A DNA stretch of 64,000 nucleotides from the NCBI GenBank assembly GCA_903917565.1, contig CAIXBB010000005.1:1-64000 (forward strand), read 5' to 3'. A program made the translations under genes and the position numbers. The first letter of the stretch is position 1. Each line of letters begins with the position of its first letter. Of this stretch, positions 1-64,000 are shown piece by piece. Under the pieces are notes generated by a model. It did no database searches and was not told where the DNA came from. It saw only the letters and a program-made list of their open reading frames with translations. Source of the DNA: an uncultured cyanobacterium (GTDB taxonomy: Bacteria; Cyanobacteriota; Cyanobacteriia; PCC-6307; Cyanobiaceae).

Positions 1-139
1 ACAGGATGGAGTACAACACCTACAGACCGCATTCGGCTCTCCAGGGGCGTACGCCCCTGGAAGTCCTCCAGCAATGGAAAGCGGCCTGATCACCCCACCA
101 GCTCTCATAGGAACTGGACCACTGATGGGGGTCACGTCA
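1..139 (+). mobile_element. Right end of an IS3-family insertion sequence
   Basis: The window opens inside an insertion sequence. The last codons of an IS3-type transposase (stop at 87-89) are followed by about 50 noncoding bases that end in a terminal-repeat-like stretch, GGACCACTGATGGGGGTCAC, at about 115-134. IS3 elements usually end in CA, so the outer boundary is probably at 139. The left end lies outside the window, so the partner inverted repeat and the target duplication cannot be checked. Confidence 0.7.
3..89 (+). CDS. IS3-family transposase OrfB, C-terminal fragment
   Basis: Only the last 28 residues are present because the gene runs in from the left edge. The peptide has the YNxxRPHSALxGxTPxE signature found at the C-terminal end of IS3-type DDE transposases (rve integrase core). 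In the family this protein cuts and joins the element ends after fusion with OrfA by frameshifting. Whether the upstream part is intact cannot be seen here. Confidence 0.8.
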   Translation, partial: RMEYNTYRPHSALQGRTPLEVLQQWKAA

Positions 140-489
140 GGGCTGCCAGCCGTTCTTGGGGCCGTTGGGATCAGAGGCGGGGCCGATCCGAATCCCCGTC
201 TGGCCGCCAGGTTGGGCCAGTGCCGGGTCATCAGCGGCTGCAGCGGGGGCTGCCCTTCATGCTGGTCCTGGCCTGTGAGCTTGGCCGGGGAGGTCTGGAC
301 AGAGTCCTTCGCGCCCCTCTGAGGCGAGGTACCGGCGCTGGGAGGGGGCTCCCCCACTGCTGCTCAGCCGTTAAGCCGAACGGCGGTTCGGCTTCGGAAA
401 TACCACTCCTTGGCTCTGATTGACTCGTTGGTACTGCCGAAACACCCGCCCACCAAGCTAAGCGACACCTTTGTCCAGCGTCTGGAGGT
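140..489. other. Intergenic region without a supported gene
   Basis: This 350-base stretch lies between the IS end and the 3' end of folB. The open frames present are short and their translations look like unconstrained GC-rich sequence. The only structure I see is the hairpin at 373-394. It may be chromosomal flank in which the IS inserted. Confidence 0.5.
373..394 (-). terminator. Hairpin downstream of folB
   Basis: AAGCCGAAC (373-381) and GTTCGGCTT (386-394) form a perfect 9-bp stem around a four-base loop. It lies about 95 bases beyond the folB stop, at the end of the minus-strand run. Neither side has a T-run, so intrinsic termination is possible but unproven. Confidence 0.4.
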
Positions 490-852
490 TCACCCCCAGC
501 GCCGCCGCCGGCTCACGGCCACACTGCCGTCGAAGCCCGGCACCGGCACCCGGCACTTGCTGAGCTCCAGCGCCAGGGGGATCGGCCCGTAGCAGTCCTC
601 CAGGCGATCGAGGATCCGCTCGCTGTAGTGCTCCAGGGTGAGGCAGCGGATGGTGCGGGCCTGCTCCTGCAGCGCCGCGATGCCGCGGCCGTAGTCGTGC
701 CCCTGGCTGAGATCGTCGCTGCGGGCCACGGCGGCAAGGTCGACCCCCAGGGAGAAGGCGAGCTCAAACCACTGGCCGTGCAGCCGTTCGCGCTCGACCA
801 CCCCCACGTGGGCCCAGAGCCGCAGGCCGCGCACATGGATCGCCTCGTTCAC
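490..852 (-). CDS. folB: Dihydroneopterin aldolase
   Basis: The 120-residue product has the length of single-domain FolB. In folate synthesis this enzyme cleaves 7,8-dihydroneopterin to 6-hydroxymethyl-dihydropterin and glycolaldehyde in the cytoplasm. It opens with the family pattern [19 protein letters not shown], followed by the hydrophobic [11 protein letters not shown] strand, and ends with the [11 protein letters not shown] block that resembles the usual KP motif. The start codon overlaps the proA stop by 4 bases, so it is probably translationally coupled as the last gene of a tamB > ROK kinase > proA > folB run. Confidence 0.88.
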
Positions 853-2180
853 AGGGGCAGGGGGCGGTGGCTGAACTGCCGCAGGCCCTCGGCATAGTCG
901 GCGGCGATATGGCCCTCGCCCCGCAGGCGGTAGCGGTAGGTGACCAGCCCCTCGAGCCCCACCGGTCCCCGCGGCGGCAGGGTCTGGGTGCTGATGCCCA
1001 CCTCGGCGCCGAAGCCGTAGCGGTTGCCGTCGGCGAAGCGGGTGGAGCAGTTGAGGAACACCCCGGCGCTGTCCACCGCCCGCAGGAAGCGGTCGGCGGC
1101 CACAGGGTCGTTGGTGGCAATGGCATCGGTGTGGCGGGAGCCGTGGCGGCGCACATGCTCCAGCGCCGCCTCCAGATCACCCACCACCTTGACGTTGAGG
1201 ATCAGATCCGAATACTCCGTGTCCCAGGCGCCGGGCCCGGCCACCTGCTCCACCCCCAGGGCGCAGGCGGCGGCATCGCCCCGCAGCTCCACCGCCGCCG
1301 CGGCGAAGCCCGGCAGCGCCGCCGCCAGGAAAGCCGGAGCGATGGCCTCGTGCACCAGCAGGGTCTCGATGGCGTTGCAGGCCGCCGGGTACTGGGTCTT
1401 GCTGTCGAGGGCGATGCGCAGGGCCAGGGCGGGATCGGCGGCCCGATCCACGTACAGGTGGCAGATGCCGTCGGCGTGGCCGAGCACGGGGATGCGGGTG
1501 TTGTCCTGGATGAAACGCACCAGGGCGTTGGAGCCCCGGGGAATGATCAGATCCACCAGGCCATCGAGCCGCAGCAGGCCCAGGCTCTCCTCGCGGCTGG
1601 TGAGCAGCTCCAGAGCGCCTGGGGCCACCACACTGGCGGCCAGCCCCCGCTGCAGGGCCGCCATGATCGCCTGGCAGCTGCGGCGGGCTTCCCGGCCCCC
1701 CTTGAGCAGGGCGCCGTTGCCGGAGCGGATCGCCAGCGAGGCGATCTGCATCACCGCATCGGGCCTGGCCTCGAAGATCACCCCCAGCACCCCCAGGGGC
1801 ACACTCAGCCGCTCCAGCACCAGCCCCGCATCGAGCTCGGTGTGCAGCTGGCGCCGGCCCACGGGATCGTCCAGGGCCGCCACCTGGCGCACCCCGGCGA
1901 TGGCGCCCGCCAACTTGGGGCCATCCAGCTTGAGGCGGGCCACCAGGGCAGGCGTCACCCCCTCAGCGTCCGCGGCGGCCAGGTCGGCCCGGTTGGCCTC
2001 CAGGATCTGGGAGCTGGCGGCTTCCAGGGCTTCGGCCATGGCCTCCACCGCGGCGCGGCGTTCGGCATCGCTGCACTGGCCCAGGGCCATGGCGGCCCGG
2101 CGCACCGCCGCGGCCCGCTGCAGCAGCTGGGGATCGGGCTCCGGCACGACGCTGACGGGAGGGGTGATGGTCTGGCTCAT
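849..2180 (-). CDS. proA: Gamma-glutamyl phosphate reductase
   Basis: This 443-residue enzyme makes glutamate-5-semialdehyde from gamma-glutamyl phosphate with NADPH, the second step of proline synthesis. Aldehyde-dehydrogenase-superfamily features are clear: [20 protein letters not shown], a GNGALLKGG stretch, LIIPRGSN, and the catalytic-cysteine block around [13 protein letters not shown] chose the ATG at 2180, not the one at 2189, because it overlaps the upstream stop (ATGA) and has GGGAGG about 9 bases upstream. That same GGGAGG is too close to the other ATG. The length fits ProA. Confidence 0.93.
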
Positions 2181-3103
2181 GGCTCCCATCCTCCCAAGCG
2201 ATCCAGCGCAAGCCGCACCGCCCCCAGCCGGCCGGCGCCATTGCCCAGGGCGCAGCGGCGGATCACCAGACCCTCCCGGCTCACCGCCAGCACCCGTTCG
2301 TTCACCTCCCGCCAGACCGCCGGCAGGAAGTGGTGGCTGGCGCCGCTGAGGCCGCCACCGATCAGCACCAACTCCGGGGTGAGCACGTAGAGCAGCGAGC
2401 TCAGCCCCACCCCGAGCAACCGTCCGTAGGACTCCCACACCGCCAGGGCCTCCCCATCGCCGGCATCAGCGCGGCGGCAGAGCTCGAGCGGATCGAGCGC
2501 GCTGAGGCGCGCCAGACCACCGAGGCTGCAGAACTGCTCCAGGGAGCCCCGGTTGCCGCTGCGGCACGGGGGGCCATCGGGGTCCACGCCGATCAGGCCC
2601 GGTTCGGCCGCCGCACCGCCGTGGCCGGTGAACAGCTGGCCGCCGAGCAACACCGCCCCACCCACGCCGGTGCCCAGGGTGAGAAGCAACACGTTGTCCA
2701 CGCCACGGGCCGCCCCCTGCCAGGCCTCCCCGAGCAGGGCACAGTTGGCGTCATTGCCCAGGATCACCTGCCGCCCCAGCTCGGCTTCGAGCCAGGCGGC
2801 CAGGGGCACATCCCGCCAGCCCGGCAGGTTGATGGAAATCCGCGCCACCCTACCCGCCGCATCGCAGGGCCCCGGCAGACCGATGCCCACCTGGCCTGCG
2901 AGGCGATCGGGGTCGAGCTGTCCGATGGCCTCGGCGACGGCCAGGCTCACCGCCCCGGGCATCGCCGGCTGGGGGGTGGGCACCTCGGCCTCGGCGAGCA
3001 GGGTGCCCTGACGATCGCAGCGGGCCAGCTTGATGGCCGTGCCCCCCAGATCGATGCCGATCAGCTGGGCCTCACCGGGAGGTCGTGCGGGGGACGACGG
3101 CAT
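2177..3103 (-). CDS. ROK-family sugar kinase (putative glucokinase)
   Basis: The 308-residue protein belongs to the ROK family, probably phosphorylating glucose or a related sugar with ATP. It shows the N-terminal phosphate-binding loop [22 protein letters not shown] with the likely catalytic Asp, and [15 protein letters not shown]. The ROK zinc motif, usually CxCGxxGCxE, reads [10 protein letters not shown] here, so two of three cysteines are missing. A substrate cannot be assigned from sequence. It follows tamB by 34 bases and overlaps proA by 4. Picocyanobacteria commonly annotate this gene as glucokinase. Confidence 0.8.
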
Positions 3104-3137
3104 CGGCGCACCTTAATCAGCGCGGCCTCCTTCGGCT

Positions 3138-6100
3138 TCAGAAGCGCAGGAACAACTGCAGCAGCGACTGCCAAGCCCCTTCGGTGTCGACGGAGGTCTG
3201 CAGGTTGAAGGTGTCGGAGGCCTTGTAGGTGAGGGTCACCTGGGGGGGCACGTCGGAGCGGTTCGGGGCCGCCAGCACCGACATGCTGAAACGGTTGGAG
3301 ATGTCCACGCCGATCTCCGCCCCCAGCACCAGCTGGGGCGGCACCCGCCGGGTGGTGCGTTCCCGCTGGGCGTCGATCGACTGGTCCACGTAGGTGGGAT
3401 AGAGGGCCAGGCTCACCCGTTGGCCGAAGGCATCGCTGAGGGACGACAGCAGCGGCGACAGCAGGGTCTGGCCCACCACCGTGGCCAGGGCCGCTCCGGC
3501 CCCGCCACCGCTCAGGCCCGCCAGGGTGTTGCCGCCGATCAGCGCCACCAGCCGCTCCTGCGGCAGGGGCGGACTGCTGCGCAGCTTGAGGTTCTCGGCG
3601 ATGCGGTCGGCTGGACCGCTCACCGACACGACGACCAGGATCAGGTTCAGCTGGTTGAGGGCCGACAGGCCGGATTGGCTGGGGGCGTTCTGCACCGAGG
3701 GGGCCACCTCCCCCACCCCGGCCGGGGACAGCACGCTGAGGCTGTCGGAGATGCGGGTGCGCAGGGCGATGTCGAGGTAGGGCACCAGCCCGAGGGAGGG
3801 GGTGAAGATCGCCACGTTGGGGGCATCGGGATCGAGACTGAAGCTGGTGGTGAAGAGATTCAGCCGTCCCCCCAGCAAGCGCACCACCCCTGAGGCCCTC
3901 AGGGAGGGATCCAGGTGGCCATTGATCCGCAGGCGGCCGGCCGCGGTGAAGTTGGCGATGTTGGGAATCACCACCCGCAGATCGGGCCCCAGCCGCAGGG
4001 TCAGGTCTTCGAAGGCCAGGTAGGGGAAGCGGGGCACCGAGGCGCGCAGGGCTTCGGCGGAGGTGGACTCCACATCGGGACCCAGCAGCACCAGGGGCTG
4101 CTGGAAGTTCCACTTCGCCTCCAGCAGCTCGGGCATGGTGCGCGGCTTCACGGGCTGGTCGGACACCGGCGCGCTGGCCGCCAGCCGACCGGGCTGGACG
4201 TTGATCGTGCCGCGGCTGATCGCCACGTCGCCGCCCAGCACGGGGGCCACCAGGCTGCCGCTGAACTGCAGCCGGCCATCCCCCACCGCCACCAGGCGCG
4301 GCACCGTGAAGGGCACCTGCTCCAGGTTCATCACCAGGGTCCTGTCCTTGTCCAGGGGCCGGAACAAGCCCAGACGGCCCTCGCCGGCGACCACACCCTT
4401 CGGCCCCACCCGGGCGCGGAACTCCTGCACCACCATCTGCTCGAAGTCGAACAGGATCGTGGCTTCCACATCCCGCACCTCCTGGCCGATGAAGCGGCAG
4501 CGGACCTCCCGCAGCCGCAGGAAGCCGTTGGCGATCGGATCGTCGAGGCTGCCGCGCACCAGCAGCTGGAGGTCGGCGCCGCCCTCCTTCCATTCGAAGG
4601 CCTCCCCCCCCAGACGGGTGAGGAAGCGCAGGCCATCGCCACGGGTGGCGAGGCGCAGTTCCAGTCCCTGCTGGGAGGCCACCAGCGGGATGGTGCCCGC
4701 CAGGTCGACGCTGCGGGAGGCACCCTCGGCCCGCAGGGCCAGATCCAGACCAAGACCTTCGGCCTTCAGTTCCACCCGTCCCCGCTCCAGCTGCAGCGCC
4801 TGCTCCCCAAAGCGGCCGTCAACCAGCGCCAGGTCGAGGCTGAGCTCGGGGCGGGCGCCGCCCAGCCGGTAGCGGCCTCGGGCCGCCAGGCTGCCGCGCA
4901 GGTTCTCCGGCAGTGGGGTGAGCAGGGCCAGCAGGGAGAGGGGCAGGTCAGCGAGGCTGAAGCTGCCGCTGCCTCCGGTGAGCGGCCCCTCCAGCCGTAC
5001 CGCGAACGGCTTGACGCCCAGGGCCTGGGCCCGATCGCCCTGGTTGAACCAGAGATGGCCGGTGGCCTTGAGGTCGGCCCTGGTGCGGGCGAAGTCCGGG
5101 CCGCTGAGCAGCAGATCGGCATCGATCCGGGCCTGCAGCCGCTCGAACCGTTCCGCCCGGCTGGCCCGGCTGGCCGCCTGGACCCTGGCGGCGACCCGCT
5201 GCTCGGCCTGGCCAAGGGCCAGCAACTGGTCGGTGACCGTGCCGGCCATGGTGTCGATCACCAGGCTGCCCAGATCACTGGCCCGTCCGCGGGCCGGGGC
5301 CGGTGCCCCACGCCAGATGGGCCAGGCGTCGCTGAGCTGCCGGAACAGAAGGGTGGAGAGCTGGCGGGCCTCGAAGCGGGCCCGGAAGGGACCGTTCCAG
5401 CGCCCGGACATCGTGGCGGCGATGGTGCCCTCGCCAAGCGGCTCGATCCGGCCCTTCACCCGGTACTGGCGGTCGTCGTAGACCACATCGGCCTGGATGC
5501 GGCGTCCCCCCACCCCCAGGAACTGGGGCGAGAGCAGCTCCACCCGGCCGTCGAAACCGAGCGGCTGCAGCCCCAGCCGGCCACTGCCGCTGAGGGCCCC
5601 CTCCAGGGGACGCAGGCGCCGGTTGGGTCCGGTGGCCACCGAAAGGCCCCGCAGCGGGAAGGCGCGCGCCAACCAGCGGTAGCCCACCGGCCGGCCTTCG
5701 AGGGTCAGCCGGCCACCGTCCCGCTCGATGGAGGCCCGCACCGGCTGCCAACGCCGGTCGAGCAGGGCCGTGAGGCGTCCCTCCGGCGTCGGCGCCACCA
5801 TCGTCAGATCCAGGGAACGGTCCTTGAGGCGGCCGCGCCAGGTTTCCCGCAGCAGCAGGGGACCCGCCCCGGGCTGCTGCAGGCGCAGCTGGAGGTCGGG
5901 ACGCAGTTCCGCCAGGGGCCCGGCGATGGTGCCATCCACATCCAGATGCCCCTGCAGGGTGGTGCCCAGCAGCGGATTGAGGCGGAACAGGGGGTAGGAC
6001 CGGAGGCCCACGCGCGCCTGCAGCGGACCAGCCACCAGACCCTTGCCCGCCTGGAAGGACAGGGGCAGCCGGGCCGTGGCCACCAGGCGGTCGGCATTGA

Positions 6101-7493
6101 AGCGTTCCAGCCGCAGCATCCGGTCGCTCCACACCAGGGCTGCCCGCCAGGGCCCCAGGAGCTGCTGGGAGGCCTGGCCCGTCTCCACCAGCAGGCGAGG
6201 CGCCGCCAGGCGGCCATCCGCCCGCAGGCGGCCGGCGAGGGGCTGCCGCAGCCACTGGCTCAGGCGGGAGGCGGCGGGGAAGTCATCGGGATTCAGGCGC
6301 CAGCGGGCGTCCAGGGCCAGCAACCGGCCGACGCTGCCGCTGGCCCTGACCGTGGAGCCACCCAGCTGGCCATCCAGCCGGGCGATGCGCAGCAGGCCAT
6401 CCCCCCAGCGTCCCTTGAGATTGACCGTCACCGGTTGGCGCCCGAGCGGATGGCCCGGCGGCGGTTGGACGACGAGCTGGAGATCCAGGCGGCGATCCGC
6501 CTCGGCCCTGGCCGCCAGGCGGCCACCCCATGGCCCGTAGCGCCAGGGGCTGGCGGGCACGATCAGGGCCCGATCCCGGCAGCTCAGGGGCAACCGCTCC
6601 GCCGTCAGCGGCACGGAGCCGCCCTGCAGTCGCCAGCGCAGGGCCCGCAGCTCCAGGCCGCCGTCGCAACGGGCCAGACCTGCGTTGATCCTCAGCCCCA
6701 GGCGCCCATCAGCCTCGCCGGCGAGCTCCCCCCCAACCCGGTCACCGGCTGGAAACAACGACCGCAGCGGGGCCAGGGGAAAACGGCGGGCCGTCAGCCG
6801 GCCCAGCCAGTGCTGCTTCTGCCACTGACCCTCGCCGTCCACCAGCAACGAGCCACCGCCTTGGCCGGCAGGGGGTGCCAGCCGCAGCCCCAGGTCGATC
6901 TCCCGGCGATGCAGGCGCAGCGCCACCTGGCCCGAGAGGGCCAGATCGAGGGGGCGGGCCGTCGCTCCGGCGCCCCAGACCCGCAGCGCGCCGGGCTGGA
7001 GCAGACCCAGGCGCACGTCGATCCGCGGCGGCTCGTGCCCGGGTGGGACCGACCCCAGCACCCAGAACTGGCCCCTGGCATTGCGGCGCAGTTCGGCCCG
7101 GGCCCCCCGGAGGCCCAGATCCAGCACGGGCCCGCGCAACGCCAGGCTGGCCAGCGGGTCGATCCGCAGCCGCACCGCCTCCACCGCGACGGTGGAGCCG
7201 TCCTCCCGGCCGGCAAGAAAACGGGTGGGACCAATCCAGAAGCCATCCGCGCTCAGGCCCCGGTAGGGGCCCATGACGAGTGGACGGCCCATGGCCGTGC
7301 CGATCTGGCGCTCCAGGGACGGCCTGAAACGGCCGTAGAGGCCGGCGACAATCCGGTCGAACCAGAAGACCCCCGCACCCAGGCCCGCCCCCACCAGACC
7401 AACGGCGAAAAGTCCCTTCCACGCGCGCCGGCGGGCAGGCAGGGACCGTCTGTCAGGCTTCCATTGCATCCACCGGGGTCGGTCGCCGTCCAT
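3138..7493 (-). CDS. tamB: TamB/DUF490-type translocation and assembly module protein
   Basis: This very large protein (about 1,450 residues) has one N-terminal membrane anchor (residues about 20-40, with a Lys/Arg-rich stretch before it) and a long body of short repetitive beta-strand units with alternating hydrophobics. The C-terminal 400 or so residues match the TamB/DUF490 domain and end in a beta-barrel-like finish (LLQLFLRF). Relatives include Tic236 of plastids. The family bridges inner and outer membranes in outer-membrane protein insertion or lipid transport. Starts at 7493 and 7469 are both possible; 7505 would be a TTG. It diverges from the Ycf51-like gene across about 45 bases. 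Confidence 0.87.
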   Translation of the reverse strand: MDGDRPRWMQWKPDRRSLPARRRAWKGLFAVGLVGAGLGAGVFWFDRIVAGLYGRFRPSLERQIGTAMGRPLVMGPYRGLSADGFWIGPTRFLAGREDGSTVAVEAVRLRIDPLASLALRGPVLDLGLRGARAELRRNARGQFWVLGSVPPGHEPPRIDVRLGLLQPGALRVWGAGATARPLDLALSGQVALRLHRREIDLGLRLAPPAGQGGGSLLVDGEGQWQKQHWLGRLTARRFPLAPLRSLFPAGDRVGGELAGEADGRLGLRINAGLARCDGGLELRALRWRLQGGSVPLTAERLPLSCRDRALIVPASPWRYGPWGGRLAARAEADRRLDLQLVVQPPPGHPLGRQPVTVNLKGRWGDGLLRIARLDGQLGGSTVRASGSVGRLLALDARWRLNPDDFPAASRLSQWLRQPLAGRLRADGRLAAPRLLVETGQASQQLLGPWRAALVWSDRMLRLERFNADRLVATARLPLSFQAGKGLVAGPLQARVGLRSYPLFRLNPLLGTTLQGHLDVDGTIAGPLAELRPDLQLRLQQPGAGPLLLRETWRGRLKDRSLDLTMVAPTPEGRLTALLDRRWQPVRASIERDGGRLTLEGRPVGYRWLARAFPLRGLSVATGPNRRLRPLEGALSGSGRLGLQPLGFDGRVELLSPQFLGVGGRRIQADVVYDDRQYRVKGRIEPLGEGTIAATMSGRWNGPFRARFEARQLSTLLFRQLSDAWPIWRGAPAPARGRASDLGSLVIDTMAGTVTDQLLALGQAEQRVAARVQAASRASRAERFERLQARIDADLLLSGPDFARTRADLKATGHLWFNQGDRAQALGVKPFAVRLEGPLTGGSGSFSLADLPLSLLALLTPLPENLRGSLAARGRYRLGGARPELSLDLALVDGRFGEQALQLERGRVELKAEGLGLDLALRAEGASRSVDLAGTIPLVASQQGLELRLATRGDGLRFLTRLGGEAFEWKEGGADLQLLVRGSLDDPIANGFLRLREVRCRFIGQEVRDVEATILFDFEQMVVQEFRARVGPKGVVAGEGRLGLFRPLDKDRTLVMNLEQVPFTVPRLVAVGDGRLQFSGSLVAPVLGGDVAISRGTINVQPGRLAASAPVSDQPVKPRTMPELLEAKWNFQQPLVLLGPDVESTSAEALRASVPRFPYLAFEDLTLRLGPDLRVVIPNIANFTAAGRLRINGHLDPSLRASGVVRLLGGRLNLFTTSFSLDPDAPNVAIFTPSLGLVPYLDIALRTRISDSLSVLSPAGVGEVAPSVQNAPSQSGLSALNQLNLILVVVSVSGPADRIAENLKLRSSPPLPQERLVALIGGNTLAGLSGGGAGAALATVVGQTLLSPLLSSLSDAFGQRVSLALYPTYVDQSIDAQRERTTRRVPPQLVLGAEIGVDISNRFSMSVLAAPNRSDVPPQVTLTYKASDTFNLQTSVDTEGAWQSLLQLFLRF

Positions 7494-7537
7494 GGGCGGC
7501 CGCAATATAGGGGGCTTGTCACGCCTTCCCCAGCCCC

Positions 7538-8014
7538 ATGGACGCTGATCCGATCCTGCTCGTGGCCGGCACCTGGCTGGGTGCCGCCAGCGGCGTGCTG
7601 GCGGTGCTCACCATCGCCGGATTCCTCTCCCGCTGGGGCATCCGCTTCCGTCTGGTGGGGATCACCAGCTTCACGGCCCTGCTCTCGCTCTCCTGCCTCG
7701 CCTTCGCCATCAGCTACAACCCGAGGGTGAGCGTGCCGGGGGCGATCCAGGTGCCCATCGTGTTCGACAACGGCACAGATCTGGTCATTGCCGCCGCACC
7801 TGCCGATCTGCAGAGCGAAGCGGCGGCCCCCACCGTGGAGCAGGTGGCCCGCAACCTGCGTGGGGGCGGCCGTGGTGGCAGCGGTGGCGGTGGTGGCCAG
7901 ATCCGGGTGCGGCTGCGGCGGGTCGAGGCCGTCGAGCCGGGACTGGCGCGGCCCGTGGTGCTGGCGGAAACCACCCGGGAGCTGGCCACCAGCAGCCTCG
8001 ACGAGGCCTCCTGA
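7538..8014 (+). CDS. ycf51: Ycf51-like membrane protein (DUF2518)
   Basis: This 158-residue protein has two N-terminal membrane segments (about residues 5-30 and 38-60) joined by RWGIRFRLVG, a feature I associate with Ycf51/DUF2518 of cyanobacteria and red-algal plastids. The C-terminal half looks soluble, contains a glycine-rich linker (residues about 108-120), and ends in a likely basic beta strand. Function is unknown. It starts a plus-strand run divergent from tamB. The family call is from memory of the motif. Confidence 0.65.
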   Translation: MDADPILLVAGTWLGAASGVLAVLTIAGFLSRWGIRFRLVGITSFTALLSLSCLAFAISYNPRVSVPGAIQVPIVFDNGTDLVIAAAPADLQSEAAAPTVEQVARNLRGGGRGGSGGGGGQIRVRLRRVEAVEPGLARPVVLAETTRELATSSLDEAS

Positions 8015-8020
8015 ACCCCA

Positions 8021-8422
8021 GTGGCCCTCCCCTTGCAGCCAGCGGCCCACATGTGGCGGGAACAGCAACGCCTGCGACGGGCGGGCATCGAGAGCTGGGA
8101 CGCCCTGGCCGAGCTCGACGACGCCCAGCTCCGGCAGCTGGCGGCCTCCGGGGAGGCCAGCGAAGCGCGGCTGATCCGCCTGCGCGGTCAGGCCCGGCTG
8201 GTGAGCGTGGTGGGGCTCGCTCCGGAGGAGGCGGCCCTGCTGCTCCACGGGGGCGTCGCCAGTCCCGCCGGCCTGGCCGCCGCCGATCCCCAGCAGTTGC
8301 TGCTGCAGCTGGGCCGGCTGCAGCGTCGGCTCACCGGGGGCGCCGTTCCGCCGGTCGATCTGCCCCTGGTGCTGACGTGGATCCGCCGGGCCAGTCAGGC
8401 ATCCGGTCGCTCCCCGAACTGA
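8021..8422 (+). CDS. DUF4332-like helix-hairpin-helix protein
   Basis: The product is up to 133 residues, all helical, with two repeats reminiscent of helix-hairpin-helix units: GIESWDALAELDDAQLRQLA and APEEAALLLHGGVASPAGL. That arrangement fits the DUF4332 family found in cyanobacteria, whose role is not established; such folds often contact DNA or protein. The GTG at 8021 lies 6 bases after the previous stop. The ATG at 8051 is an alternative and would remove ten residues. Confidence 0.6.
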   Translation: MALPLQPAAHMWREQQRLRRAGIESWDALAELDDAQLRQLAASGEASEARLIRLRGQARLVSVVGLAPEEAALLLHGGVASPAGLAAADPQQLLLQLGRLQRRLTGGAVPPVDLPLVLTWIRRASQASGRSPN

Positions 8423-8485
8423 CCATCAGGCCCGCACCACCCAGGCGGGGGTGACTGGAATGGACACATAGAGACGGAGGCAGCG

Positions 8486-8824
8486 ATGCCCCCATCCACT
8501 CCTTTTCTCCCCCCCAAAGCCACGAACCACCCCCTTCGCCACCATCTTGGTCGGCGCTTCACCGCCCTGCTCTGCGCCACCTGCCTCACCGCCGTGGCGG
8601 CGCCCATGGTCCGGGCCCAGTCCGCCCTGCTGGAGTCGGTGAAGCAGAACCCGGCCCTGGCCCAGAGCCTCTGCCAGCAGTTCCGCCAGCTGAACGCCCA
8701 GGGCGTGTCGGCCACAGCCAAGGCGTCGATTTCCAGCCTGGCCAGCAGCCGCGGCCTGAGCCCCATGGATGCGGAAGTGCTGGCCACCTATGTGATCGGC
8801 CTGCACTGCTCCACCGTGTTCTGA
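8486..8824 (+). CDS. Small secreted protein of unknown function
   Basis: I do not recognise a family. The 112-residue product has a twin-arginine-free N-terminal signal: basic residues, then FTALLCATCLTAVAA and a probable cleavage after VRAQ near residue 44. The mature part is about 67 residues, helical, with two cysteines (in the LCQQF and GLHCS stretches) that could pair. The stop is only 4 bases before the hydrolase that follows, which suggests cotranscription. Signal peptide and cysteines are seen; localisation in the periplasm is inferred. Confidence 0.65.
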   Translation: MPPSTPFLPPKATNHPLRHHLGRRFTALLCATCLTAVAAPMVRAQSALLESVKQNPALAQSLCQQFRQLNAQGVSATAKASISSLASSRGLSPMDAEVLATYVIGLHCSTVF

Positions 8825-8828
8825 TCCT

Positions 8829-10493
8829 TTGGTCTGGGCCCGGGACGCCACCCTGCAGCTGGCTGATGGGCCTCGGCTGGTGAGCCGTTTGTGGCACCCC
8901 GACGGGGGGGGGCCATGGCCCGTTCTGGTGATGCGTCAGCCCTATGGACGGACGATCGCCTCCACCGTGACCTACGCCCATCCCAGCTGGTATGCCGGCC
9001 ACGGTTTCCTCGTGGTGGTGCAGGACGTCCGCGGCCGTGGTCTGTCGGATGGCCGCTTCGATGGCTTCACCCAGGAAGCGTCCGATGGGGCCGCCACGAT
9101 CCGCTGGGCCAGGGCGCTGGAGGGCAGCAACGGCCGGGTCGGCACCTACGGCTTCTCCTACCAGGGCCTGACCCAGCTGCTCAACAGCGGCGGTGGTGAC
9201 GGCCTGGCCGGCGGGGGCGACGACGCAACGGCCTTGCCGGACTGTCTGGCTCCGGCCATGTGCGGCCTCGACGAGCGCCTCCACTGGGCCAGCGAGGGCG
9301 GCGCCCACTGGTGGGCCCTTGGACTGGGCTGGGCCCTGCAGCTGGCGGCGGAAGGTTGCCGGCGCCGCGGCGACGAGGCCGGCTGGTGGGAGATTCGCCG
9401 CAGCCTCCGGCGTGGCCGCTTCACCGACGAGGGGCTGGCCCTGCTGGAGCGCCACGACCCCGCCGGCATGGGCCTCCGCTGGCTGCGGCAGGATCCCAGC
9501 CGTCCAGAAGGCTGGACGGTCCACACCGCGGCGCCGGCCCTGCTGCGGCGTCCGATGCTGCTGATCGGCGGCTGGCACGACCCGCACCTGAACGGCGTTC
9601 TCGATCTCTGGGGCCGGGCCCGTGCCGCCGGCGGCAGTCCCGACCTCGTGATCGGCGCCTGGAGCCATCTCGACTGGGACGGCGGCCTCGACACCACGCT
9701 GCTGGCCTTTTTCCGCCGGCATCTGCAGGGTCCGGTGCAGCCGCCCAGCCCACCGCCTGCATCCGCAGAGGGGGCCATCCGTCTGCAGTGCTGCGCCACC
9801 GGGGCCTGGCGCACCCTGAACGTCCCTGGCGGCAACGACCCCCAGGCCGGGGCGGCGGCGGCCATCGGCTGGTCGCTGCATTCGGGTGGCCTGGCGGCGA
9901 TCCGCAGCGACGAGGGGGAACTGCGGCCGGCCTCAGCCTCGCCGCTGGGGGCGGGGGGGGGCGGTGTGGTGGTGCTGGTGCATGACCCCTGGCGGCCGGT
10001 GCCCGGCCGGGGCGGCCACCTCGGAACGGAACCCGGACCGGTGGAGCGCGCTGACCTCGACCGGCGCGCGGACGTGGCCTGCTTCACCACCGCCACTTTG
10101 GAGCAAGCCCTGTGGCTGCTCGGGACGTTCCGCCTGCACCTGCGGGTGAGCGCCGACCAGCCCAGCTTCGATCTCTGCGCCGCCCTTTCGGAAGTGAGTC
10201 CGGACGGCCGATCCGTGCGCCAGCTGACCACCGGAGTGGCCCGTTTCGGCACCGGGGCGGTCGTCGGCGACGGGTACCGCAGCCTGGCCCTGCAGCCCCT
10301 GGCGAGCCTGGTGGGCGCCGGGCAGCGGCTGCGGCTGTCGGTGGCGGCGGCGGCCTGGCCCCTGATCGCCGTCAATCCCGGCGATGGCAGCCTGCCGGCG
10401 GGTGGTAGCAGCTCCGCCCACCGGGTGATCAGCCTGACGCTGGACCTCAAAGGAAGCCAGCTGGGCCTGGAGCCCCTGATTCGGGCAAACTGA
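8829..10493 (+). CDS. CocE/NonD-type alpha/beta hydrolase
   Basis: A 554-residue member of the X-Pro dipeptidyl-peptidase/CocE superfamily, which includes cocaine esterase and acylases. The nucleophile elbow is GFSYQG with Ser near residue 110, preceded by VVVQDVRGRGLSDG, typical of the family. GAWSH supplies a candidate catalytic His. The C-terminal third resembles the jelly-roll PepX_C domain. No signal peptide is evident. The likely start is TTG at 8829, 4 bases after the upstream stop; it is weak, so a later start is possible. The substrate is unknown. Confidence 0.8.
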   Translation: MVWARDATLQLADGPRLVSRLWHPDGGGPWPVLVMRQPYGRTIASTVTYAHPSWYAGHGFLVVVQDVRGRGLSDGRFDGFTQEASDGAATIRWARALEGSNGRVGTYGFSYQGLTQLLNSGGGDGLAGGGDDATALPDCLAPAMCGLDERLHWASEGGAHWWALGLGWALQLAAEGCRRRGDEAGWWEIRRSLRRGRFTDEGLALLERHDPAGMGLRWLRQDPSRPEGWTVHTAAPALLRRPMLLIGGWHDPHLNGVLDLWGRARAAGGSPDLVIGAWSHLDWDGGLDTTLLAFFRRHLQGPVQPPSPPPASAEGAIRLQCCATGAWRTLNVPGGNDPQAGAAAAIGWSLHSGGLAAIRSDEGELRPASASPLGAGGGGVVVLVHDPWRPVPGRGGHLGTEPGPVERADLDRRADVACFTTATLEQALWLLGTFRLHLRVSADQPSFDLCAALSEVSPDGRSVRQLTTGVARFGTGAVVGDGYRSLALQPLASLVGAGQRLRLSVAAAAWPLIAVNPGDGSLPAGGSSSAHRVISLTLDLKGSQLGLEPLIRAN

Positions 10494-10515
10494 GCCCACC
10501 CGAACCCCTTCGCCC

Positions 10516-11289
10516 ATGCCGCGCCCCCAACCGCGCCCAGCCCTGATCGGACTGACGCTGCTCCTGAGCAGCCTGGCGGTGCTGGCGCCGCGTGGGGCCT
10601 GGGCCCAGGCCGTGCCCATTCCCGTCACCACCACCGGCCAACCGAGCGCGGCCCTGAGTGAAGCCCAGGCCCGCACGGCAGCCGAGAGGATCCTCACCAC
10701 CCTCCGAAACGGGGATGCCCAGACGCGTTTCAACCAGTTCTCCCCGGCCCTGCAACGCGTCAGCAGCCCCAGCATGGTGGCCGCCACCATGAAGACCCAG
10801 CCCCGGCTGCTGCGCTGGACCATCCGCAACATCCAGCCCGGCTACGACTCGAGCACGGTGGAAGCCACCCTGTTCACCAGCTCCGGCGAGCGCGATCTGC
10901 TGATGGTGATCGATGCCAACGGCCGGATCGACGGGTATCACTTTGATGTCACCGACCAACCCGCCGAGAAGGTGGTGCGTGACTTCATCGGCGCCCTCTC
11001 GAGCGGCCACTTCATCTCCGCCAGCAGCTTCCTCTCCCCGGTGTTGCAGGAGCAGATTTCCCAGGCCCAGTTGCAGCAAAAATGGTTCAACCTGCAGCGC
11101 ATCACCGGTAACTTCGTGCGTGTGAAGCGCATCAACCGCGCCGAGAGCACCGCGGACATGCGGCTGGTGATCGTGAACACCGAGTTCAACCGCCTCACCG
11201 ACAACCTCTTCGTCACGCTCGATTCTCAGAACCGGATCATCGGCGTGGATTTCCCCACCGACCCCGCCCCTCCCTCACCGGCGCGCTGA
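10516..11289 (+). CDS. Secreted DUF3887-domain protein
   Basis: The 257-residue protein starts with a clear signal peptide ([19 protein letters not shown], cleavage near residue 31). Two successive DUF3887-like units follow: one around residues 48-130 ([16 protein letters not shown]) and one around 145-245 ([16 protein letters not shown]). In other bacteria this domain occurs beside hydrolases or as a surface protein without a known reaction. It follows the CocE-type hydrolase by 22 bases, which could be significant because DUF3887 and hydrolases are sometimes found together, though that is inference. Confidence 0.72.
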
Positions 11290-11323
11290 ATCACACGCTC
11301 CCACCGACGTAAGCTCCCGGCGC

Positions 11324-13636
11324 ATGTCCGTCCCATCTTCCATGGCCCTGTCCAGCCTCGAATGGATGGTCGATGATGCCCGTCGGCTGGCGGAATGTCG
11401 CCACGACCATCCCTTCTCCGTGCTCGGACCCCAGCCACTGGACGGCGTCGGCTGGGTGGTGCGGGCCTGGATGCCGGACGCCCAGTCGGTGGACCTGCTG
11501 CTCGGGGGCGAGCGCCTGGCCATGGCCAACCCCCACCATCCCTGGATCTTCGAAACCCGCCTCGACGTCGACCCCGGCTGCGGCTACCGCCTCCACGTGC
11601 AGCGGGGCGGGATCGAGCACGAGCAGCACGACCCCTGGGCGTTTCGCCAGGAGTGGATGGGCGATCTGGATCGTCATCTTTTCTCCGAGGGCAATCACCA
11701 TCACATCTGGCAACGCATGGGTGCCCACGTCGTCGAACGCGACGGCATCACCGGTGTGCAGTTCTGTCTCTGGGCTCCCAATGCCCGCAGCGTGGCCCTG
11801 CTCGGCCATTTCAACGGCTGGGACGGCCGTCATCACCCCATGCAGCAGCGGCTCGGGGGCGCCTGGGAACTGTTCATCCCCGGGCTGGGTGTCGGCGAGA
11901 CCTACAAGTACGAGGTAAGGGCCCAGAACGGCCACTGCTACCAGAAGGCCGACCCCTACGGCTTCCGCCACGAGATCCGGCCGAATACCGGCTCTGTGGT
12001 GGCCGAGCTGGGCACCTACCGCTGGAACGACAGCCAGTGGATCGAGGAGCGTGAAGGCCGCGATCCTCTGCCCCAGCCGATCGCGGTGTACGAGATGCAC
12101 CTGGGCAGCTGGATGCATGCCGCCGCCGACCAGCCCTTCATCGAAGCCGACGGCAGCGCCCGACCGCCCGTGCCCGCCGCCGATCTGAAACCGGGGGCCC
12201 GGCTGATGACCTACCCGGAACTGGCCGACAAGGTGATCCCCTACGTGAAGCAACGCGGGTTCACCCACATCGAACTGATGCCGATCTCCGAGCATCCCTT
12301 CGACGGCTCCTGGGGATACCAGGTCACGGGCTGGTATGCCCCCACCAGCCGTTTCGGCAGCCCCGACGAGTTCCGGGCCTTCGTGGATCGCTGCCACGCC
12401 GAGGGCCTCGGCGTGATCCTCGACTGGGTGCCCGGCCACTTCCCCAAGGACAGCCACGGCCTGGCCTTCTTCGATGGCGCCCACCTCTACGAGCATGCCG
12501 ATCCCCGCATCGGCGAGCACAAGGAGTGGGGCACGCTCATCTTCAATTACAGCCGCAACGAGGTTCGCAACTTCCTCGTCGCCAACCTCATCTACTGGTT
12601 CGAGGAGTTTCACATCGATGGCATCCGGGTGGATGCCGTGGCGTCGATGCTCTACCGCGACTATCTGCGTCCGGATGGAGAATGGCTGCCCAACGAACAA
12701 GGGGGTCGCGAGAATCTCGAAGCGGTGCGCTTCCTGCAGCAGGCCAACCACGTGCTGTTCCAGCACTTCCCCGGCGCCCTTTCGATCGCGGAGGAATCCA
12801 CCACCTGGCCGATGGTGACCCAGCCCACCGACATGGGCGGCCTGGGGTTCAATCTCAAGTGGAACATGGGCTGGATGCACGACATGCTCGATTACTTCGA
12901 GCTCGATCCCTGGTTCCGCCAGTTCCACCAGAACCACGTCACCTTCTCGATCTGGTATGCCTTCACCGAGAACTTCATGCTTGCCCTGAGCCACGATGAA
13001 GTGGTGCACGGCAAGAGTAACCTGCTCCACAAGATGCCCGGTGACGACTGGCAGAAATTCGCCAACGTACGCGCCCTGCTTGCCTACATGTGGACGCACC
13101 CGGGCAAGAAGACGATCTTCATGGGCATGGAGTTCGGCCAGCGGAGCGAATGGAACGTCTGGGGCGATCTGCAGTGGGAGCTGCTGCATTACGAAGCCCA
13201 CAGGGGCCTGCTCAACCTGGTGGACGACCTCAACGTCTTCTACAAGTCGGAGGCGGCTCTGTGGGGTGACGACTTCGATCAGTACGGCTTCCAGTGGATC
13301 GATTGCAACGACAACCGCCATTCGGTGATCAGCTTCATGCGCCGCGACAGCGCCAGCGGGCGCTGGGTGGTGGTGGTGGCCAACTTCACCCCCCAGAGCC
13401 ATTCCCACTACCGGGTGGGCGTGCCCCTGGAGGGCTTCTACGCGGAGGTCTTCAACACCGACAGCAGCCGATACGGCGGCAGCAACCTCGGCAACCTGGG
13501 CGGCCGCTTCACCGATGCCTGGGCCATCCACGACTACGAGAACTCCCTCGAGTTGTGTCTGCCGCCCCTGAGCGTGGTGGTGTTCCGCCTGGACACGTCC
13601 CGCAGCCTCGAGCGGCCCGAGGCGGTCGAGGCCTGA
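11324..13636 (+). CDS. glgB: 1,4-alpha-glucan branching enzyme
   Basis: This 770-residue GH13 enzyme introduces alpha-1,6 branches into glycogen. It has the N-terminal carbohydrate-binding region (VLGPQ...VRAWMPDA), a CBM48 domain ([23 protein letters not shown]), and the catalytic barrel. [11 protein letters not shown] carries the nucleophilic Asp, IAEESTTWP the acid/base Glu, and [11 protein letters not shown] the third acidic residue. Its length is normal for a cyanobacterial GlgB. It lies 34 bases after the DUF3887 gene and is followed by hemE, an order common in picocyanobacteria. Confidence 0.97.
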
Positions 13637-13747
13637 CCGGGCCGTCGGCGGCGCCGGGCGGTGGCGCCATGCCACGACAGGTGACAGGAGCGTCCGGGGG
13701 TTGGGGGTGCTCGGTTAGCTTTCGCGGTTGATCTTCTGGCCGGCTCG

Positions 13748-14806
13748 ATGACTGAATCCGCCCCCCTGCTGCTGCGCGCCGCCCGAGGGGAGCAGGTGGA
13801 GCGGCCGCCGGTGTGGATGATGCGCCAGGCGGGCCGCTACATGAAGGTCTACCGCGACCTGCGCGACCGCCATCCCGGTTTCCGCGAACGCTCGGAGAAC
13901 CCCGATCTCTCCTACGAGATCTCGATGCAGCCCTTCGCTGCCTTCCGTCCCGACGGCGTGATCCTGTTCTCCGACATCCTCACGCCCCTGCCGGGCATGG
14001 GCATCGACTTCGACATCATCGAGAGCAAGGGGCCGATCATTGAGCCCGCCATCCGCAGCCAGGCCCAGGTGGACGCCCTGCGCCCCCTGGATCCGGCAGA
14101 GGCGCTGCCCTTCGTGGGCGACGTGCTGGGGCGGCTGCGGGCCGAGGTGGGCAACGCAGCGGCCGTGCTCGGATTCGTGGGGGCCCCCTGGACCCTGGCC
14201 GCCTACGCCGTGGAGGGCAAGAGCTCCAAGACGTATTCGGTGATCAAGGCGATGGCCTTCCAGGAACCCGCCCTGCTGCACCAGTTGCTGGGCCACCTGG
14301 CCGATTCGATCGCCACCTACGTGCGCTACCAGATCGACAGTGGCGCCCAGGTGGTGCAGCTGTTCGATTCCTGGGCGGGCCAGCTGAGCCCGATCGACTA
14401 CGACGTGTTCGCCGCCCCGTACCAGAAGCGGGTGATCGACCAGGTGAAGGCCACCCACCCGGACACGCCCCTGATCCTCTACATCTCCGGCAGCGCCGGC
14501 GTGCTGGAGCGTATGGCCACCACCGGGGTGGACTTCATCTCCCTCGACTGGACCGTGGACATGGCCGATGGCTGCGCCCGCCTGCCCCAGCACCTGGGGG
14601 TGCAGGGCAACGTCGATCCCGGCCTGCTGTTCGGCACGCCCGAGGCGATCCGCGCGCGGATCCTCGACACGGTGCGCAAGGCCCGCGGCCGCCGTCACAT
14701 CCTCAACCTGGGCCACGGCATCCTGCCCGGCACCCCGGAAGACAACGCCCGCGTCTTCTTCGAGACCGGCAAGGCCGTCACTGAGCTGCTGGGGGCCGCT
14801 GTTTGA
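13748..14806 (+). CDS. hemE: Uroporphyrinogen decarboxylase
   Basis: A 352-residue enzyme that removes four carboxyl groups from uroporphyrinogen III to give coproporphyrinogen III, the branch toward heme and chlorophyll. The N-terminal signature [20 protein letters not shown] is diagnostic, followed by [24 protein letters not shown] and the C-terminal [14 protein letters not shown]. The stop overlaps the next start by 4 bases (TTGA), indicating coupling with the epimerase gene. The 111 bases upstream contain no other gene. Confidence 0.97.
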
Positions 14807-15834
14807 GCGCCGCCACTTCCGGGCCCCAGCGGATCCTGATCACCGGGGCCAGCGGTTGCGTCGGCCAGTACATCGCCGAAAACCTGCTGGCGAACAGCGA
14901 CGCCCACCTGCTGCTGCTGCTGCGGGATCCCGCCAAGCTCAGCGCCGTCCCCATCGATCACCCGCGCATCTCCCTGCTGGTGGGTGACCTGCGTGAGCTG
15001 GGCCCCCACGCTGCAGCCATCGCCAGCGCCGACCGGATCATCCACACGGCCACCGCCTGGGGCGATCCGGAGCGGGCACAGGCAGTGAACGTGGTGGCCG
15101 TGAAGGAACTGCTGCGGCTCACCGATCCGACCCGGCTGCAGCAGGTGATCTACTTCTCCACCGCCAGCATCCTCGACCGGCGGCTGCAGCTGCTGCCGGA
15201 AGCGACGGCCTACGGCACCGAGTACATCCAGACCAAGGCCACCTGCCTGCAGGACCTGGAGCGCCACCCCCTGGCCGAGCGGATCGTGGCGATCTTCCCC
15301 ACCCTGGTGTTCGGCGGCTCGGTGGGCACGGCCGATCCCCACCCCACCAGCTACCTCACCGCGGGGCTGAAGGAGGCCTTCGGCTGGCTGTGGCTGGCCC
15401 GCTGGCTGCGCACCGACGCCAGCTTCCACTTCATCCATGCCGCCGACATCGCCACGGTCTGCGCCCACCTGGCCACCACCCCCCACGGCCCCAATCCGGA
15501 GCCGGGCCAGGGGCCGGTGCGGCGGCTGGTGCTCGGCCAGGCGCCGATCACGATCAACGGCGCCGTGGCCTCCCTGTGCCGCTGGCGGCGGGTGTGGGTG
15601 CCGCCGGTGGGAATCGATCTGCGCGGCTGGCTGATCGAGGGGCTGATCAAGCTTCTGCGCATCGAGGTGAACGCCTGGGACCGCTTCTCGATCCAGCAGC
15701 GCCACTTCGTGCACCAGCCCGTGAGCCCGCCCGAGCGCTTCGGCCTGGTGAGCCTGGCCCCCAGCCTCGAAGCGGTGCTGGAGACGGCGGGAGTCCCCCA
15801 CCGGGGCCGGCTCGGGCAGGGGCGCCAACCCTGA
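14803..15834 (+). CDS. NAD-dependent epimerase/dehydratase-like protein
   Basis: A 343-residue extended short-chain dehydrogenase. The Rossmann motif [19 protein letters not shown] lies at the N-terminus. The active-site region shows FSTASILDR and [10 protein letters not shown], so a Tyr-x3-Lys-like pair is only partly conserved (Tyr followed by IQTK). The C-terminal part is helical with basic and hydrophobic stretches. The start is TTG at 14803, overlapping the hemE stop. Being coupled to hemE suggests a role near pigment or sugar metabolism, but this is inference; the substrate is unknown. Confidence 0.78.
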
Positions 15835-15940
15835 ACCGCTGAATTGTTGCGAATCTGTCAGGGGGCCCCACCCGGAGGCGGCCGTTGCTTAATTTGATGC
15901 GGTTGCAAGTGCTTTCAGGCACCTTCTTTTGCACCCTCCC

Positions 15941-16282
15941 ATGCGTCGTCTTCTTTCCCTGTTCGCTCTCTGCCTGGCGCTGGTGCTGGGTGCCGCTCCG
16001 AGCTTCGCCGCCGATGCTGCCCACGGCGGTCAGATCTTCTCCGCCAACTGCGCCGCCTGCCACATGGGTGGCGGCAACGTGGTCAACGCCGAGCGCACCC
16101 TCAAGTCCGATGCCCTGACCGCCTACCTGGCCAACTACGACGCCGGCCATGAGGCCGCCATCGCCTACCAGGTCACCAACGGCAAGAACGCCATGCCGGC
16201 CTTCGGCGGCAAGCTCAGCGACGGTGACATCGCCGACGTGGCGGCCTACATCGAGGACATGGCCTCCAAAGGCTGGGCCTGA
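15941..16282 (+). CDS. petJ: Cytochrome c6
   Basis: The 113-residue precursor has a signal peptide (LSLFALCLALVLGAAPSFA, cleavage after about residue 24) and a soluble class I cytochrome c. Heme is bound at Cys37-Ala-Ala-Cys40-His41, and Met85 in KNAMPAF is the probable axial ligand. In the thylakoid lumen it carries electrons from cytochrome b6f to photosystem I, and can serve a respiratory oxidase. ATG at 15941 was chosen because the upstream TTG lacks a better leader. A strong terminator follows, so it is probably transcribed alone. Confidence 0.95.
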   Translation: MRRLLSLFALCLALVLGAAPSFAADAAHGGQIFSANCAACHMGGGNVVNAERTLKSDALTAYLANYDAGHEAAIAYQVTNGKNAMPAFGGKLSDGDIADVAAYIEDMASKGWA

Positions 16283-16318
16283 TCCACCCCACCCGGCGTT
16301 CCGTCTCCAACGGCCAGA

Positions 16319-16344
16319 AGCCCCGGCCCCGCCGGGGCTTTTTT
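16319..16344 (+). terminator. Intrinsic terminator after petJ
   Basis: AGCCCCGG (16319-16326) pairs with CCGGGGCT (16332-16339) around a five-base loop, followed directly by a run of six T residues ending at 16344. It is placed 36 bases after the petJ stop. It is the clearest Rho-independent terminator in the window. Confidence 0.9.
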
Positions 16345-16376
16345 GATGCCCACCGCGATGGCCCGGCCGCCAGGGC

Positions 16377-16583
16377 TCAGAGCTGGGCGCGGCTGGCGGC
16401 CAGCACCGCCAGGAAGAGCTCCTCGGGCACCTCGCGGATGTCGTACTCCGAGGGCAGCATGCCGTGAACATGGCGGTGCACGACCCGCCAGCAGTCGCGC
16501 TCCGGCTCGTCGCCGCCGCCCAGGGCGAGGGATTCCCTGGCCAGCTCGGCCACCAGGGCCTGATTGTCGGCGGCAGACGGCAT
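16377..16583 (-). CDS. Small conserved-looking protein, unknown function
   Basis: The 68-residue product begins at ATG 16583 (MPSAADNQAL). I do not recognise a family. It is acidic in its first third (SLALGGGDEPERD), then carries CWRVVHRHVHGMLPSEYDIREVPEELFLAVL, a pattern of charged and hydrophobic residues that looks like a folded helix bundle and not random translation. The gene diverges from the secreted protein at 16636 across 52 bases and ends 33 bases from the petJ terminator. Confidence 0.55.
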   Translation of the reverse strand: MPSAADNQALVAELARESLALGGGDEPERDCWRVVHRHVHGMLPSEYDIREVPEELFLAVLAASRAQL

Positions 16584-16635
16584 CGGAAGCGGACGGGCTG
16601 GAGAGGCGAGAATGGGGAACAGCCGCGTTCCCATC

Positions 16636-16977
16636 ATGGCGATCCGCCCTTCTGCCGAGCTGCTGGCGGGCCTGCTGACAGGGGTGATTCCGCTGGCCGG
16701 GCTGCCCCAGGCCGTGATGCCGGTCCTGGCCCAGGGGCTGACACCCAATCAACCCCTGGCCATCAAGGCCCGCCCTGGGTTGTCGCCCCCTGCCTGCCGG
16801 TTGGTGGTTCCCAGGGGCGACGCGCTGCTCCAGCCCCTGCGGATCCAGCCGGCCCAGGTGGCCCAGAAGAACAGCCTGGGCTGCCTGTCGGCGGCGGATG
16901 CCCTCTATGGCCCCGACGGTTGCCCCAGCCAGCTCTGCGGCCAGAAGCACGGCTACCAGGTGCCCCTGAGCCCCTGA
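16636..16977 (+). CDS. Secreted cysteine-containing protein, unknown function
   Basis: A 113-residue product starting at ATG 16636. The N-terminus is a hydrophobic signal-like segment (LLAGLLTGVIPLAGLPQAVMPVLAQG, likely cleavage near residue 33). The mature part has four cysteines (PPACRL, SLGCLS, DGCPSQLC) with even spacing, suggesting two disulfides in an exported domain. No family was recognised. It diverges from the 68-residue gene and precedes clpB by 153 bases containing hairpins. Confidence 0.6.
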   Translation: MAIRPSAELLAGLLTGVIPLAGLPQAVMPVLAQGLTPNQPLAIKARPGLSPPACRLVVPRGDALLQPLRIQPAQVAQKNSLGCLSAADALYGPDGCPSQLCGQKHGYQVPLSP

Positions 16978-16999
16978 TCGCGTTTGGCCGGGCGGTTGA

Positions 17000-17040
17000 C
17001 CTCCTCCTTCGGTACGGCCTGCACGCCTGGAGGGAGGAGG
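17000..17040 (+). terminator. Hairpin between the secreted protein and clpB
   Basis: CCTCCTCC (17000-17007) pairs perfectly with GGAGGAGG (17033-17040), with inner GC-rich sequence in the loop. A second hairpin, CCGAAC (17042-17047)/GTTCGG (17054-17059), follows. There is no T-run. The pair may end the upstream gene or shape the clpB leader. Confidence 0.35.
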
Positions 17041-17130
17041 GCCGAACGCAGCGGTTCGGTCCTCCCACTCGGCCGATTGGGAACGCATACATACGTTGGC
17101 TTCATTGACCGCCCCAGGGAGACCTCAGCC

Positions 17131-19761
<2,631 letters not shown>

Positions 19762-19765
19762 AGGC

Positions 19766-20539
19766 TCAGGCGGCCAGGGCCGCCACGAGGGCTGGATTGG
19801 AGTACCAGCTCCAGGTCCCTTCCTTCACCGCCGCGATGCCAAGCTCGGCCCGCAGTTCTTCAAGGTTCTGGCCCATCCGCTCCTCCCAGATCACCGGAAA
19901 GAGCGGATGGGATTCGGCGCCGATGTGCAGACCCTTGCTGATCATGCCGAAGGCGTAACTGGCGGTGCGAGCCTGCTCCGCCGGGGTTTCATGTTCATCG
20001 ATCGGCGTGTCGTTGCGGAACCAGTTGAGCAGCAATGCCATCAGATCGGTGAAGACCAGACCCGGGTGGGAGAACTGGGCGACGCTGATGCTGATGACAC
20101 CGAGTTCGCCGAAGTTGTCGAGGCTGAAGCCACTCACGATGTGGTGGATGTCGTGGGTGGCATAGACGCGGTAGTTGATGTAGTCAGCATCGGTTTCCAG
20201 GTTGGCGTAGAAATCGGGCTTGGGGAAGAAGTTGATGTCGTACCCCATCGCCTCCAGCACCGTGGCGTAGGTGTGGCCCAGGGTCCCTTTTGGCAGCCCC
20301 TTGAGGGCGTCCGCGTCATAGGGGCCGCTCAGCCGCCGCTGCTCGATCAGGTCCATCGAGGCAGGATCTCGCTTCAGCAGCGCGCGGCAGACCTGCATGG
20401 GCCGGGACTGACGCAGCCTGTGGGAGAGCAGGAAGACGTTGTTGGCCGAAGCGCCCGCTCCGGCGGCCAGATCAGCGAGTTCGAGGAACGAGCGGATGTT
20501 CTCCTCGGTGGCGATCCGATCGAGGTAGCGGAAACCCAT
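19766..20539 (-). CDS. COQ4-family protein
   Basis: The 257-residue protein carries the diagnostic COQ4 metal motif: His129-Asp130-x2-His133, then exactly eleven residues and Glu145. COQ4 of eukaryotes and some bacteria acts in ubiquinone synthesis, with evidence for C1 decarboxylation-hydroxylation. Cyanobacteria make plastoquinone instead, so the substrate here is open. It has no signal peptide; the hydrophobic helices could let it sit on a membrane. It ends 4 bases from the clpB stop (convergent) and follows the pterin dehydratase gene by 53 bases on the same strand. Confidence 0.82.
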   Translation of the reverse strand: MGFRYLDRIATEENIRSFLELADLAAGAGASANNVFLLSHRLRQSRPMQVCRALLKRDPASMDLIEQRRLSGPYDADALKGLPKGTLGHTYATVLEAMGYDINFFPKPDFYANLETDADYINYRVYATHDIHHIVSGFSLDNFGELGVISISVAQFSHPGLVFTDLMALLLNWFRNDTPIDEHETPAEQARTASYAFGMISKGLHIGAESHPLFPVIWEERMGQNLEELRAELGIAAVKEGTWSWYSNPALVAALAA

Positions 20540-20592
20540 GGTGGCGGTGCGAGACAGGGAAGCACCAAAGAAAGCTAGGGGCGGGGCCCGCC

Positions 20593-20880
20593 TCAGCCCA
20601 CGAAGCCATCGATCCGCTGGGCCAGTTCCACATCCAGGTTCGAGAGACCACCGGTGTCATGGGTGGTGAGATTGATCGTCACCCGGTTCCAGACATTGCA
20701 CCACTCCGGGTGGTGGCCCAGCGTCTCGGCCGCCAGGGCCACCCGGGTCATGAAGCCGAAGGCGGCCGAAAAATCGGCGAAGCGCAGTTCGCGGTGCAGC
20801 TTCCCCTCCCGCAAGGTCCACTGCGGCAGTTCCGTTGGCAGGGCGGAGATCTGGGCCGGGGTCAGGGGCTTGGCAGCCAT
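20593..20880 (-). CDS. Pterin-4a-carbinolamine dehydratase
   Basis: A compact 95-residue protein of the PCD/DCoH family, which dehydrates 4a-hydroxytetrahydropterin during pterin recycling. The active-site pattern is intact: Glu52-x3-His56-His57-Pro-x-Trp60, and Thr-His74-Asp75. RuBisCO-assembly homologues (acRAF) are degenerate at these positions, so an active enzyme is more likely. It lies 19 bases downstream of yjbQ. No aromatic amino acid hydroxylase is in the window, so its pterin-using partner is unknown. Confidence 0.9.
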
Positions 20881-20899
20881 GGCGGAAGGGGGCAGAGGG

Positions 20900-21352
20900 T
20901 CATTCGCCGACCAGATGCAGGCTGAGACTGCGCCGGTGCGGTCGGGCCCGGTGCTCCCACAGATAAACAGCCTGCCATGTTCCGAGCAGCAGCCGGCCCG
21001 ACTGGAACGGCAGCACCAGGCTGGTGCAGGTCAGGGCTGTGCGGATGTGGGCGGGCATGTCGTCGGGGCCTTCATCATCGTGCAGCCAGTCGCGCCGTTC
21101 ACCCTGGCCGCTCATCGGCCGTACCCCCTCGGGCGGCACCAAAGCCCGCAGAAAGGCGGCCAGATCCACCAGCACCCTGGGGTCGGCATTTTCGTTGATC
21201 GTCAGGGAACACGAGGTGTGCTGGCTGGCGATGGTGGCGCTGCCGAGCTGTAGCCCGCTTGCGGCGATCAGGCCGTTGAGGGCCCCGGTGATGTCATCGA
21301 AGCCTTCTCCTTTGGTGGTGAGCTGCAGCTGGCCCAGGGTCTGGCGCAACAT
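20900..21352 (-). CDS. YjbQ family protein
   Basis: This 150-residue protein belongs to the UPF0047/YjbQ family. The family signature is seen as [17 protein letters not shown] and the [13 protein letters not shown] block, with conserved His, Asp and Glu at positions expected for ligand binding. Some members have weak thiamine-phosphate synthase activity; the true role is not known. ATG 21352 is preferred to the GTG three bases upstream. It follows the desaturase by 19 bases and is followed by the pterin dehydratase. Confidence 0.85.
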
Positions 21353-21371
21353 CACGGCCTCCCGGCGTCTT

Positions 21372-22520
21372 TCAGCCGGCGGCGGGGACCGGGGCGGCCG
21401 ATCCCTGGGCGTCGATGGTGGTCAGGCTGCAGGCCTGGGGATCCCAGAGGATGTAGCTGAAGCAGCCCGGGATGTCGGCCAGCGACAGCCGGCGCACCCC
21501 TTTGAGCAGGTGAGCATTGCGGGCGTGGCAGGCCCGCAGCCGGTAGTTGGGGATCTTGGACGAGAGGTGGTGGATCGCATGGCAGCCGATGTCGGCTGAG
21601 AACCAGTTGAACAGCGGCGGCAGCTCCAGATCGCTGGTACCCTCCAGCACGCCGGTCATCTCGCTCCAGCCGGCGGTGGCGTGGGCATAGGAGCCGGGGA
21701 AGTTGTGCTGGACGAAGAAGATGCAGATGAAGATCGCCGCGGCGCAGGCCATCACCGGGGCGTAGATCGACCAGAACTCCCCGGCACCGAGCCAGTGGGC
21801 CATCAGCCACCAGGAGGCGATCACCGCGATGTTGTTGGCCAGCAGATGGCGGAACTCCCCCTGGGTGTACCAGTGCTTGGAGCGGTAGCTGGCCAGGATC
21901 CTGCCCAGACCCATCGGCTCCGGGCTGCGCAGGCACGCCACGAGGTGGGGGAAGAAGGCACCCAGCCCCAGCAGCAGGGCCACCCGGGGCTTGATCACCA
22001 GATAGAAGAAGCCCCCGGGGAACAGCATCGCCGGGTGGCGCAGCACGCCATAGAAGCGTTGCTGGCCGGGGCTGAGGGCCGCGAAGGCACTGGTGGTGAC
22101 CAGGGCCGACGGTCCCTGGTACTTCTCCCAGTCACCGTTGTGGCGGTGGTGGTAGGCGTGGCCGCGCGACCAGGGGTACTGGGGAATGGCGCTCAGAACC
22201 CCGAGCAGGAAGCCGAACACCTGGTTGGCCCGCCGGCTGCGGAACAGGGAGTCGTGGCCGCAGTCATGCATCAGCGAGAAGCAGCGGGCCAGCAGCAGCA
22301 CCATGACCACCATCGTGGGGATCAGCAGCAGCGGCGCGTTCTTGAGGCTCCAGTCGGCGAGCCACCAGAGGGAGGCGTAGGGAATCACGGTGTTGGCGAT
22401 CTGCCAGGAGCCGCGCAGATCCGAGCTGTCCATGAAGGACTTCAGCTCGAAATCGCCGCGGGTGGGCTGACGGACCGATGCAATATCGGGCAGGGTGGCT
22501 GGGGAGTATCCCTGCGGCAA
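21372..22520 (-). CDS. Membrane fatty-acid desaturase
   Basis: A 382-residue integral membrane desaturase of the acyl-lipid type. Three histidine boxes are present: HDCGH (85-89), HAYHH (121-125) and HAIHH (314-318), which bind the di-iron centre. Several hydrophobic segments surround them. Such enzymes insert double bonds into membrane lipid acyl chains using ferredoxin as donor. The box pattern resembles delta-12 (DesA-like) enzymes, but position specificity cannot be read from sequence. It diverges from the CrtISO-like gene across about 110 bases, where a bidirectional promoter region is likely. Confidence 0.9.
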   Translation of the reverse strand: MPQGYSPATLPDIASVRQPTRGDFELKSFMDSSDLRGSWQIANTVIPYASLWWLADWSLKNAPLLLIPTMVVMVLLLARCFSLMHDCGHDSLFRSRRANQVFGFLLGVLSAIPQYPWSRGHAYHHRHNGDWEKYQGPSALVTTSAFAALSPGQQRFYGVLRHPAMLFPGGFFYLVIKPRVALLLGLGAFFPHLVACLRSPEPMGLGRILASYRSKHWYTQGEFRHLLANNIAVIASWWLMAHWLGAGEFWSIYAPVMACAAAIFICIFFVQHNFPGSYAHATAGWSEMTGVLEGTSDLELPPLFNWFSADIGCHAIHHLSSKIPNYRLRACHARNAHLLKGVRRLSLADIPGCFSYILWDPQACSLTTIDAQGSAAPVPAAG

Positions 22521-22629
22521 TGCAAACCTTTGCTTGATCGGGAGATCCTAGTCAGGCATTTGGCGCGGCGATCGGCTCTCCCACGAAAGGAATCTGCATA
22601 GGATCTGCAGTGGAACTGCTGCACCCCAG

Positions 22630-24171
22630 GTGAGCGACCTGATCGTCGTGGGCAGTGGCCTTGGCGGCCTGTGTGCCGGCGCCATGGCCGCCCGCCATGG
22701 GCTTGAGGTCGTGGTGCTCGAGGCCCACACCACCCCTGGCGGCGCCGCCCACGGCTTTCGGCGCGGACCCTTTCACTTCGAGTCCGGTCCGTCGCTCTGG
22801 AGCGGCCTGGGGCGGTGGCCCAGCACCAACCCGCTGGCCCAGGTGCTGCGGGCGGTGGGGGAAACCCTGCCCGTGGCCACCTACCACGACTGGGGCCTGC
22901 TGCTGCCCGAGGGAGCGCTGCGGGTCGGGGTGGGGCAGGCTCCCTTCCTGGCCCTGCTGCGCGAGCTGCGCGGCCCGGCGGTGGCCGCCGAATGGGAGCG
23001 CTTCCTGACAGCCCTGAAGCCCAGCTGCGATGCGGCACGCTCCCTTCCCCTGCTGGCCCTGCGGTCCGGGGCGGGTCTGGCCACCACCCTCGGCGGTGGG
23101 AACGCCCTGCGCCTGCTCGGCCAGGCGGGGCGGCTGGCCAGCCTGGGGGGAGCCTTCGGGCCGATCGCCCGCCGCCACCTCAGCGACCCGTTCCTGCTCC
23201 ACTGGGTCGAGCTGCTCTGCTTCCTGATCTCGGGCCTGACCATGGACCAGACCAGCGCCGCCGCCATGGCGACACTGTTCGGCGAATGGTTCGAACCCGA
23301 CGCCTGCCTCGAGTACCCCATCGGCGGCAGTGGGGCCGTGGCGGCGGCCCTGGTGCGCGCTCTGGAGCGCCACGGCGGCCAGTTGCGCACCGAAGCGCCG
23401 GTGGCGGAGATCCTGGTGGAACGCGGTCGGGCAGTGGGCGTCCAGCTCGAGAACGGCGAGCGCCTGGAGGCGCGGCGGGGGGTGATCGCCAACACCAGCC
23501 CCTGGGATCTGCTCCACCTGCTGCCGGAGGCGGCACTGCCCACCCGCTGGCGGCGGCGCCAGGCGGCCACCCTGGCCTGCGCCAGCTTCCTGCACTGGCA
23601 CCTGGCCCTGCGGGGCGACGACCTGGGCCACCTGCCGGTCCACCACGTGTGGGTGGGCGACTGGCAACGGGCTATCGGGGCGGAACGCAACATGGTGGTG
23701 CTCTCGATGCCCTCCCGTCTCGACCCCAGCTGCGCCCCACCGGGCCACCAGGTGCTGCACGGCTACACACCGGCCAACGAGCCATGGGAGCTTTGGCAGG
23801 GGCTGGAGCGGGGCAGCGCCGCCTATGACGCCCTCAAGAACGAACGCTGCGCCGTCTTCGGCGAGGTGTTCTCCCAAGTGCTGCCCGACTGGCGGGAGCG
23901 AGTGGTGATCGAACTGCAGGGCACCCCCCTCAGCCACCGCCACTACCTGCGGATCCACCAGGGCAGCTATGGCCCGGCCTGGCCGGCCGGCGGCGGCCCC
24001 TTCCCCAGCGGCACCACCCCGATCGAGGCATTGGTGCTCTGCGGCGCCGGCGTGTTCCCGGGCATCGGTGTGCCCCCGGTGGCGGTGAGCGGGGCCATGG
24101 CTGCCCACCGCTTCGTCAGCGCCCGGCAACAACGGCAACTCCTGAACGAGATAGGCCTGACGGACCTCTGA
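22630..24171 (+). CDS. CrtISO-like FAD-dependent oxidoreductase
   Basis: The 513-residue protein begins at GTG 22630 and has the N-terminal FAD motif VVGSGLGGLCAG followed by EAHTTPGGAAHGF. YPIGGSGAVAAAL and the C-terminal GAGVFPGIGVPPVA resemble the phytoene-desaturase/carotenoid-isomerase superfamily. CrtH/CrtISO isomerises cis-carotenoids; whether this one is a true isomerase or a paralogue acting on another isoprenoid cannot be decided. It is divergent from the desaturase and convergent with the DUF2721 gene, with 31 bases between stops. Confidence 0.78.
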   Translation: MSDLIVVGSGLGGLCAGAMAARHGLEVVVLEAHTTPGGAAHGFRRGPFHFESGPSLWSGLGRWPSTNPLAQVLRAVGETLPVATYHDWGLLLPEGALRVGVGQAPFLALLRELRGPAVAAEWERFLTALKPSCDAARSLPLLALRSGAGLATTLGGGNALRLLGQAGRLASLGGAFGPIARRHLSDPFLLHWVELLCFLISGLTMDQTSAAAMATLFGEWFEPDACLEYPIGGSGAVAAALVRALERHGGQLRTEAPVAEILVERGRAVGVQLENGERLEARRGVIANTSPWDLLHLLPEAALPTRWRRRQAATLACASFLHWHLALRGDDLGHLPVHHVWVGDWQRAIGAERNMVVLSMPSRLDPSCAPPGHQVLHGYTPANEPWELWQGLERGSAAYDALKNERCAVFGEVFSQVLPDWRERVVIELQGTPLSHRHYLRIHQGSYGPAWPAGGGPFPSGTTPIEALVLCGAGVFPGIGVPPVAVSGAMAAHRFVSARQQRQLLNEIGLTDL

Positions 24172-24202
24172 AGCGGGGACGGCGCCATGCCGCCGCCAGC
24201 GC

Positions 24203-24676
24203 TCAGAAGCGGCGCAGGGCCTGGTTGCCCAGCTGCACCTCGCGCAGCAGCAGCAGAACCGCCGTCATCAGCGAACCCATCGCCAGCACGAACAGCAGGG
24301 CCACCAGGGGGGTCAGGTCGATCGTGGCCAGGGTGCTGAGGAACAGCACCATCACCACCGTCGCCACCAACAGGAAGCTGGTGGTGGCAGAAGCGAAGGC
24401 CGCCGAGGCCAGGGTCATTCGGCGGCGGTGCAGCAGCAGTTCCCCCTGCAGTTCCCGCTCCTGGGCCACGCTGGCGGCCGGATCCAGGGCCTTGATCACC
24501 CGGGCCCGGTCAATGATGCGTGACAGGCGGGTGGTGATCACCCCCAGCAGGCCACTGATGCCCGCCAGCAGGAACACCGGTGTGACCGCCAGCCGGATCG
24601 TCTCTGCCAGTCCCACGGAGTTCGGGTTGGCCTCCAGCAGGATCAGCGGCAAGGATCCACAGCACGCGGCAAGCAA
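24203..24676 (-). CDS. DUF2721-family membrane protein
   Basis: The product is about 157 residues if TTG 24676 is used, with three hydrophobic segments and the basic ISGLLGVITTRLSRIIDRAR stretch typical of DUF2721. Function is unknown. The frame stays open to 24739, but that would cover the start of the divergent osmC-like gene at 24732, so a later start is more plausible. GTG 24616 would give a shorter form that begins just before AETIRLAVTP, where family members commonly start. Confidence 0.7.
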   Translation of the reverse strand: MLAACCGSLPLILLEANPNSVGLAETIRLAVTPVFLLAGISGLLGVITTRLSRIIDRARVIKALDPAASVAQERELQGELLLHRRRMTLASAAFASATTSFLLVATVVMVLFLSTLATIDLTPLVALLFVLAMGSLMTAVLLLLREVQLGNQALRRF

Positions 24677-24731
24677 TTTAGGGCGACGGCCCCTGCCAGC
24701 CTGCTGCTGCCTTCGACTCCCACCGCCCGCC

Positions 24732-25148
24732 ATGACCACGATCGTCTGCCGCTACGAAGGAGCCCTGCGCTGCGCGGCGGAGCACGCCGCCTCCGGGTCG
24801 CGGTTGATCACCGATGCCCCCGTCGACAACCAGGGCAAGGGGGAGGCGTTCTCCCCCACCGACCTGGTGGGCACGGCCCTGGCCACCTGCCTGCTGACGG
24901 TGATGGGGATCGTGGCCGAACGCCAGGGCCTCTCCCTGGAGGGCGCCTCGGTGCGGCTGGAGAAGGGCATGAGCCAGAGCGGCAAGCGCCGCATCGCCAT
25001 GCTGGAGGCCTGGATCGACCTGCCGGCCGGCCTCGGGGACCAGCAGCGGGAGGTACTGATCCGCGCCGGCGAGGGCTGCCCTGTGAAGGTCAGCCTGGAA
25101 GGCTGCGTGCCGATACGGCTTCACTGGACTCCGGCGGCGGCGGACTGA
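24732..25148 (+). CDS. OsmC-family protein
   Basis: A 138-residue member of the OsmC/Ohr family. It has the first cysteine in the long central helix (LATCLLTVMGIV) and a second in GCPVKVSL; in the family this pair reduces organic or lipid hydroperoxides by thiol chemistry. The fold pattern TDAPVDNQGKGEAFSPTDLVGTALATC is typical. It is cytoplasmic. Its last 59 bases overlap the 3' end of the convergent unknown gene at 25090-25767. Confidence 0.88.
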   Translation: MTTIVCRYEGALRCAAEHAASGSRLITDAPVDNQGKGEAFSPTDLVGTALATCLLTVMGIVAERQGLSLEGASVRLEKGMSQSGKRRIAMLEAWIDLPAGLGDQQREVLIRAGEGCPVKVSLEGCVPIRLHWTPAAAD

Positions 25149-25767
25149 GGGTGACCCCCACCTCCAGCTGCTCCAGCGGGGCGGCGGGATCCACCGGCAC
25201 CAGGAGCACCATGGTGCTGGCGGCGGGCCGGGTGCCGGGCTGCTCCTGAAGGATCTCCAGGGCCACCATCGTCTTGCGCCACTGCAGGATCTTTCCCTCC
25301 AGCAGCGCCACGAAGTCGTCGCAGGTCCAGCGGGCCCCCTCCCCCCGGCAGGGGTAGCGCTCCAGCACGTCGAGGATGTCCATCTCCCGCAGCGGCGCCG
25401 CGTCGGCCGGATCCCACACCAGCAGGTAGTTGCCGTCGAGGGCATTGGCCTCCAGCAGACTCGCCTCACTGGCCAGCAGGGTGTCGAGGGCCATCTCGTC
25501 GTCATCCCGCTCGATGGCGGTGAGCAGGGCCTCCAGCACCAGCTGGGTGTCGTCGTCGAGCTGGGCGCAATGGACCGTGAGCAGGCCCGTCACCGCCAGC
25601 TCGATCTCCCCGAGCGGCAGCACCATGGTCAGGGCCCGCAGGATCGCGCTGAGCACGTCACCGGCTTCCCCGTCGCTGGGCTGGTCGTCCAGCACCAGAT
25701 CGGGGTCGGACATGAACCGTTCGATGGCCGCGAGCACCAGGGCCTGCTCCGGAGAAGGGGGATGCAT
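25090..25767 (-). CDS. Unknown acidic protein, convergent with osmC
   Basis: The product is about 225 residues from ATG 25767 (MHPPSPEQAL). I do not recognise it. The first 120 residues are strongly acidic and helical (FMSDPDLVLDDQPSDGEAGDVLSAIL, IERDDDEMALDTLL), and the C-terminal half is beta-rich (RWTCDDFVALLEGKILQWRKTMVALEIL). No membrane segment or signal is evident. ATG 25800 is a longer alternative. It is divergent from the M32 carboxypeptidase and overlaps osmC at its 3' end. Confidence 0.6.
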   Translation of the reverse strand: MHPPSPEQALVLAAIERFMSDPDLVLDDQPSDGEAGDVLSAILRALTMVLPLGEIELAVTGLLTVHCAQLDDDTQLVLEALLTAIERDDDEMALDTLLASEASLLEANALDGNYLLVWDPADAAPLREMDILDVLERYPCRGEGARWTCDDFVALLEGKILQWRKTMVALEILQEQPGTRPAASTMVLLVPVDPAAPLEQLEVGVTLSPPPPESSEAVSARSLPG

Positions 25768-25913
25768 CGATCCGGCGGAGAGAAGGTGTGGCTCCACCAT
25801 GGCGCCGCCAGCGTCAGGCCGGTGCATGCGTTGTGCGATCCACAGCGGGGCTCCGTCAGGGGGCCACCGGCTCCCTCCGGCGCCATGCTGGCCCCAGCGG
25901 ATTGAACGACCCC

Positions 25914-27440
25914 ATGCCTGCAACGGCACCGGCCTTTGACCAGCTCCAGCGGCACCTGCACACCACCCGCCTGCTGGGCTCGATCAACAGCACCCTCTAC
26001 TACGACCAGAACACAGTGATGCCCTCCGCCGGTGCCGCCTGGCGCGGCGAGCAACTGGCCCTGCTGGCGGCCCAGCTGCACGAACGCCAGAGCAATGCGG
26101 CCTACGCCGATCTGGTGGCCGCCGCCGAAGCCGAGCTCGAGGCGGACACGGCGCCGCAGCGGCACCGCAACCTGCAGCTGCTGCGCCTGGAGCTGGACCG
26201 CCAGTGCTGCCTCGATCCGGCCTTGGTCTCCGCCCTGGCCCGGGCCCAGTCGCGAGGCAATGCCGTCTGGCAGCAGGCCAGGGCGGCCAACGACGTCTCC
26301 GCCTTCGCGCCGGCGCTGCGGGAGTTGATCGAGCTGCGCCGTGAGCAGGCCGCCCAGCTGGCGGCGGCCGAGCCCGTGGCCCGCAGCCCCTGGGAAATCC
26401 TGGCCCAGCCCTTCGAGCCCGACATCAGCAAGGCGCGGCTCCAGGAGCTGTTCACGCCCCTGGCGGCGGAGCTGCCCGGCCTGCTGGAGCAGGTGGCGGC
26501 CGCGCCTGCAGCCAGCCAGCCGCAGGCGTTCGACCTGCCGGAGGGCCTGCAGGAGAGCCTCTGCGCCGAGCTGCTCGACGGCTGGGGCTACGACGCTCGA
26601 CGCTGCCAGCGCTCCCGCTCCGCCCACCCCTTCTCCTGCACCGTGGGCCCCGAGGACTTCCGCATCACCACCCGCGTCGTGCGCGGCCAGCCGCTCTCGG
26701 CCTTCCTGGCCACCGCCCATGAATGGGGCCACTCCCTCTACGAGCAGGGCCTGCCCCGCAGCGACGACCATTTCTTCCCCTGGCCCCTGGGGGAGGCCAC
26801 CTCGATGGGGGTTCATGAATCCCAGTCCCTGTTCTGGGAGTGTCGGGTGGCCCGCAGCCGGGCCTTCGCCGAGCGTTGGCATCCCCGCTTCCGCACCGGC
26901 CTGGGGTCCGATCCCTGGGGCGGTGCCCAGGGGTTCTGGCGGGCCTTCAACCCGCTGCGGCCGGGCCTGATCCGGGTGGAAGCCGACGAACTCAGCTACT
27001 GCCTGCACATCGTGCTGCGGTTCGAGCTGGAGCTGGCGCTGCTGGAGCAGGAGATGCCGGTGGAGGAGTTGCCCGGGGAGTGGAACCGGCGCTTGAAGGA
27101 CCTGCTGGGCCTGGTGCCACGGACGGACGCCGAAGGCTGCCTGCAGGACATCCACTGGGCCGAGGGCCTGTTCGGCTATTTCCCCTCCTACGCCCTGGGC
27201 CATCTGATCAGCGCCCAGATCTCGGAGGCCCTGGAGCAGGAGATCGGGCCGATCGAGACCCTGGTCGCTGCTGGCCAGGAGTCCGCCCTGCAGGACTGGC
27301 TCGCCAGGGCCATCTGGCCCCTGGGCCGATCGGTCAACGCCGAGCAGCTGGTCCACCAGGTCACGGGCCGACCGCTGAGTGCCCAACCCTTCCTGACCTA
27401 CCTCCGAGCCAAGATGAGCCAGCTGAGCGGCGGGTCCTGA
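25914..27440 (+). CDS. M32-family metallocarboxypeptidase
   Basis: A 508-residue enzyme of peptidase family M32 (thermostable carboxypeptidase Taq type). The zinc site is HEWGH, in FLATAHEWGHSLYEQGLPR, with the family blocks SINSTLYYDQNTVMPSAG near the N-terminus, HPFSCTVGPEDFRITTR and the MGVHESQSLFWE helix carrying a third ligand Glu. It removes C-terminal residues from peptides, probably in the cytoplasm because no signal is present. ATG 25914 fits the domain start; upstream codons look like leader sequence. Confidence 0.93.
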   Translation: MPATAPAFDQLQRHLHTTRLLGSINSTLYYDQNTVMPSAGAAWRGEQLALLAAQLHERQSNAAYADLVAAAEAELEADTAPQRHRNLQLLRLELDRQCCLDPALVSALARAQSRGNAVWQQARAANDVSAFAPALRELIELRREQAAQLAAAEPVARSPWEILAQPFEPDISKARLQELFTPLAAELPGLLEQVAAAPAASQPQAFDLPEGLQESLCAELLDGWGYDARRCQRSRSAHPFSCTVGPEDFRITTRVVRGQPLSAFLATAHEWGHSLYEQGLPRSDDHFFPWPLGEATSMGVHESQSLFWECRVARSRAFAERWHPRFRTGLGSDPWGGAQGFWRAFNPLRPGLIRVEADELSYCLHIVLRFELELALLEQEMPVEELPGEWNRRLKDLLGLVPRTDAEGCLQDIHWAEGLFGYFPSYALGHLISAQISEALEQEIGPIETLVAAGQESALQDWLARAIWPLGRSVNAEQLVHQVTGRPLSAQPFLTYLRAKMSQLSGGS

Positions 27441-27494
27441 ACCGGGTCTGCCAGTGCCCGCTGCCTAAGATGCCGCCGCAGGAAAGCACCCACC

Positions 27495-28082
27495 ATGGCG
27501 AACATCGACCACGCCCCCAGCCGCACCATGCTCAACCTGCTGCATGTGCTGCCGGCCTTCGCCGATGAGGCCGAGCTGCGCCTCAACGCCATCGTGGAGC
27601 TCAACTCGAACACGATCAACAAGTACGAGCTGATCACCGAAACCGGCCACCTGAAGCTCGATCGGGTGGGCTACTCCTCCCTGGCCTACCCCTTCGCCTA
27701 CGGCTGCATTCCCCGCACCTGGGACGAGGACGGTGATCCCCTCGACATCGAGATCGTCGGCGTGACCGAGCCCCTGGTGCCCGGCAGTCTGGTGGAGGCC
27801 CGGATCATCGGCATCATGTGTTTCGACGATGGCGGCGAGGTGGACGACAAGGTGATCGCCGTGCTGGCCGACGACAAGCGCATGGATCACATCACCAGCT
27901 ACACCCAGCTGGGGGACCACTGGCTCAAGGAAACCCAGTACTACTGGGAGCACTACAAGGACCTCAAGAAGCCCGGCACCTGCAAGGTCAACGGATTTCA
28001 CGACAACGGCGAAGCCGTTCGCATCATCAAGGAATGCGAAGATCGCTATCTTTCCGTCATCGACTCCCGTCTGGTCGGCTGA
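27495..28082 (+). CDS. ppa: Inorganic pyrophosphatase
   Basis: The 195-residue soluble family I pyrophosphatase hydrolyses PPi to two phosphates and pulls biosynthetic reactions forward. The signature is DGDPLDIEIVG, with preceding INKYE, KLDR, YPFAYGCIPRT and VDDKVIAV, all parts of the metal and phosphate site. The length fits the cyanobacterial form. It is 54 bases downstream of the M32 carboxypeptidase and may be cotranscribed. Confidence 0.95.
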   Translation: MANIDHAPSRTMLNLLHVLPAFADEAELRLNAIVELNSNTINKYELITETGHLKLDRVGYSSLAYPFAYGCIPRTWDEDGDPLDIEIVGVTEPLVPGSLVEARIIGIMCFDDGGEVDDKVIAVLADDKRMDHITSYTQLGDHWLKETQYYWEHYKDLKKPGTCKVNGFHDNGEAVRIIKECEDRYLSVIDSRLVG

Positions 28083-28131
28083 CGTTCCTCGCCACTCCCG
28101 CCGGGCCTCCCCACCCGATTCCGTTCCAGCC

Positions 28132-28701
28132 ATGTCGCGTTCCCTCTTCCTTGCCCTGCTTCTGACGACCGGCGGGGGAGCCGCATTGGCGTCAGGGGCC
28201 CCGCTCATCGAGGCCCCCGTTCAGGCTCCTCCCACCACCACCGCCCCAGCCATCACCACCCCAGGCAGCGCGGCTCCGGCAACAGCCACCGTGACGAGCA
28301 CCCGTGAAATCGTGCTCGAACTCGGCAAGCGCACCATCAGCCTGCGGGACAACGGCAAGGTGCTGGGCAGCTGGCCCGTGGCCATCGGTGATTCCGAGAA
28401 CCCCACACCCACCGGCCGCTTCAAGGTCCGCAACAAGGTTGTCAATCCCCAGTACCAGAGCACAAAGAGCGGCAAGAACAACCCCAACATCGGACCCAAT
28501 GGCCCCCTCGGGGATCGGTGGATCGGCTTTCACGCCACCACCAAGGACCAGTTCGGCATCCATGGCACCCCTGCGGCCTGGGCCTGGGCCGTGAACCAGA
28601 GGGCGGCGGTCACCCATGGCTGTGTCCGGATGCTCACCCCCCACGTGCGTGCCCTGTTCGACCAGGTGGAGCTCGGAACGCCGGTGGTTGTCAAACCCTG
28701 A
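28132..28701 (+). CDS. L,D-transpeptidase (YkuD domain)
   Basis: A 189-residue exported protein with an N-terminal signal (LFLALLLTTGGGAALASG, cleavage near residue 22), an Ala/Thr/Pro-rich linker (about 25-55), and a YkuD catalytic domain. The active-site motif is HGTP...THGCVRM, with the nucleophilic Cys at about residue 164. These enzymes make 3-3 peptide cross-links or attach proteins to peptidoglycan. It lies 49 bases after ppa on the same strand. Confidence 0.92.
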   Translation: MSRSLFLALLLTTGGGAALASGAPLIEAPVQAPPTTTAPAITTPGSAAPATATVTSTREIVLELGKRTISLRDNGKVLGSWPVAIGDSENPTPTGRFKVRNKVVNPQYQSTKSGKNNPNIGPNGPLGDRWIGFHATTKDQFGIHGTPAAWAWAVNQRAAVTHGCVRMLTPHVRALFDQVELGTPVVVKP

Positions 28702-28859
28702 ATTCCGCAGGGCGATCCCGCAGAAATGAACAACGACCGAAGAGATTCTGGATATTGGTCAAGAAGGGTCTGATGTCTGGGTGCTAACACCTAATCTCAA
28801 AAGACCGATCCCGAGCGGCACCCTCACCAGCCGCCCCTTCGAAACCGCTGTTGCCTCCC

Positions 28860-29030
28860 ATGTTCGATTCCAGCAACCAACCCACCACCGACCAGCTGAA
28901 CAGCACGTCGCTCAAGTGGGGCAACGATGGTGAGCTCTCCGAACTCGACCTCCAGCGCATCCTCGGGCTGCTCTCTCAGGTCGATCCTGTCGCCGAGGCC
29001 CTCATGGAAGGCCGCTCCGACGCCGCCTGA
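28860..29030 (+). CDS. 56-residue protein of unknown function
   Basis: A short reading frame from ATG 28860 to TGA 29028. The product (MFDSSNQPTTDQLNST...) has a polar N-terminal half and an amphipathic C-terminal helix ([22 protein letters not shown]) ending in EGRSDAA. No homologue is recognised. It is separated from the L,D-transpeptidase by about 158 bases and overlaps the CLC gene 3' end by 55 bases in convergent orientation. The helical, non-repetitive composition argues for a real small protein, but it is below usual gene-calling length. Confidence 0.45.
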   Translation: MFDSSNQPTTDQLNSTSLKWGNDGELSELDLQRILGLLSQVDPVAEALMEGRSDAA

Positions 29031-31015
29031 AAACGGCGCGCCTGGGCCCTGGCCATACCGTCGCGGCTGGCAACTCCCCGCAACAGGGTCACGGGAAGAC
29101 CACCCGCTGGCAACCCATGGGGCAGGTGATCACCGGATCCTCCCTCCAGCTCGAAGATCGGCACCTGCCGCAGACCATTGGGTCTGAGCTGATCTTCGAG
29201 CCGATCGAGGTTCACCCCCATCGGCAACCACACCAGGTCGGTTCGGACGCAGTCCGCCAGGCCCAGGGCTTCCTGGTGCTTGAGTTCGGAGGAAAGGCCG
29301 CGCTGCAGGTCTCCGATCGTCACCAGTCCAAGGACCTGGCCGGCCTTCTCCACCAGCAGGCAGTGGCCATGGCTGTCAATCAGCCTGGCCAGGGCGGCTG
29401 AGGCCGCCATGGCTGCCGGCAGCACCAGGGGCGCCTCCGGTTCGAAGGCTTCTTCCACCCCGATGCCTGCCAGCTGGCCGCGGCGCCGTTCCTCAAGGGG
29501 ATCGGGGCCCATCAGGCCGGGATCGTGGATGCCCTGCCAGCGCTCCACCAGGGCGGCGCTGAGGCCAGCGGCCGCCATCAGCGGCAGTACGATGCGGATG
29601 TCGCGGGTGAGCTCGAACAGCAGCAGCAACGCGGTGAGCGGCGCCCTGGCACTGCCGGCCAGCACCGCCGCCATGCCGACCATGGCGTAGGCCGGAGGTT
29701 CGGCCACCGGCAGGTTCAGGCCGCCGCTGCCCAGGGCCTGGCCGTAGCAGTTGCCGAGCACGGCTCCCAGGAAGAGGGAGGGAGCGAAGCCCCCGCCCAC
29801 GAAGCCGGTGGCGTTGCTGACGGTGGTGGCCACCAGCTTCACACCGATCAGGGCCACCAGGGTGAGCAGGGGGATGCCGCCGTCCCGACCAAGCAGCGCT
29901 TCGATCGTGTCGTAACCGACGCCCAGCACCTGGGGAAACACCAGGGCCATGGCCCCGAGCGCCGCCCCCCCCAGGGCCGTGGGCATCCCCGGCGGCAGCC
30001 GCCGCACCACGGACTGGACCCGTTCGCCACGGCCAGCCGCCAGCAGCCTGATCAGCAGCCACGACATCAGGCTGGCCAGCAGGCCCAGCCCCAGGTAGAG
30101 GGGGAGCTCCAGGGGCGAGCGCACCTCGTAGGCGGGCAGGCGCAGGATCGGCGTGTCACCGAGGCAAAGCTGGGTGACAAGGGCAGACGCGACCGCCGCC
30201 ACCAGCACCGCCCGCAGACTGGGGCGTCCTGGAATGGCGCTGTAGCTGCCCTCGAAGGCGAAGAACACCCCGGCGATCGGAGCCTTGAAACCGGCCGCCA
30301 GGCCCGCCGCCACCCCTGCCCCCACCAGCGCCTTCTGGGCCTGGGGGGAAAGACGTCCCTTGAGGGCCACCCAGAGGCCGATGTTGCCACCGCCCTCCAC
30401 GCTCGGGCCCTCCGGCCCGAGGGAGGCGCCGCTGCCCAGACTGAGGGACGCCGCCACCAGCCGCAGCCAGGGCAGGCGTGGCTCCCCGCCCTGGCTGCCG
30501 TCTGCGATCGCCATCAGGCTCGACAGACCCGGGCCGATGCTGCCGGCCACATGACGCAGCAGGCCCACAGCCAGACCGCCCAGGGTCGGCACCACCACCA
30601 CCGGCCAGAGGGCGAGCCAGTCGGGCGGGGTGGGCAGGCTGATGGGCGTTGGTTCGGGAGGCGGGGGCGGTGCCGCCGCCAACAGGCCAATGCCATCGAG
30701 CCCGAGCTGGAGCAGGGCCTTGAGGGGGGTGCCGCCATCGGCCGCCAGGGGCGGCAGGTCGATCTGTGGCAGGTCGGCGGGGGTGGCGGGGGAGGAGCGC
30801 CCGATCACAAGCAGGCCCTCCACGAAGGGGCCGAACAGAAAATTGTTGATGAACCCCAGCAACTCATGGAACGCCACCACCGCCAGGCCGGTGAGGGTGC
30901 CGACCAAGGCCGCCCAGGCCAGCAGGTTCCACTGGAAGGGAAGGCCGCGCAGGTCGGCCTCAGGCCCTGGAGCCCGGTGGCCGTTGGCCTCAGCTTCCGG
31001 GGCGGACGGTGGCAA
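28976..31015 (-). CDS. CLC-type chloride channel/antiporter with CBS domains
   Basis: A protein of up to 679 residues. The N-terminal part has about ten membrane helices with the CLC selectivity sequences [14 protein letters not shown] (including the gating Glu) and [15 protein letters not shown]. The last 200 residues hold tandem CBS units, one around [22 protein letters not shown] and another around [12 protein letters not shown], usually sensors of adenine nucleotides. The start is TTG 31015, inside the hemC 3' end (26 base overlap), so translational coupling to hemC is likely. The 3' end overlaps the small 28860 gene. Confidence 0.9.
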
Positions 31016-31943
31016 AGATCTCCTCCAGGATCGCTCCGGCCCCCTGGGAACGCAGCGTCCCCGCCAGAGCCAGGCCGATCGCCTCGGGATCGGAGGCCGG
31101 ACCGCGGCAGCTGTCGCGCAGCAGGCGCTGGCCGTCGATGCTCGCCACCATTCCGGTCAGCACGAGCTCGTCGTTTTCGAAGTGGGTGTTGACGCCGATG
31201 GGCACCTGGCAGCCCCCTTCCAGGCTGCGCAGAAAGGACCGCTCGGCCAGGCAGCGACGGGCGGTGGGCAGGTGCTCCAGCACGCCGATGGTCTCCAGCA
31301 CGGCCTGGTCACCGGCGCGGCACTCGATCCCCAGGGCCCCCTGACCGACAGCATGGAGCGAAATCGCCGGATCGATCAGCTCGTGGATGCGCTCACCCAG
31401 GCCCAGCCGGGAGAGCCCTGCCGCCGCCAGGATCAGGCAGTCATAGACACCGGCGTCGAGTTTCTCCAGACGGGTGATCACGTTGCCCCGCACGTCCTTG
31501 AACACCAGGTGGGGGTAGTGGTGTCGCAGCTGGGCCAGGCGCCGCAGGGAGCTGGTTCCCACGACGCTGCCCTCGGGCAGGGTGGCCAGGGTGCGGTCCC
31601 TGTGCCGTTCATGCACCACCAGGGCATCGGCGGGATCCTCCCGCTCGGTGATGCACCCCAGGATCAGCCCCTCCGGCAGGTTGGTGGGCAGGTCCTTGAG
31701 ACTGTGCACGGCGATGTCGGCCCGGTCGACCAGCATCTGGGCCTCCAGTTCCTTGGTGAACAGGCCCTTGTCGCCGATCTTGGCCAGGGCCACATCGAGA
31801 ATCTTGTCCCCCTGGGTGGCCATCGCCTCGATCGCGATCGTCAGCTCCGGATGGGCCCGGGTGAGTTCGTCCCGCACCCAGTGGGTCTGGACCATGGCCA
31901 GCTGGCTGCGGCGGGAGGCGATGCGCAGGGTGGAGCTGGTCAT
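30990..31943 (-). CDS. hemC: Porphobilinogen deaminase (hydroxymethylbilane synthase)
   Basis: The 317-residue enzyme joins four porphobilinogens into hydroxymethylbilane in the tetrapyrrole pathway. [14 protein letters not shown] opens the protein, [14 protein letters not shown] follows, and [11 protein letters not shown] carries the cysteine that holds the dipyrromethane cofactor. ATG 31943 begins at the usual position for the family. A hairpin (GGCAGC 31958-31963 / GCTGCC 31968-31973) lies in the leader, 15 bases upstream. Confidence 0.97.
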
Positions 31944-32050
31944 CGGATGCTTCGGGCGGCAGCGACGGCTGCCAGGCAACAGCCAATCAGCCTAGGGACC
32001 GGCCCGTCCCAGCCTCAGGCCTGCGGGCGGAACGTGATCAGCTGATGGGA

Positions 32051-32464
32051 TCAGGCGAACAGATCCAGCGGCAGGGGGCCCCAGGTGTCCTCGGCGGCCG
32101 GATCGGAGCCTTCCTGCCCGGTGATCAGAATCCCCTCGCCGAGGCCATCCTCCCGGCGCCAATGGAAGAGTCCCGTGCGCTGGTTGCCTTTCAGAAACAC
32201 CGGACCGGGCCCATCACCGGGCTCCGGGTCGCCGGCCTCCGCTGGCTGAAGGGTCGGCCAGCCCAGGGCCACCTCCAGCTCCCGCAGGGCCGTCAGGGCC
32301 GCCGCTGACGACGGCGCCATGATGCCCACCGTGAACCAGCCGCAGGCCCCCAGCCGGGCGGTGAGCTCATCGCGCAACAGTTGGCCTTGGGCAGCATCGA
32401 GGCATGGGGCGGAGCGGAGGCCCCTCAGACCGGCCAGGTCGGTGATCGGGAGGTCGGTCGTCAA
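32051..32464 (-). CDS. DUF1824-family protein
   Basis: The 137-residue product starts at TTG 32464 with a TTGA overlap to the PAP2 phosphatase stop. It shows the DUF1824 pattern: helical N-terminus (LRGLRSAPCLDAAQGQLLRDEL), then CGWFTVGIMAPSSAAALTALRELE, and finally beta strands with GPVFLKGNQRTGLFHWRRE and GEGILITGQ. These proteins are restricted to cyanobacteria and plants in my knowledge; the role is unknown. It is the last gene of the GT39 > PAP2 > DUF1824 run. Confidence 0.72.
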   Translation of the reverse strand: MTTDLPITDLAGLRGLRSAPCLDAAQGQLLRDELTARLGACGWFTVGIMAPSSAAALTALRELEVALGWPTLQPAEAGDPEPGDGPGPVFLKGNQRTGLFHWRREDGLGEGILITGQEGSDPAAEDTWGPLPLDLFA

Positions 32465-33123
32465 GGGGATCGCTGCGCTCGGGAGACCCCACTCTGGAGC
32501 TCCACGGAGGGAGGATCCCGCCAGAAGGCCAGACACACCGTCAGCCAGGCCACACCGACGGCGGCGCCCGCCAGCAGATCCGTGGGCCAGTGGGCACGCA
32601 CGTAGAGGGTGCTGAGCCAGACAAGGCCCACCAGCAGACAGGCGGCGACCGTGAGGAGACGCCTCAGACGGGGATGGTGGGACCCCAGGATCACCACCAT
32701 GGCGAAGTAGAAGGCCACGGCCCCGGCGGCGTGGCCGCTGGGGAAACTGTGGCCATCCAGCGGCAGCAGGCTGCCGGGGGGGCGCTGGCGACTGAACAGC
32801 GGCTTGAACAGCAGATCCACCAGGATCAGGATGCCGCCGCTGGCCATCACCAGCAGGCGCAGATCCTTCCACCAACGGTGCAGCAGGAGATGGATCAGCG
32901 CGATCGCCACCAGGACGGCGGTGAAGCCGGCACCGGTGGCCCTGTACACCTGGTTCAGCCCCTCGCCCACCCAGCCCCGGAGGTGGTTGCCGAGCCAGGT
33001 CAGCATTGTGTCATCCAGCAAGGCCAGGGGCCGGCCCGGGGCCACGGCCACGGAGAGCCCCAGCAACAGGGCGAGGCAGGCAGGCAGCAGCACCTTGTCC
33101 CGCGGCAGCAGACGGAAGTGCAT
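32461..33123 (-). CDS. PAP2-superfamily membrane phosphatase
   Basis: A 220-residue protein with about six membrane helices. The acid-phosphatase triad of motifs is present: KPLFSRQRP (K-x6-RP), PSGH in SFPSGHAAG, and STLYVRAHWPTD with the catalytic His. The first Arg of the usual SR-x5-H block is replaced by Thr. Members remove phosphate from lipid phosphates such as undecaprenyl pyrophosphate or phosphatidate. The start may be ATG 33123 or GTG 33126; the GTG overlaps the GT39 stop by 4 bases. Confidence 0.85.
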   Translation of the reverse strand: MHFRLLPRDKVLLPACLALLLGLSVAVAPGRPLALLDDTMLTWLGNHLRGWVGEGLNQVYRATGAGFTAVLVAIALIHLLLHRWWKDLRLLVMASGGILILVDLLFKPLFSRQRPPGSLLPLDGHSFPSGHAAGAVAFYFAMVVILGSHHPRLRRLLTVAACLLVGLVWLSTLYVRAHWPTDLLAGAAVGVAWLTVCLAFWRDPPSVELQSGVSRAQRSP

Positions 33124-34940
33124 CACGGCAGCAGATCCCGACGGGGCACACGCCAGAGGGACAGTTCCCCTGAGCGGGAAAGGCGCTCGATCCCCTGCGG
33201 GGGCAGGGCCAGCCCCTCGAGGTCACGGCGATCGCCCAGCAGCCGAACCGACCGACTGGCCGGAGTGAGCGAGAGGGCCGCGGGGCCCTGGAGCGCGAGC
33301 TGGGTGATGTGGAGGCGATCGGAGACGAAGACGGCCTCCGGCTCGCCGTAGAACAGCAGGCTGTAGCGCTTGGTGCCGACGATCAGCAGCGGCTCATCGG
33401 GCTGCGCGGCGGCCTGGGCCGTTCGTGCCATCCGGCGCAGGGGCAGCTGGCGCTCGCGGTCGAGCAGGGGGCCGAGGGGAGCGATCACCAGGCCCAGCAC
33501 CGCCAGGAAGCCACCCAGGCTGGGCAGCCACAGCCAGCCCGCCGCCCCCGGGCGCAGCAGCAGCAGCACCAGGGCCATGGCGGTGAGCCCCAGACACAGG
33601 GTCAGCACCAGGGGCAGGCCGGAGCGCGACAGGGCCGCACCGAAGCCTGGATAGGCGGGATCAGCCGCCACCCAGCCCGGCGCCAGGGCCGCCGCCACAG
33701 CCATTGCGGCCAGAAGCAGCACCTCGAGCGCCGCGGCGATCCGCACCCCGCCCTTCCCCCTGGCGGCCTGGGGCGTGGCGTTCGCCTCCGGCAGGGGCCG
33801 CCACAGCAGCGCCACCAGCAGGCTCGCCGCCGGCAGCGACGGCAGGATGTAACCGGGCAACTTGGTGGCGGCCGCGGAGAAGAAGGCCACCACCAGCACC
33901 AGCCACAGCAGCAGGAACAGGCCAAGTTCGGCGGGAGCGCAACCCTCCCCCGAGGGATCCCCCGCCGATCCCGATCGCCAGCGCCGGGGCCGCCAGAAGC
34001 CCTGGGCCGTGATCGCCAGGGGCAGGAACAGCGACCAGGGCAGCACCAGCAGGACCAGCCAGGGCAGATAGAACCACGGAGGGCCGGGGTGGTCGTAGAG
34101 CACCGTGGTGAATCGCTGCAGGTTGCTGAACGCGAGGAACCCGCCCAGAAACTCACCGCCATTGACGACGGCCGCCGCCGTGTACCAGGGGGCGCTAACC
34201 CCGAGAAACAGGGCCACCATGGCCAGCAGCGGACGCCAGCGCAGCCAGGCTCGCCAGTGGCCCGTGAGCAGCAGGAAGGCCACCACCACGAGACCCGGCA
34301 ACAGCAGACCCACCGGCCCCTTGGCCAGCACGGCGATCCCAGCGAACAACGCCATGGCCACCCGGCCGAGGGCCGCCCTCCAGGGGTGGGCCTGGTGGCG
34401 ATGGGCCAGCAGGAAGCCGGACAGCGCCAGGCTGATGGCACTGGCGAGGAACATGTCCGTGGTGGAGGCGCGTCCCCAGCCGATCCAGCCCGGAGTCGTG
34501 GCGATCACCCCAGCCGCCACGGCCGCCCGCAGAATCCGGGGCTGCCCATTTTCGCCCGCCGGAGACCAGGCCAGCATCAGGCCGAACCCCGCCACCACCA
34601 CGGCACTCGCGGCAAGGGCCACCGGCAGGCGGGCCGCCCACTCGCTGACCCCGAACAGCCGGAAGCTGAGACCCACCATCCAGTACCCCCAGACGGGGTA
34701 GTCAAAGAAGCGCTCGCCGTTCCACCATGGGGTGATCCAGTCGCCCCGCTCCAGCATCTGGTGGCCCACCTCCACGAACAGGGACTCGGTCTTGTCCATC
34801 AGACCGAGGCTGCCCAGGCCCTGGAAGAAGGCGAGCCAGCACAGCAGGAGCAGCCAGAGGCCGCTGAGCACCCAGATCAGGTGCCTGTGGCTCCAGGTGG
34901 GACAGACTTCCACGGCAGTTCCGGGGTGGGCAACAACCAT
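33123..34940 (-). CDS. GT39/ArnT-like membrane glycosyltransferase
   Basis: A 605-residue polytopic protein with roughly a dozen membrane helices, of the PMT_2/ArnT superfamily that moves sugars from lipid-linked donors. The N-terminal lumenal loop begins LGLMDKTESLFVEVGHQMLERGDWITPWWNGERFFDYPVWGYW, reminiscent of the DE-containing catalytic loop of the family (Asp-Lys-Thr-Glu here). The C-terminal soluble part is about 100 residues. ATG 34940 was chosen because upstream codons lie in a less coding-like region. It begins the GT39 > PAP2 > DUF1824 run. Confidence 0.85.
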   Translation of the reverse strand: MVVAHPGTAVEVCPTWSHRHLIWVLSGLWLLLLCWLAFFQGLGSLGLMDKTESLFVEVGHQMLERGDWITPWWNGERFFDYPVWGYWMVGLSFRLFGVSEWAARLPVALAASAVVVAGFGLMLAWSPAGENGQPRILRAAVAAGVIATTPGWIGWGRASTTDMFLASAISLALSGFLLAHRHQAHPWRAALGRVAMALFAGIAVLAKGPVGLLLPGLVVVAFLLLTGHWRAWLRWRPLLAMVALFLGVSAPWYTAAAVVNGGEFLGGFLAFSNLQRFTTVLYDHPGPPWFYLPWLVLLVLPWSLFLPLAITAQGFWRPRRWRSGSAGDPSGEGCAPAELGLFLLLWLVLVVAFFSAAATKLPGYILPSLPAASLLVALLWRPLPEANATPQAARGKGGVRIAAALEVLLLAAMAVAAALAPGWVAADPAYPGFGAALSRSGLPLVLTLCLGLTAMALVLLLLRPGAAGWLWLPSLGGFLAVLGLVIAPLGPLLDRERQLPLRRMARTAQAAAQPDEPLLIVGTKRYSLLFYGEPEAVFVSDRLHITQLALQGPAALSLTPASRSVRLLGDRRDLEGLALPPQGIERLSRSGELSLWRVPRRDLLP

Positions 34941-34997
34941 TCGGGGATCCGGTGCCAACGTCAAGGAGAAGTTAAGGTAAGGCAAACACACGGCCAC

Positions 34998-35019
34998 CCC
35001 CCGTCCAGAGCGACGGGGG
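34998..35019. other. Strong hairpin in the GT39/membrane-protein intergenic region
   Basis: CCCCCGTC (34998-35005) pairs with GACGGGGG (35012-35019) around a six-base loop, in the 204-base divergent interval between the GT39 gene and the gene at 35145. It has no T-run on either side. It could be a leader structure for either gene. Confidence 0.4.
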
Positions 35020-35144
35020 CGTTGACTCTGGATGGGGAGTCCCGAGCACATGGCCGGCAGAAGCCATGCCCTGAGTGGCAGCAGCGCCGTTGGCTGATGA
35101 CTGCTAATGTCACAGCAAAAAGTAAATGAGAAATCCACAATCCT

Positions 35145-36386
35145 ATGTCTACTGACATGTTCAGGCAATCTCAGAAATGTTTGCAGGCTTTCTATATATC
35201 GCTGTTAATCATCTCGATCACAGCCACCTTCATCGCCATCCTCAAAGGCAGCGGAGCAGCCCCTGCATGGCCGATGGATCAATCCTTCATCAGTGCCGCT
35301 GACCTACGCCTTTACAGGGAAGGCGGCCACTGGAACTTTCACTACCCCCAGCTCCAGAATTCAGGCGGAATCGGTTCAAGTCTGCTGGTTGGTCTGTACA
35401 AACTGATCATTCCCACCGGCGCTGAAACCATCAACTGGCACATCCGCACACTGGCCATGCTGGGGTATCTCCTTTCCACTGACGTCCTGCTCAGAGCCTT
35501 CGTAGCGGAGCCTCTGGGCCGCATCGCAGGCCTGCTTCTGGTCGCGACATCGGGATTCGCCTTGATTGAACCCTCCAGCGAGATTCTGGCGGGCAGTCTG
35601 TTTACTCTTTTTATAGTGGCGGCCAGCCGCCGATGGCCTGTGGCCATCAGCTCGCTGCTGCTGGCTGGATTTTCGCTCTGCAAGGTTGAATTCCTGCTCG
35701 CGGCCCCATTACTGGCACTTTTGTGGTGGTGGCGGGAGCGAAAGTCCATGGAGTCTGGATGGCGAATTCCTTGCCTTGTAGGTCTTTGGATTGGCCTCTT
35801 CCTTGCGCCAGGGTTTGCTGTGCACGGGTCAGGCGTCATCGCCGGCACCCGCGGCTTCGATGCTTTTTCAGTGCACTATGCCTCCCTATTTCTTGCACAC
35901 CAATACCAGCCCTATCCGCTCGATCCCTGGACATCGGCAATATTGATCATGAATCAGGTCTTCCCCGGCGCAAAGAGCGTGGCTGACGTTGTCAATGGCC
36001 ATCCCAGGGCTTACATCGACTTTCTTGCCCTGTCCGCCATCCAAAGCATCATCAACATCGCAGCCTCTCTGAAGCTGATGCTGGTGCCAGCCCTGGTCAC
36101 AGTCTTGAACTTCAGAGCCTTGGGCAGCCTTCGCTTTCCTGTCGTGATCGTGGCTGCAGCGATGGTCTTCACTCTCGTACCAGGATGGCTTTTCGCCTTC
36201 ATTCACATCCGATACCTGGCGAAGTTCTATCCCGCCATCATCGGCCTCTCCCTTGCTGGGATGCTGACGCTCCAGTCAAGGCTGCTTCCGGCGACGCGTG
36301 CGGCCAACCTGGCCGCCGTGATCATCACGCTGCTTTGGCAAGCCATCAACCTGCCAACCATGGCGAGCCTCTCTCACCAGCTCTAG
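35145..36386 (+). CDS. Polytopic membrane protein, possible GT-C glycosyltransferase
   Basis: A 413-residue protein with about nine to ten hydrophobic segments and a short cytoplasmic start. No catalytic motif is clear, but the topology, the acidic/basic loops (SSEILAGSLFTLF, RYLAKFYPAIIG), and its place between GT39 and GT2 genes suggest a GT-C-type glycosyltransferase or an associated lipid-sugar protein. Its codons are visibly less GC-rich than neighbours (about 57% in a sampled stretch against roughly 70%), which suggests transfer. It is divergent from GT39 and convergent with the GT2-GtrA gene. Confidence 0.7.
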   Translation: MSTDMFRQSQKCLQAFYISLLIISITATFIAILKGSGAAPAWPMDQSFISAADLRLYREGGHWNFHYPQLQNSGGIGSSLLVGLYKLIIPTGAETINWHIRTLAMLGYLLSTDVLLRAFVAEPLGRIAGLLLVATSGFALIEPSSEILAGSLFTLFIVAASRRWPVAISSLLLAGFSLCKVEFLLAAPLLALLWWWRERKSMESGWRIPCLVGLWIGLFLAPGFAVHGSGVIAGTRGFDAFSVHYASLFLAHQYQPYPLDPWTSAILIMNQVFPGAKSVADVVNGHPRAYIDFLALSAIQSIINIAASLKLMLVPALVTVLNFRALGSLRFPVVIVAAAMVFTLVPGWLFAFIHIRYLAKFYPAIIGLSLAGMLTLQSRLLPATRAANLAAVIITLLWQAINLPTMASLSHQL

Positions 36387-36422
36387 CTCGACGCAAGCGG
36401 TGCACACACACAGGTCCCTTTC

Positions 36423-37532
36423 TTAGGGGGTATTCCAAACGAAGCGCGATGAGGCCGCATATTTCCAGACGAAGTCGACAGCGATTCCGGCCAGCAGGGC
36501 CAGCAGAGGCTGCGGCGAGACCTGCCGGTAGAACGCCGAAGAAACCCCCACATTGGCCGCCATGCCCAGGGAAGTGACGAGCAGAAAGCGGATCAGACCG
36601 AACAACAGGCTGATGCCGTTGAGCTGCTGAGAGCGGAAGGTCAACACATTGTTGACCAGATAGTTGGAACATCCAGCGCTGACCACCGCGACCACTTGAG
36701 CTTGCTCGAAACTGAGACCCAGAACATCCAGAGTCAGGCCGAACACCAGCAGGTGAATGCCGATGCCGGTGGCTCCCACCAGGGCGAAGCTGACGGCTCG
36801 CCGGGGCACCATCCGCAACAGAAGGGTGTGCAGGATCGAGACCCCGAGGTCCCAGATCACCGCCACATTCAGCTTGGACTCTCCGGCACTGCGGGGCTGA
36901 AAACGCAGCGGCATCTCCGCGACCACCAGGTGTCCGTGGCTGATGGCCAGCAATTCATAGAGAAACTTGAACCCGTTGACATCCACCTGTCGGACAAAAG
37001 AGAGACACCGCTCCGGGCGCAGGGCGAAGAAGCCGCTCATGTAATCGGTCAGATGGCGGTAGCGGGGCAGGCTGAAGCGGGCGACTGAGTTCGCCCAGGT
37101 GGAGTTCCGCTCCCGCTGTTCACTCAGTCCCATGATCCGTGCCTGATGGTGGAACCGGCTGCCGATCAAGAGATCTGCGCCACTGGCAAGCAGGGCAGAA
37201 ACGGCCTCCGCCACTGCGGCGGGTTCGTGCTGACCATCACTGTCCATGACCACCACCACATCGCCGGTGGCATCAAGAATGCCTTCCTTGATGGCACTGG
37301 AAAGGCCGAAACGCCCCACCCGGCGGATCAACCTGACGCTGTCATGGCGATGGGCCAGTTGACGAACTTTCTCGGAGGTTCCGTCGTTGGAATCATCATC
37401 GACGAAGAGCAACTCAAGATCATATTGATCGCTTAGAGACAGTAGTGCGGTGACGATGGGTTCAATGTTGTCGCATTCATTGAACGTGGGCAGAACCACC
37501 GACAGCCGCAAACAATCACCAGGATCAGTCAT
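36423..37532 (-). CDS. GT2 glycosyltransferase fused to a GtrA membrane domain
   Basis: A 369-residue two-domain protein. Residues about 8-225 form a GT2 domain like dolichol-phosphate-mannose synthase (SVVLPTFNECDNIEPIV, VDDDSNDGT, MDSDGQHEP with the metal-binding acidic residues). Residues about 240-365 are GtrA-like with four hydrophobic helices. Such proteins make or handle polyprenyl-phosphate sugars for envelope glycans. It is convergent with the membrane protein at 35145 and begins 77 bases downstream of the rpoD stop. Confidence 0.9.
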   Translation of the reverse strand: MTDPGDCLRLSVVLPTFNECDNIEPIVTALLSLSDQYDLELLFVDDDSNDGTSEKVRQLAHRHDSVRLIRRVGRFGLSSAIKEGILDATGDVVVVMDSDGQHEPAAVAEAVSALLASGADLLIGSRFHHQARIMGLSEQRERNSTWANSVARFSLPRYRHLTDYMSGFFALRPERCLSFVRQVDVNGFKFLYELLAISHGHLVVAEMPLRFQPRSAGESKLNVAVIWDLGVSILHTLLLRMVPRRAVSFALVGATGIGIHLLVFGLTLDVLGLSFEQAQVVAVVSAGCSNYLVNNVLTFRSQQLNGISLLFGLIRFLLVTSLGMAANVGVSSAFYRQVSPQPLLALLAGIAVDFVWKYAASSRFVWNTP

Positions 37533-37565
37533 CAGAAACGTTGCCCACAGCTTGGGAAGCTTTCA

Positions 37566-37607
37566 TCCACTCGGAGCAGGGCGAAAGCGCCCCCTGGATT
37601 GAGTGGG
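37566..37607 (-). terminator. Nested hairpin after rpoD
   Basis: An outer CCACTC (37567-37572)/GAGTGG (37601-37606) encloses an inner CAGGGCG (37577-37583)/CGCCCCCTG (37588-37596, one extra C) with loop AAAG. It lies in the 77 bases after the rpoD stop on the minus strand. It has no long T-run, so it may be a terminator or a processing structure. Confidence 0.5.
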
Positions 37608-37609
37608 AG

Positions 37610-38899
37610 CTACTTGATGTACTCCTTCAGGACGCCATTTCGGTTGGGGTGGCGGAGCTTTCGCAGGGCTTTGGCTTCGATCTGGCGGATACGTTCTCGG
37701 GTCACGTCGAAGATCTGACCGATTTCTTCAAGGGTCTTCATCCGACCATCATCCAGGCCGTAGCGCAGGCGCAGAACATCACGTTCACGGGGGCTGAGGG
37801 TGGCCAGAACACCCTCGAGGTCCTCGCGTAGCAGGTTCTTGGCCACATCCTGCTCAGGATTTTCGATATCGGCCTCGATGAAGTCGCCGAGCCTGGAATC
37901 TTCCTCCTTACCGATGGGCGTCTCAAGGGAGATCGGCAGCTGGGCCGATTTAGCGATGAAGCGCAGCTTCTCGATCGTCATCTCCATGCTCTCGGCAATC
38001 TCCTCCTCGGTGGGCTTACGGCCGAATTCCTGGGAAAGGGTCTTGGTGGTCTTCTTGATCCTGGAGATGGTCTCGTAGAGGTGAACGGGCAGTCGGATGG
38101 TGCGACTCTGATCGGCGATCGCCCGGGTGATCGCCTGCCGGATCCACCAGGTGGCGTAGGTGGAGAACTTGTATCCCTTCTCGTGGTCGAACTTTTCGGC
38201 GGCGCGAATCAGACCGAGGCTGCCCTCCTGGATCAGATCCTGGAAGGAGAGGCCCCGGTTCATGTATTTCTTGGCGATCGACACGACCAGCCGCAGGTTC
38301 GACTGGACCATCTTTTCCTTGGCCCGCCTGCCCAGCATCAGACGCCGACGGAACTTGATCAGCGGCATGTCGAAGATAGCCGCCCATTCCTTGGTGTCTG
38401 GGAAATGGCCCTTGTCGGCCTCGAACTCGGCCGCCTTCTCCTCCAGCTCGAGCAGATCGGCGATCTTGCGTGCCAGTTCGATCTCCTCATCGGGCCGGAG
38501 CAGACGGATGCGGCCGATTTCCTGGAGATAGACGCGAATCGAGTCCTCGGTGTAGACACCCTTCGGCCCCACCTTGATGCTGGCCAGAGCCTTGGCGTTC
38601 TTGGCCTCCTTGGGAAGGTCGCCACCGGCCTCCGACTGGTCATCGCCGGCGTCGAGTAAATCGTCGAGGACAAGCTCCACGGGCTTTTCAGCGGCGGGCT
38701 TCGCAGCGGCCTTGGCGCCCTTGGCGGCTGGTTTTGCAGACGGCTTGGGGGTGGCCGTCTTGGAGCGCGAGACGGTCTTCCCGGCCGTCGCAGGGGCTGG
38801 AGCAGACGCCGGCTCGATGGGCAGAACGTCCCCGTTGGCGGAGACGGTGGCCAGGATTTCAGGAACGGCGGCTTTGGCCTTGGCGGCGACTGGGCTCAT
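37610..38899 (-). CDS. rpoD: RNA polymerase primary sigma factor
   Basis: The 429-residue protein is the principal group 1 sigma factor (SigA/RpoD). A low-complexity Ala/Lys/Pro-rich N-terminus (residues 1-75) is followed by region 1.2 ([19 protein letters not shown]), regions 2.1-2.4 ([57 protein letters not shown], binding the -10 element), region 3, and region 4 ([39 protein letters not shown], contacting -35). It recognises most promoters. A promoter-like pair lies about 400 bases upstream, giving a long leader. Confidence 0.97.
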
Positions 38900-39335
38900 G
38901 GAAACGAAGCGGAAAGGGAGGGAAGCGGGGGAGAAGGAGGCGGGGCAGGACTGGCGGGTGACGACCCGCTCGATCCGTCAATGGTCAGAGGAGTGATCCA
39001 GTCCTCGGGCCCCCATCCTCCATGGATCCGGCACGAAGCAGGTCGGGAGGGCAAGGAGAGCAACAGGACGGCGCGGGATGGATGACCCCCGTCATGGAGC
39101 CCCTGGGTCTGGATCGTGGATGGATCGCTCCAGGAGCGTGAATGGGGTGGGAAAGATCGGCGAGAGCCGGTGCAGGGTTGTCACGGGTGGTCTCAGACCG
39201 GAGAAATGGGAAGGGAGTGAATCCCTGCATCCTCAGCGGGTCTTCCCTGTGGACGGAACTCTGCGGGGTTCCGACGGCAGCCTTCTGAGCGGCCCAACTC
39301 CGTCATCCTAGGAATGGCGTGAGATCTTTGCAAGA
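38900..39335. other. Divergent rpoD-priA intergenic region
   Basis: This 436-base stretch carries no convincing gene. It probably holds the long rpoD 5' leader on the minus strand. A short hairpin, GCGGGT (38953-38958)/ACCCGC (38963-38968), lies about 55 bases upstream of the rpoD start. A sigma70-type promoter is at 39305-39333. Nothing else stands out. Confidence 0.5.
39305..39333 (-). promoter_or_regulatory. Predicted rpoD promoter
   Basis: On the minus strand TTGCAA (39333-39328) is followed by exactly 17 bases and then TAGGAT (39310-39305). That is a good sigma70-type -35/-10 pair. Transcription would begin near 39298, about 400 bases before the rpoD ATG, and the promoter overlaps the start of the divergent priA. 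Confidence 0.6.
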
Positions 39336-41669
39336 TTGCCAGCCAGCCCCCCACCCACTTTCCTCCGGACTGCCGCCCCAGGCTGGCTGGAGGTTTGGCT
39401 GGAAGCGGGCCGGGAGGGTCGGACCTTCACCTACGTCAACCCCGAAGCCCTGGACATCGGCGTGGGGGATCTGGTGCGGGTCCGGCTCCAGGGGCGGCCC
39501 CACACCGGCCTGGTCGTGGCGACGGCGACGGCCTGCCCGGACGCCATGGAGGGACGAGCGATCCTGCCGGTGGAGGCGGTGCTGCAGAGCGCCGCCATCG
39601 ATCCCCATTGGCAGGCCCTGCTCGAAGAGGTGGCCCGGCAATGTCATGCCGGCCTGTTCCGCACCCTGAAAAGCGCCCTGCCGCCCGGCTGGCTGGGGCA
39701 GGCCCGCCGAACGCCAGCAGGCCAGGGGCGGATGCTCTGGACGGTGCGGCTCAACCCCGACACCGGCGCGGTGGCCAGCCACCCACGACAGCAGGAGCTG
39801 CTGGACCATCTGAACAGCCACGGGAGCGCGCAGCTGCTGCGCGACCTGGTGCAGGAGGGCGGTTTCGGGCGCGCCATGATCGGGACGATGGAACGCCGGG
39901 GCCTGCTCCTGAAGGAGTCCGGGCGCGGCCCTGCAAGGAACGGTGGCGGGGGAGGAGATGGGCCCACCCCCCTGGAGGCCCCCCAACGGGCCAGCCCGGC
40001 CCAGGCCGAGGCGATGGCGGCGATTGCCGACGCCCCGCCCGGCCAGGCCCTGCTGCTGTGGGGGGTGACCGGATCCGGCAAGACCGAGGTCTACCTGCAG
40101 GCCGCCGCCCGGGAACTGGCGGCGGGGCGCAGCGTGCTGATCCTGGCGCCGGAGATCGGCCTCATCCCCCAGCTGCTGGATCGCTGTCGGCGGCGCTTCG
40201 GCGTGGCGGTGCTCGTGTATCACAGCGGCCTGGGGGATGGCGAGCGGGTCGTCGCCTGGCGACGCTGCCTCGAGGCCACCCGGCTGCAGGAGGCCTGCCT
40301 GGCCGTGGGAACCCGCTCCGCCGTCTTCCTGCCGCTGGGCAACCTGGGGCTGATCGTGCTCGATGAGGAACACGATGCCTCCTACAAGCAGGAGAGCCCC
40401 ATGCCCTGCTACCACGCCAGGGAGGTGGCCCGGCTGCGGGCCCGTCTGACGGGGGCCAGGCTGGTGCTCGGCAGTGCCACGCCCTCCCTCGAAACCTGGT
40501 GGCGCTGCCAGAGCGGGCCGCAGGGCCAGCCCGGCGACACCCGCCTGCTGCCGCTGCCGGAGCGGATCGGCCACCGGCCCCTGCCGCCGGTGCGGCTGGT
40601 GGACATGCGCCAGGAGCTGGTCGACGGCCACCGCCGCCTGATCAGCCGCCCCCTGATGGCCCGGCTGGAGACACTGCAGGAGAAGGGAGAGCAGGCCGTC
40701 GTGCTGGTGCCGCGGCGCGGCTACCGCTCCTTCCTGAGTTGCCGCAGCTGCGGCGAGGTGGTGCTCTGCCCCCATTGCGACGTGGCCCTGACCGTGCATC
40801 GCGGCCCCCGCGCCGGCGACCGGGAGGGCCGGGAATGGCTGCGCTGTCACTGGTGCGACCACCGCCAGGAGATGGGCGACCGCTGCGGCCACTGCGGCTC
40901 CACCGCCTTCAAGCCCTTCGGTGCCGGCACCCAGCGGGTGATGGAACAGCTCGCCGCGGAGCTGGAGGGCCTGCGCCTGATCCGCTACGACCGCGACACC
41001 ACCCGCGGCCGGGATGGCCATCGCCGCCTGCTCGAACGCTTCGCCGCCGGTGAGGCGGACGTGCTGGTGGGGACCCAGATGCTCGCCAAGGGCATGGACC
41101 TGCCCGCGGTGACCCTGGCGGCGGTGCTGGCCGCCGACGGCCTGCTGCACCGCCCGGACCTGCGCGCCTCGGAGCAGTGCCTGCAGTTGCTGCTGCAGCT
41201 CGCCGGCCGGGCCGGCCGGGGCGAACGCCCCGGGGAGGTGCTGGTGCAGACCTACAGCCCCGACCATCCCGTCATCCGGCACCTGGTGGATGGCCGCTAC
41301 GGGGCTTTCCTGGCCGAGGAGCTGGAGCTGCGGCGGCAGGGCGGCATGGAGCCCTTCGGTCGGGCCTGCCTGCTGCGACTGGCCGGTCCCACCGCCAGCG
41401 GCACCGCCACCGCCGCCGCCGCCCTGGCCGAAAGGATCCGCCCCGCCGTGGAGAGGGCCGGCTGGGTGCTGATCGGGCCGGCGCCCGCCCCGGTGGCCAG
41501 GGTGGCGGGGAGGAGCCGCTGGCAACTGCTGCTGCACACCACCCGACCTGCGGCGGAAGGGTCGCCATCCACAGAGGCGGCCCTGCCGCTGCCCCCCGAA
41601 AGCCACCTGCGGCAGGCCCTGCCCCCGGGGGTGAGCCTGACGATTGATCCAGACCCGCTGGAGCTCTGA
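39336..41669 (+). CDS. priA: Primosomal helicase PriA
   Basis: A 777-residue PriA that restarts stalled replication forks. The N-terminal DNA-binding domain (residues about 1-200) is followed by a superfamily 2 helicase core with GVTGSGKTEVYL (Walker A), VLDEEHDASYKQ (motif II) and GSATPSLETW. Between the helicase lobes lie zinc-binding cysteine pairs (CRSC, CPHC, CHWC, CGHC). VGTQMLAKGMDLPAV and QLAGRAGRGERPGEV are motifs V-VI. The start is TTG 39336. Its stop is 8 bases from the convergent DUF3153 gene's stop. Confidence 0.95.
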   Translation: MPASPPPTFLRTAAPGWLEVWLEAGREGRTFTYVNPEALDIGVGDLVRVRLQGRPHTGLVVATATACPDAMEGRAILPVEAVLQSAAIDPHWQALLEEVARQCHAGLFRTLKSALPPGWLGQARRTPAGQGRMLWTVRLNPDTGAVASHPRQQELLDHLNSHGSAQLLRDLVQEGGFGRAMIGTMERRGLLLKESGRGPARNGGGGGDGPTPLEAPQRASPAQAEAMAAIADAPPGQALLLWGVTGSGKTEVYLQAAARELAAGRSVLILAPEIGLIPQLLDRCRRRFGVAVLVYHSGLGDGERVVAWRRCLEATRLQEACLAVGTRSAVFLPLGNLGLIVLDEEHDASYKQESPMPCYHAREVARLRARLTGARLVLGSATPSLETWWRCQSGPQGQPGDTRLLPLPERIGHRPLPPVRLVDMRQELVDGHRRLISRPLMARLETLQEKGEQAVVLVPRRGYRSFLSCRSCGEVVLCPHCDVALTVHRGPRAGDREGREWLRCHWCDHRQEMGDRCGHCGSTAFKPFGAGTQRVMEQLAAELEGLRLIRYDRDTTRGRDGHRRLLERFAAGEADVLVGTQMLAKGMDLPAVTLAAVLAADGLLHRPDLRASEQCLQLLLQLAGRAGRGERPGEVLVQTYSPDHPVIRHLVDGRYGAFLAEELELRRQGGMEPFGRACLLRLAGPTASGTATAAAALAERIRPAVERAGWVLIGPAPAPVARVAGRSRWQLLLHTTRPAAEGSPSTEAALPLPPESHLRQALPPGVSLTIDPDPLEL

Positions 41670-41677
41670 GCCCGGCG

Positions 41678-42811
41678 TCAGGCCGGCAGTTCCGGCAGCC
41701 CGAAGCCCAGCCGGCGACGGATCGCCTGCAGGGCCAGCACCAGAGGCAGGGCCAGGCCCACCGCCGCCGCCCCCATCCCCAGGCCGCTCCAGCGCCAGCA
41801 GCGCAGCTCCAGCACATTGATCTGCCCGGGCTGCAGGGGCCAGATCAACCGACGACGGCCGGTCCGCTCCCCAGGAGGGGCCGGCGCGAGACCTGTGGGG
41901 GCCGCCTGCAGCACGGCCGCCGGTCGCACCGGGGCGAGAACAAGCGCCAGATCCAGCCCTGGAATCGCTTCGAGGGGCTGCAGATCGAGCTCCAGCAGCA
42001 GGTGCTGGCGTACCCCCACCAGCCAGTTGCGCTCCTCCCAGCGGACCACCGGAGCGGCCAGGGCGACACCGCTGAGCTGGCCGGCCACCTCCAGGCTGCC
42101 CGCCAGGGAGCCGAGGGCCTGGAGGGCCGGCAACACTGGGGTGGAGAGGATCTGTTCGCCGCTCCCCCCCGACAGACGGAAGGGACCGGGGGAGGGGAAC
42201 TGGGGCTCGTGACCCTCCAGCGCCGCGACGAACCGCCTCTGCCAGGGGCTCTGCGGGCCGGCGGGGCTGCGCAGCTGGTGGCTCACCTGCAGCCGCCCGG
42301 GTCCCTCGAAGTGCAGCTCGGTGCGCACCTCCATGCAACCCCCCAAAAGGGAGGCCAGCAGCAGCAGCACCACCACCACCACCACCGCGAAGCCCACCGG
42401 AGCCCGGGTGGGTCCCACCGGCGGCGGCGGCGGTGGCTCGGGCCGGAGGCGGGAGCGACCGGTGACGCCAGCGCCGACCCCTTCGAGGGGCGTGGTGCCG
42501 GCGAGATCCGGCAGGGTGAGCGACCAGTTGCGGGGACGGCGCAGCTCCGGGGCCTCGAGCACCATCTGCAGCGCCTTGGCCTGGGCCCGCAGGGTCAGGT
42601 CCTGGCAACGCACCAGAGCGCGACAGCAGGCGGCGGCCTGGTCGGTGCGGCCCTGACCCATCAGGGCGGTGGCCATCAGCAGACGCAGCTCGGCGCCGGC
42701 GGAGGTGAGCGCAGAGCACTCCTCCTGGAGGGGCTCCAGCAAGCGCAGCACCTGGCCGTACTCGCCGCGATCCAGGGCCCACCGGGCCTCGGCCAGCGGA
42801 TCCTCAGGCAT
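41678..42811 (-). CDS. DUF3153 protein with N-terminal TPR-like region
   Basis: A 377-residue protein. Residues about 1-90 look like TPR helices ([22 protein letters not shown]). After a proline-rich linker (124-138) comes a hydrophobic stretch ending [12 protein letters not shown] with Cys159, which resembles a lipobox but internal. The remaining 210 residues form the DUF3153 part ([18 protein letters not shown]) with a final membrane helix near 340-365. In cyanobacteria DUF3153 proteins are usually short lipoprotein-like proteins, so an N-terminal fusion is unusual. It overlaps argB by 8 bases. Function unknown. Confidence 0.72.
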
Positions 42812-43700
42812 GCAGCAGGCCAGGGCTGCCCACCACCATGGTGCCGATGCCGGCGTTGGTGAACACCTCCAGCAGCAGGGAATGGGCCACCCTGCCGTCG
42901 ATGATATGGGCTGCTTTCACCCCCTGGGCCAGGGCCCGGATGCAGCATTCGGTCTTGGGCGTCATCCCTCCTTCCACCACCCCTTCGGCGATCAGCTGGC
43001 GGGCCTCCGAGAGGCTGAGCTGACGGATCAGGCTTGTGGGGACGTTGCGGTCGCGCAGGATGCCGGGGGTGTCGGTGAGCAGGATGAGCTTCTCCGCCTG
43101 CAGGGCCGCGGCCAGCTCCCCGGCCACAGTGTCGGCGTTGATGTTGTGGGCCAGGCCATCGGCATTGGGGGCCACGCTGGAGATCACCGGGATGTAGCCG
43201 CTGGCGAGCAGGGGGGAGAGCACCGAGGGGTCCACCCGCGCCACGTCTCCCACCACGCCGAGGCTGCCATCCCCCATGGTGCGGGCCAGCACCAGCCCCC
43301 CATCGCTGCCGGAGAGGCCCACGGCCCGGCCCCCCACCCGGTTGAGGCCGTTGACGATCTGCTTGTTGACCCGGCCCACCAGCACCATTTCCACCACGTC
43401 CATGGTGTCTGGGCAGGTGACCCGCAGGCCATCCTGAAAACGGGGCACGATCGCCAGCTTCTCCAGCCACTGGTTGATCTCCGGCCCACCGCCGTGGACC
43501 ACCACCGGCTGGACGCCGACGCAGGCCAGAAGAGCCAGATCACGGAACACCGCATCGCGCAGGTCTTCGCGCACCATGGCCGCTCCGCCGTACTTGATCA
43601 CGATGCGGCGGCCGGCGAAGCGCTGGATGTAGGGCAGCGCCTCACTGAGCACGGACACCCGCAGGGTGTCCTCCGAGCTGATGTGCCGATCGGGGCTCAA
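42804..43700 (-). CDS. argB: Acetylglutamate kinase
   Basis: A 298-residue amino acid kinase that phosphorylates N-acetylglutamate, the controlled step of arginine synthesis; in cyanobacteria it is regulated by [13 protein letters not shown] opens the nucleotide site, [10 protein letters not shown] and [23 protein letters not shown] bind substrate, and [30 protein letters not shown] is the ATP region. The start is TTG 43700, overlapping the upstream DUF2854 stop (TTGA). The order is DUF2854 > argB > DUF3153. Confidence 0.95.
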
Positions 43701-44284
43701 GGGGCGGGGGCGGCGAGGGACGGGTCGGAGGGAGCGGGGTCAGAGGAGGTGGCCGGCAGCAGGCTCAGCTGCAGGCGTCCCGGTCCGGCCTGTTGCAGGT
43801 CAGCCGTCAGGCCGGGACCGAAGAAACGACCCAGTCGCTCCGTTCGATCCTGCCAGCGCTCGAACGCCACCCCCTGACAGTCGATCGTCAGACGCAGCCC
43901 ATAGCCGCCGCCGTGGTCGAGCTCCTCGACGGCCACCAGCTGGGGAGGAGCCTCCTCGTCCCAGAGCTTGAGGGCTTCGAGGGAACTTTCCAGGTGGGCC
44001 TTCTGCCCGTAGCGCCAGCGGGTCACGTCGGCCAGCAGTTTGCGCAGCGGTTCGCTCCCGGGCTGCTGGCGCAGGTCGCGCAGCTGGGCCGCGGGGGTGA
44101 GGCGCTCGGCGGGTGGCAGCTCGGAGGACTTCAGGGCCAGCCCCCCCAGCAGGATCGGCACGCCGTAGAACACTCCGGCCAGACTGATGTTGGGGCTGTC
44201 GGTCACGTAGGCGATCGAACCGATGACGGTGAGGACGGCACCAGCGACCGTCACCAGACTGCCGGGGGAGAGAAACGCTTGCAT
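43697..44284 (-). CDS. DUF2854-family membrane protein
   Basis: A 195-residue product from ATG 44284. The first 50 residues hold two membrane segments ([20 protein letters not shown] and [17 protein letters not shown]). The rest is soluble, with [20 protein letters not shown] and ALKLWDEE. This pattern fits DUF2854, a family I know from cyanobacteria and plant chloroplasts; function not known. It precedes argB with an overlapping junction and diverges from the small gene at 44345 across 60 bases. Confidence 0.72.
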
Positions 44285-44344
44285 CGCCCCATTGTCCAGC
44301 AGCGGGGGCCAGGATGGAGTCGAAAGGCCTCCTCCGCCAGACCC

Positions 44345-44596
44345 ATGGCCAGCCCCCAAGACAGCCATCAAGACGTCTCCACCGCCAGCCGGGTGGATTC
44401 CGACGCGGCCGTTGACACCCCCTGGAGCACGCCTGGAGCAGCCTCGACGAGCGAACTGCTCTGTCAGCTGGGAGAGGACCGGCTCTGGCTGCTGCGCCAG
44501 CTCGACAGCGGCCGCTGGAGCCAATGGCGGCTCGATCTGGCGGCCCTGGAGAGGGAACTGGGCCAGCTGATCGACCAGGCCGGCGAACGGCTCTGA
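44345..44596 (+). CDS. 83-residue protein of unknown function
   Basis: From ATG 44345 the frame encodes a Ser/Asp-rich N-terminus and then a strongly helical, conserved-looking C-terminal block (LLCQLGEDRLWLLRQLDSGRWSQWRLDLAALERELGQLIDQAGERL). No family was recognised. It lies between the divergent DUF2854 gene and the convergent ssb, and is a plausible small cyanobacterial protein. No signal peptide or membrane segment is evident. Confidence 0.55.
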   Translation: MASPQDSHQDVSTASRVDSDAAVDTPWSTPGAASTSELLCQLGEDRLWLLRQLDSGRWSQWRLDLAALERELGQLIDQAGERL

Positions 44597-44610
44597 ATCA
44601 GGAACCCAAC

Positions 44611-45135
44611 TCAGAAGGGGATGTCGTCATCGTCGCCCAGGGGCACCAGCGGGGAGGTGTCCCAGACGGGCGCCGCCGCCTCGGCAGGCGCGGCGCTGGC
44701 GGGGCGCGATGGGGCCGGTGCAGGGGCCCGGCGCGGTGCAGTGGCAGGCGCAGCGGCCACAGCAGCGGAACGGGGTGCCGGCGGTGGCACCTGGGCTGGG
44801 ATCTGCGCCGGGGCCGGAGCCACCACGGCGCCGGGGGTGAGGGGATGGAGCCGCGCCAGGGTGAGCTCGACCCGTTTCTCCTTGATCCCGTCCTGCCGGG
44901 TGACGGTGTTCATGCGCAGCCGCCCCTCGAGCACGAGCCGCTGACCCACCTGGACCCGGTTCTGCAGATCCTGGGCAAGATTTCCCCAGCCCACCACCTT
45001 CAGCTGACCCGGCGGATCATCGGGCCGCAACCCCTCGATCTGCACGGCCATTTCGGCCACCGGCGTCTGGTTGTCCTGGGTGTAACGCACCTGGGGCGCC
45101 TCCAGGACCTCCACCTCCAGCAAGCAGTGATTCAC
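44611..45135 (-). CDS. ssb: Single-stranded DNA-binding protein
   Basis: The 174-residue protein has an N-terminal OB-fold (residues about 1-105, with VEVLEAPQVRYTQDNQTPVAEMAVQIEG and GQRLVLEGRLRMNTV) and a long Ala/Pro-rich disordered linker. It ends in the acidic tip DDDDIPF that recruits replication and repair partners. It coats single-stranded DNA. The start is GTG 45135; upstream open codons read as non-coding. It diverges from cobK by 14 or 32 bases depending on which cobK start is used. Confidence 0.92.
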   Translation of the reverse strand: MNHCLLEVEVLEAPQVRYTQDNQTPVAEMAVQIEGLRPDDPPGQLKVVGWGNLAQDLQNRVQVGQRLVLEGRLRMNTVTRQDGIKEKRVELTLARLHPLTPGAVVAPAPAQIPAQVPPPAPRSAAVAAAPATAPRRAPAPAPSRPASAAPAEAAAPVWDTSPLVPLGDDDDIPF

Positions 45136-45149
45136 GCCAGGACCAACGG

Positions 45150-46007
45150 ATGGAAGGGTCCATCCTGATGCATCCTCCCCGCTGGATCGAGGCTGATCCG
45201 CCCGGTCGCTCCGGCGGCTGCGGCCGGATCTGGCTGATCGCCGGCACGGGGGAAGGGCCGCCCCTGGCGCAGCAGCTCCTGGCCAGGGGCTGGCGCCTGA
45301 AGGTCTCCCTGGTGAGCCGGGCGGCCGCCCTGGCCTACGGCGCCCACCCACACCAGGAGCTGGCCGTGGGGGCGATCGGCGGCGCTGGCGGGCCGGAGGC
45401 GGGGGTCGCCGCCGAATTGGGGGAGGGCCGGCGCCGGGGCGACCCCTACGCCTGGGTGATTGATGCCACCCATCCCTTCGCCACACGCATCAGCGCCGCC
45501 CTTGCCCTCACCTGCCCGGCCCTGGGGCAACCCCTGCTGCGGCTGAAGCGACCGGATCTGAGCACCACGGGCGCCGTGGCTCTCGGGGATCTGGCCAGCC
45601 TGGGCGCCCACTGCCGGCCGGGCGAGCGGCTGCTGCTGGCCATCGGCGCCCGCCGCCTGGGCGAGGCCGTGGCGGCCGCGCCGGGGGTCCTGCATCACGC
45701 CCGCCTGCTGCCCCATGGCGAGGCCCTGGCGCTGGCCCTGGCCGCCGGACTGCCGCCAGGGCGGCTGGCCCCCCTGCGGCCCACCGACGACGGTCGCATC
45801 GAGCGAGCGCTCTGCCGTCACTGGCGCATCGAAGCGGTGCTCTGCCGCCGCTCCGGAGGCCCCAATGAAGCGCAGTGGCACCGAATCTGCGCCGAGCTGG
45901 GACTGCGCCTGCTGCTCCTGGAGCGCCCCCGGGAGCCCGGCCAGGGGGAGGCCCTGCCGCTGCAGGCGCTGCTGCAACGCCTGGGCCAGAGTGGCCCCAA
46001 TGCCTGA
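45150..46007 (+). CDS. cobK: Precorrin-6A/cobalt-precorrin-6A reductase
   Basis: A 285-residue enzyme (279 from the alternative ATG 45168) that reduces precorrin-6A in cobalamin ring synthesis. The N-terminal nucleotide motif IWLIAGTGEGPPLAQQLLARGW is followed by YAWVIDATHPFATRISAALA and the RLKRPDLST stretch characteristic of CobK/CbiJ. Because ssb starts at 45135 on the other strand, the ATG at 45168 leaves more promoter space. Its end overlaps the cutA start. Confidence 0.87.
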   Translation: MEGSILMHPPRWIEADPPGRSGGCGRIWLIAGTGEGPPLAQQLLARGWRLKVSLVSRAAALAYGAHPHQELAVGAIGGAGGPEAGVAAELGEGRRRGDPYAWVIDATHPFATRISAALALTCPALGQPLLRLKRPDLSTTGAVALGDLASLGAHCRPGERLLLAIGARRLGEAVAAAPGVLHHARLLPHGEALALALAAGLPPGRLAPLRPTDDGRIERALCRHWRIEAVLCRRSGGPNEAQWHRICAELGLRLLLLERPREPGQGEALPLQALLQRLGQSGPNA

Positions 46008-46389
46008 TCCCGACCCCATCCCCCTGAGTCTGGTGCTCACCACCGAAGCCGACCGGGAGCGGGCCGAGGCCCTGGCCCTGTCGCTGCTGGAGCGGGGTCT
46101 GGTGGCCTGCGCCAGCCTGCATCCAGTGGTGTCGCTCTACCGCTGGCAGGGGCGGCTGGAGCGGGCCGAGGAGGTGCAACTGCTGCTCAAGACGACCCCC
46201 GACCAGCTGGAGGCGCTCCGCCGCACCCTGGGGGAGCTGCACAGCTACGACACGCCCGAATGGATCCACTGGCGGGCCAGCAGCGAGGGCCCCTATGGCC
46301 GCTGGCTGCTGGAGCAAGTGGTGATCAGCCCAGGTGGCGGGCCACCAGCTCAGGCAGGGAGACCTGGGGGCGCGGACCCAGCTGGGTGA
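46000..46389 (+). CDS. cutA: Divalent-cation tolerance protein CutA
   Basis: A 129-residue trimeric protein of the CutA family. The N-terminal strand IPLSLVLTTEADRERAEALALSLL, VACASLHPVVSLYRWQGRLE and HSYDTPEWIHW are the family signatures. It is linked to copper tolerance and signalling in some organisms, but its exact role is unclear. The ATG at 46000 overlaps the cobK stop. The last 65 bases overlap the 3' end of the convergent PfkB-family kinase gene. Confidence 0.92.
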   Translation: MPDPDPIPLSLVLTTEADRERAEALALSLLERGLVACASLHPVVSLYRWQGRLERAEEVQLLLKTTPDQLEALRRTLGELHSYDTPEWIHWRASSEGPYGRWLLEQVVISPGGGPPAQAGRPGGADPAG

Positions 46390-47323
46390 CCACCTGTCCG
46401 GCGCAGAGGGAACCGAGACGGCCGCAGCGTTCCAGGCTTTCGCCCCTGGTGTGGCCGAAAAGGAAGCCGGCGGCATAGAGGTCGCCGGCGCCGGTGGTAT
46501 CCACCAGCGGGCCGAGCTGGAAGGGCGCGATCGCCAGGGAGGTGTCACCGCTCAACAGCAGAGAACCCCGCTCGCTGCGGGTGAGGGCCGCCAGCTTGCA
46601 GCGGCCCCGCACCTGATCGGCGGCCGCTTCGAAGCTGTCGGTCTCGTAGAGGGAGGTGATCTCCGTCTCGTTGGCGAACAGCACATCGACGTGCCCGTCG
46701 ACGAGCTCCTGGAAGCTCTGCCGGTGGCGCTCGACACAGAAGGCGTCGGAGAGGGAGAGGGCCACCTCCCCGCCACTGGCGCGCATCACCTCGGCGGCGG
46801 CAATGAAGGCGCGCTTGGCCTCCTCGCTGTCCCAGAGGTACCCCTCCAGGTAAAGCACCTTCGCCTGGCGCACCATGTCCAGATCGAGGTCGGCGGGGTC
46901 CAGGCCCACCGAGGCGCCCAGGTAGGTGCACATGGTGCGCTGCGCATCCGGGGTCACCAGGATCAGGCAGCGGGCGGTGGAGGGTCCACTGCTGGCCGGT
47001 GGCGTCTCAAAACGGGCCCCCACGGCCCGGATGTCGTGGGCGAAGATCGCCCCGAGCTGGTCGTCCCTGACCCTGCCGATGAAACCGGCCTGGCCTCCCA
47101 GTTGGGCGATGCCGGCCAGGGTGTTGGCCGCCGAACCCCCGGAGGTCTCGAGCCCGGCGCCAACGCTGGCGTAAAGACGCTCGGCCTGGTCTTCGTCGAC
47201 CAGGGCCATGGTGCCCTTGGTGAGGTCGTGGCCCGTCAGGAAGGCGTCATCGGCCTGGATGAGAACATCGACGATGGCATTGCCGATGCCGACGACGTCA
47301 AAGCGCTTTTCGGTGCTGGTCAA
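46325..47323 (-). CDS. PfkB-family kinase, adenosine-kinase-like
   Basis: A 332-residue sugar or nucleoside kinase. GIGNAIVDVLIQADDAFL at the N-terminus and GGSAANTLAGIAQLGG form the substrate site; VDTTGAGDLYAAGFLFG is the C-terminal PfkB signature with the catalytic Asp. The N-terminal style resembles adenosine kinase and related ribokinase relatives, but substrate is not proven. The start is TTG 47323. It follows purA by 36 bases on the same strand, which fits a purine link. It overlaps cutA by 65 bases at the 3' end. Confidence 0.87.
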   Translation of the reverse strand: MTSTEKRFDVVGIGNAIVDVLIQADDAFLTGHDLTKGTMALVDEDQAERLYASVGAGLETSGGSAANTLAGIAQLGGQAGFIGRVRDDQLGAIFAHDIRAVGARFETPPASSGPSTARCLILVTPDAQRTMCTYLGASVGLDPADLDLDMVRQAKVLYLEGYLWDSEEAKRAFIAAAEVMRASGGEVALSLSDAFCVERHRQSFQELVDGHVDVLFANETEITSLYETDSFEAAADQVRGRCKLAALTRSERGSLLLSGDTSLAIAPFQLGPLVDTTGAGDLYAAGFLFGHTRGESLERCGRLGSLCAGQVVTQLGPRPQVSLPELVARHLG

Positions 47324-47359
47324 AGGGAAAGGGGACAGTGGGGACGGAGGGGATGGGGC

Positions 47360-48673
47360 TCAGACGCTGAGGAGGGCCCGCTTCGGGCCGTGGATCGGAT
47401 CCTCGACCACGATCGTCTGATCCCGCTTGGCGCCGAGGGAGACGATGGCGATCGGAACCTCCATCAGCTCGGCCAGGAAGCGCAGGTAGGCCATGGCGGT
47501 GGGGGGCAGATCGTCCAGCGCACGGCACTCGGCCGTGGTGCACTGCCAGCCCGGCAGGCTCTTGAACACGGGCCGGCAGCGGGCGAATTCGTCGGAGCTG
47601 CTGGGGAAGTAGTCGATGCGGCGGCCGTCGAGTTCGTAGGCCACGCACACCTGGATCTCGTCCAGCTCATCGAGCACGTCGAGCTTGGTGATCGCCAGAC
47701 AGTCGAGGCCGTTGACCTGGACCGCGTAGCGGCCGATGACGCCGTCGAACCAGCCGCAACGGCGACGCCGGCCGGTGGTGGTGCCGAACTCCCCGCCGCG
47801 GTCGCAGAGGTGGTCGTTGAGGCTGCCCTCCAGCTCGGTGGGGAAGGGGCCTTCGCCGACACGGGTGGTGTAGGCCTTGGCCACACCGATCACCCGGTCG
47901 ATCAGGGTGGGACCCACGCCGGCGCCGATGCAGGCTCCCCCCGAGACGGGGTTGGATGAGGTGACATAGGGATACGTGCCGTGGTCGAGATCCAGCAGGG
48001 TGCCCTGGGCACCCTCGAAGAGGATGTTCTTACGGGCCCGGGCCGCCTCGTGGATGGTGCGGGTGCAGTCCACCACGTGGGGAGCCAGACGGCGGCCGTA
48101 GGCGGCGTACTCCTCGATCACCGCATCCGGATCCAGACCGGGGATGTCGTAGACCTTCTCGAGCAGGTCGTTCTTCTCCGCCAGGGGGCCGAGCAGGCGA
48201 TCGCGCAGGCAGTCCGGATCGAGCAGGTCGAACACCCGGATGCCGTTGCGCTGGGATTTATCGGCATAGGTGGGGCCGATGCCCCGGCCGGTCGTGCCGA
48301 TGCGGCGGTCGCCGCGGCGCTGCTCCATCGCCAGATCGAGCAGCCTGTGGTACGGCATCGTGACGTGGGCCGTGGAGGCGAGCTTCAGCCCGGAAACGTC
48401 GATCTCCAGCTCCAGCAGGGTGTCGATCTCGCCCAGCATCACCTTCGGATCCACCACGGTCCCCGATCCGATCAGGCAGATGGTGTCCGGATAGAGGATC
48501 CCGGAGGGGATCAGATGCAGTTTGAGGACCCGGTCCTCGACGACGATGGTGTGCCCGGCGTTGACCCCGCCCTGGTAGCGGACCACGACATCGGCGGAGC
48601 GACTCAGCAGATCGGTGATCTTGCCTTTCCCTTCGTCACCCCATTGCGCACCGATGACGACAACATTGGCCAA
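47360..48673 (-). CDS. purA: Adenylosuccinate synthetase
   Basis: A 437-residue enzyme that joins IMP and aspartate with GTP to make adenylosuccinate. The N-terminal GTP loop [59 protein letters not shown] and TKLDVLDEL are diagnostic. The start is TTG 48673. It sits 74 bases downstream of psb27 and upstream of the adenosine-kinase-like gene, giving a proS > psb27 > purA > kinase run. Confidence 0.97.
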
Positions 48674-48747
48674 GGAAACAGCGGCCCGCAGCCGCTTCTA
48701 AGCACAAGGGGAGAGCTTCTCAGATCGAGGTCCCCTTCGTCAAAGGT

Positions 48748-49200
48748 TCAGGCGCCTCGCACCGCGGACGCTTCGGCTTTCTTGAGCTCCTTTTCCAGCC
48801 GACTGCGCAGGGGATCGGGGAGGGGGCGGTTGGCATAGCCGGCGTAGTGGGCCGCCAGCGCGTTGACTGCGGTCTGCATGGTGGTGAAGGACGCCAGGCG
48901 GTGGATGTCCTGGCGAGGCCGGTAAAGGGCCGTGTATCCGTTGATCAGCTGACGGGCCTGCACCTCCGCCTCCTGGCGGGCGGGGTCCTCCTGGGGCAGG
49001 GCGATGGTGGTCAGCAGGTTCTGGGCCACGCTGACGGTGTCATCGACGTAGTTCCCGCTGAGGCCGGAGGCGGCCTGGCTGCAACCGCTCAGTCCGAGAC
49101 ACAGACACAGGCCGAGGGCCAGAAGGGGACGGAGCAGACGGCGGCGCAGGAAGGCGACCAAGGGAGGTACGGCGGCTGCCGAAATCCTACGGGGATGCAC
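48748..49200 (-). CDS. psb27: Photosystem II assembly lipoprotein Psb27
   Basis: The 150-residue precursor begins with a basic and hydrophobic signal and lipobox LGLSGCSQ, with the lipidated Cys near residue 40. The mature helical bundle matches Psb27 (NYVDDTVSVAQNLLTTIALPQED, LINGYTALYRPRQDIHRLASFTTMQTAVNALAAHY). In the lumen it binds CP43 in PSII assembly and repair intermediates. GTG 49200 overlaps the proS stop by 14 bases; a later start within the leader is possible. Its place between proS and purA is typical for picocyanobacteria. Confidence 0.92.
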   Translation of the reverse strand: MHPRRISAAAVPPLVAFLRRRLLRPLLALGLCLCLGLSGCSQAASGLSGNYVDDTVSVAQNLLTTIALPQEDPARQEAEVQARQLINGYTALYRPRQDIHRLASFTTMQTAVNALAAHYAGYANRPLPDPLRSRLEKELKKAEASAVRGA

Positions 49201-50977
49201 CCGGGAGCCCGAGCAGGTGCTCGAGGGCGGCGTCCGCCGTGAGTTCCCGCTTGCCCGTGCTGCCGCTGCGGTCCACCAGCTCCACCCTCTGCTCCCCGGC
49301 GGCGCGGCCCACCACCAGCCGCCAGGGGATGCCGATCAGATCGGCGTCCTTGAACTTCACCCCGGCCCGCTCGGGGCGGTCATCAAGCAGCACGTCGCAC
49401 CCCCCCACCCGCAACCGTTCGTAGAGCTCCTCGGCCAGGGCCACCTGCACCGGATCCTGGCTGCTGGCGATCACGATGATCACCGTGAAGGGCGCGATCG
49501 CCACGGGCCAGCGGATCCCATCGGCGTCATGGTGCTGCTCCACGGCCGCCTGGGCTAGGCGGGACACGCCGATGCCGTAGCAGCCCATCCAGAGGGGCTC
49601 ATCGCTGCCGGCCTCGTTGGTGAAGCGGGCCTCCAGAGCCTCGGAATACTTCCGACCCAACTGGAAGATGTGGCCGACCTCGATGCCCCGGGCCGCCTCC
49701 AGCCGCTGGGAAGGATCGTGCAGGCAGCGGTCCCCCGGCTGGGCCGAGCGCAAGTCCACCACCTCGGGGAGCGGGCAGAGTTCACCCCAGCGGGCCCCCA
49801 CCAGGTGCTCATCGCTGCGGTTGGCACCGCAGACGAAGGCCTCCAGTTCGGCGGCGGAAGGATCCGCCAGGCGCAACAGCGGCGCTGCGACGGCGCGGCC
49901 CTCGCTCTGCCGCACTTCCGGATCCTCCAGATGGGGGCCCAGGAAGCCGAAGGGCACGGCGTCCCAGAGGTGGTCGCTCAGCAACGGCACGATCTCCAGC
50001 AGGGCTCCGGCATCGGGGCAGCGGGCCGTCACCGCGTTGGCCAGCTTGACGTCGTTGAGCTGCTGGTCACCCCGCAGGCACACCAGCACGCCGCGGGGAG
50101 GGGCTGCGGCGAACCGGGCCAGCAGCAGCAGCACCTTCAGCGTCTGGGTGGGGTCGAAGCCATGGGCGGCGCAGATGTCCTCGATGCTCTTCTGGGCGGG
50201 CGTGGCCAGGGGCCAGCAGGCGCCGGCCTCCAGGGGGACCGCCGCTGGAGGCAGGGAGACGGCCCGCTCCTGGTTGGCGGCATAGCGGCCGTCGGGGCTG
50301 GCCAGGATCAGGTCTTCGCCGGCCTCGGCGGTGACCATGAACTCCTGGCTGGCGGAACCGCCGATGGCGCCGCTGTCGGCCTCGACAGCCACGGTCCGCA
50401 GGCCGCAGCGCTCGAAGATGCGCCGGTAGGCCCCGTCCATGGCGGCGTAGGTGCGCCGCAGGCAGGCCTCATCGGCATGGAAGGAATAGGCGTCCTTCAT
50501 GATGAATTCACGCCCCCGCATCAGGCCGAAACGGGGCCGGATCTCATCGCGGAATTTGGTCTGGATCTGATAAAGGCAGACCGGCAGCTGGCGGTAGGAG
50601 CGCAACAGGTCGGCCGCCAGCTCGGTGACCACCTCCTCATGGGTCGGGCCGAGCCCCAGGGACCGCTCCTGGCGGTCGACCAGGTGGAACATGATCCCCT
50701 CACCGGCGGTGTAGCCATCCCAGCGGCCGCTGCGGCGCCAGAGATCGGCGGGCTGCAGTTGGGGAAGCAGGGTTTCGAGGGCGTCGACGCTGGCCATCTC
50801 CTCGCGGACGATGGCGGAGATCTTCTGGAGCACCCGCCAGAGCAGGGGCAGGTAGGCGAAGATTCCCGGCGCCAGCCGCCGCATATAGCCCGCCCGCAAC
50901 AGCAACTTGTGGGAGGTGATTTCAGCTTCGGCCGGGTCGTCCCGAAGCGTCACCAGCATCAGGCGGGAGACGCGCAT
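49187..50977 (-). CDS. proS: Prolyl-tRNA synthetase
   Basis: A 596-residue bacterial-type class II enzyme charging tRNA-Pro. Motif 1 is near PGIFAYLPLLWRVLQKISAIVREEM, motif 2 is TKFRDEIRPRFGLMRGREFIMKDAYSF, and motif 3 is MGCYGIGVSRLAQAAVE. The insertion editing domain (about residues 225-390) hydrolyses mischarged Ala-tRNA-Pro, and the C-terminal anticodon-binding domain follows. It starts at ATG 50977. Confidence 0.97.
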   Translation of the reverse strand: MRVSRLMLVTLRDDPAEAEITSHKLLLRAGYMRRLAPGIFAYLPLLWRVLQKISAIVREEMASVDALETLLPQLQPADLWRRSGRWDGYTAGEGIMFHLVDRQERSLGLGPTHEEVVTELAADLLRSYRQLPVCLYQIQTKFRDEIRPRFGLMRGREFIMKDAYSFHADEACLRRTYAAMDGAYRRIFERCGLRTVAVEADSGAIGGSASQEFMVTAEAGEDLILASPDGRYAANQERAVSLPPAAVPLEAGACWPLATPAQKSIEDICAAHGFDPTQTLKVLLLLARFAAAPPRGVLVCLRGDQQLNDVKLANAVTARCPDAGALLEIVPLLSDHLWDAVPFGFLGPHLEDPEVRQSEGRAVAAPLLRLADPSAAELEAFVCGANRSDEHLVGARWGELCPLPEVVDLRSAQPGDRCLHDPSQRLEAARGIEVGHIFQLGRKYSEALEARFTNEAGSDEPLWMGCYGIGVSRLAQAAVEQHHDADGIRWPVAIAPFTVIIVIASSQDPVQVALAEELYERLRVGGCDVLLDDRPERAGVKFKDADLIGIPWRLVVGRAAGEQRVELVDRSGSTGKRELTADAALEHLLGLPGASP

Positions 50978-51109
50978 GGAGAAAGTCCGGCTCGGGGCTG
51001 GACGCTATCACCGCAGGCCCGATGGCCCCGAGGGAGAACGGGGCAAAGAGTGAGTCACCGCAACGGCCTTAGCCCTGACGCCGGGCCAGCCGCCAGCAAA
51101 AAACTCTGC

Positions 51110-51115
51110 TATGGT
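51110..51115 (+). promoter_or_regulatory. Candidate extended -10 upstream of 51151
   Basis: TGC directly precedes TATGGT (51110-51115), an extended -10-like hexamer. Transcription would begin about 51122. That gives a 29-base leader for the ATG at 51151 and only 8 bases for the upstream GTG at 51130, which favours the ATG. Confidence 0.4.
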
Positions 51116-51150
51116 CAGCCGCTAGTTCAGTGCGTCCCACAGCCGTCTCA

Positions 51151-51660
51151 ATGCTCGCTCACCCTGCCCATGCCGGCTCTCCAGTGGGCGGCACCACCGC
51201 TTCGGTGGCTCTGACGGCTTCTGTGGCTCCTTCGCAGGCACCGCCGCTGGCTTTGCAGGGTGAGCCCAGCGCCGACAACGAAACCCTGATCGGCATTGAT
51301 GAAGTACAGCGTTCGCTGAACCGATCCCGCGCCTCGGTGTATCGCTACACCAACACCGATCCACGCAATCTCAATCCCCCTTTCAATCCCCGCAAACTCA
51401 ATCCCGAGTACCGCAGCGACCAGAAGGAGCCCCTCGTCTTCCACCCCCACGAGGTGGCCCGCTTCGCCCGCGATGTGCTGCGCATCAAGGAAGTGACGGT
51501 GGAGGTGCTCAACTCCCCCTCCACTGCCACCCAGCAGTTGCTGGCATCGATCCTGGAGGAGTTGCGGGCGATCCGTGCCCGGCTCGACGGGGCTGATGCC
51601 CCCCCCGCCGACCTCCACCTGCACCGCCAGCAGCATTCCCAGTCACGGCCCGCAGCCTGA
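51151..51660 (+). CDS. Helix-turn-helix-like protein of unknown function
   Basis: The product is 169 residues from ATG 51151 (176 from GTG 51130). The N-terminus is low-complexity. A central folded block, ETLIGIDEVQRSLNRSRASVYRYTNTDPRN and PLVFHPHEVARFARDVLRI, looks like a MerR/excisionase-type winged helix-turn-helix with a Tyr-rich recognition helix. The C-terminal helix is likely coiled coil (TATQQLLASILEELRAIRARL). It may bind DNA as a regulator, but the target is unknown. It diverges from proS. Confidence 0.65.
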   Translation: MLAHPAHAGSPVGGTTASVALTASVAPSQAPPLALQGEPSADNETLIGIDEVQRSLNRSRASVYRYTNTDPRNLNPPFNPRKLNPEYRSDQKEPLVFHPHEVARFARDVLRIKEVTVEVLNSPSTATQQLLASILEELRAIRARLDGADAPPADLHLHRQQHSQSRPAA

Positions 51661-51778
51661 GTCCCGCCACCCTGTCCGAAGCCGCCTGCCGGCGGCCGCT
51701 AGGGCCGATCGGTGTCAGAATCAGCCTTACCACCTTTCCTCTCCGTCGAGTGCACCGGTCCTTCCGCTGCACGACTGC

Positions 51779-52207
51779 ATGGATCACGTCCAACCCGCCC
51801 GGCCCTTTCCCCGCTCCGGTTCCCATCGCGGAGCCAGCCCATCACTCTCCGCCCCTGGCACCCTCACCAGCACCGGATCACCAGGAAGCTCCATCGAAGG
51901 CGTTTCGCTGGCCACCAGCTCCGGTGAAGCCGAACCCAGCGGAGAGCCGGACAGTCCGGGACCCAGATCCACCGCCTATGGCCCCAGAGTGGACCCATCG
52001 GCCGAGCTGTTCTTCGACCAACCCTTCGGCGCCGTCGGCGGCTTCCTGCTCGCTGTGATGACCCTCCTGGTGCCCCTGACCGGGGTGGTGATGGACCGAC
52101 CACTGCTGAGCGACCATCAGGGGTCCAGGGAGGGTCGCTTCAGGCCCGTCGCTGTAGCAGAAAGCCCTGGAAGTCGAGGGCCTGAAAGAACGGCGCCGGA
52201 TCGCTGA
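51779..52207 (+). CDS. Ser/Pro-rich protein with one membrane segment
   Basis: A 142-residue frame. The first 85 residues are rich in Ser, Gly and Pro and look disordered. The segment DQPFGAVGGFLLAVMTLLVPLTGVVMDRPLL (about 86-116) is a clean membrane helix and the only part with a folded look. No signal peptide at the true N-terminus. The 3' end overlaps the convergent methyltransferase by 68 bases. I do not recognise it, but the helix argues for a real small membrane protein. Confidence 0.45.
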   Translation: MDHVQPARPFPRSGSHRGASPSLSAPGTLTSTGSPGSSIEGVSLATSSGEAEPSGEPDSPGPRSTAYGPRVDPSAELFFDQPFGAVGGFLLAVMTLLVPLTGVVMDRPLLSDHQGSREGRFRPVAVAESPGSRGPERTAPDR

Positions 52208-52826
52208 ATCCGGCGGCCTCCACCAGGGCCGTCAGGCGGGCGATACCGATGGGATGAAAGCCCTGGATCTGGCCGCTGGGATCCACGCCCTCGCCGTCCA
52301 CGCCGCTGGCCCGCTGGAAGCAGCGCCAGGCTTCGGCCACCTGGGGGGAAAGGGCTGAGCGCTCTGGTCTCATCAGATCGACGAGCACCAGCTGCCCCTG
52401 GGGCCTGAGGCTGCGGGCCAGGGCGGACAGGAACGCCAGCTTGGTGCCGTCGTCCGGCAGGGATTGCAGCACCAGCACCGACAGGGCGCCATCGAAGCGG
52501 GCCTCGGCGCCCAGCTCCTCCACCGTGGCGTGGTACCAATCGATGGGGCCCCGGTTCTGCAGCCGCTGCCTTGCCACCGCCAGCATCTCCGCCGATGGAT
52601 CGATCGCCGTGACTTGCCAGTCCGGCCGCTGGGCCTTGGCCTCCAGCAGTTCGGCCCCGGTGCCACAGCCCGCCACCAGGACCGCCGACTCCTGCCTGGA
52701 CGCCAGGGGCGAGGAGGCCAGCAACGCCACAGACAGGCGGGCCAGGCTGGCGTAGCCGGGGATCAGCTGCTGCACCACCCGGTCGTAGGTGCCTTGCCGG
52801 GCCGGGGAGGGGTCGGAGGAGAGCAA
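52140..52826 (-). CDS. Class I SAM-dependent methyltransferase
   Basis: A 228-residue protein from TTG 52826. Motif I VLVAGCGTGAELL binds SAM, followed by VTAIDPSAEMLAVARQRL (motif post I), and LSVLVLQSLPDD (motif II). The C-terminal HPIGIARLTALVEAAGF is common in the group. The substrate cannot be assigned. No partner gene nearby suggests one. Its end overlaps the small membrane-protein frame ending at 52207. Confidence 0.82.
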   Translation of the reverse strand: MLSSDPSPARQGTYDRVVQQLIPGYASLARLSVALLASSPLASRQESAVLVAGCGTGAELLEAKAQRPDWQVTAIDPSAEMLAVARQRLQNRGPIDWYHATVEELGAEARFDGALSVLVLQSLPDDGTKLAFLSALARSLRPQGQLVLVDLMRPERSALSPQVAEAWRCFQRASGVDGEGVDPSGQIQGFHPIGIARLTALVEAAGFSDPAPFFQALDFQGFLLQRRA

Positions 52827-52958
52827 GGTCTGGAGGCAACCAGCCCATCGTAGGGAGCCCCTCCCGGCCGGCCCGATCCTTTCTCAAGACAACGAAATTG
52901 GGATCGATCGGACGCCACGTGACCTAGGTTGGGCGGCGCCCCTCACCCCCGATCGACC

Positions 52959-53321
52959 GTGCCCACCATCCGTTTCGAAAAGGAAGGCCAGCAGGTTGGT
53001 TGCATCGAAGGGGCCAATCTCCGCAAGGCGGCCCTCGACGCCGGGGTGAATCCCTACACGGGTCTCAACAACCTCAACAACTGCGGTGGCCTCGGCCAGT
53101 GCGGCACCTGCGTGGTGGAAGTGGTGGAGGGGGCCCGTAACCTCTCCCCCCGCAGCGATGTTGAGGAGGTCTATCTGGCGGATCGCCCCGCCAGCTACCG
53201 ACTCAGCTGCCGCACCACCGTCAACGGGGACGTCACCATCCGCACCAAGCCGGACGCCGGCGTGGGCAAGGGCTCCAACAGCCTGGTCGGCGCCCTCAAG
53301 GCTCTGGTCGGCCGCAAGTAA
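52959..53321 (+). CDS. [2Fe-2S] ferredoxin
   Basis: A 120-residue plant-type-like ferredoxin from GTG 52959. Cluster ligands are Cys42, Cys48, Cys51 (NNCGGLGQCGTCVVEV) and Cys84 (LSCRT), the C-x5-C-x2-C ... C arrangement of the NADH- and adrenodoxin-like subgroup rather than C-x4-C-x2-C of the photosynthetic form. It probably donates electrons to a specific oxidoreductase. It is followed 6 bases later by an ArsC/Spx-like gene, suggesting an operon. Confidence 0.87.
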   Translation: MPTIRFEKEGQQVGCIEGANLRKAALDAGVNPYTGLNNLNNCGGLGQCGTCVVEVVEGARNLSPRSDVEEVYLADRPASYRLSCRTTVNGDVTIRTKPDAGVGKGSNSLVGALKALVGRK

Positions 53322-53327
53322 GCACCG

Positions 53328-53693
53328 ATGGCTGACCCCGCCATTCACCGGATCTATCACTACAGCGGCTGCGGCACCTGCCGCAAAGCGCTGGCGTGGA
53401 TTCGGGAACGGCAGACTCCCTTCGAAGCGATCGACATCACCACCAGCCCACCCTCGCTGGATCTGCTCAGCGAGGCCCATCGCCAGCTGGGCGGTTTGGG
53501 CCGGCTCTTCAACACCAGTGGCCAGAGCTATCGGGCCCTGGGGGCTGCCTCGGTGAAGGCGATGGACACGGCCACCGCCCTGGCGGCCCTGGCCGCTGAC
53601 GGGCGCCTGATCAAGCGTCCCTTCCTGGTCACGGCCTCGGGACACATCGTCACCGGCTTCCGTCCCGAGGAATGGGAGGAGTTGCTCGGCTAG
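53328..53693 (+). CDS. ArsC/Spx-family thioredoxin-fold protein
   Basis: A 121-residue member of the ArsC/Spx/MgsR family. Cys15 and Cys18 form a CxxC pair (SGCGTCRKAL), which in Spx is a redox switch and in ArsC the reduction site. VDITTSPPSLDLL-like and KRPFLVTASGHIVTGFRPEEW blocks match the family, the Arg-rich loop included. It follows the ferredoxin by 6 bases and overlaps the 3' end of the convergent membrane-protein gene by 4 bases. Regulator or reductase cannot be decided. Confidence 0.82.
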   Translation: MADPAIHRIYHYSGCGTCRKALAWIRERQTPFEAIDITTSPPSLDLLSEAHRQLGGLGRLFNTSGQSYRALGAASVKAMDTATALAALAADGRLIKRPFLVTASGHIVTGFRPEEWEELLG

Positions 53694-55207
53694 GCCGGGT
53701 CGTTGCCTTCGCCCGGCCCATGGGATCCCTTCACCATCAGCTGGTCGAGCTCCTCGATCAACCCTTCGATGCCGGCCCGGCTGATCTGGCTCAGGTAGTT
53801 GCCCTTGAACTCCTCCAGGAAGGTGCAGAGCAGTTGCTGGGAGCGCTCCAGGGCCGGCCCGCTCTCCAGGGCTTCGGCCAGTTCCTCCCAGAAGCGGTCG
53901 ATGAAGCGCTGCAGCAACTCCAGCTGCTGATCGTCGCGCCGACTGAGGCGCTCGCCGGTGGTTCGGGTGAGGTCGAGCAGGCTGTCCACCATCCCGCCGG
54001 CGAGCTGGCGAGTGAGCCCCTTCTCCACCTGCAGCAACGGCTGGAGCTGGCGCAGGCCCGGCGGGACGATGGCGTTCTGGAGGCTCTGCTGCAGGGCATG
54101 GCCGAGCACCCCCTGGAGCTCGGGGGCCAGGCGCGGGGCCACCCGCACCAGCAGCAGGGGGCCCCAGATGCGCACCAGTTCCACCAGTTCCCGTTCGTTG
54201 TTGCTGACGACCATCTGGTGGCTGCGCAGGGCCCGGATCCGCATCGGCCAGCGGCGGGAGCGAATCAGCTGCTGGAGGCCATCGATCAGCTGCAGCGCCA
54301 GCACCTCGAACAGCTCGACCGCCAGCAGGGCCACCACCCCGCGGCTGATGACGGCCCGGATCGGCTCGATGGTGATCAATCCGCTGGTGTGAAGCCGCTC
54401 CAGCACCGGCACCACCCGCAGCAGACGCCAGAAGGGGAGCAGCAGGGGCAGATCGATCCAGCGCCGCAGCAGGGCCTTGTTCCAGCTCAGGCCCGGCAGG
54501 CGGCGGCGCAGGCGGATGGCCCGCAGCAGGATGTCCAGGGCGAAGACGCTCTGGAACAGGATCAGGTCGTAGCGCCAGAAATGGTCGGTGGGCCGGCCGT
54601 TCTCATCGATCGAGCGCCAGTAGGTGGTGGCCACCAGGGGCAGCACCTGCTGGCGCCAGAACAACCGCTCCCGCTCCCAGGGATGGGAGGAGAGCCAGAT
54701 GGGGCTCAGCAACACCGCCGCCGCCTGCTTGGACGAGTCCCGGTCGGCCCGTTGGCGCAGGCGGTTCTTGATCTTCTCCAGGGTGCCGGAGGTGCCCGAG
54801 GCCAGCATCGGGTTGGAGTCGATCATCTCGACGGTGAGCCGCACCTGCTCCGCCAGGAGCTGGCGCTGGATGGGGCTGACGTCCCCCGGGGGGGGCTGGC
54901 GCAGGGCCGCGTCCATCCGGTTGAAATGGCGCAGATAGGCCTGGGTCTCGCGATGGGGTTCGATCCCCTTGATCGGATCCACCCAGGGGGTGATGTCGGG
55001 GATGAAGGTGAGCGGCACCACCAGGGGCACCGACGGCAGCGGATAGAGGTTGCGCTGCAGCCAGAAGGTGCGCAGGGGGATGTAGCTGACGTCGAACGCC
55101 ACCCACAGCAGATTCAGGGCGGCCCAGAGCGCCACGAAGCGATCCCAGCGGCGGCCCAGGCCACTCGAGGGCAGGGCCAGGGTCTGGTGCCAGCGTGGGC
55201 GTGCCAT
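53690..55207 (-). CDS. Large membrane protein of unknown function
   Basis: The product is 505 residues from ATG 55207. I do not recognise a family. After an N-terminal hydrophobic region (about residues 20-75) there is a middle block with DLILFQSVFALDILLRAIRLRRRL, ALLRRWIDLPLLLPF and WRLLRVVPVLERLH, an arrangement of acidic, basic and hydrophobic residues that resembles S2-S4 of voltage-sensor membrane proteins. A further membrane region follows (VISRGVVALLAVELFEVLALQLID). The C-terminal 250 residues are soluble and helical, so a pore is not obvious. It diverges from lepB. Confidence 0.65.
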   Translation of the reverse strand: MARPRWHQTLALPSSGLGRRWDRFVALWAALNLLWVAFDVSYIPLRTFWLQRNLYPLPSVPLVVPLTFIPDITPWVDPIKGIEPHRETQAYLRHFNRMDAALRQPPPGDVSPIQRQLLAEQVRLTVEMIDSNPMLASGTSGTLEKIKNRLRQRADRDSSKQAAAVLLSPIWLSSHPWERERLFWRQQVLPLVATTYWRSIDENGRPTDHFWRYDLILFQSVFALDILLRAIRLRRRLPGLSWNKALLRRWIDLPLLLPFWRLLRVVPVLERLHTSGLITIEPIRAVISRGVVALLAVELFEVLALQLIDGLQQLIRSRRWPMRIRALRSHQMVVSNNERELVELVRIWGPLLLVRVAPRLAPELQGVLGHALQQSLQNAIVPPGLRQLQPLLQVEKGLTRQLAGGMVDSLLDLTRTTGERLSRRDDQQLELLQRFIDRFWEELAEALESGPALERSQQLLCTFLEEFKGNYLSQISRAGIEGLIEELDQLMVKGSHGPGEGNDPA

Positions 55208-55229
55208 CGGGAACGCGGCGGGCGGATGC

Positions 55230-56021
55230 GTGCCTAATCTGCCTCCCGACCACGGAACCTGCCGCACGAACCCCTTGAGCCCATCGGATCCACAGGCCGA
55301 CGACGGTGCCCGCGACGAGCCGGGGCCTCCCCAGGAGGCGCAGCCTGACCCGGAGGTGCGGGGGGAGAGCCCCTGGGCTTTCTGGCGCAGCGTCCTGATC
55401 ACCCTGGCGGTGGCCCTGGGGATTCGCCAGTTCGTGCTGGAGGCCCGCTACATCCCCTCAGGCTCCATGCTCCCGGGTCTGCAGCTGCAGGACCGGCTGC
55501 TGGTGGAGAAGCTGTCCTTCCGCCAGCGGGCCCCCAGACGCGGCGAAGTGGTGGTGTTCCACTCGCCCTACCACTTCGATCCGGTCCTCACCGGGCCCAC
55601 CAAGCCGGGAGGGCTGAGCTGCCTGCTGGTCAACCTTCCCCTGATCGGTTCCCTGCCAGGAATCCAGCAGCCGGCCTGCGATGCCTACATCAAGCGGGTG
55701 ATCGGGCTGCCTGGAGAGAGGGTGGTTGCCGATCCCCGCGGCCGGGTCACGATCAACAGCCGTCCCCTCGATGAGCCCTACGTCCGCAATTACTGCCCCG
55801 TCGATCGGCAGGGCCTCGGGCCCTGCCGCACCCTCGACGTGGTGGTGCCCCCTGGCCATCTGGTGGTGATGGGAGACAACCGGGCCAACAGCTGGGATGC
55901 CCGCTTCTGGCCCGGAGGGCCGCTGTTGCCGGAAACCGAACTGATCGGCCGGGCCTTCTGGCGGTTCTTCCCGTTCAGTTCGGCAGGCCCGCTGCCAGAA
56001 CCCAGCCAACCGGATCGGTGA
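55230..56021 (+). CDS. lepB: Signal peptidase I
   Basis: A protein of 263 residues from GTG 55230, or 248 from TTG 55275. A single N-terminal membrane helix (VLITLAVALGIRQFVLEARYI) anchors it. IPSGSMLPGL carries the catalytic Ser (79 by the longer start) and YIKRVIGLPGE the catalytic Lys (155); GDNRANSWDAR is box E. It removes signal peptides from exported proteins at the membrane. The short space to the divergent gene at 55207 favours the later TTG start. Its 3' end overlaps the convergent dihydroorotase-like gene by 47 bases. Confidence 0.93.
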   Translation: MPNLPPDHGTCRTNPLSPSDPQADDGARDEPGPPQEAQPDPEVRGESPWAFWRSVLITLAVALGIRQFVLEARYIPSGSMLPGLQLQDRLLVEKLSFRQRAPRRGEVVVFHSPYHFDPVLTGPTKPGGLSCLLVNLPLIGSLPGIQQPACDAYIKRVIGLPGERVVADPRGRVTINSRPLDEPYVRNYCPVDRQGLGPCRTLDVVVPPGHLVVMGDNRANSWDARFWPGGPLLPETELIGRAFWRFFPFSSAGPLPEPSQPDR

Positions 56022-57255
56022 GTCCCGTGGCGACCACCCGCCCCTGCAGCTGACGCTCCCGGCAGGGCCTGTTGGCCGCCAGGGATCCCGAGGGCGCGTC
56101 GGCCCAGCACCAGGAATGGCCAGGATCGAACAGCACCCACTGGCGCGTACCGGGGGACAGCGCCGGCTCAGGCCGTCCCAGGAAGCGGGCAGGACCCCAG
56201 CAGAGCGCCTGCCAGAGCTGCGCCGCCCGCCAGCCCTGGCGCCCCACCAGCTCCTCCCAGAGCAGGGGCAGCACCAGGCCATGGCCCGCCACCCCGGGGC
56301 GTCGCTGATCCAGGGGCAACAGCTCCTCTTCGGCATCGAGGGCCACGTGATGGACCGCAACGGCGCTGATGACGCCATCGGCGAGGGCCTCGATCAGGGA
56401 CCGTCGGTCGTCCGGTCCCCCCAGGGCGGGCTCCAGCAACCAGCCGTCGTCGGCCGGATCCAGGCCACCGCTGTCCGCGACCAGATGCCACCAGCCCACC
56501 GAAGCCATCGGTAGGTGGGCCTGGCGCCGCAGCCGCTCCACCGCTTCAGCGGTGGAGACGTTCATCAGCCGCAGGTTGAGGGCGGGCAGATCGTCGGCCA
56601 GGGAAAGGAGGGTTTCGAGGGGAAAGGTTTCACTGCCGGGGGGATCGAGGGGCCAACCCGCCCGCAGGGCCTCCACCCGCTCCCGCACGAACCCCCGCTG
56701 GGCCAACGATCCGTCCCGCGGCGGCAGCAGCACCGGCCGATCCCCCATCTCGGCGAGCCTCAGGCCCCGTTCCAGCAGGTCGATCGGCGGCAGGATCGCC
56801 CCGGCCGCCAGACCGCAGGCGCCGGCCGCAAGCTGCTCGGCATGGGGCGCCAGCTCCCGGTCGAGGCCATCGACGCTGAAGCTGCCCCATCGGAGCAGTT
56901 GCATGGGCGCGGGCCAGCTCCAGCGCAGCCGCTCAGGCCGGTCCCGCCAGGTGGGGGCCCAGGGCAGCAGGGCCACGGTTCCGTAGCCACCGGAGGCGGC
57001 GGCCTCCCCGAGGCTGGCCAGGGTTTCCGCCCTCCCCTGCAGGGGCTCTTCCAAGACGCTGTGGGGATCCACCAGGGCTGGGCCGAGCCAGCACCCCCCG
57101 GTCTCTGCGGTGGCGCAGGGCACCCCCGACACCGTCGCCGGATCGGGGTCGATCGCCACCAGCACCCCATCCTCCAGCAGCACGTCGGCCCGCCGCGGCG
57201 GCCGGTCGGGGGCTTCCAGCAGATTCACCCCGCGGATCAGCAGCTGACGGACCAT
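55975..57255 (-). CDS. Dihydroorotase-like amidohydrolase, probably not catalytic
   Basis: A 426-residue protein with the overall form of dihydroorotase (PyrC2-like). The metal motif, normally DxHxHxREP, reads DPHSVLEEP: the first His remains, the second His is Val and the Arg is Glu. The later ATDHAPH-type active-site block reads AVHHVALD, losing the catalytic Asp. It probably does not hydrolyse dihydroorotate; such inactive homologues can stabilise aspartate transcarbamoylase, but nothing here proves it. It precedes the tandem phosphatase in reverse and overlaps lepB at the 3' end. Confidence 0.8.
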   Translation of the reverse strand: MVRQLLIRGVNLLEAPDRPPRRADVLLEDGVLVAIDPDPATVSGVPCATAETGGCWLGPALVDPHSVLEEPLQGRAETLASLGEAAASGGYGTVALLPWAPTWRDRPERLRWSWPAPMQLLRWGSFSVDGLDRELAPHAEQLAAGACGLAAGAILPPIDLLERGLRLAEMGDRPVLLPPRDGSLAQRGFVRERVEALRAGWPLDPPGSETFPLETLLSLADDLPALNLRLMNVSTAEAVERLRRQAHLPMASVGWWHLVADSGGLDPADDGWLLEPALGGPDDRRSLIEALADGVISAVAVHHVALDAEEELLPLDQRRPGVAGHGLVLPLLWEELVGRQGWRAAQLWQALCWGPARFLGRPEPALSPGTRQWVLFDPGHSWCWADAPSGSLAANRPCRERQLQGRVVATGLTDPVGWVLAAGLPN

Positions 57256-57281
57256 GGCTGGAGCCTCGGGGAATGGGCGGG

Positions 57282-58607
57282 CTAGAGGGCGCCGGCGGCC
57301 GTGCGGTCGATCACTCCCCCCAGATGGGCGGTGAGGTTCAGGGCGGTCACCACCGGCGGTGCCGTCGCCCCCCGGGGGTAGTCGACCACGGTGACACCGC
57401 CGTTCCCCTGCTTCACGGTCCAGATGTCGGCGGGGGAGAGGCCGAGCAAGGCGCAGAGGATGGTCTTGTTGACCGCATCATGGGCGACCACCAGAGCCGT
57501 CTCCTGCGGACCCAGTCCGGCGGCGATGCGGTTCCAGGCCGCCAGGGACCGGGCCCAGACCTCACCGATGGTCTCGCCCTCGGGCATCTGCACCGTTTCG
57601 GGGCTGCGTTTCCAGGCGGCCAGGAGATCGGGCCAGCCGGCGGCGATCTCGCTCTCCAGCCGGCCCTCCCAGAGGCCATGGCCGATCTCCCGAAGCCCCC
57701 GGGTGGTGGTCAGGGGCACGCCGGGATGGGAGGCCAGGATCACCTCGGCGGTGCGCAGCGGGCGGGCCATGTCGCTGCTGTAGGCCCGCTGCAACGGGAT
57801 CGGGGCGAGAAAGGCCCGCGCCGCCTCGGCCTGGGCCAGGCCATGGGCATTGAGTGGAATGTCGATCTGGCCCTGGAAACGGCCCTCCCGGTTCCAGTCG
57901 GTCTCGCCGTGGCGCACCAGCAGCAACCGGCAGCCCGCACCGGCCGGCGGCAGGGGGGCACCCAGGTGGGAGGTGCCGTTGAGGGACTCCAGCTGCACCG
58001 AGGGGCGGCCCTCCTCCCCGTGAGCCAGGTTGAGCACCGAAATCGAGGCGTTGTCGAGTCGAAGGCGCAGGAAACCACTGGCCGGCAACCCGAGCAGGTG
58101 CAGCACCAGGCAGCGCAGGATGGCGTTGTGGGCCACCACGAGCACGGTGTCGTCGTCCCCATGGCGTGCCAGCAGCCGATCGGCGAAGCGGCCCGCCTGC
58201 GCCAGCAGTTCGGGTACCGGGAGAAAACGGCTGCCGTCGGGGCGCTGCAGCTCCATGGTCTCGGGGGCTTCGCGCCAGCGACGCTCCTGCTCCGGATCCA
58301 GAGCCCGCACCTCGCTGCGCAGCAGGCCGCTCCAGGGAGCCAGATCGATCTCCAGCAGGTCGTCGTCGTAGCGGGGGGGCAGCGGGCTGCCATGGCTGGC
58401 CAGCAGGGCCGCCGCCGTGGCGCTGGCCCGCTGCAGCGGCGAGCTGTAGACGGCCTGAAACGCCAGTTCCGCCAGGGCCTCTCCCGTACGACGGGCCTGG
58501 AGCTGCCCTTCCTCGGTGAGGTTGGAGAGGTCATCACGTCCCTGGATGCGGTGCTCCAGGTTGAAGCTGCTCAGCCCATGGCGGACCAGCACGATGCGAA
58601 GGGGCAA
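57282..58607 (-). CDS. Tandem histidine phosphatase (phosphoglycerate-mutase-like)
   Basis: A 441-residue protein with two histidine-phosphatase domains. Domain 1 has Arg9-His10-Gly11, SSPLQRASATA, DLLEIDLAPW and VVAHNAIL. Domain 2 (from about residue 228) has LVRHGETDWNREGRFQGQIDIPLN, YSSDMARPLRTAE, LREIGHGLWEGR and VVAHDAVN, so both appear to keep the catalytic residues. Similar tandem proteins of photosynthetic organisms include 2-carboxyarabinitol-1-phosphate phosphatase-like enzymes, which relieve RuBisCO inhibition; the substrate here is not known. It sits upstream of the dihydroorotase-like gene on the same strand. Confidence 0.87.
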   Translation of the reverse strand: MPLRIVLVRHGLSSFNLEHRIQGRDDLSNLTEEGQLQARRTGEALAELAFQAVYSSPLQRASATAAALLASHGSPLPPRYDDDLLEIDLAPWSGLLRSEVRALDPEQERRWREAPETMELQRPDGSRFLPVPELLAQAGRFADRLLARHGDDDTVLVVAHNAILRCLVLHLLGLPASGFLRLRLDNASISVLNLAHGEEGRPSVQLESLNGTSHLGAPLPPAGAGCRLLLVRHGETDWNREGRFQGQIDIPLNAHGLAQAEAARAFLAPIPLQRAYSSDMARPLRTAEVILASHPGVPLTTTRGLREIGHGLWEGRLESEIAAGWPDLLAAWKRSPETVQMPEGETIGEVWARSLAAWNRIAAGLGPQETALVVAHDAVNKTILCALLGLSPADIWTVKQGNGGVTVVDYPRGATAPPVVTALNLTAHLGGVIDRTAAGAL

Positions 58608-58691
58608 GGTGCTTGTGGCGCAGGCCCAGCCATCGTATGGGAGCGGCCAGAGGCCAGGCGCAGGGGAGAATCAGCTCCCATTACCGCCCAG

Positions 58692-60110
58692 GTGGTCCGG
58701 TTGAACGGAACCCCTTCCCGATCCGGACCTCCCGCCGCTCCACCGGGCTGGAAAGCCCTGCTGGCCCTGCTCAGCCTGGTCCTCTGCGCCCTGCTGTGGG
58801 TGGGGGGGCTGATCGACAGCCTGGAGCGGCCGTCGGTGGTGGATTCCCTCAGCCTGCGGCAGCTCGAACTGGGGGCCCTGGCAGCGGAGGCCGTCCCGCA
58901 GGGCCTCCGGCCGGTCCTCACCGGGGAGGCCCCACGCCAGGACCTGAGGGAGGAACTGAGGCGGCAGATGGAGGCCTCCGAGGACCCCCCGCTGGCCCTT
59001 CGTCGCCTTGAACTCGCCCTGCTGGAACGCTCCGAAGCGGCCCCTGCCGCGTTGATGGATGACACGGGTCTGGGGCAACTGGCGACCCAGGTGGAGGCCG
59101 TGCGGCGTCCCCTGATCGAAGCGCTGCTCGACGGACGGCCCGTGGACGCGCAGCGGCGGCGGCAACTGCTCGCCCCCTGGTCGGCGCCCCAGATGGTGCA
59201 GCAACTGGTCTGCGAACAGCTGCCCGGGGACCCAGGGGCCTGCCCGGCGGAGGAGCGTTCCCTGCGGCTGCTGCTGACGCTCCTGGCGGTGACCACCCTG
59301 CCGGCGCTCTTTCTGCTGCTGGGGGTTGCCCTGCTGCTGCGGCAGGGCTGGATGGCCTGGCGTCAACGGCTTCCCGCCGCGCCGCCGCTGCTGGGTCCGC
59401 CCCTGAGCCCCGTCGACGTGACCCTGGTGATCGCCGGCGGTTTCGTGGTGATCGGCGAAGTCGTTGTGCCCATGGTGGTGCAGCCACCGCTCCAGATCGC
59501 CCTGCAGCGCCTGGCCGCACCGAGGGCCCTCAGCCAGGGCCTCGAGGTGCTGGTGCTCTACGCGGCCCTGATGACCGTGCCGCTGCTGCTGCTGGCCCTG
59601 ATGCTGCCGCGACGGACCCCGAGGCCTGCGGGGGGCTGGCTGCAGTGGAAGTGGTGGCCGGTCCGGTCCGCCGTCAGTGGCGCCCTGGTCAGCCTGTTGA
59701 TGGTGCTGCCGGTGGTGACCGCCTCCAGCTGGGTCATCGACCGGATCTGGAGCGACCCCGGGGGGAGCAATCCGCTGCTGGAACTCGTGCTGACCAGCGC
59801 CGATCCCCTGGCGCTCACCTGTTTCGCCTTGACCGCCCTCGTGGTGGCCCCCCTGTTCGAGGAGCTTCTCTTCCGGGGAGTGCTGCTGCCGGTGGCGGGT
59901 CAGAGGCTCGGGGGCGCAGGGGCCGTGATCCTCAGTGCGGCCATGTTCGCGATCGCCCACCTGAGCCTGGCGGAGCTGGCTCCGCTGTTCGTGCTCGGGC
60001 TCGGCCTCGGCTGGCTGCGGTGGCGCAGTGGCCGCCTGGGCAGCGCCGTGATGATGCATGCCCTCTGGAACGGGCTGACCTTCATGAATCTCCTCTTTCT
60101 CGCCGACTGA
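58692..60110 (+). CDS. CPBP-family intramembrane protease
   Basis: The product is 472 residues from GTG 58692 (TTG 58701 gives 469). An N-terminal membrane helix and a helical extramembrane region of about 160 residues precede a polytopic domain. Catalytic motifs are Glu390-Glu391-x3-Arg395 (EELLFRG), FxxxH with His423 (FAIAHL) and His456-x3-Asn460 near the end. CPBP proteins process prenylated or other membrane substrates; the long N-terminal region is cyanobacterial in style. It diverges from the tandem phosphatase gene. Confidence 0.87.
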   Translation: MVRLNGTPSRSGPPAAPPGWKALLALLSLVLCALLWVGGLIDSLERPSVVDSLSLRQLELGALAAEAVPQGLRPVLTGEAPRQDLREELRRQMEASEDPPLALRRLELALLERSEAAPAALMDDTGLGQLATQVEAVRRPLIEALLDGRPVDAQRRRQLLAPWSAPQMVQQLVCEQLPGDPGACPAEERSLRLLLTLLAVTTLPALFLLLGVALLLRQGWMAWRQRLPAAPPLLGPPLSPVDVTLVIAGGFVVIGEVVVPMVVQPPLQIALQRLAAPRALSQGLEVLVLYAALMTVPLLLLALMLPRRTPRPAGGWLQWKWWPVRSAVSGALVSLLMVLPVVTASSWVIDRIWSDPGGSNPLLELVLTSADPLALTCFALTALVVAPLFEELLFRGVLLPVAGQRLGGAGAVILSAAMFAIAHLSLAELAPLFVLGLGLGWLRWRSGRLGSAVMMHALWNGLTFMNLLFLAD

Positions 60111-60122
60111 CACCGCTTGCTG

Positions 60123-60139
60123 CCACCCCCCGGGGGTGG
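60123..60139 (+). promoter_or_regulatory. GC palindrome at the start of the bitopic protein gene
   Basis: CCACCCCC and GGGGGTGG form an inverted repeat with one extra C between them, 60123-60139. It lies 13 bases after the CPBP gene stop and covers the GTG 60136 start. No T-run follows. It could terminate transcription or hide the ribosome site. Confidence 0.4.
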
Positions 60140-60609
60140 TTCACTTGCGAAGTGCCTTACCAGGTCCCTTGGCCGCCTCCCCCTCCCAACGCAGCCAGAA
60201 CCCCCTGCCAAGACTGAGGCCCCTCCATCTGATCGAGGGATCGCTTTCGGCGCGCAAGATCGAACGTCAGGCTCCCTGGCTGGCCGGACTGCATCGGATC
60301 AGCAGCGGCGCCCTGGTGGGACTGGGACTTTCCATGCTGGGCCTGAGCGCCCTCACCCTCCACTGGCAGAACCAGTGGGCCCAGAGTTTCGCCCAGTTGC
60401 AGGCCTCCAAGACCCTGGAGCACCGCATGCAGGAGTCCTCCGCCCTGCTTGAGCAGCACCACCTCAGCCTGGTCCGGCGGCCCGGGCTGCTGGAGCCGAC
60501 CAGCAGCGAAAAACTCATCCAGCTTCCCGAGCCCCGCAGCAGTCTTTCCCGGGCGTCCCTGCCCCTTCTTGCCGGCTTCCAGTTGCGCGCCATTCCGGCC
60601 GGCTATTGA
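60136..60609 (+). CDS. Bitopic protein upstream of ftsI
   Basis: A 157-residue frame with a short cytoplasmic N-terminus (basic), one membrane helix (ISSGALVGLGLSMLGLSALTL, about 55-75) and a periplasmic coiled-coil-like segment (WAQSFAQLQASKTLEHRMQESSALLEQHHLSL), then a Pro/Ser-rich tail. This is the layout of FtsL, whose gene lies just before ftsI in many bacteria, but no motif proves identity. The true start is uncertain: GTG 60136 falls in a palindrome, TTG 60145 is an alternative. It ends with a TGATG overlap with ftsI. Confidence 0.6.
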   Translation: MVHLRSALPGPLAASPSQRSQNPLPRLRPLHLIEGSLSARKIERQAPWLAGLHRISSGALVGLGLSMLGLSALTLHWQNQWAQSFAQLQASKTLEHRMQESSALLEQHHLSLVRRPGLLEPTSSEKLIQLPEPRSSLSRASLPLLAGFQLRAIPAGY

Positions 60610-62465
60610 TGCCTTCCCCGTTCCGTTCGAGGTCCGGCGAGTCCAGCGGCGAGGCCCCCTCCGTCAAGGGCAGTGGGCGCCGGGCCAAGGGAACGGCGAC
60701 GCGGCGGGTGGTGGAGATCCAGCCGATCCCCGCAGGTCGGATGCTGGCTGTCTACCTCCTGCTCTGCGCGGCCCTTGTCGGACTGGCTGGACGACTGGCC
60801 TGGCTGCAGGTGGTGCAGGCCCCGGCGCTCCAGGCCAGGGCCAGGGCCATCCAGACCCACTCGATCACCCCCATCGGCAAACGGCGCACCATCGTCGACC
60901 GGATGGGCCGGCTGGTGGCCCTCGACGAAGAGCGCTTCACCCTCTGGGCCCATCCTCGCTACTTCAACCTGCCTGGTGACGAACCCCAGCGGATCCGGCC
61001 ACCCGCCGACGTCGTCAGGGAGTTGTCGAAGGTGCTCGCCCGGTCGCCAGGCGAGCTGCTGCAGACCATCGGCAGCCGCCGCAGCGGCGTCAAGCTTGCC
61101 ACCGGTCTGGATCCGGAAACGGCCCATCGGGTGCGGGAGCTCGGCATCAGCGGCATCGATCTGGAGGCCTACCCGCAGCGGGTCTACCCCCAGGGTCAGC
61201 TGTTCGCCAACGTGGTGGGCTTCCTCAACCTGGAGCGGGTCGCCCAGGCGGGCCTGGAACAGAGTCGCGACCGGGATCTGCGCCGCCAGGAGGTGACGAT
61301 GTCCATGCGTCGTGGCGCGGACGGCACCCCCCTGCCTGACGGTCTCCAGGCCGGCGCCCTCTACGGAGACGACCTGCGGCTGCAGCTCACCCTCGATGCC
61401 CGCCTACAGCAGGTGGCCCAGCAGGCGCTGGGCAAGCAGGTGAAGCAGTGGAAGGCCAAGCAGGGCGCCGCCCTGGTGATGAATGTCCGCAACGGCGAAA
61501 TCCTGGCCCTCGCTTCCACCCCCAGCTACGACCCCAACAAATTCTGGAACTACAACCCCGGCCTGTTCCGCGAATGGTCGGTGCAGGATCTCTACGAGCC
61601 CGGGTCCACCTTCAAGCCCATCAATCTGGCCCTCGCCCTCCAGGAGAAGGCGATCCGCCCTGGTGACAAGGTGAACGACGTGGGGCAGCTGAGCATCGGT
61701 GGCTGGCCGATCTTCAACCATGACCGCCGTGCCAACGGCGTGATCGATTTCCCCACGGTGCTGCAGGTCTCCAGCAATGTCGGCATGGTGCAGGCCATGT
61801 CCCACGTCAAGCGGGATCGCTTCTGGCACTGGCTGCACGCCTTCGGAATCGACGAGATGCCTGATACGGATCTGCCCGGGGCGGTGGCCGGCCAGCTCAA
61901 GAGCCGCAGCGAATTCACTTCGGCTCCCATCGAGTCGGCGGTCGCCGCCTTCGGTCAGGGCTTCTCCCTGACCCCCCTCAAGCTCCTGCAGCTGCACGGG
62001 ATGCTCGCCAATGGCGGCCGGCTGGTGAGCCCCCACATCACCCGCGGCCTGCGTTCCGGGGATGCGCTGGCCAGCTCCACCCCAGCGTCGGGGGTGCAGT
62101 TGCTCGATCCGCCGGTCACGCGAACGGTCCTCGACTGGATGGAAACGGTGGTGCAGAACGGCTCCGGCAAGGGGATGAAGATCCCCGGGTATCGGATCGC
62201 CGGCAAGACGGGCACGGCCCAGAAGGCCCGCAACGGGGTGTACATCCCCGGTGCCAGGATCTGCAGCTTCGTGGCGATCCTGCCGGCGGACGATCCCGGC
62301 TACGTGGTGCTGGTCGTGGTGGACGAACCCCAGGGCGGCAGTGCCTACGGCTCCACCGTGGCCCTGCCGGTGGCCCGCCAGATCGCCGAAGCCCTGCTGG
62401 TGATCGAGAAGGTGCCCCCCAGCAAACCGATCGTCAAAGCAAACAGGGCCGCCACTCCTTCCTGA
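60609..62465 (+). CDS. ftsI: Peptidoglycan transpeptidase FtsI/PBP2
   Basis: A 618-residue class B penicillin-binding protein for septal peptidoglycan cross-linking. One membrane helix (residues about 47-68) is followed by the dimerisation region and transpeptidase domain with Ser333-Thr-Phe-Lys336 (SxxK), Ser388-Ser-Asn390 (SxN) and Lys533-Thr-Gly535 (KTG). The ATG at 60609 overlaps the stop of the preceding bitopic gene, indicating translational coupling. Length and order fit cyanobacterial FtsI. Confidence 0.95.
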   Translation: MPSPFRSRSGESSGEAPSVKGSGRRAKGTATRRVVEIQPIPAGRMLAVYLLLCAALVGLAGRLAWLQVVQAPALQARARAIQTHSITPIGKRRTIVDRMGRLVALDEERFTLWAHPRYFNLPGDEPQRIRPPADVVRELSKVLARSPGELLQTIGSRRSGVKLATGLDPETAHRVRELGISGIDLEAYPQRVYPQGQLFANVVGFLNLERVAQAGLEQSRDRDLRRQEVTMSMRRGADGTPLPDGLQAGALYGDDLRLQLTLDARLQQVAQQALGKQVKQWKAKQGAALVMNVRNGEILALASTPSYDPNKFWNYNPGLFREWSVQDLYEPGSTFKPINLALALQEKAIRPGDKVNDVGQLSIGGWPIFNHDRRANGVIDFPTVLQVSSNVGMVQAMSHVKRDRFWHWLHAFGIDEMPDTDLPGAVAGQLKSRSEFTSAPIESAVAAFGQGFSLTPLKLLQLHGMLANGGRLVSPHITRGLRSGDALASSTPASGVQLLDPPVTRTVLDWMETVVQNGSGKGMKIPGYRIAGKTGTAQKARNGVYIPGARICSFVAILPADDPGYVVLVVVDEPQGGSAYGSTVALPVARQIAEALLVIEKVPPSKPIVKANRAATPS

Positions 62466-62577
62466 ATCCGCCGCCTGAATCGGACCCTGTCCTCATTCCC
62501 ACAACCCCGGTGCCTTCCCGTGGGCGGCCGTGGCTAGCGTCCTCACCAGAAGACATCGCGCCCGACACCGTTCCACG

Positions 62578-63747
62578 ATGGCCAACCTTCTCGAACAACT
62601 GGCCGCCATGACCGTGGTCGTGGCCGACACCGGCGACATTGAGGCGATTCGCCAGTTCACGCCGCGGGATGCCACCACCAACCCGTCCCTGATCCTGGCC
62701 GCAGCCCAGATTCCGGCTTATCAGGAGCTGATCGACCGCTCCCTGCGCGAATCCCGTGGGGTGATCGGCGGCGAGGCCCCGGCCGAGGAGGTGGTGCGGG
62801 AGGCCCTCGACGAGATCAGCGTCACCTTCGGCAAGGAGATCCTCAAGATCGTCCCGGGCCGGGTCTCCACGGAGGTGGATGCTCGCCTCAGCTACGACAC
62901 CGAGGCCACCATCACCAAGGCCCGCAAGCTGATCGGCCTCTACGCCCAGGCGGGGATCGGGACCGACCGGGTGCTGATCAAGATCGCCTCCACCTGGGAG
63001 GGCATCAAGGCGGCGGAGGTTCTCGAACGCGAAGGGATCCACTGCAACCTCACCCTGCTGTTCGGCTTCGCCCAGGCCGTGGCCTGCGCCGAGGCGGGCA
63101 TCACCCTGATCTCCCCCTTCGTGGGGCGCATCCTCGACTGGTACAAGAAATCCACGGGTCGCGAGAGTTACCCAGGGGCGGAGGATCCCGGTGTGCTCTC
63201 GGTCACACGGATCTTCAACTACTTCAAGACCCACGGCTATGGCACCGAGGTGATGGGGGCCAGCTTCCGCAACCTCGACGAGATCGTCGAGCTGGCAGGC
63301 TGCGACCTGCTGACCATCTCGCCGACCCTGATGGACCAGCTGCGTCAGAGCGAGGAGCATCTGGAACGGCGCCTTGATGCCGCCCATCCGGGCGCGAGCG
63401 AGGCCAGGATCCACCTCGACGAGGCCGCCTTCCGGACGATGATGGAGTCCGACCCCATGGCCAGCGAGAAGCTCGATGAGGGCATCCGCGGCTTCTCCAA
63501 AGCCATCGAAACCCTGGAAGGCCAGCTGGCCCACAGACTCGCGGTGATCGAGGGCGGGGCCGCCTTCACCCACGCAGTGCATGAGATCTTCCTGCTCAAC
63601 GACCTGGACGGTGACGGCTGCATCACCCGCGAGGAATGGCTCGGCAGCGATGCCGTCTTCGATGCCCTCGACACCGACAACGACGGTCGTCTGGCTCCGG
63701 AGGATGTGCGCGGCGGCCTGGGGGCTCCGCTGGCGATCAGCCGCTGA
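62578..63747 (+). CDS. tal: Transaldolase with C-terminal EF-hand pair
   Basis: A 389-residue protein. Residues 1-330 form transaldolase, moving a dihydroxyacetone unit in the pentose phosphate pathway, with the Schiff-base Lys135 ([10 protein letters not shown]) and [10 protein letters not shown] near the start. The C-terminus holds two canonical calcium loops, [12 protein letters not shown] (342-353) and [12 protein letters not shown] (365-376), forming an EF-hand pair. I recall this fusion from other picocyanobacteria. It suggests that the enzyme responds to calcium or uses it for stability; the sequence does not show which. ATG 62578 fits the family's start. Confidence 0.93.
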
Positions 63748-63823
63748 ACTTCAGAACTCCGGCCCATTTCTTGATCAGATGTTCACCTTGATGGGCAAAG
63801 ATGGGGCCCCTCCCCGTTGACGA

Positions 63824-64000
63824 ATGGCTCACACCGTCCATGCCCTCGACACCATGCGCGCCCTCGCCGACAAAGGTGAGGTGAGGGATATCGAGGCCGG
63901 ATCCGTCATCTTCCAGGCCGGTGACGCCGGCGACTGCATGTTCGGTCTGCTGGAGGGAACGGTGCGCCTCAGCTGGAACGGTGATGCGGGCCAGGAGGAC
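63824..64000 (+). CDS. Cyclic-nucleotide-binding domain protein, N-terminal part
   Basis: The gene begins at ATG 63824 and runs off the window after 59 residues. The visible part (MAHTVHALDTMRAL...) includes VIFQAGDAGDCMFGLLEGTVRLSW, the beta-roll of the Crp/cNMP-binding fold. It may be a transcription factor of the Crp/Fnr type or a binding-only protein; the DNA-binding part would lie outside. It follows the transaldolase by 76 bases. Confidence 0.72.
   Translation, partial: MAHTVHALDTMRALADKGEVRDIEAGSVIFQAGDAGDCMFGLLEGTVRLSWNGDAGQED

Follow-up and report, generated by a model that had tools for sequence, protein, structure and literature searches.

A dihydroorotase homologue with a degenerate metal site, widespread in cyanobacteria and possibly a partner of aspartate transcarbamoylase

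The window (the whole stretch of 64,000 nt of DNA analysed here) harbors a full-length gene for a homologue of class I dihydroorotases which very probably has no dihydroorotase activity, to judge by the residues at its former metal site. We infer this lack of hydrolase activity from the sequence of a protein that is nevertheless kept in nearly all sampled genomes of its class. As to its present role, we favor, at about even odds, a partnership with aspartate transcarbamoylase (PyrB), in which the protein would be non-essential and without catalysis of its own and would stabilise or tune that enzyme; that PyrB is the partner, and in which way it is acted upon, we infer with uncertainty. In the following, “class” presumably denotes the photosynthetic cyanobacteria and “family” the family of Cyanobium, Synechococcus, and Prochlorococcus, as suggested by the names of the genomes matched. 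The gene and its product are referred to as pseudo-dihydroorotase.

Residues at the former metal site

The best curated profile match of the window protein is the NCBIfam model PRK07369 “dihydroorotase” (E 2.2e-77, 260.6 bits), and TIGR00857 pyrC_multi matches as well (E 3.5e-32, 111.9 bits). Both matches span nearly the full protein and stay under the curated cut-offs (456 and 279.05, respectively), and Pfam models gave no match to the protein at E <= 1. The best sequence matches in the PDB are class I dihydroorotases of Staphylococcus aureus, Bacillus anthracis, and Thermus thermophilus.

The six ligand positions of the Aquifex aeolicus dihydroorotase, as named in the available excerpt of PMC3880350, are H61, H63, D153, H180, H232, and D305. 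In an alignment with active class I dihydroorotases they correspond to H65, V67, G152, P178, N232, and H302 of the window protein (Table 1), so that H65 is the only one of the six ligands left. The earlier note had read the HxH metal pair as H-S-V and the catalytic Asp block as AVHHVALD, and both readings were recovered (H65-S66-V67 and A300 to D307, respectively). Its further statement that the metal ligands are gone holds for five of the six positions, whereas the first His of the HxH pair is still present. A leftover metal site in the window protein appears very unlikely from these residues. Furthermore, A. aeolicus R65, the Asn of the NPP motif, and H309, which we take to be substrate-binding residues, are replaced by E69, E275, and L306. 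A misalignment of the motifs was considered and rejected, since the reading holds across 195 sequences, also with a lenient position of the Asp.

Table 1. Positions of the pseudo-dihydroorotase gene, its former metal-site residues, and the neighboring genes in the window
Feature	Position	Strand	Remarks
Pseudo-dihydroorotase gene	55975..57255	(-)	426 aa, ATG start, full-length frame
Former HxH metal pair, reading H65-S66-V67	57055..57063	(-)	Alignment with active class I enzymes
Site of the bridging Asp (A. aeolicus D153), here G152 (A151 adjoining)	56800..56802	(-)	Alignment uncertain by +/-1 residue
Equivalent of A. aeolicus H180, here P178	56722..56724	(-)	Alignment
Equivalent of A. aeolicus H232, here N232	56560..56562	(-)	Alignment
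Former catalytic Asp block A300-V-H-H-V-A-L-D307; equivalent of D305 is H302	56335..56358	(-)	Alignment
Two-domain histidine phosphatase (Pfam His_Phos_1, two stretches)	57282..58607	(-)	Directly upstream, gap of 26 bp
Signal peptidase I (Peptidase_S26)	55230..56021	(+)	Convergent; ends overlap the pseudo-dihydroorotase gene by 47 bp
570-aa frame	53690-55402	(-)	No Pfam or NCBIfam match; beside the cluster in 77/80 named family loci

Fold and selection

A structure model of the window protein, built from a 56-sequence alignment, has a mean pLDDT of 92.7 and a pTM of 0.93. Foldseek and a second aligner both rank bacterial class I dihydroorotases first, with TM values of 0.83-0.85 for the top seven structure matches, a Z of 47.1 to 2z00, and a Z of 45.3 (411 aligned, rmsd 3.1) to 3d6n_A, the A. 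aeolicus chain from the transcarbamoylase complex. No solved PyrC' or cyanobacterial pseudo-dihydroorotase is among the fold matches listed, which excludes nothing. The confident model together with the class I matches (Z of 45-47 to active enzymes) argues that the dihydroorotase fold is retained end to end, as the earlier note had supposed, and homology to class I dihydroorotases is thus supported by both profile and fold. The retained fold says nothing of function.

Pairwise dN/dS values of the window gene are 0.229-0.244 against its four closest relatives and 0.36-0.46 against two more distant ones. The lower values and the full-length frames agree with the earlier claim that this is not a decaying pseudogene, and a single decaying copy is excluded by purifying selection and class-wide conservation.

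Distribution in the class and two kinds of degenerate site

Outside the window's family, all but one of 129 sampled class genomes (128) have a PRK07369 match above the curated cut-off, and the remaining one (G066) carries a fragment with 393.9 bits. Within the family, the model matches in 41 of the 57 genomes of the phylum sample. With the window protein as query, 134 of the 151 family genomes sampled gave a match, and some of the other 17 are incomplete assemblies. A further scan covered named genomes; the best 80 of its 160 encoding places were taken on and lie in Cyanobium, Synechococcus, Vulcanococcus, Aphanothece, and metagenome bins. One relative with 60% identity lies on CALPNT020000013.1 (L165), in a bin titled Bifidobacterium breve; given so clear a relative, the contig is probably cyanobacterial and the bin probably mislabelled.

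At most three of the six ligands occur in each of 195 distinct class sequences (113 from the family group of the window, 82 from other families), and this count holds even when an Asp one residue off the D153 position is accepted. The two groups differ in what has taken the place of the ligands. In the family group, counted over 114 rows (the 113 distinct sequences with the window protein entered twice), the first His is kept in 111 and H232 is replaced by N in 110. In the other families, Y stands for the first His and R for H232 (79/82 each), the second His (H63) is kept in 60/82 and D305 in 79/82, and many members carry an Asp adjoining the D153 position, so that a remnant of the metal site is possible there. 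One degenerate site common to 113 family sequences and another in 82 others can hardly be a chance reading. Sixty-four positions are conserved to at least 90% in both groups, 14 of them with different residues, including H/Y65 and N/R232. The pocket sets are Y, R, D, H, Y in most families and H, N, H, L in the window's family, and such clade-specific conservation suggests that the pocket was fixed anew and did not merely drift. All six ligands are present in each of the four relatives from elsewhere in the phylum (L104-L107).

Genomes that lost the gene

Eighteen genomes keep PyrB without the gene. Three of them belong to genus g4 (G364, G466, and G482) and 15 to genus g2, which has 16 genomes in the phylum sample; class II PyrC is also kept wherever this was tested. 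These genomes are small (1.6-1.9 Mb) and presumably belong to Prochlorococcus. In G364 and G482, the phosphatase and signal peptidase genes still flank short stumps of the two gene ends, and the loci L264-L266 accordingly represent an in-place deletion with stumps in two of three genomes; the remnant in G466 is not significant and no stump was found in g2. The PyrB proteins of the three g4 genomes, compared by eye with those of two gene-bearing congeners, are unchanged in length and conserved blocks. Since PyrB is kept without the gene in g2 and g4, the protein is no obligate assembly factor there and is dispensable in these genomes. An obligate role in PyrB assembly throughout the class was therefore set aside.

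Descent and linkage to pyrB

A tree of 59 rows, including four alphaproteobacterial PyrC' sequences and no Pseudomonas PyrC', unites all class members in one clade (support 100/100), and the window's family is nested inside this PRK07369 clade (100/100) on a long stem. The group nearest to the class clade is the alphaproteobacterial PyrC' (93/89), followed by the intact relatives from the phylum and Firmicutes. This placement of the PyrC' as nearest kin is tentative, as two alternative groupings that imply separate losses of the ligands were not rejected (p-AU 0.178 and 0.171).

An intact relative adjoins pyrB on one strand in 11 listed genomes from families f31 and f40, as confirmed in the sequence for three of them (L105-L107), and in family f38 the two genes lie on different contigs in eight genomes. 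Each of the four alphaproteobacterial PyrC' in the tree is encoded in a locus with pyrB. According to the available part of PMC5929573, disruption of smc01361 of Sinorhizobium meliloti, which lies beside pyrB in a locus of a type represented among these PyrC', led to pyrimidine auxotrophy in a screen, and its authors propose PyrX. For Pseudomonas aeruginosa, the available part of PMC7053772 states that the pseudo-subunit is needed for transcarbamoylase activity. The pyrB linkage of the intact relatives and of the PyrC' kin makes a PyrB-bound ancestor the best reading of the origin. In the class itself, pyrB was found beside the gene in none of 82 genomes outside the family (flanks of 1.5-4 kb, less where a contig ends) and was not found in the flanks of 129 family loci; in the window's own genome, pyrB lies on contig C16 and the pseudo-dihydroorotase gene on C5.

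Genomic neighborhood and candidate partners

The most conserved neighbor is the histidine phosphatase, located directly upstream on the same strand in 51 of 82 genomes outside the family (17/28 families, gap of less than 500 bp) and in all 129 family loci (80/80, 29/29, and 20/20). The phosphatase of the window scores best against models of the phosphoserine phosphatase PspA and alpha-ribazole phosphatase. A gene matching PRK07575, a further dihydroorotase model, is found within a few kb in 10/82 genomes (7/28 families, two copies broken) and in five family loci, often with the convergent signal peptidase I gene between it and the pseudo-dihydroorotase gene. The order CAAX protease, phosphatase, pseudo-dihydroorotase, and signal peptidase is common to the window and distant families such as f8 and f10. 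We regard the neighborhood as an old cluster, which through PRK07575 lends weak support to a link with pyrimidine synthesis and gives equal reason to suspect the phosphatase as a partner.

A partnership with this phosphatase, for instance as scaffold or sensor subunit, with the former tie to PyrB gone, is an unlikely role. Besides the upstream linkage, it would fit the conservation of the old active site in new residues per clade, as could be the case for a new ligand site. Evolutionary rates bear on it in two ways: the partial rate correlation between pseudo-dihydroorotase and phosphatase (0.46, p 0.005, 19 genomes) is among the two highest, but PyrB and ArgF, a pair without such a link, scored equally (0.46). 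Moreover, the linkage is absent in 31/82 genomes outside the family, the neighborhood indicates co-regulation at most, and the phosphatase is kept in eight of eight gene-minus genomes tested (G364, G466, G482, G163, G169, G207, G378, and G107) and thus has no need of the pseudo-dihydroorotase.

For PyrB itself, the partial rate correlation with the pseudo-dihydroorotase is 0.66 given ArgF (25 genomes) and 0.12 given ArgF and the phosphatase (19 genomes). The excess of the stem of the window's family (ratio of pico-to-other and other-to-other paths) amounts to 2.46 for the pseudo-dihydroorotase, 2.49 for PyrB, and 1.84 for ArgF; the phosphatase, compared in 19 genomes, has 2.01. As the branch-wise test was unsupportive and two control genes only were available, nothing is drawn from this comparison of stem rates.

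A combination of both partners is conceivable as well, and quite unlikely in our estimate: by binding a metabolite or partner in its dead pocket, the protein might serve as a sensor or regulatory subunit through which pyrimidine synthesis is coupled to the upstream phosphatase, and the streamlined lineages would have dropped this control and kept the enzymes. A moonlighting or structural role with a partner other than those named here has a rather small chance. It would accord with the class-wide conservation, the clade-specific pocket residues, and the retention of the gene irrespective of the dihydroorotase type, and as the remainder option it meets nothing that speaks specifically against it.

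Other dihydroorotases in the same genomes

The earlier note had argued that a second, active enzyme must exist, and an intact class II PyrC with an HxH pair is indeed encoded in the window's own genome (G000:C30:27569-28600), scoring 435.3 bits where the cut-off is 292.95. Its motifs are complete, with DDWHVHLRDG, CKLYPAHATTNA, LLIHGEVT, LEHITT, and GTDSAPH. The lack of a second dihydroorotase is thereby excluded.

In 184 of 186 sampled class genomes, class II PyrC or PRK07575 scores above the respective cut-off. All 57 family genomes of the sample carry class II PyrC. Of the 129 genomes outside the family, 105 have PRK07575, which is the sole such dihydroorotase found in 103, and 24 have class II PyrC; both occur in two (G195 and G249). 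Neither was found over the cut-off in G131 and G243, pointing to an assembly gap or a further dihydroorotase. Stop codons interrupt the PRK07575 copies of G195, G249, and G183, and the broken copy beside a class II PyrC in the first two resembles an enzyme replacement in progress. PRK07575 is the presumed working dihydroorotase in most of the class, yet all complete copies examined have Q for the first His, reading Q-V-H where H-x-H is expected (copies read: L080, L082, L086-L088, L218, L227, L237, L238, L242-L244, and L246). Ligand counts alone are therefore no proof of inactivity. The pseudo-dihydroorotase is present whichever type of dihydroorotase a genome has, including 23 of the 24 class II genomes outside the family, in which it scores over its cut-off or nearly so.

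That the pseudo-dihydroorotase is itself an active dihydroorotase, or another cyclic amidohydrolase working without the usual metal site, has been considered and has a slim chance. Apart from the precedent of PRK07575, a Pseudomonas PyrC paralogue without zinc residues is cited as active in the available part of PMC2770081, and members outside the family often keep H63, D305, and an Asp beside the D153 position. On the other hand, the window protein retains H65 only and has also exchanged the equivalents of R65, the NPP Asn, and H309, all sampled class genomes but two have another dihydroorotase over a curated cut-off, and the g2 and g4 genomes live without the gene. That the protein is a subunit of the remaining dihydroorotase, with dead and live chains in one oligomer, is highly improbable despite the vicinity of PRK07575 in some loci, since the gene was kept after PRK07575 gave way to class II PyrC, an unrelated subfamily, also in the window's genome, and its retention whichever dihydroorotase is present speaks against a subunit of either.

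Proposed history and significance

For the partnership with PyrB, the following course of events is proposed. The ancestor would have been a dihydroorotase encoded next to pyrB and working in a complex with PyrB, as in Aquifex. The chemistry may then have passed to a separate dihydroorotase, at first of the PRK07575 type and later, in the lineage of the window, to class II PyrC. The protein would have lost its metal and thereby its hydrolase activity, with the full-length fold kept throughout the class. Today, the protein may act through contact with PyrB, in a manner comparable to PyrC'/PyrX of class A2 transcarbamoylases.

If this holds true, a curated model gives the name dihydroorotase to a gene that does not encode this enzyme, and cyanobacterial annotations as well as metabolic models presumably miscount dihydroorotase. 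Aspartate transcarbamoylase with a dead subunit, known from proteobacteria, would extend to a whole photosynthetic class, where the gene for this subunit lies apart from pyrB and some lineages have deleted it naturally. These natural deletions would provide ready-made comparisons for the question why a dead enzyme subunit is kept. A cyanobacterial pseudo-dihydroorotase was found in none of the listed titles and abstract openings of open-licence papers, and a prior mention is possible. The phylogeny of dihydroorotases is reportedly treated in Fields 1999 and Labedan 2004.

Comparison with known systems

The closest counterpart is PyrC'/PyrX/pDHO of class A2 (Pseudomonas; smc01361 of Sinorhizobium), which like the window protein combines a class I fold and lost ligands with a separate dihydroorotase in the genome. 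In contrast, PyrC'/PyrX genes are located beside pyrB, whereas the class members described here are not and in most cases have the phosphatase upstream; other residues occupy the dead site, and the gene has been lost in small genomes which keep PyrB. The dihydroorotase of A. aeolicus (class A1, dodecameric transcarbamoylase complex, PDB 3d6n and 4bjh) has the same fold and represents a lineage type linked to PyrB, but it is active and zinc-bound, whereas the window protein retains one of six ligands. The best-fitting model, NCBIfam PRK07369 (NF005614), holds the orthologues outside the family (128 genomes over the cut-off), while the window protein scores 260.6 against 456; the model name “dihydroorotase” implies an activity unsupported by the sequences of its members and is probably wrong.

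Two further systems show partial likeness. The Zur-regulated PyrC2 of Pseudomonas is likewise a PyrC paralogue without zinc residues, but it is reported as active and zinc-regulated in the available parts of PMC2770081 and PMC6103462, whereas the gene described here is fixed class-wide. In the fungal CAD-like protein, a dead dihydroorotase domain is kept together with the transcarbamoylase, according to the available part of PMC7053772; there the domain is fused, whereas the cyanobacterial pseudo-dihydroorotase is a free protein.
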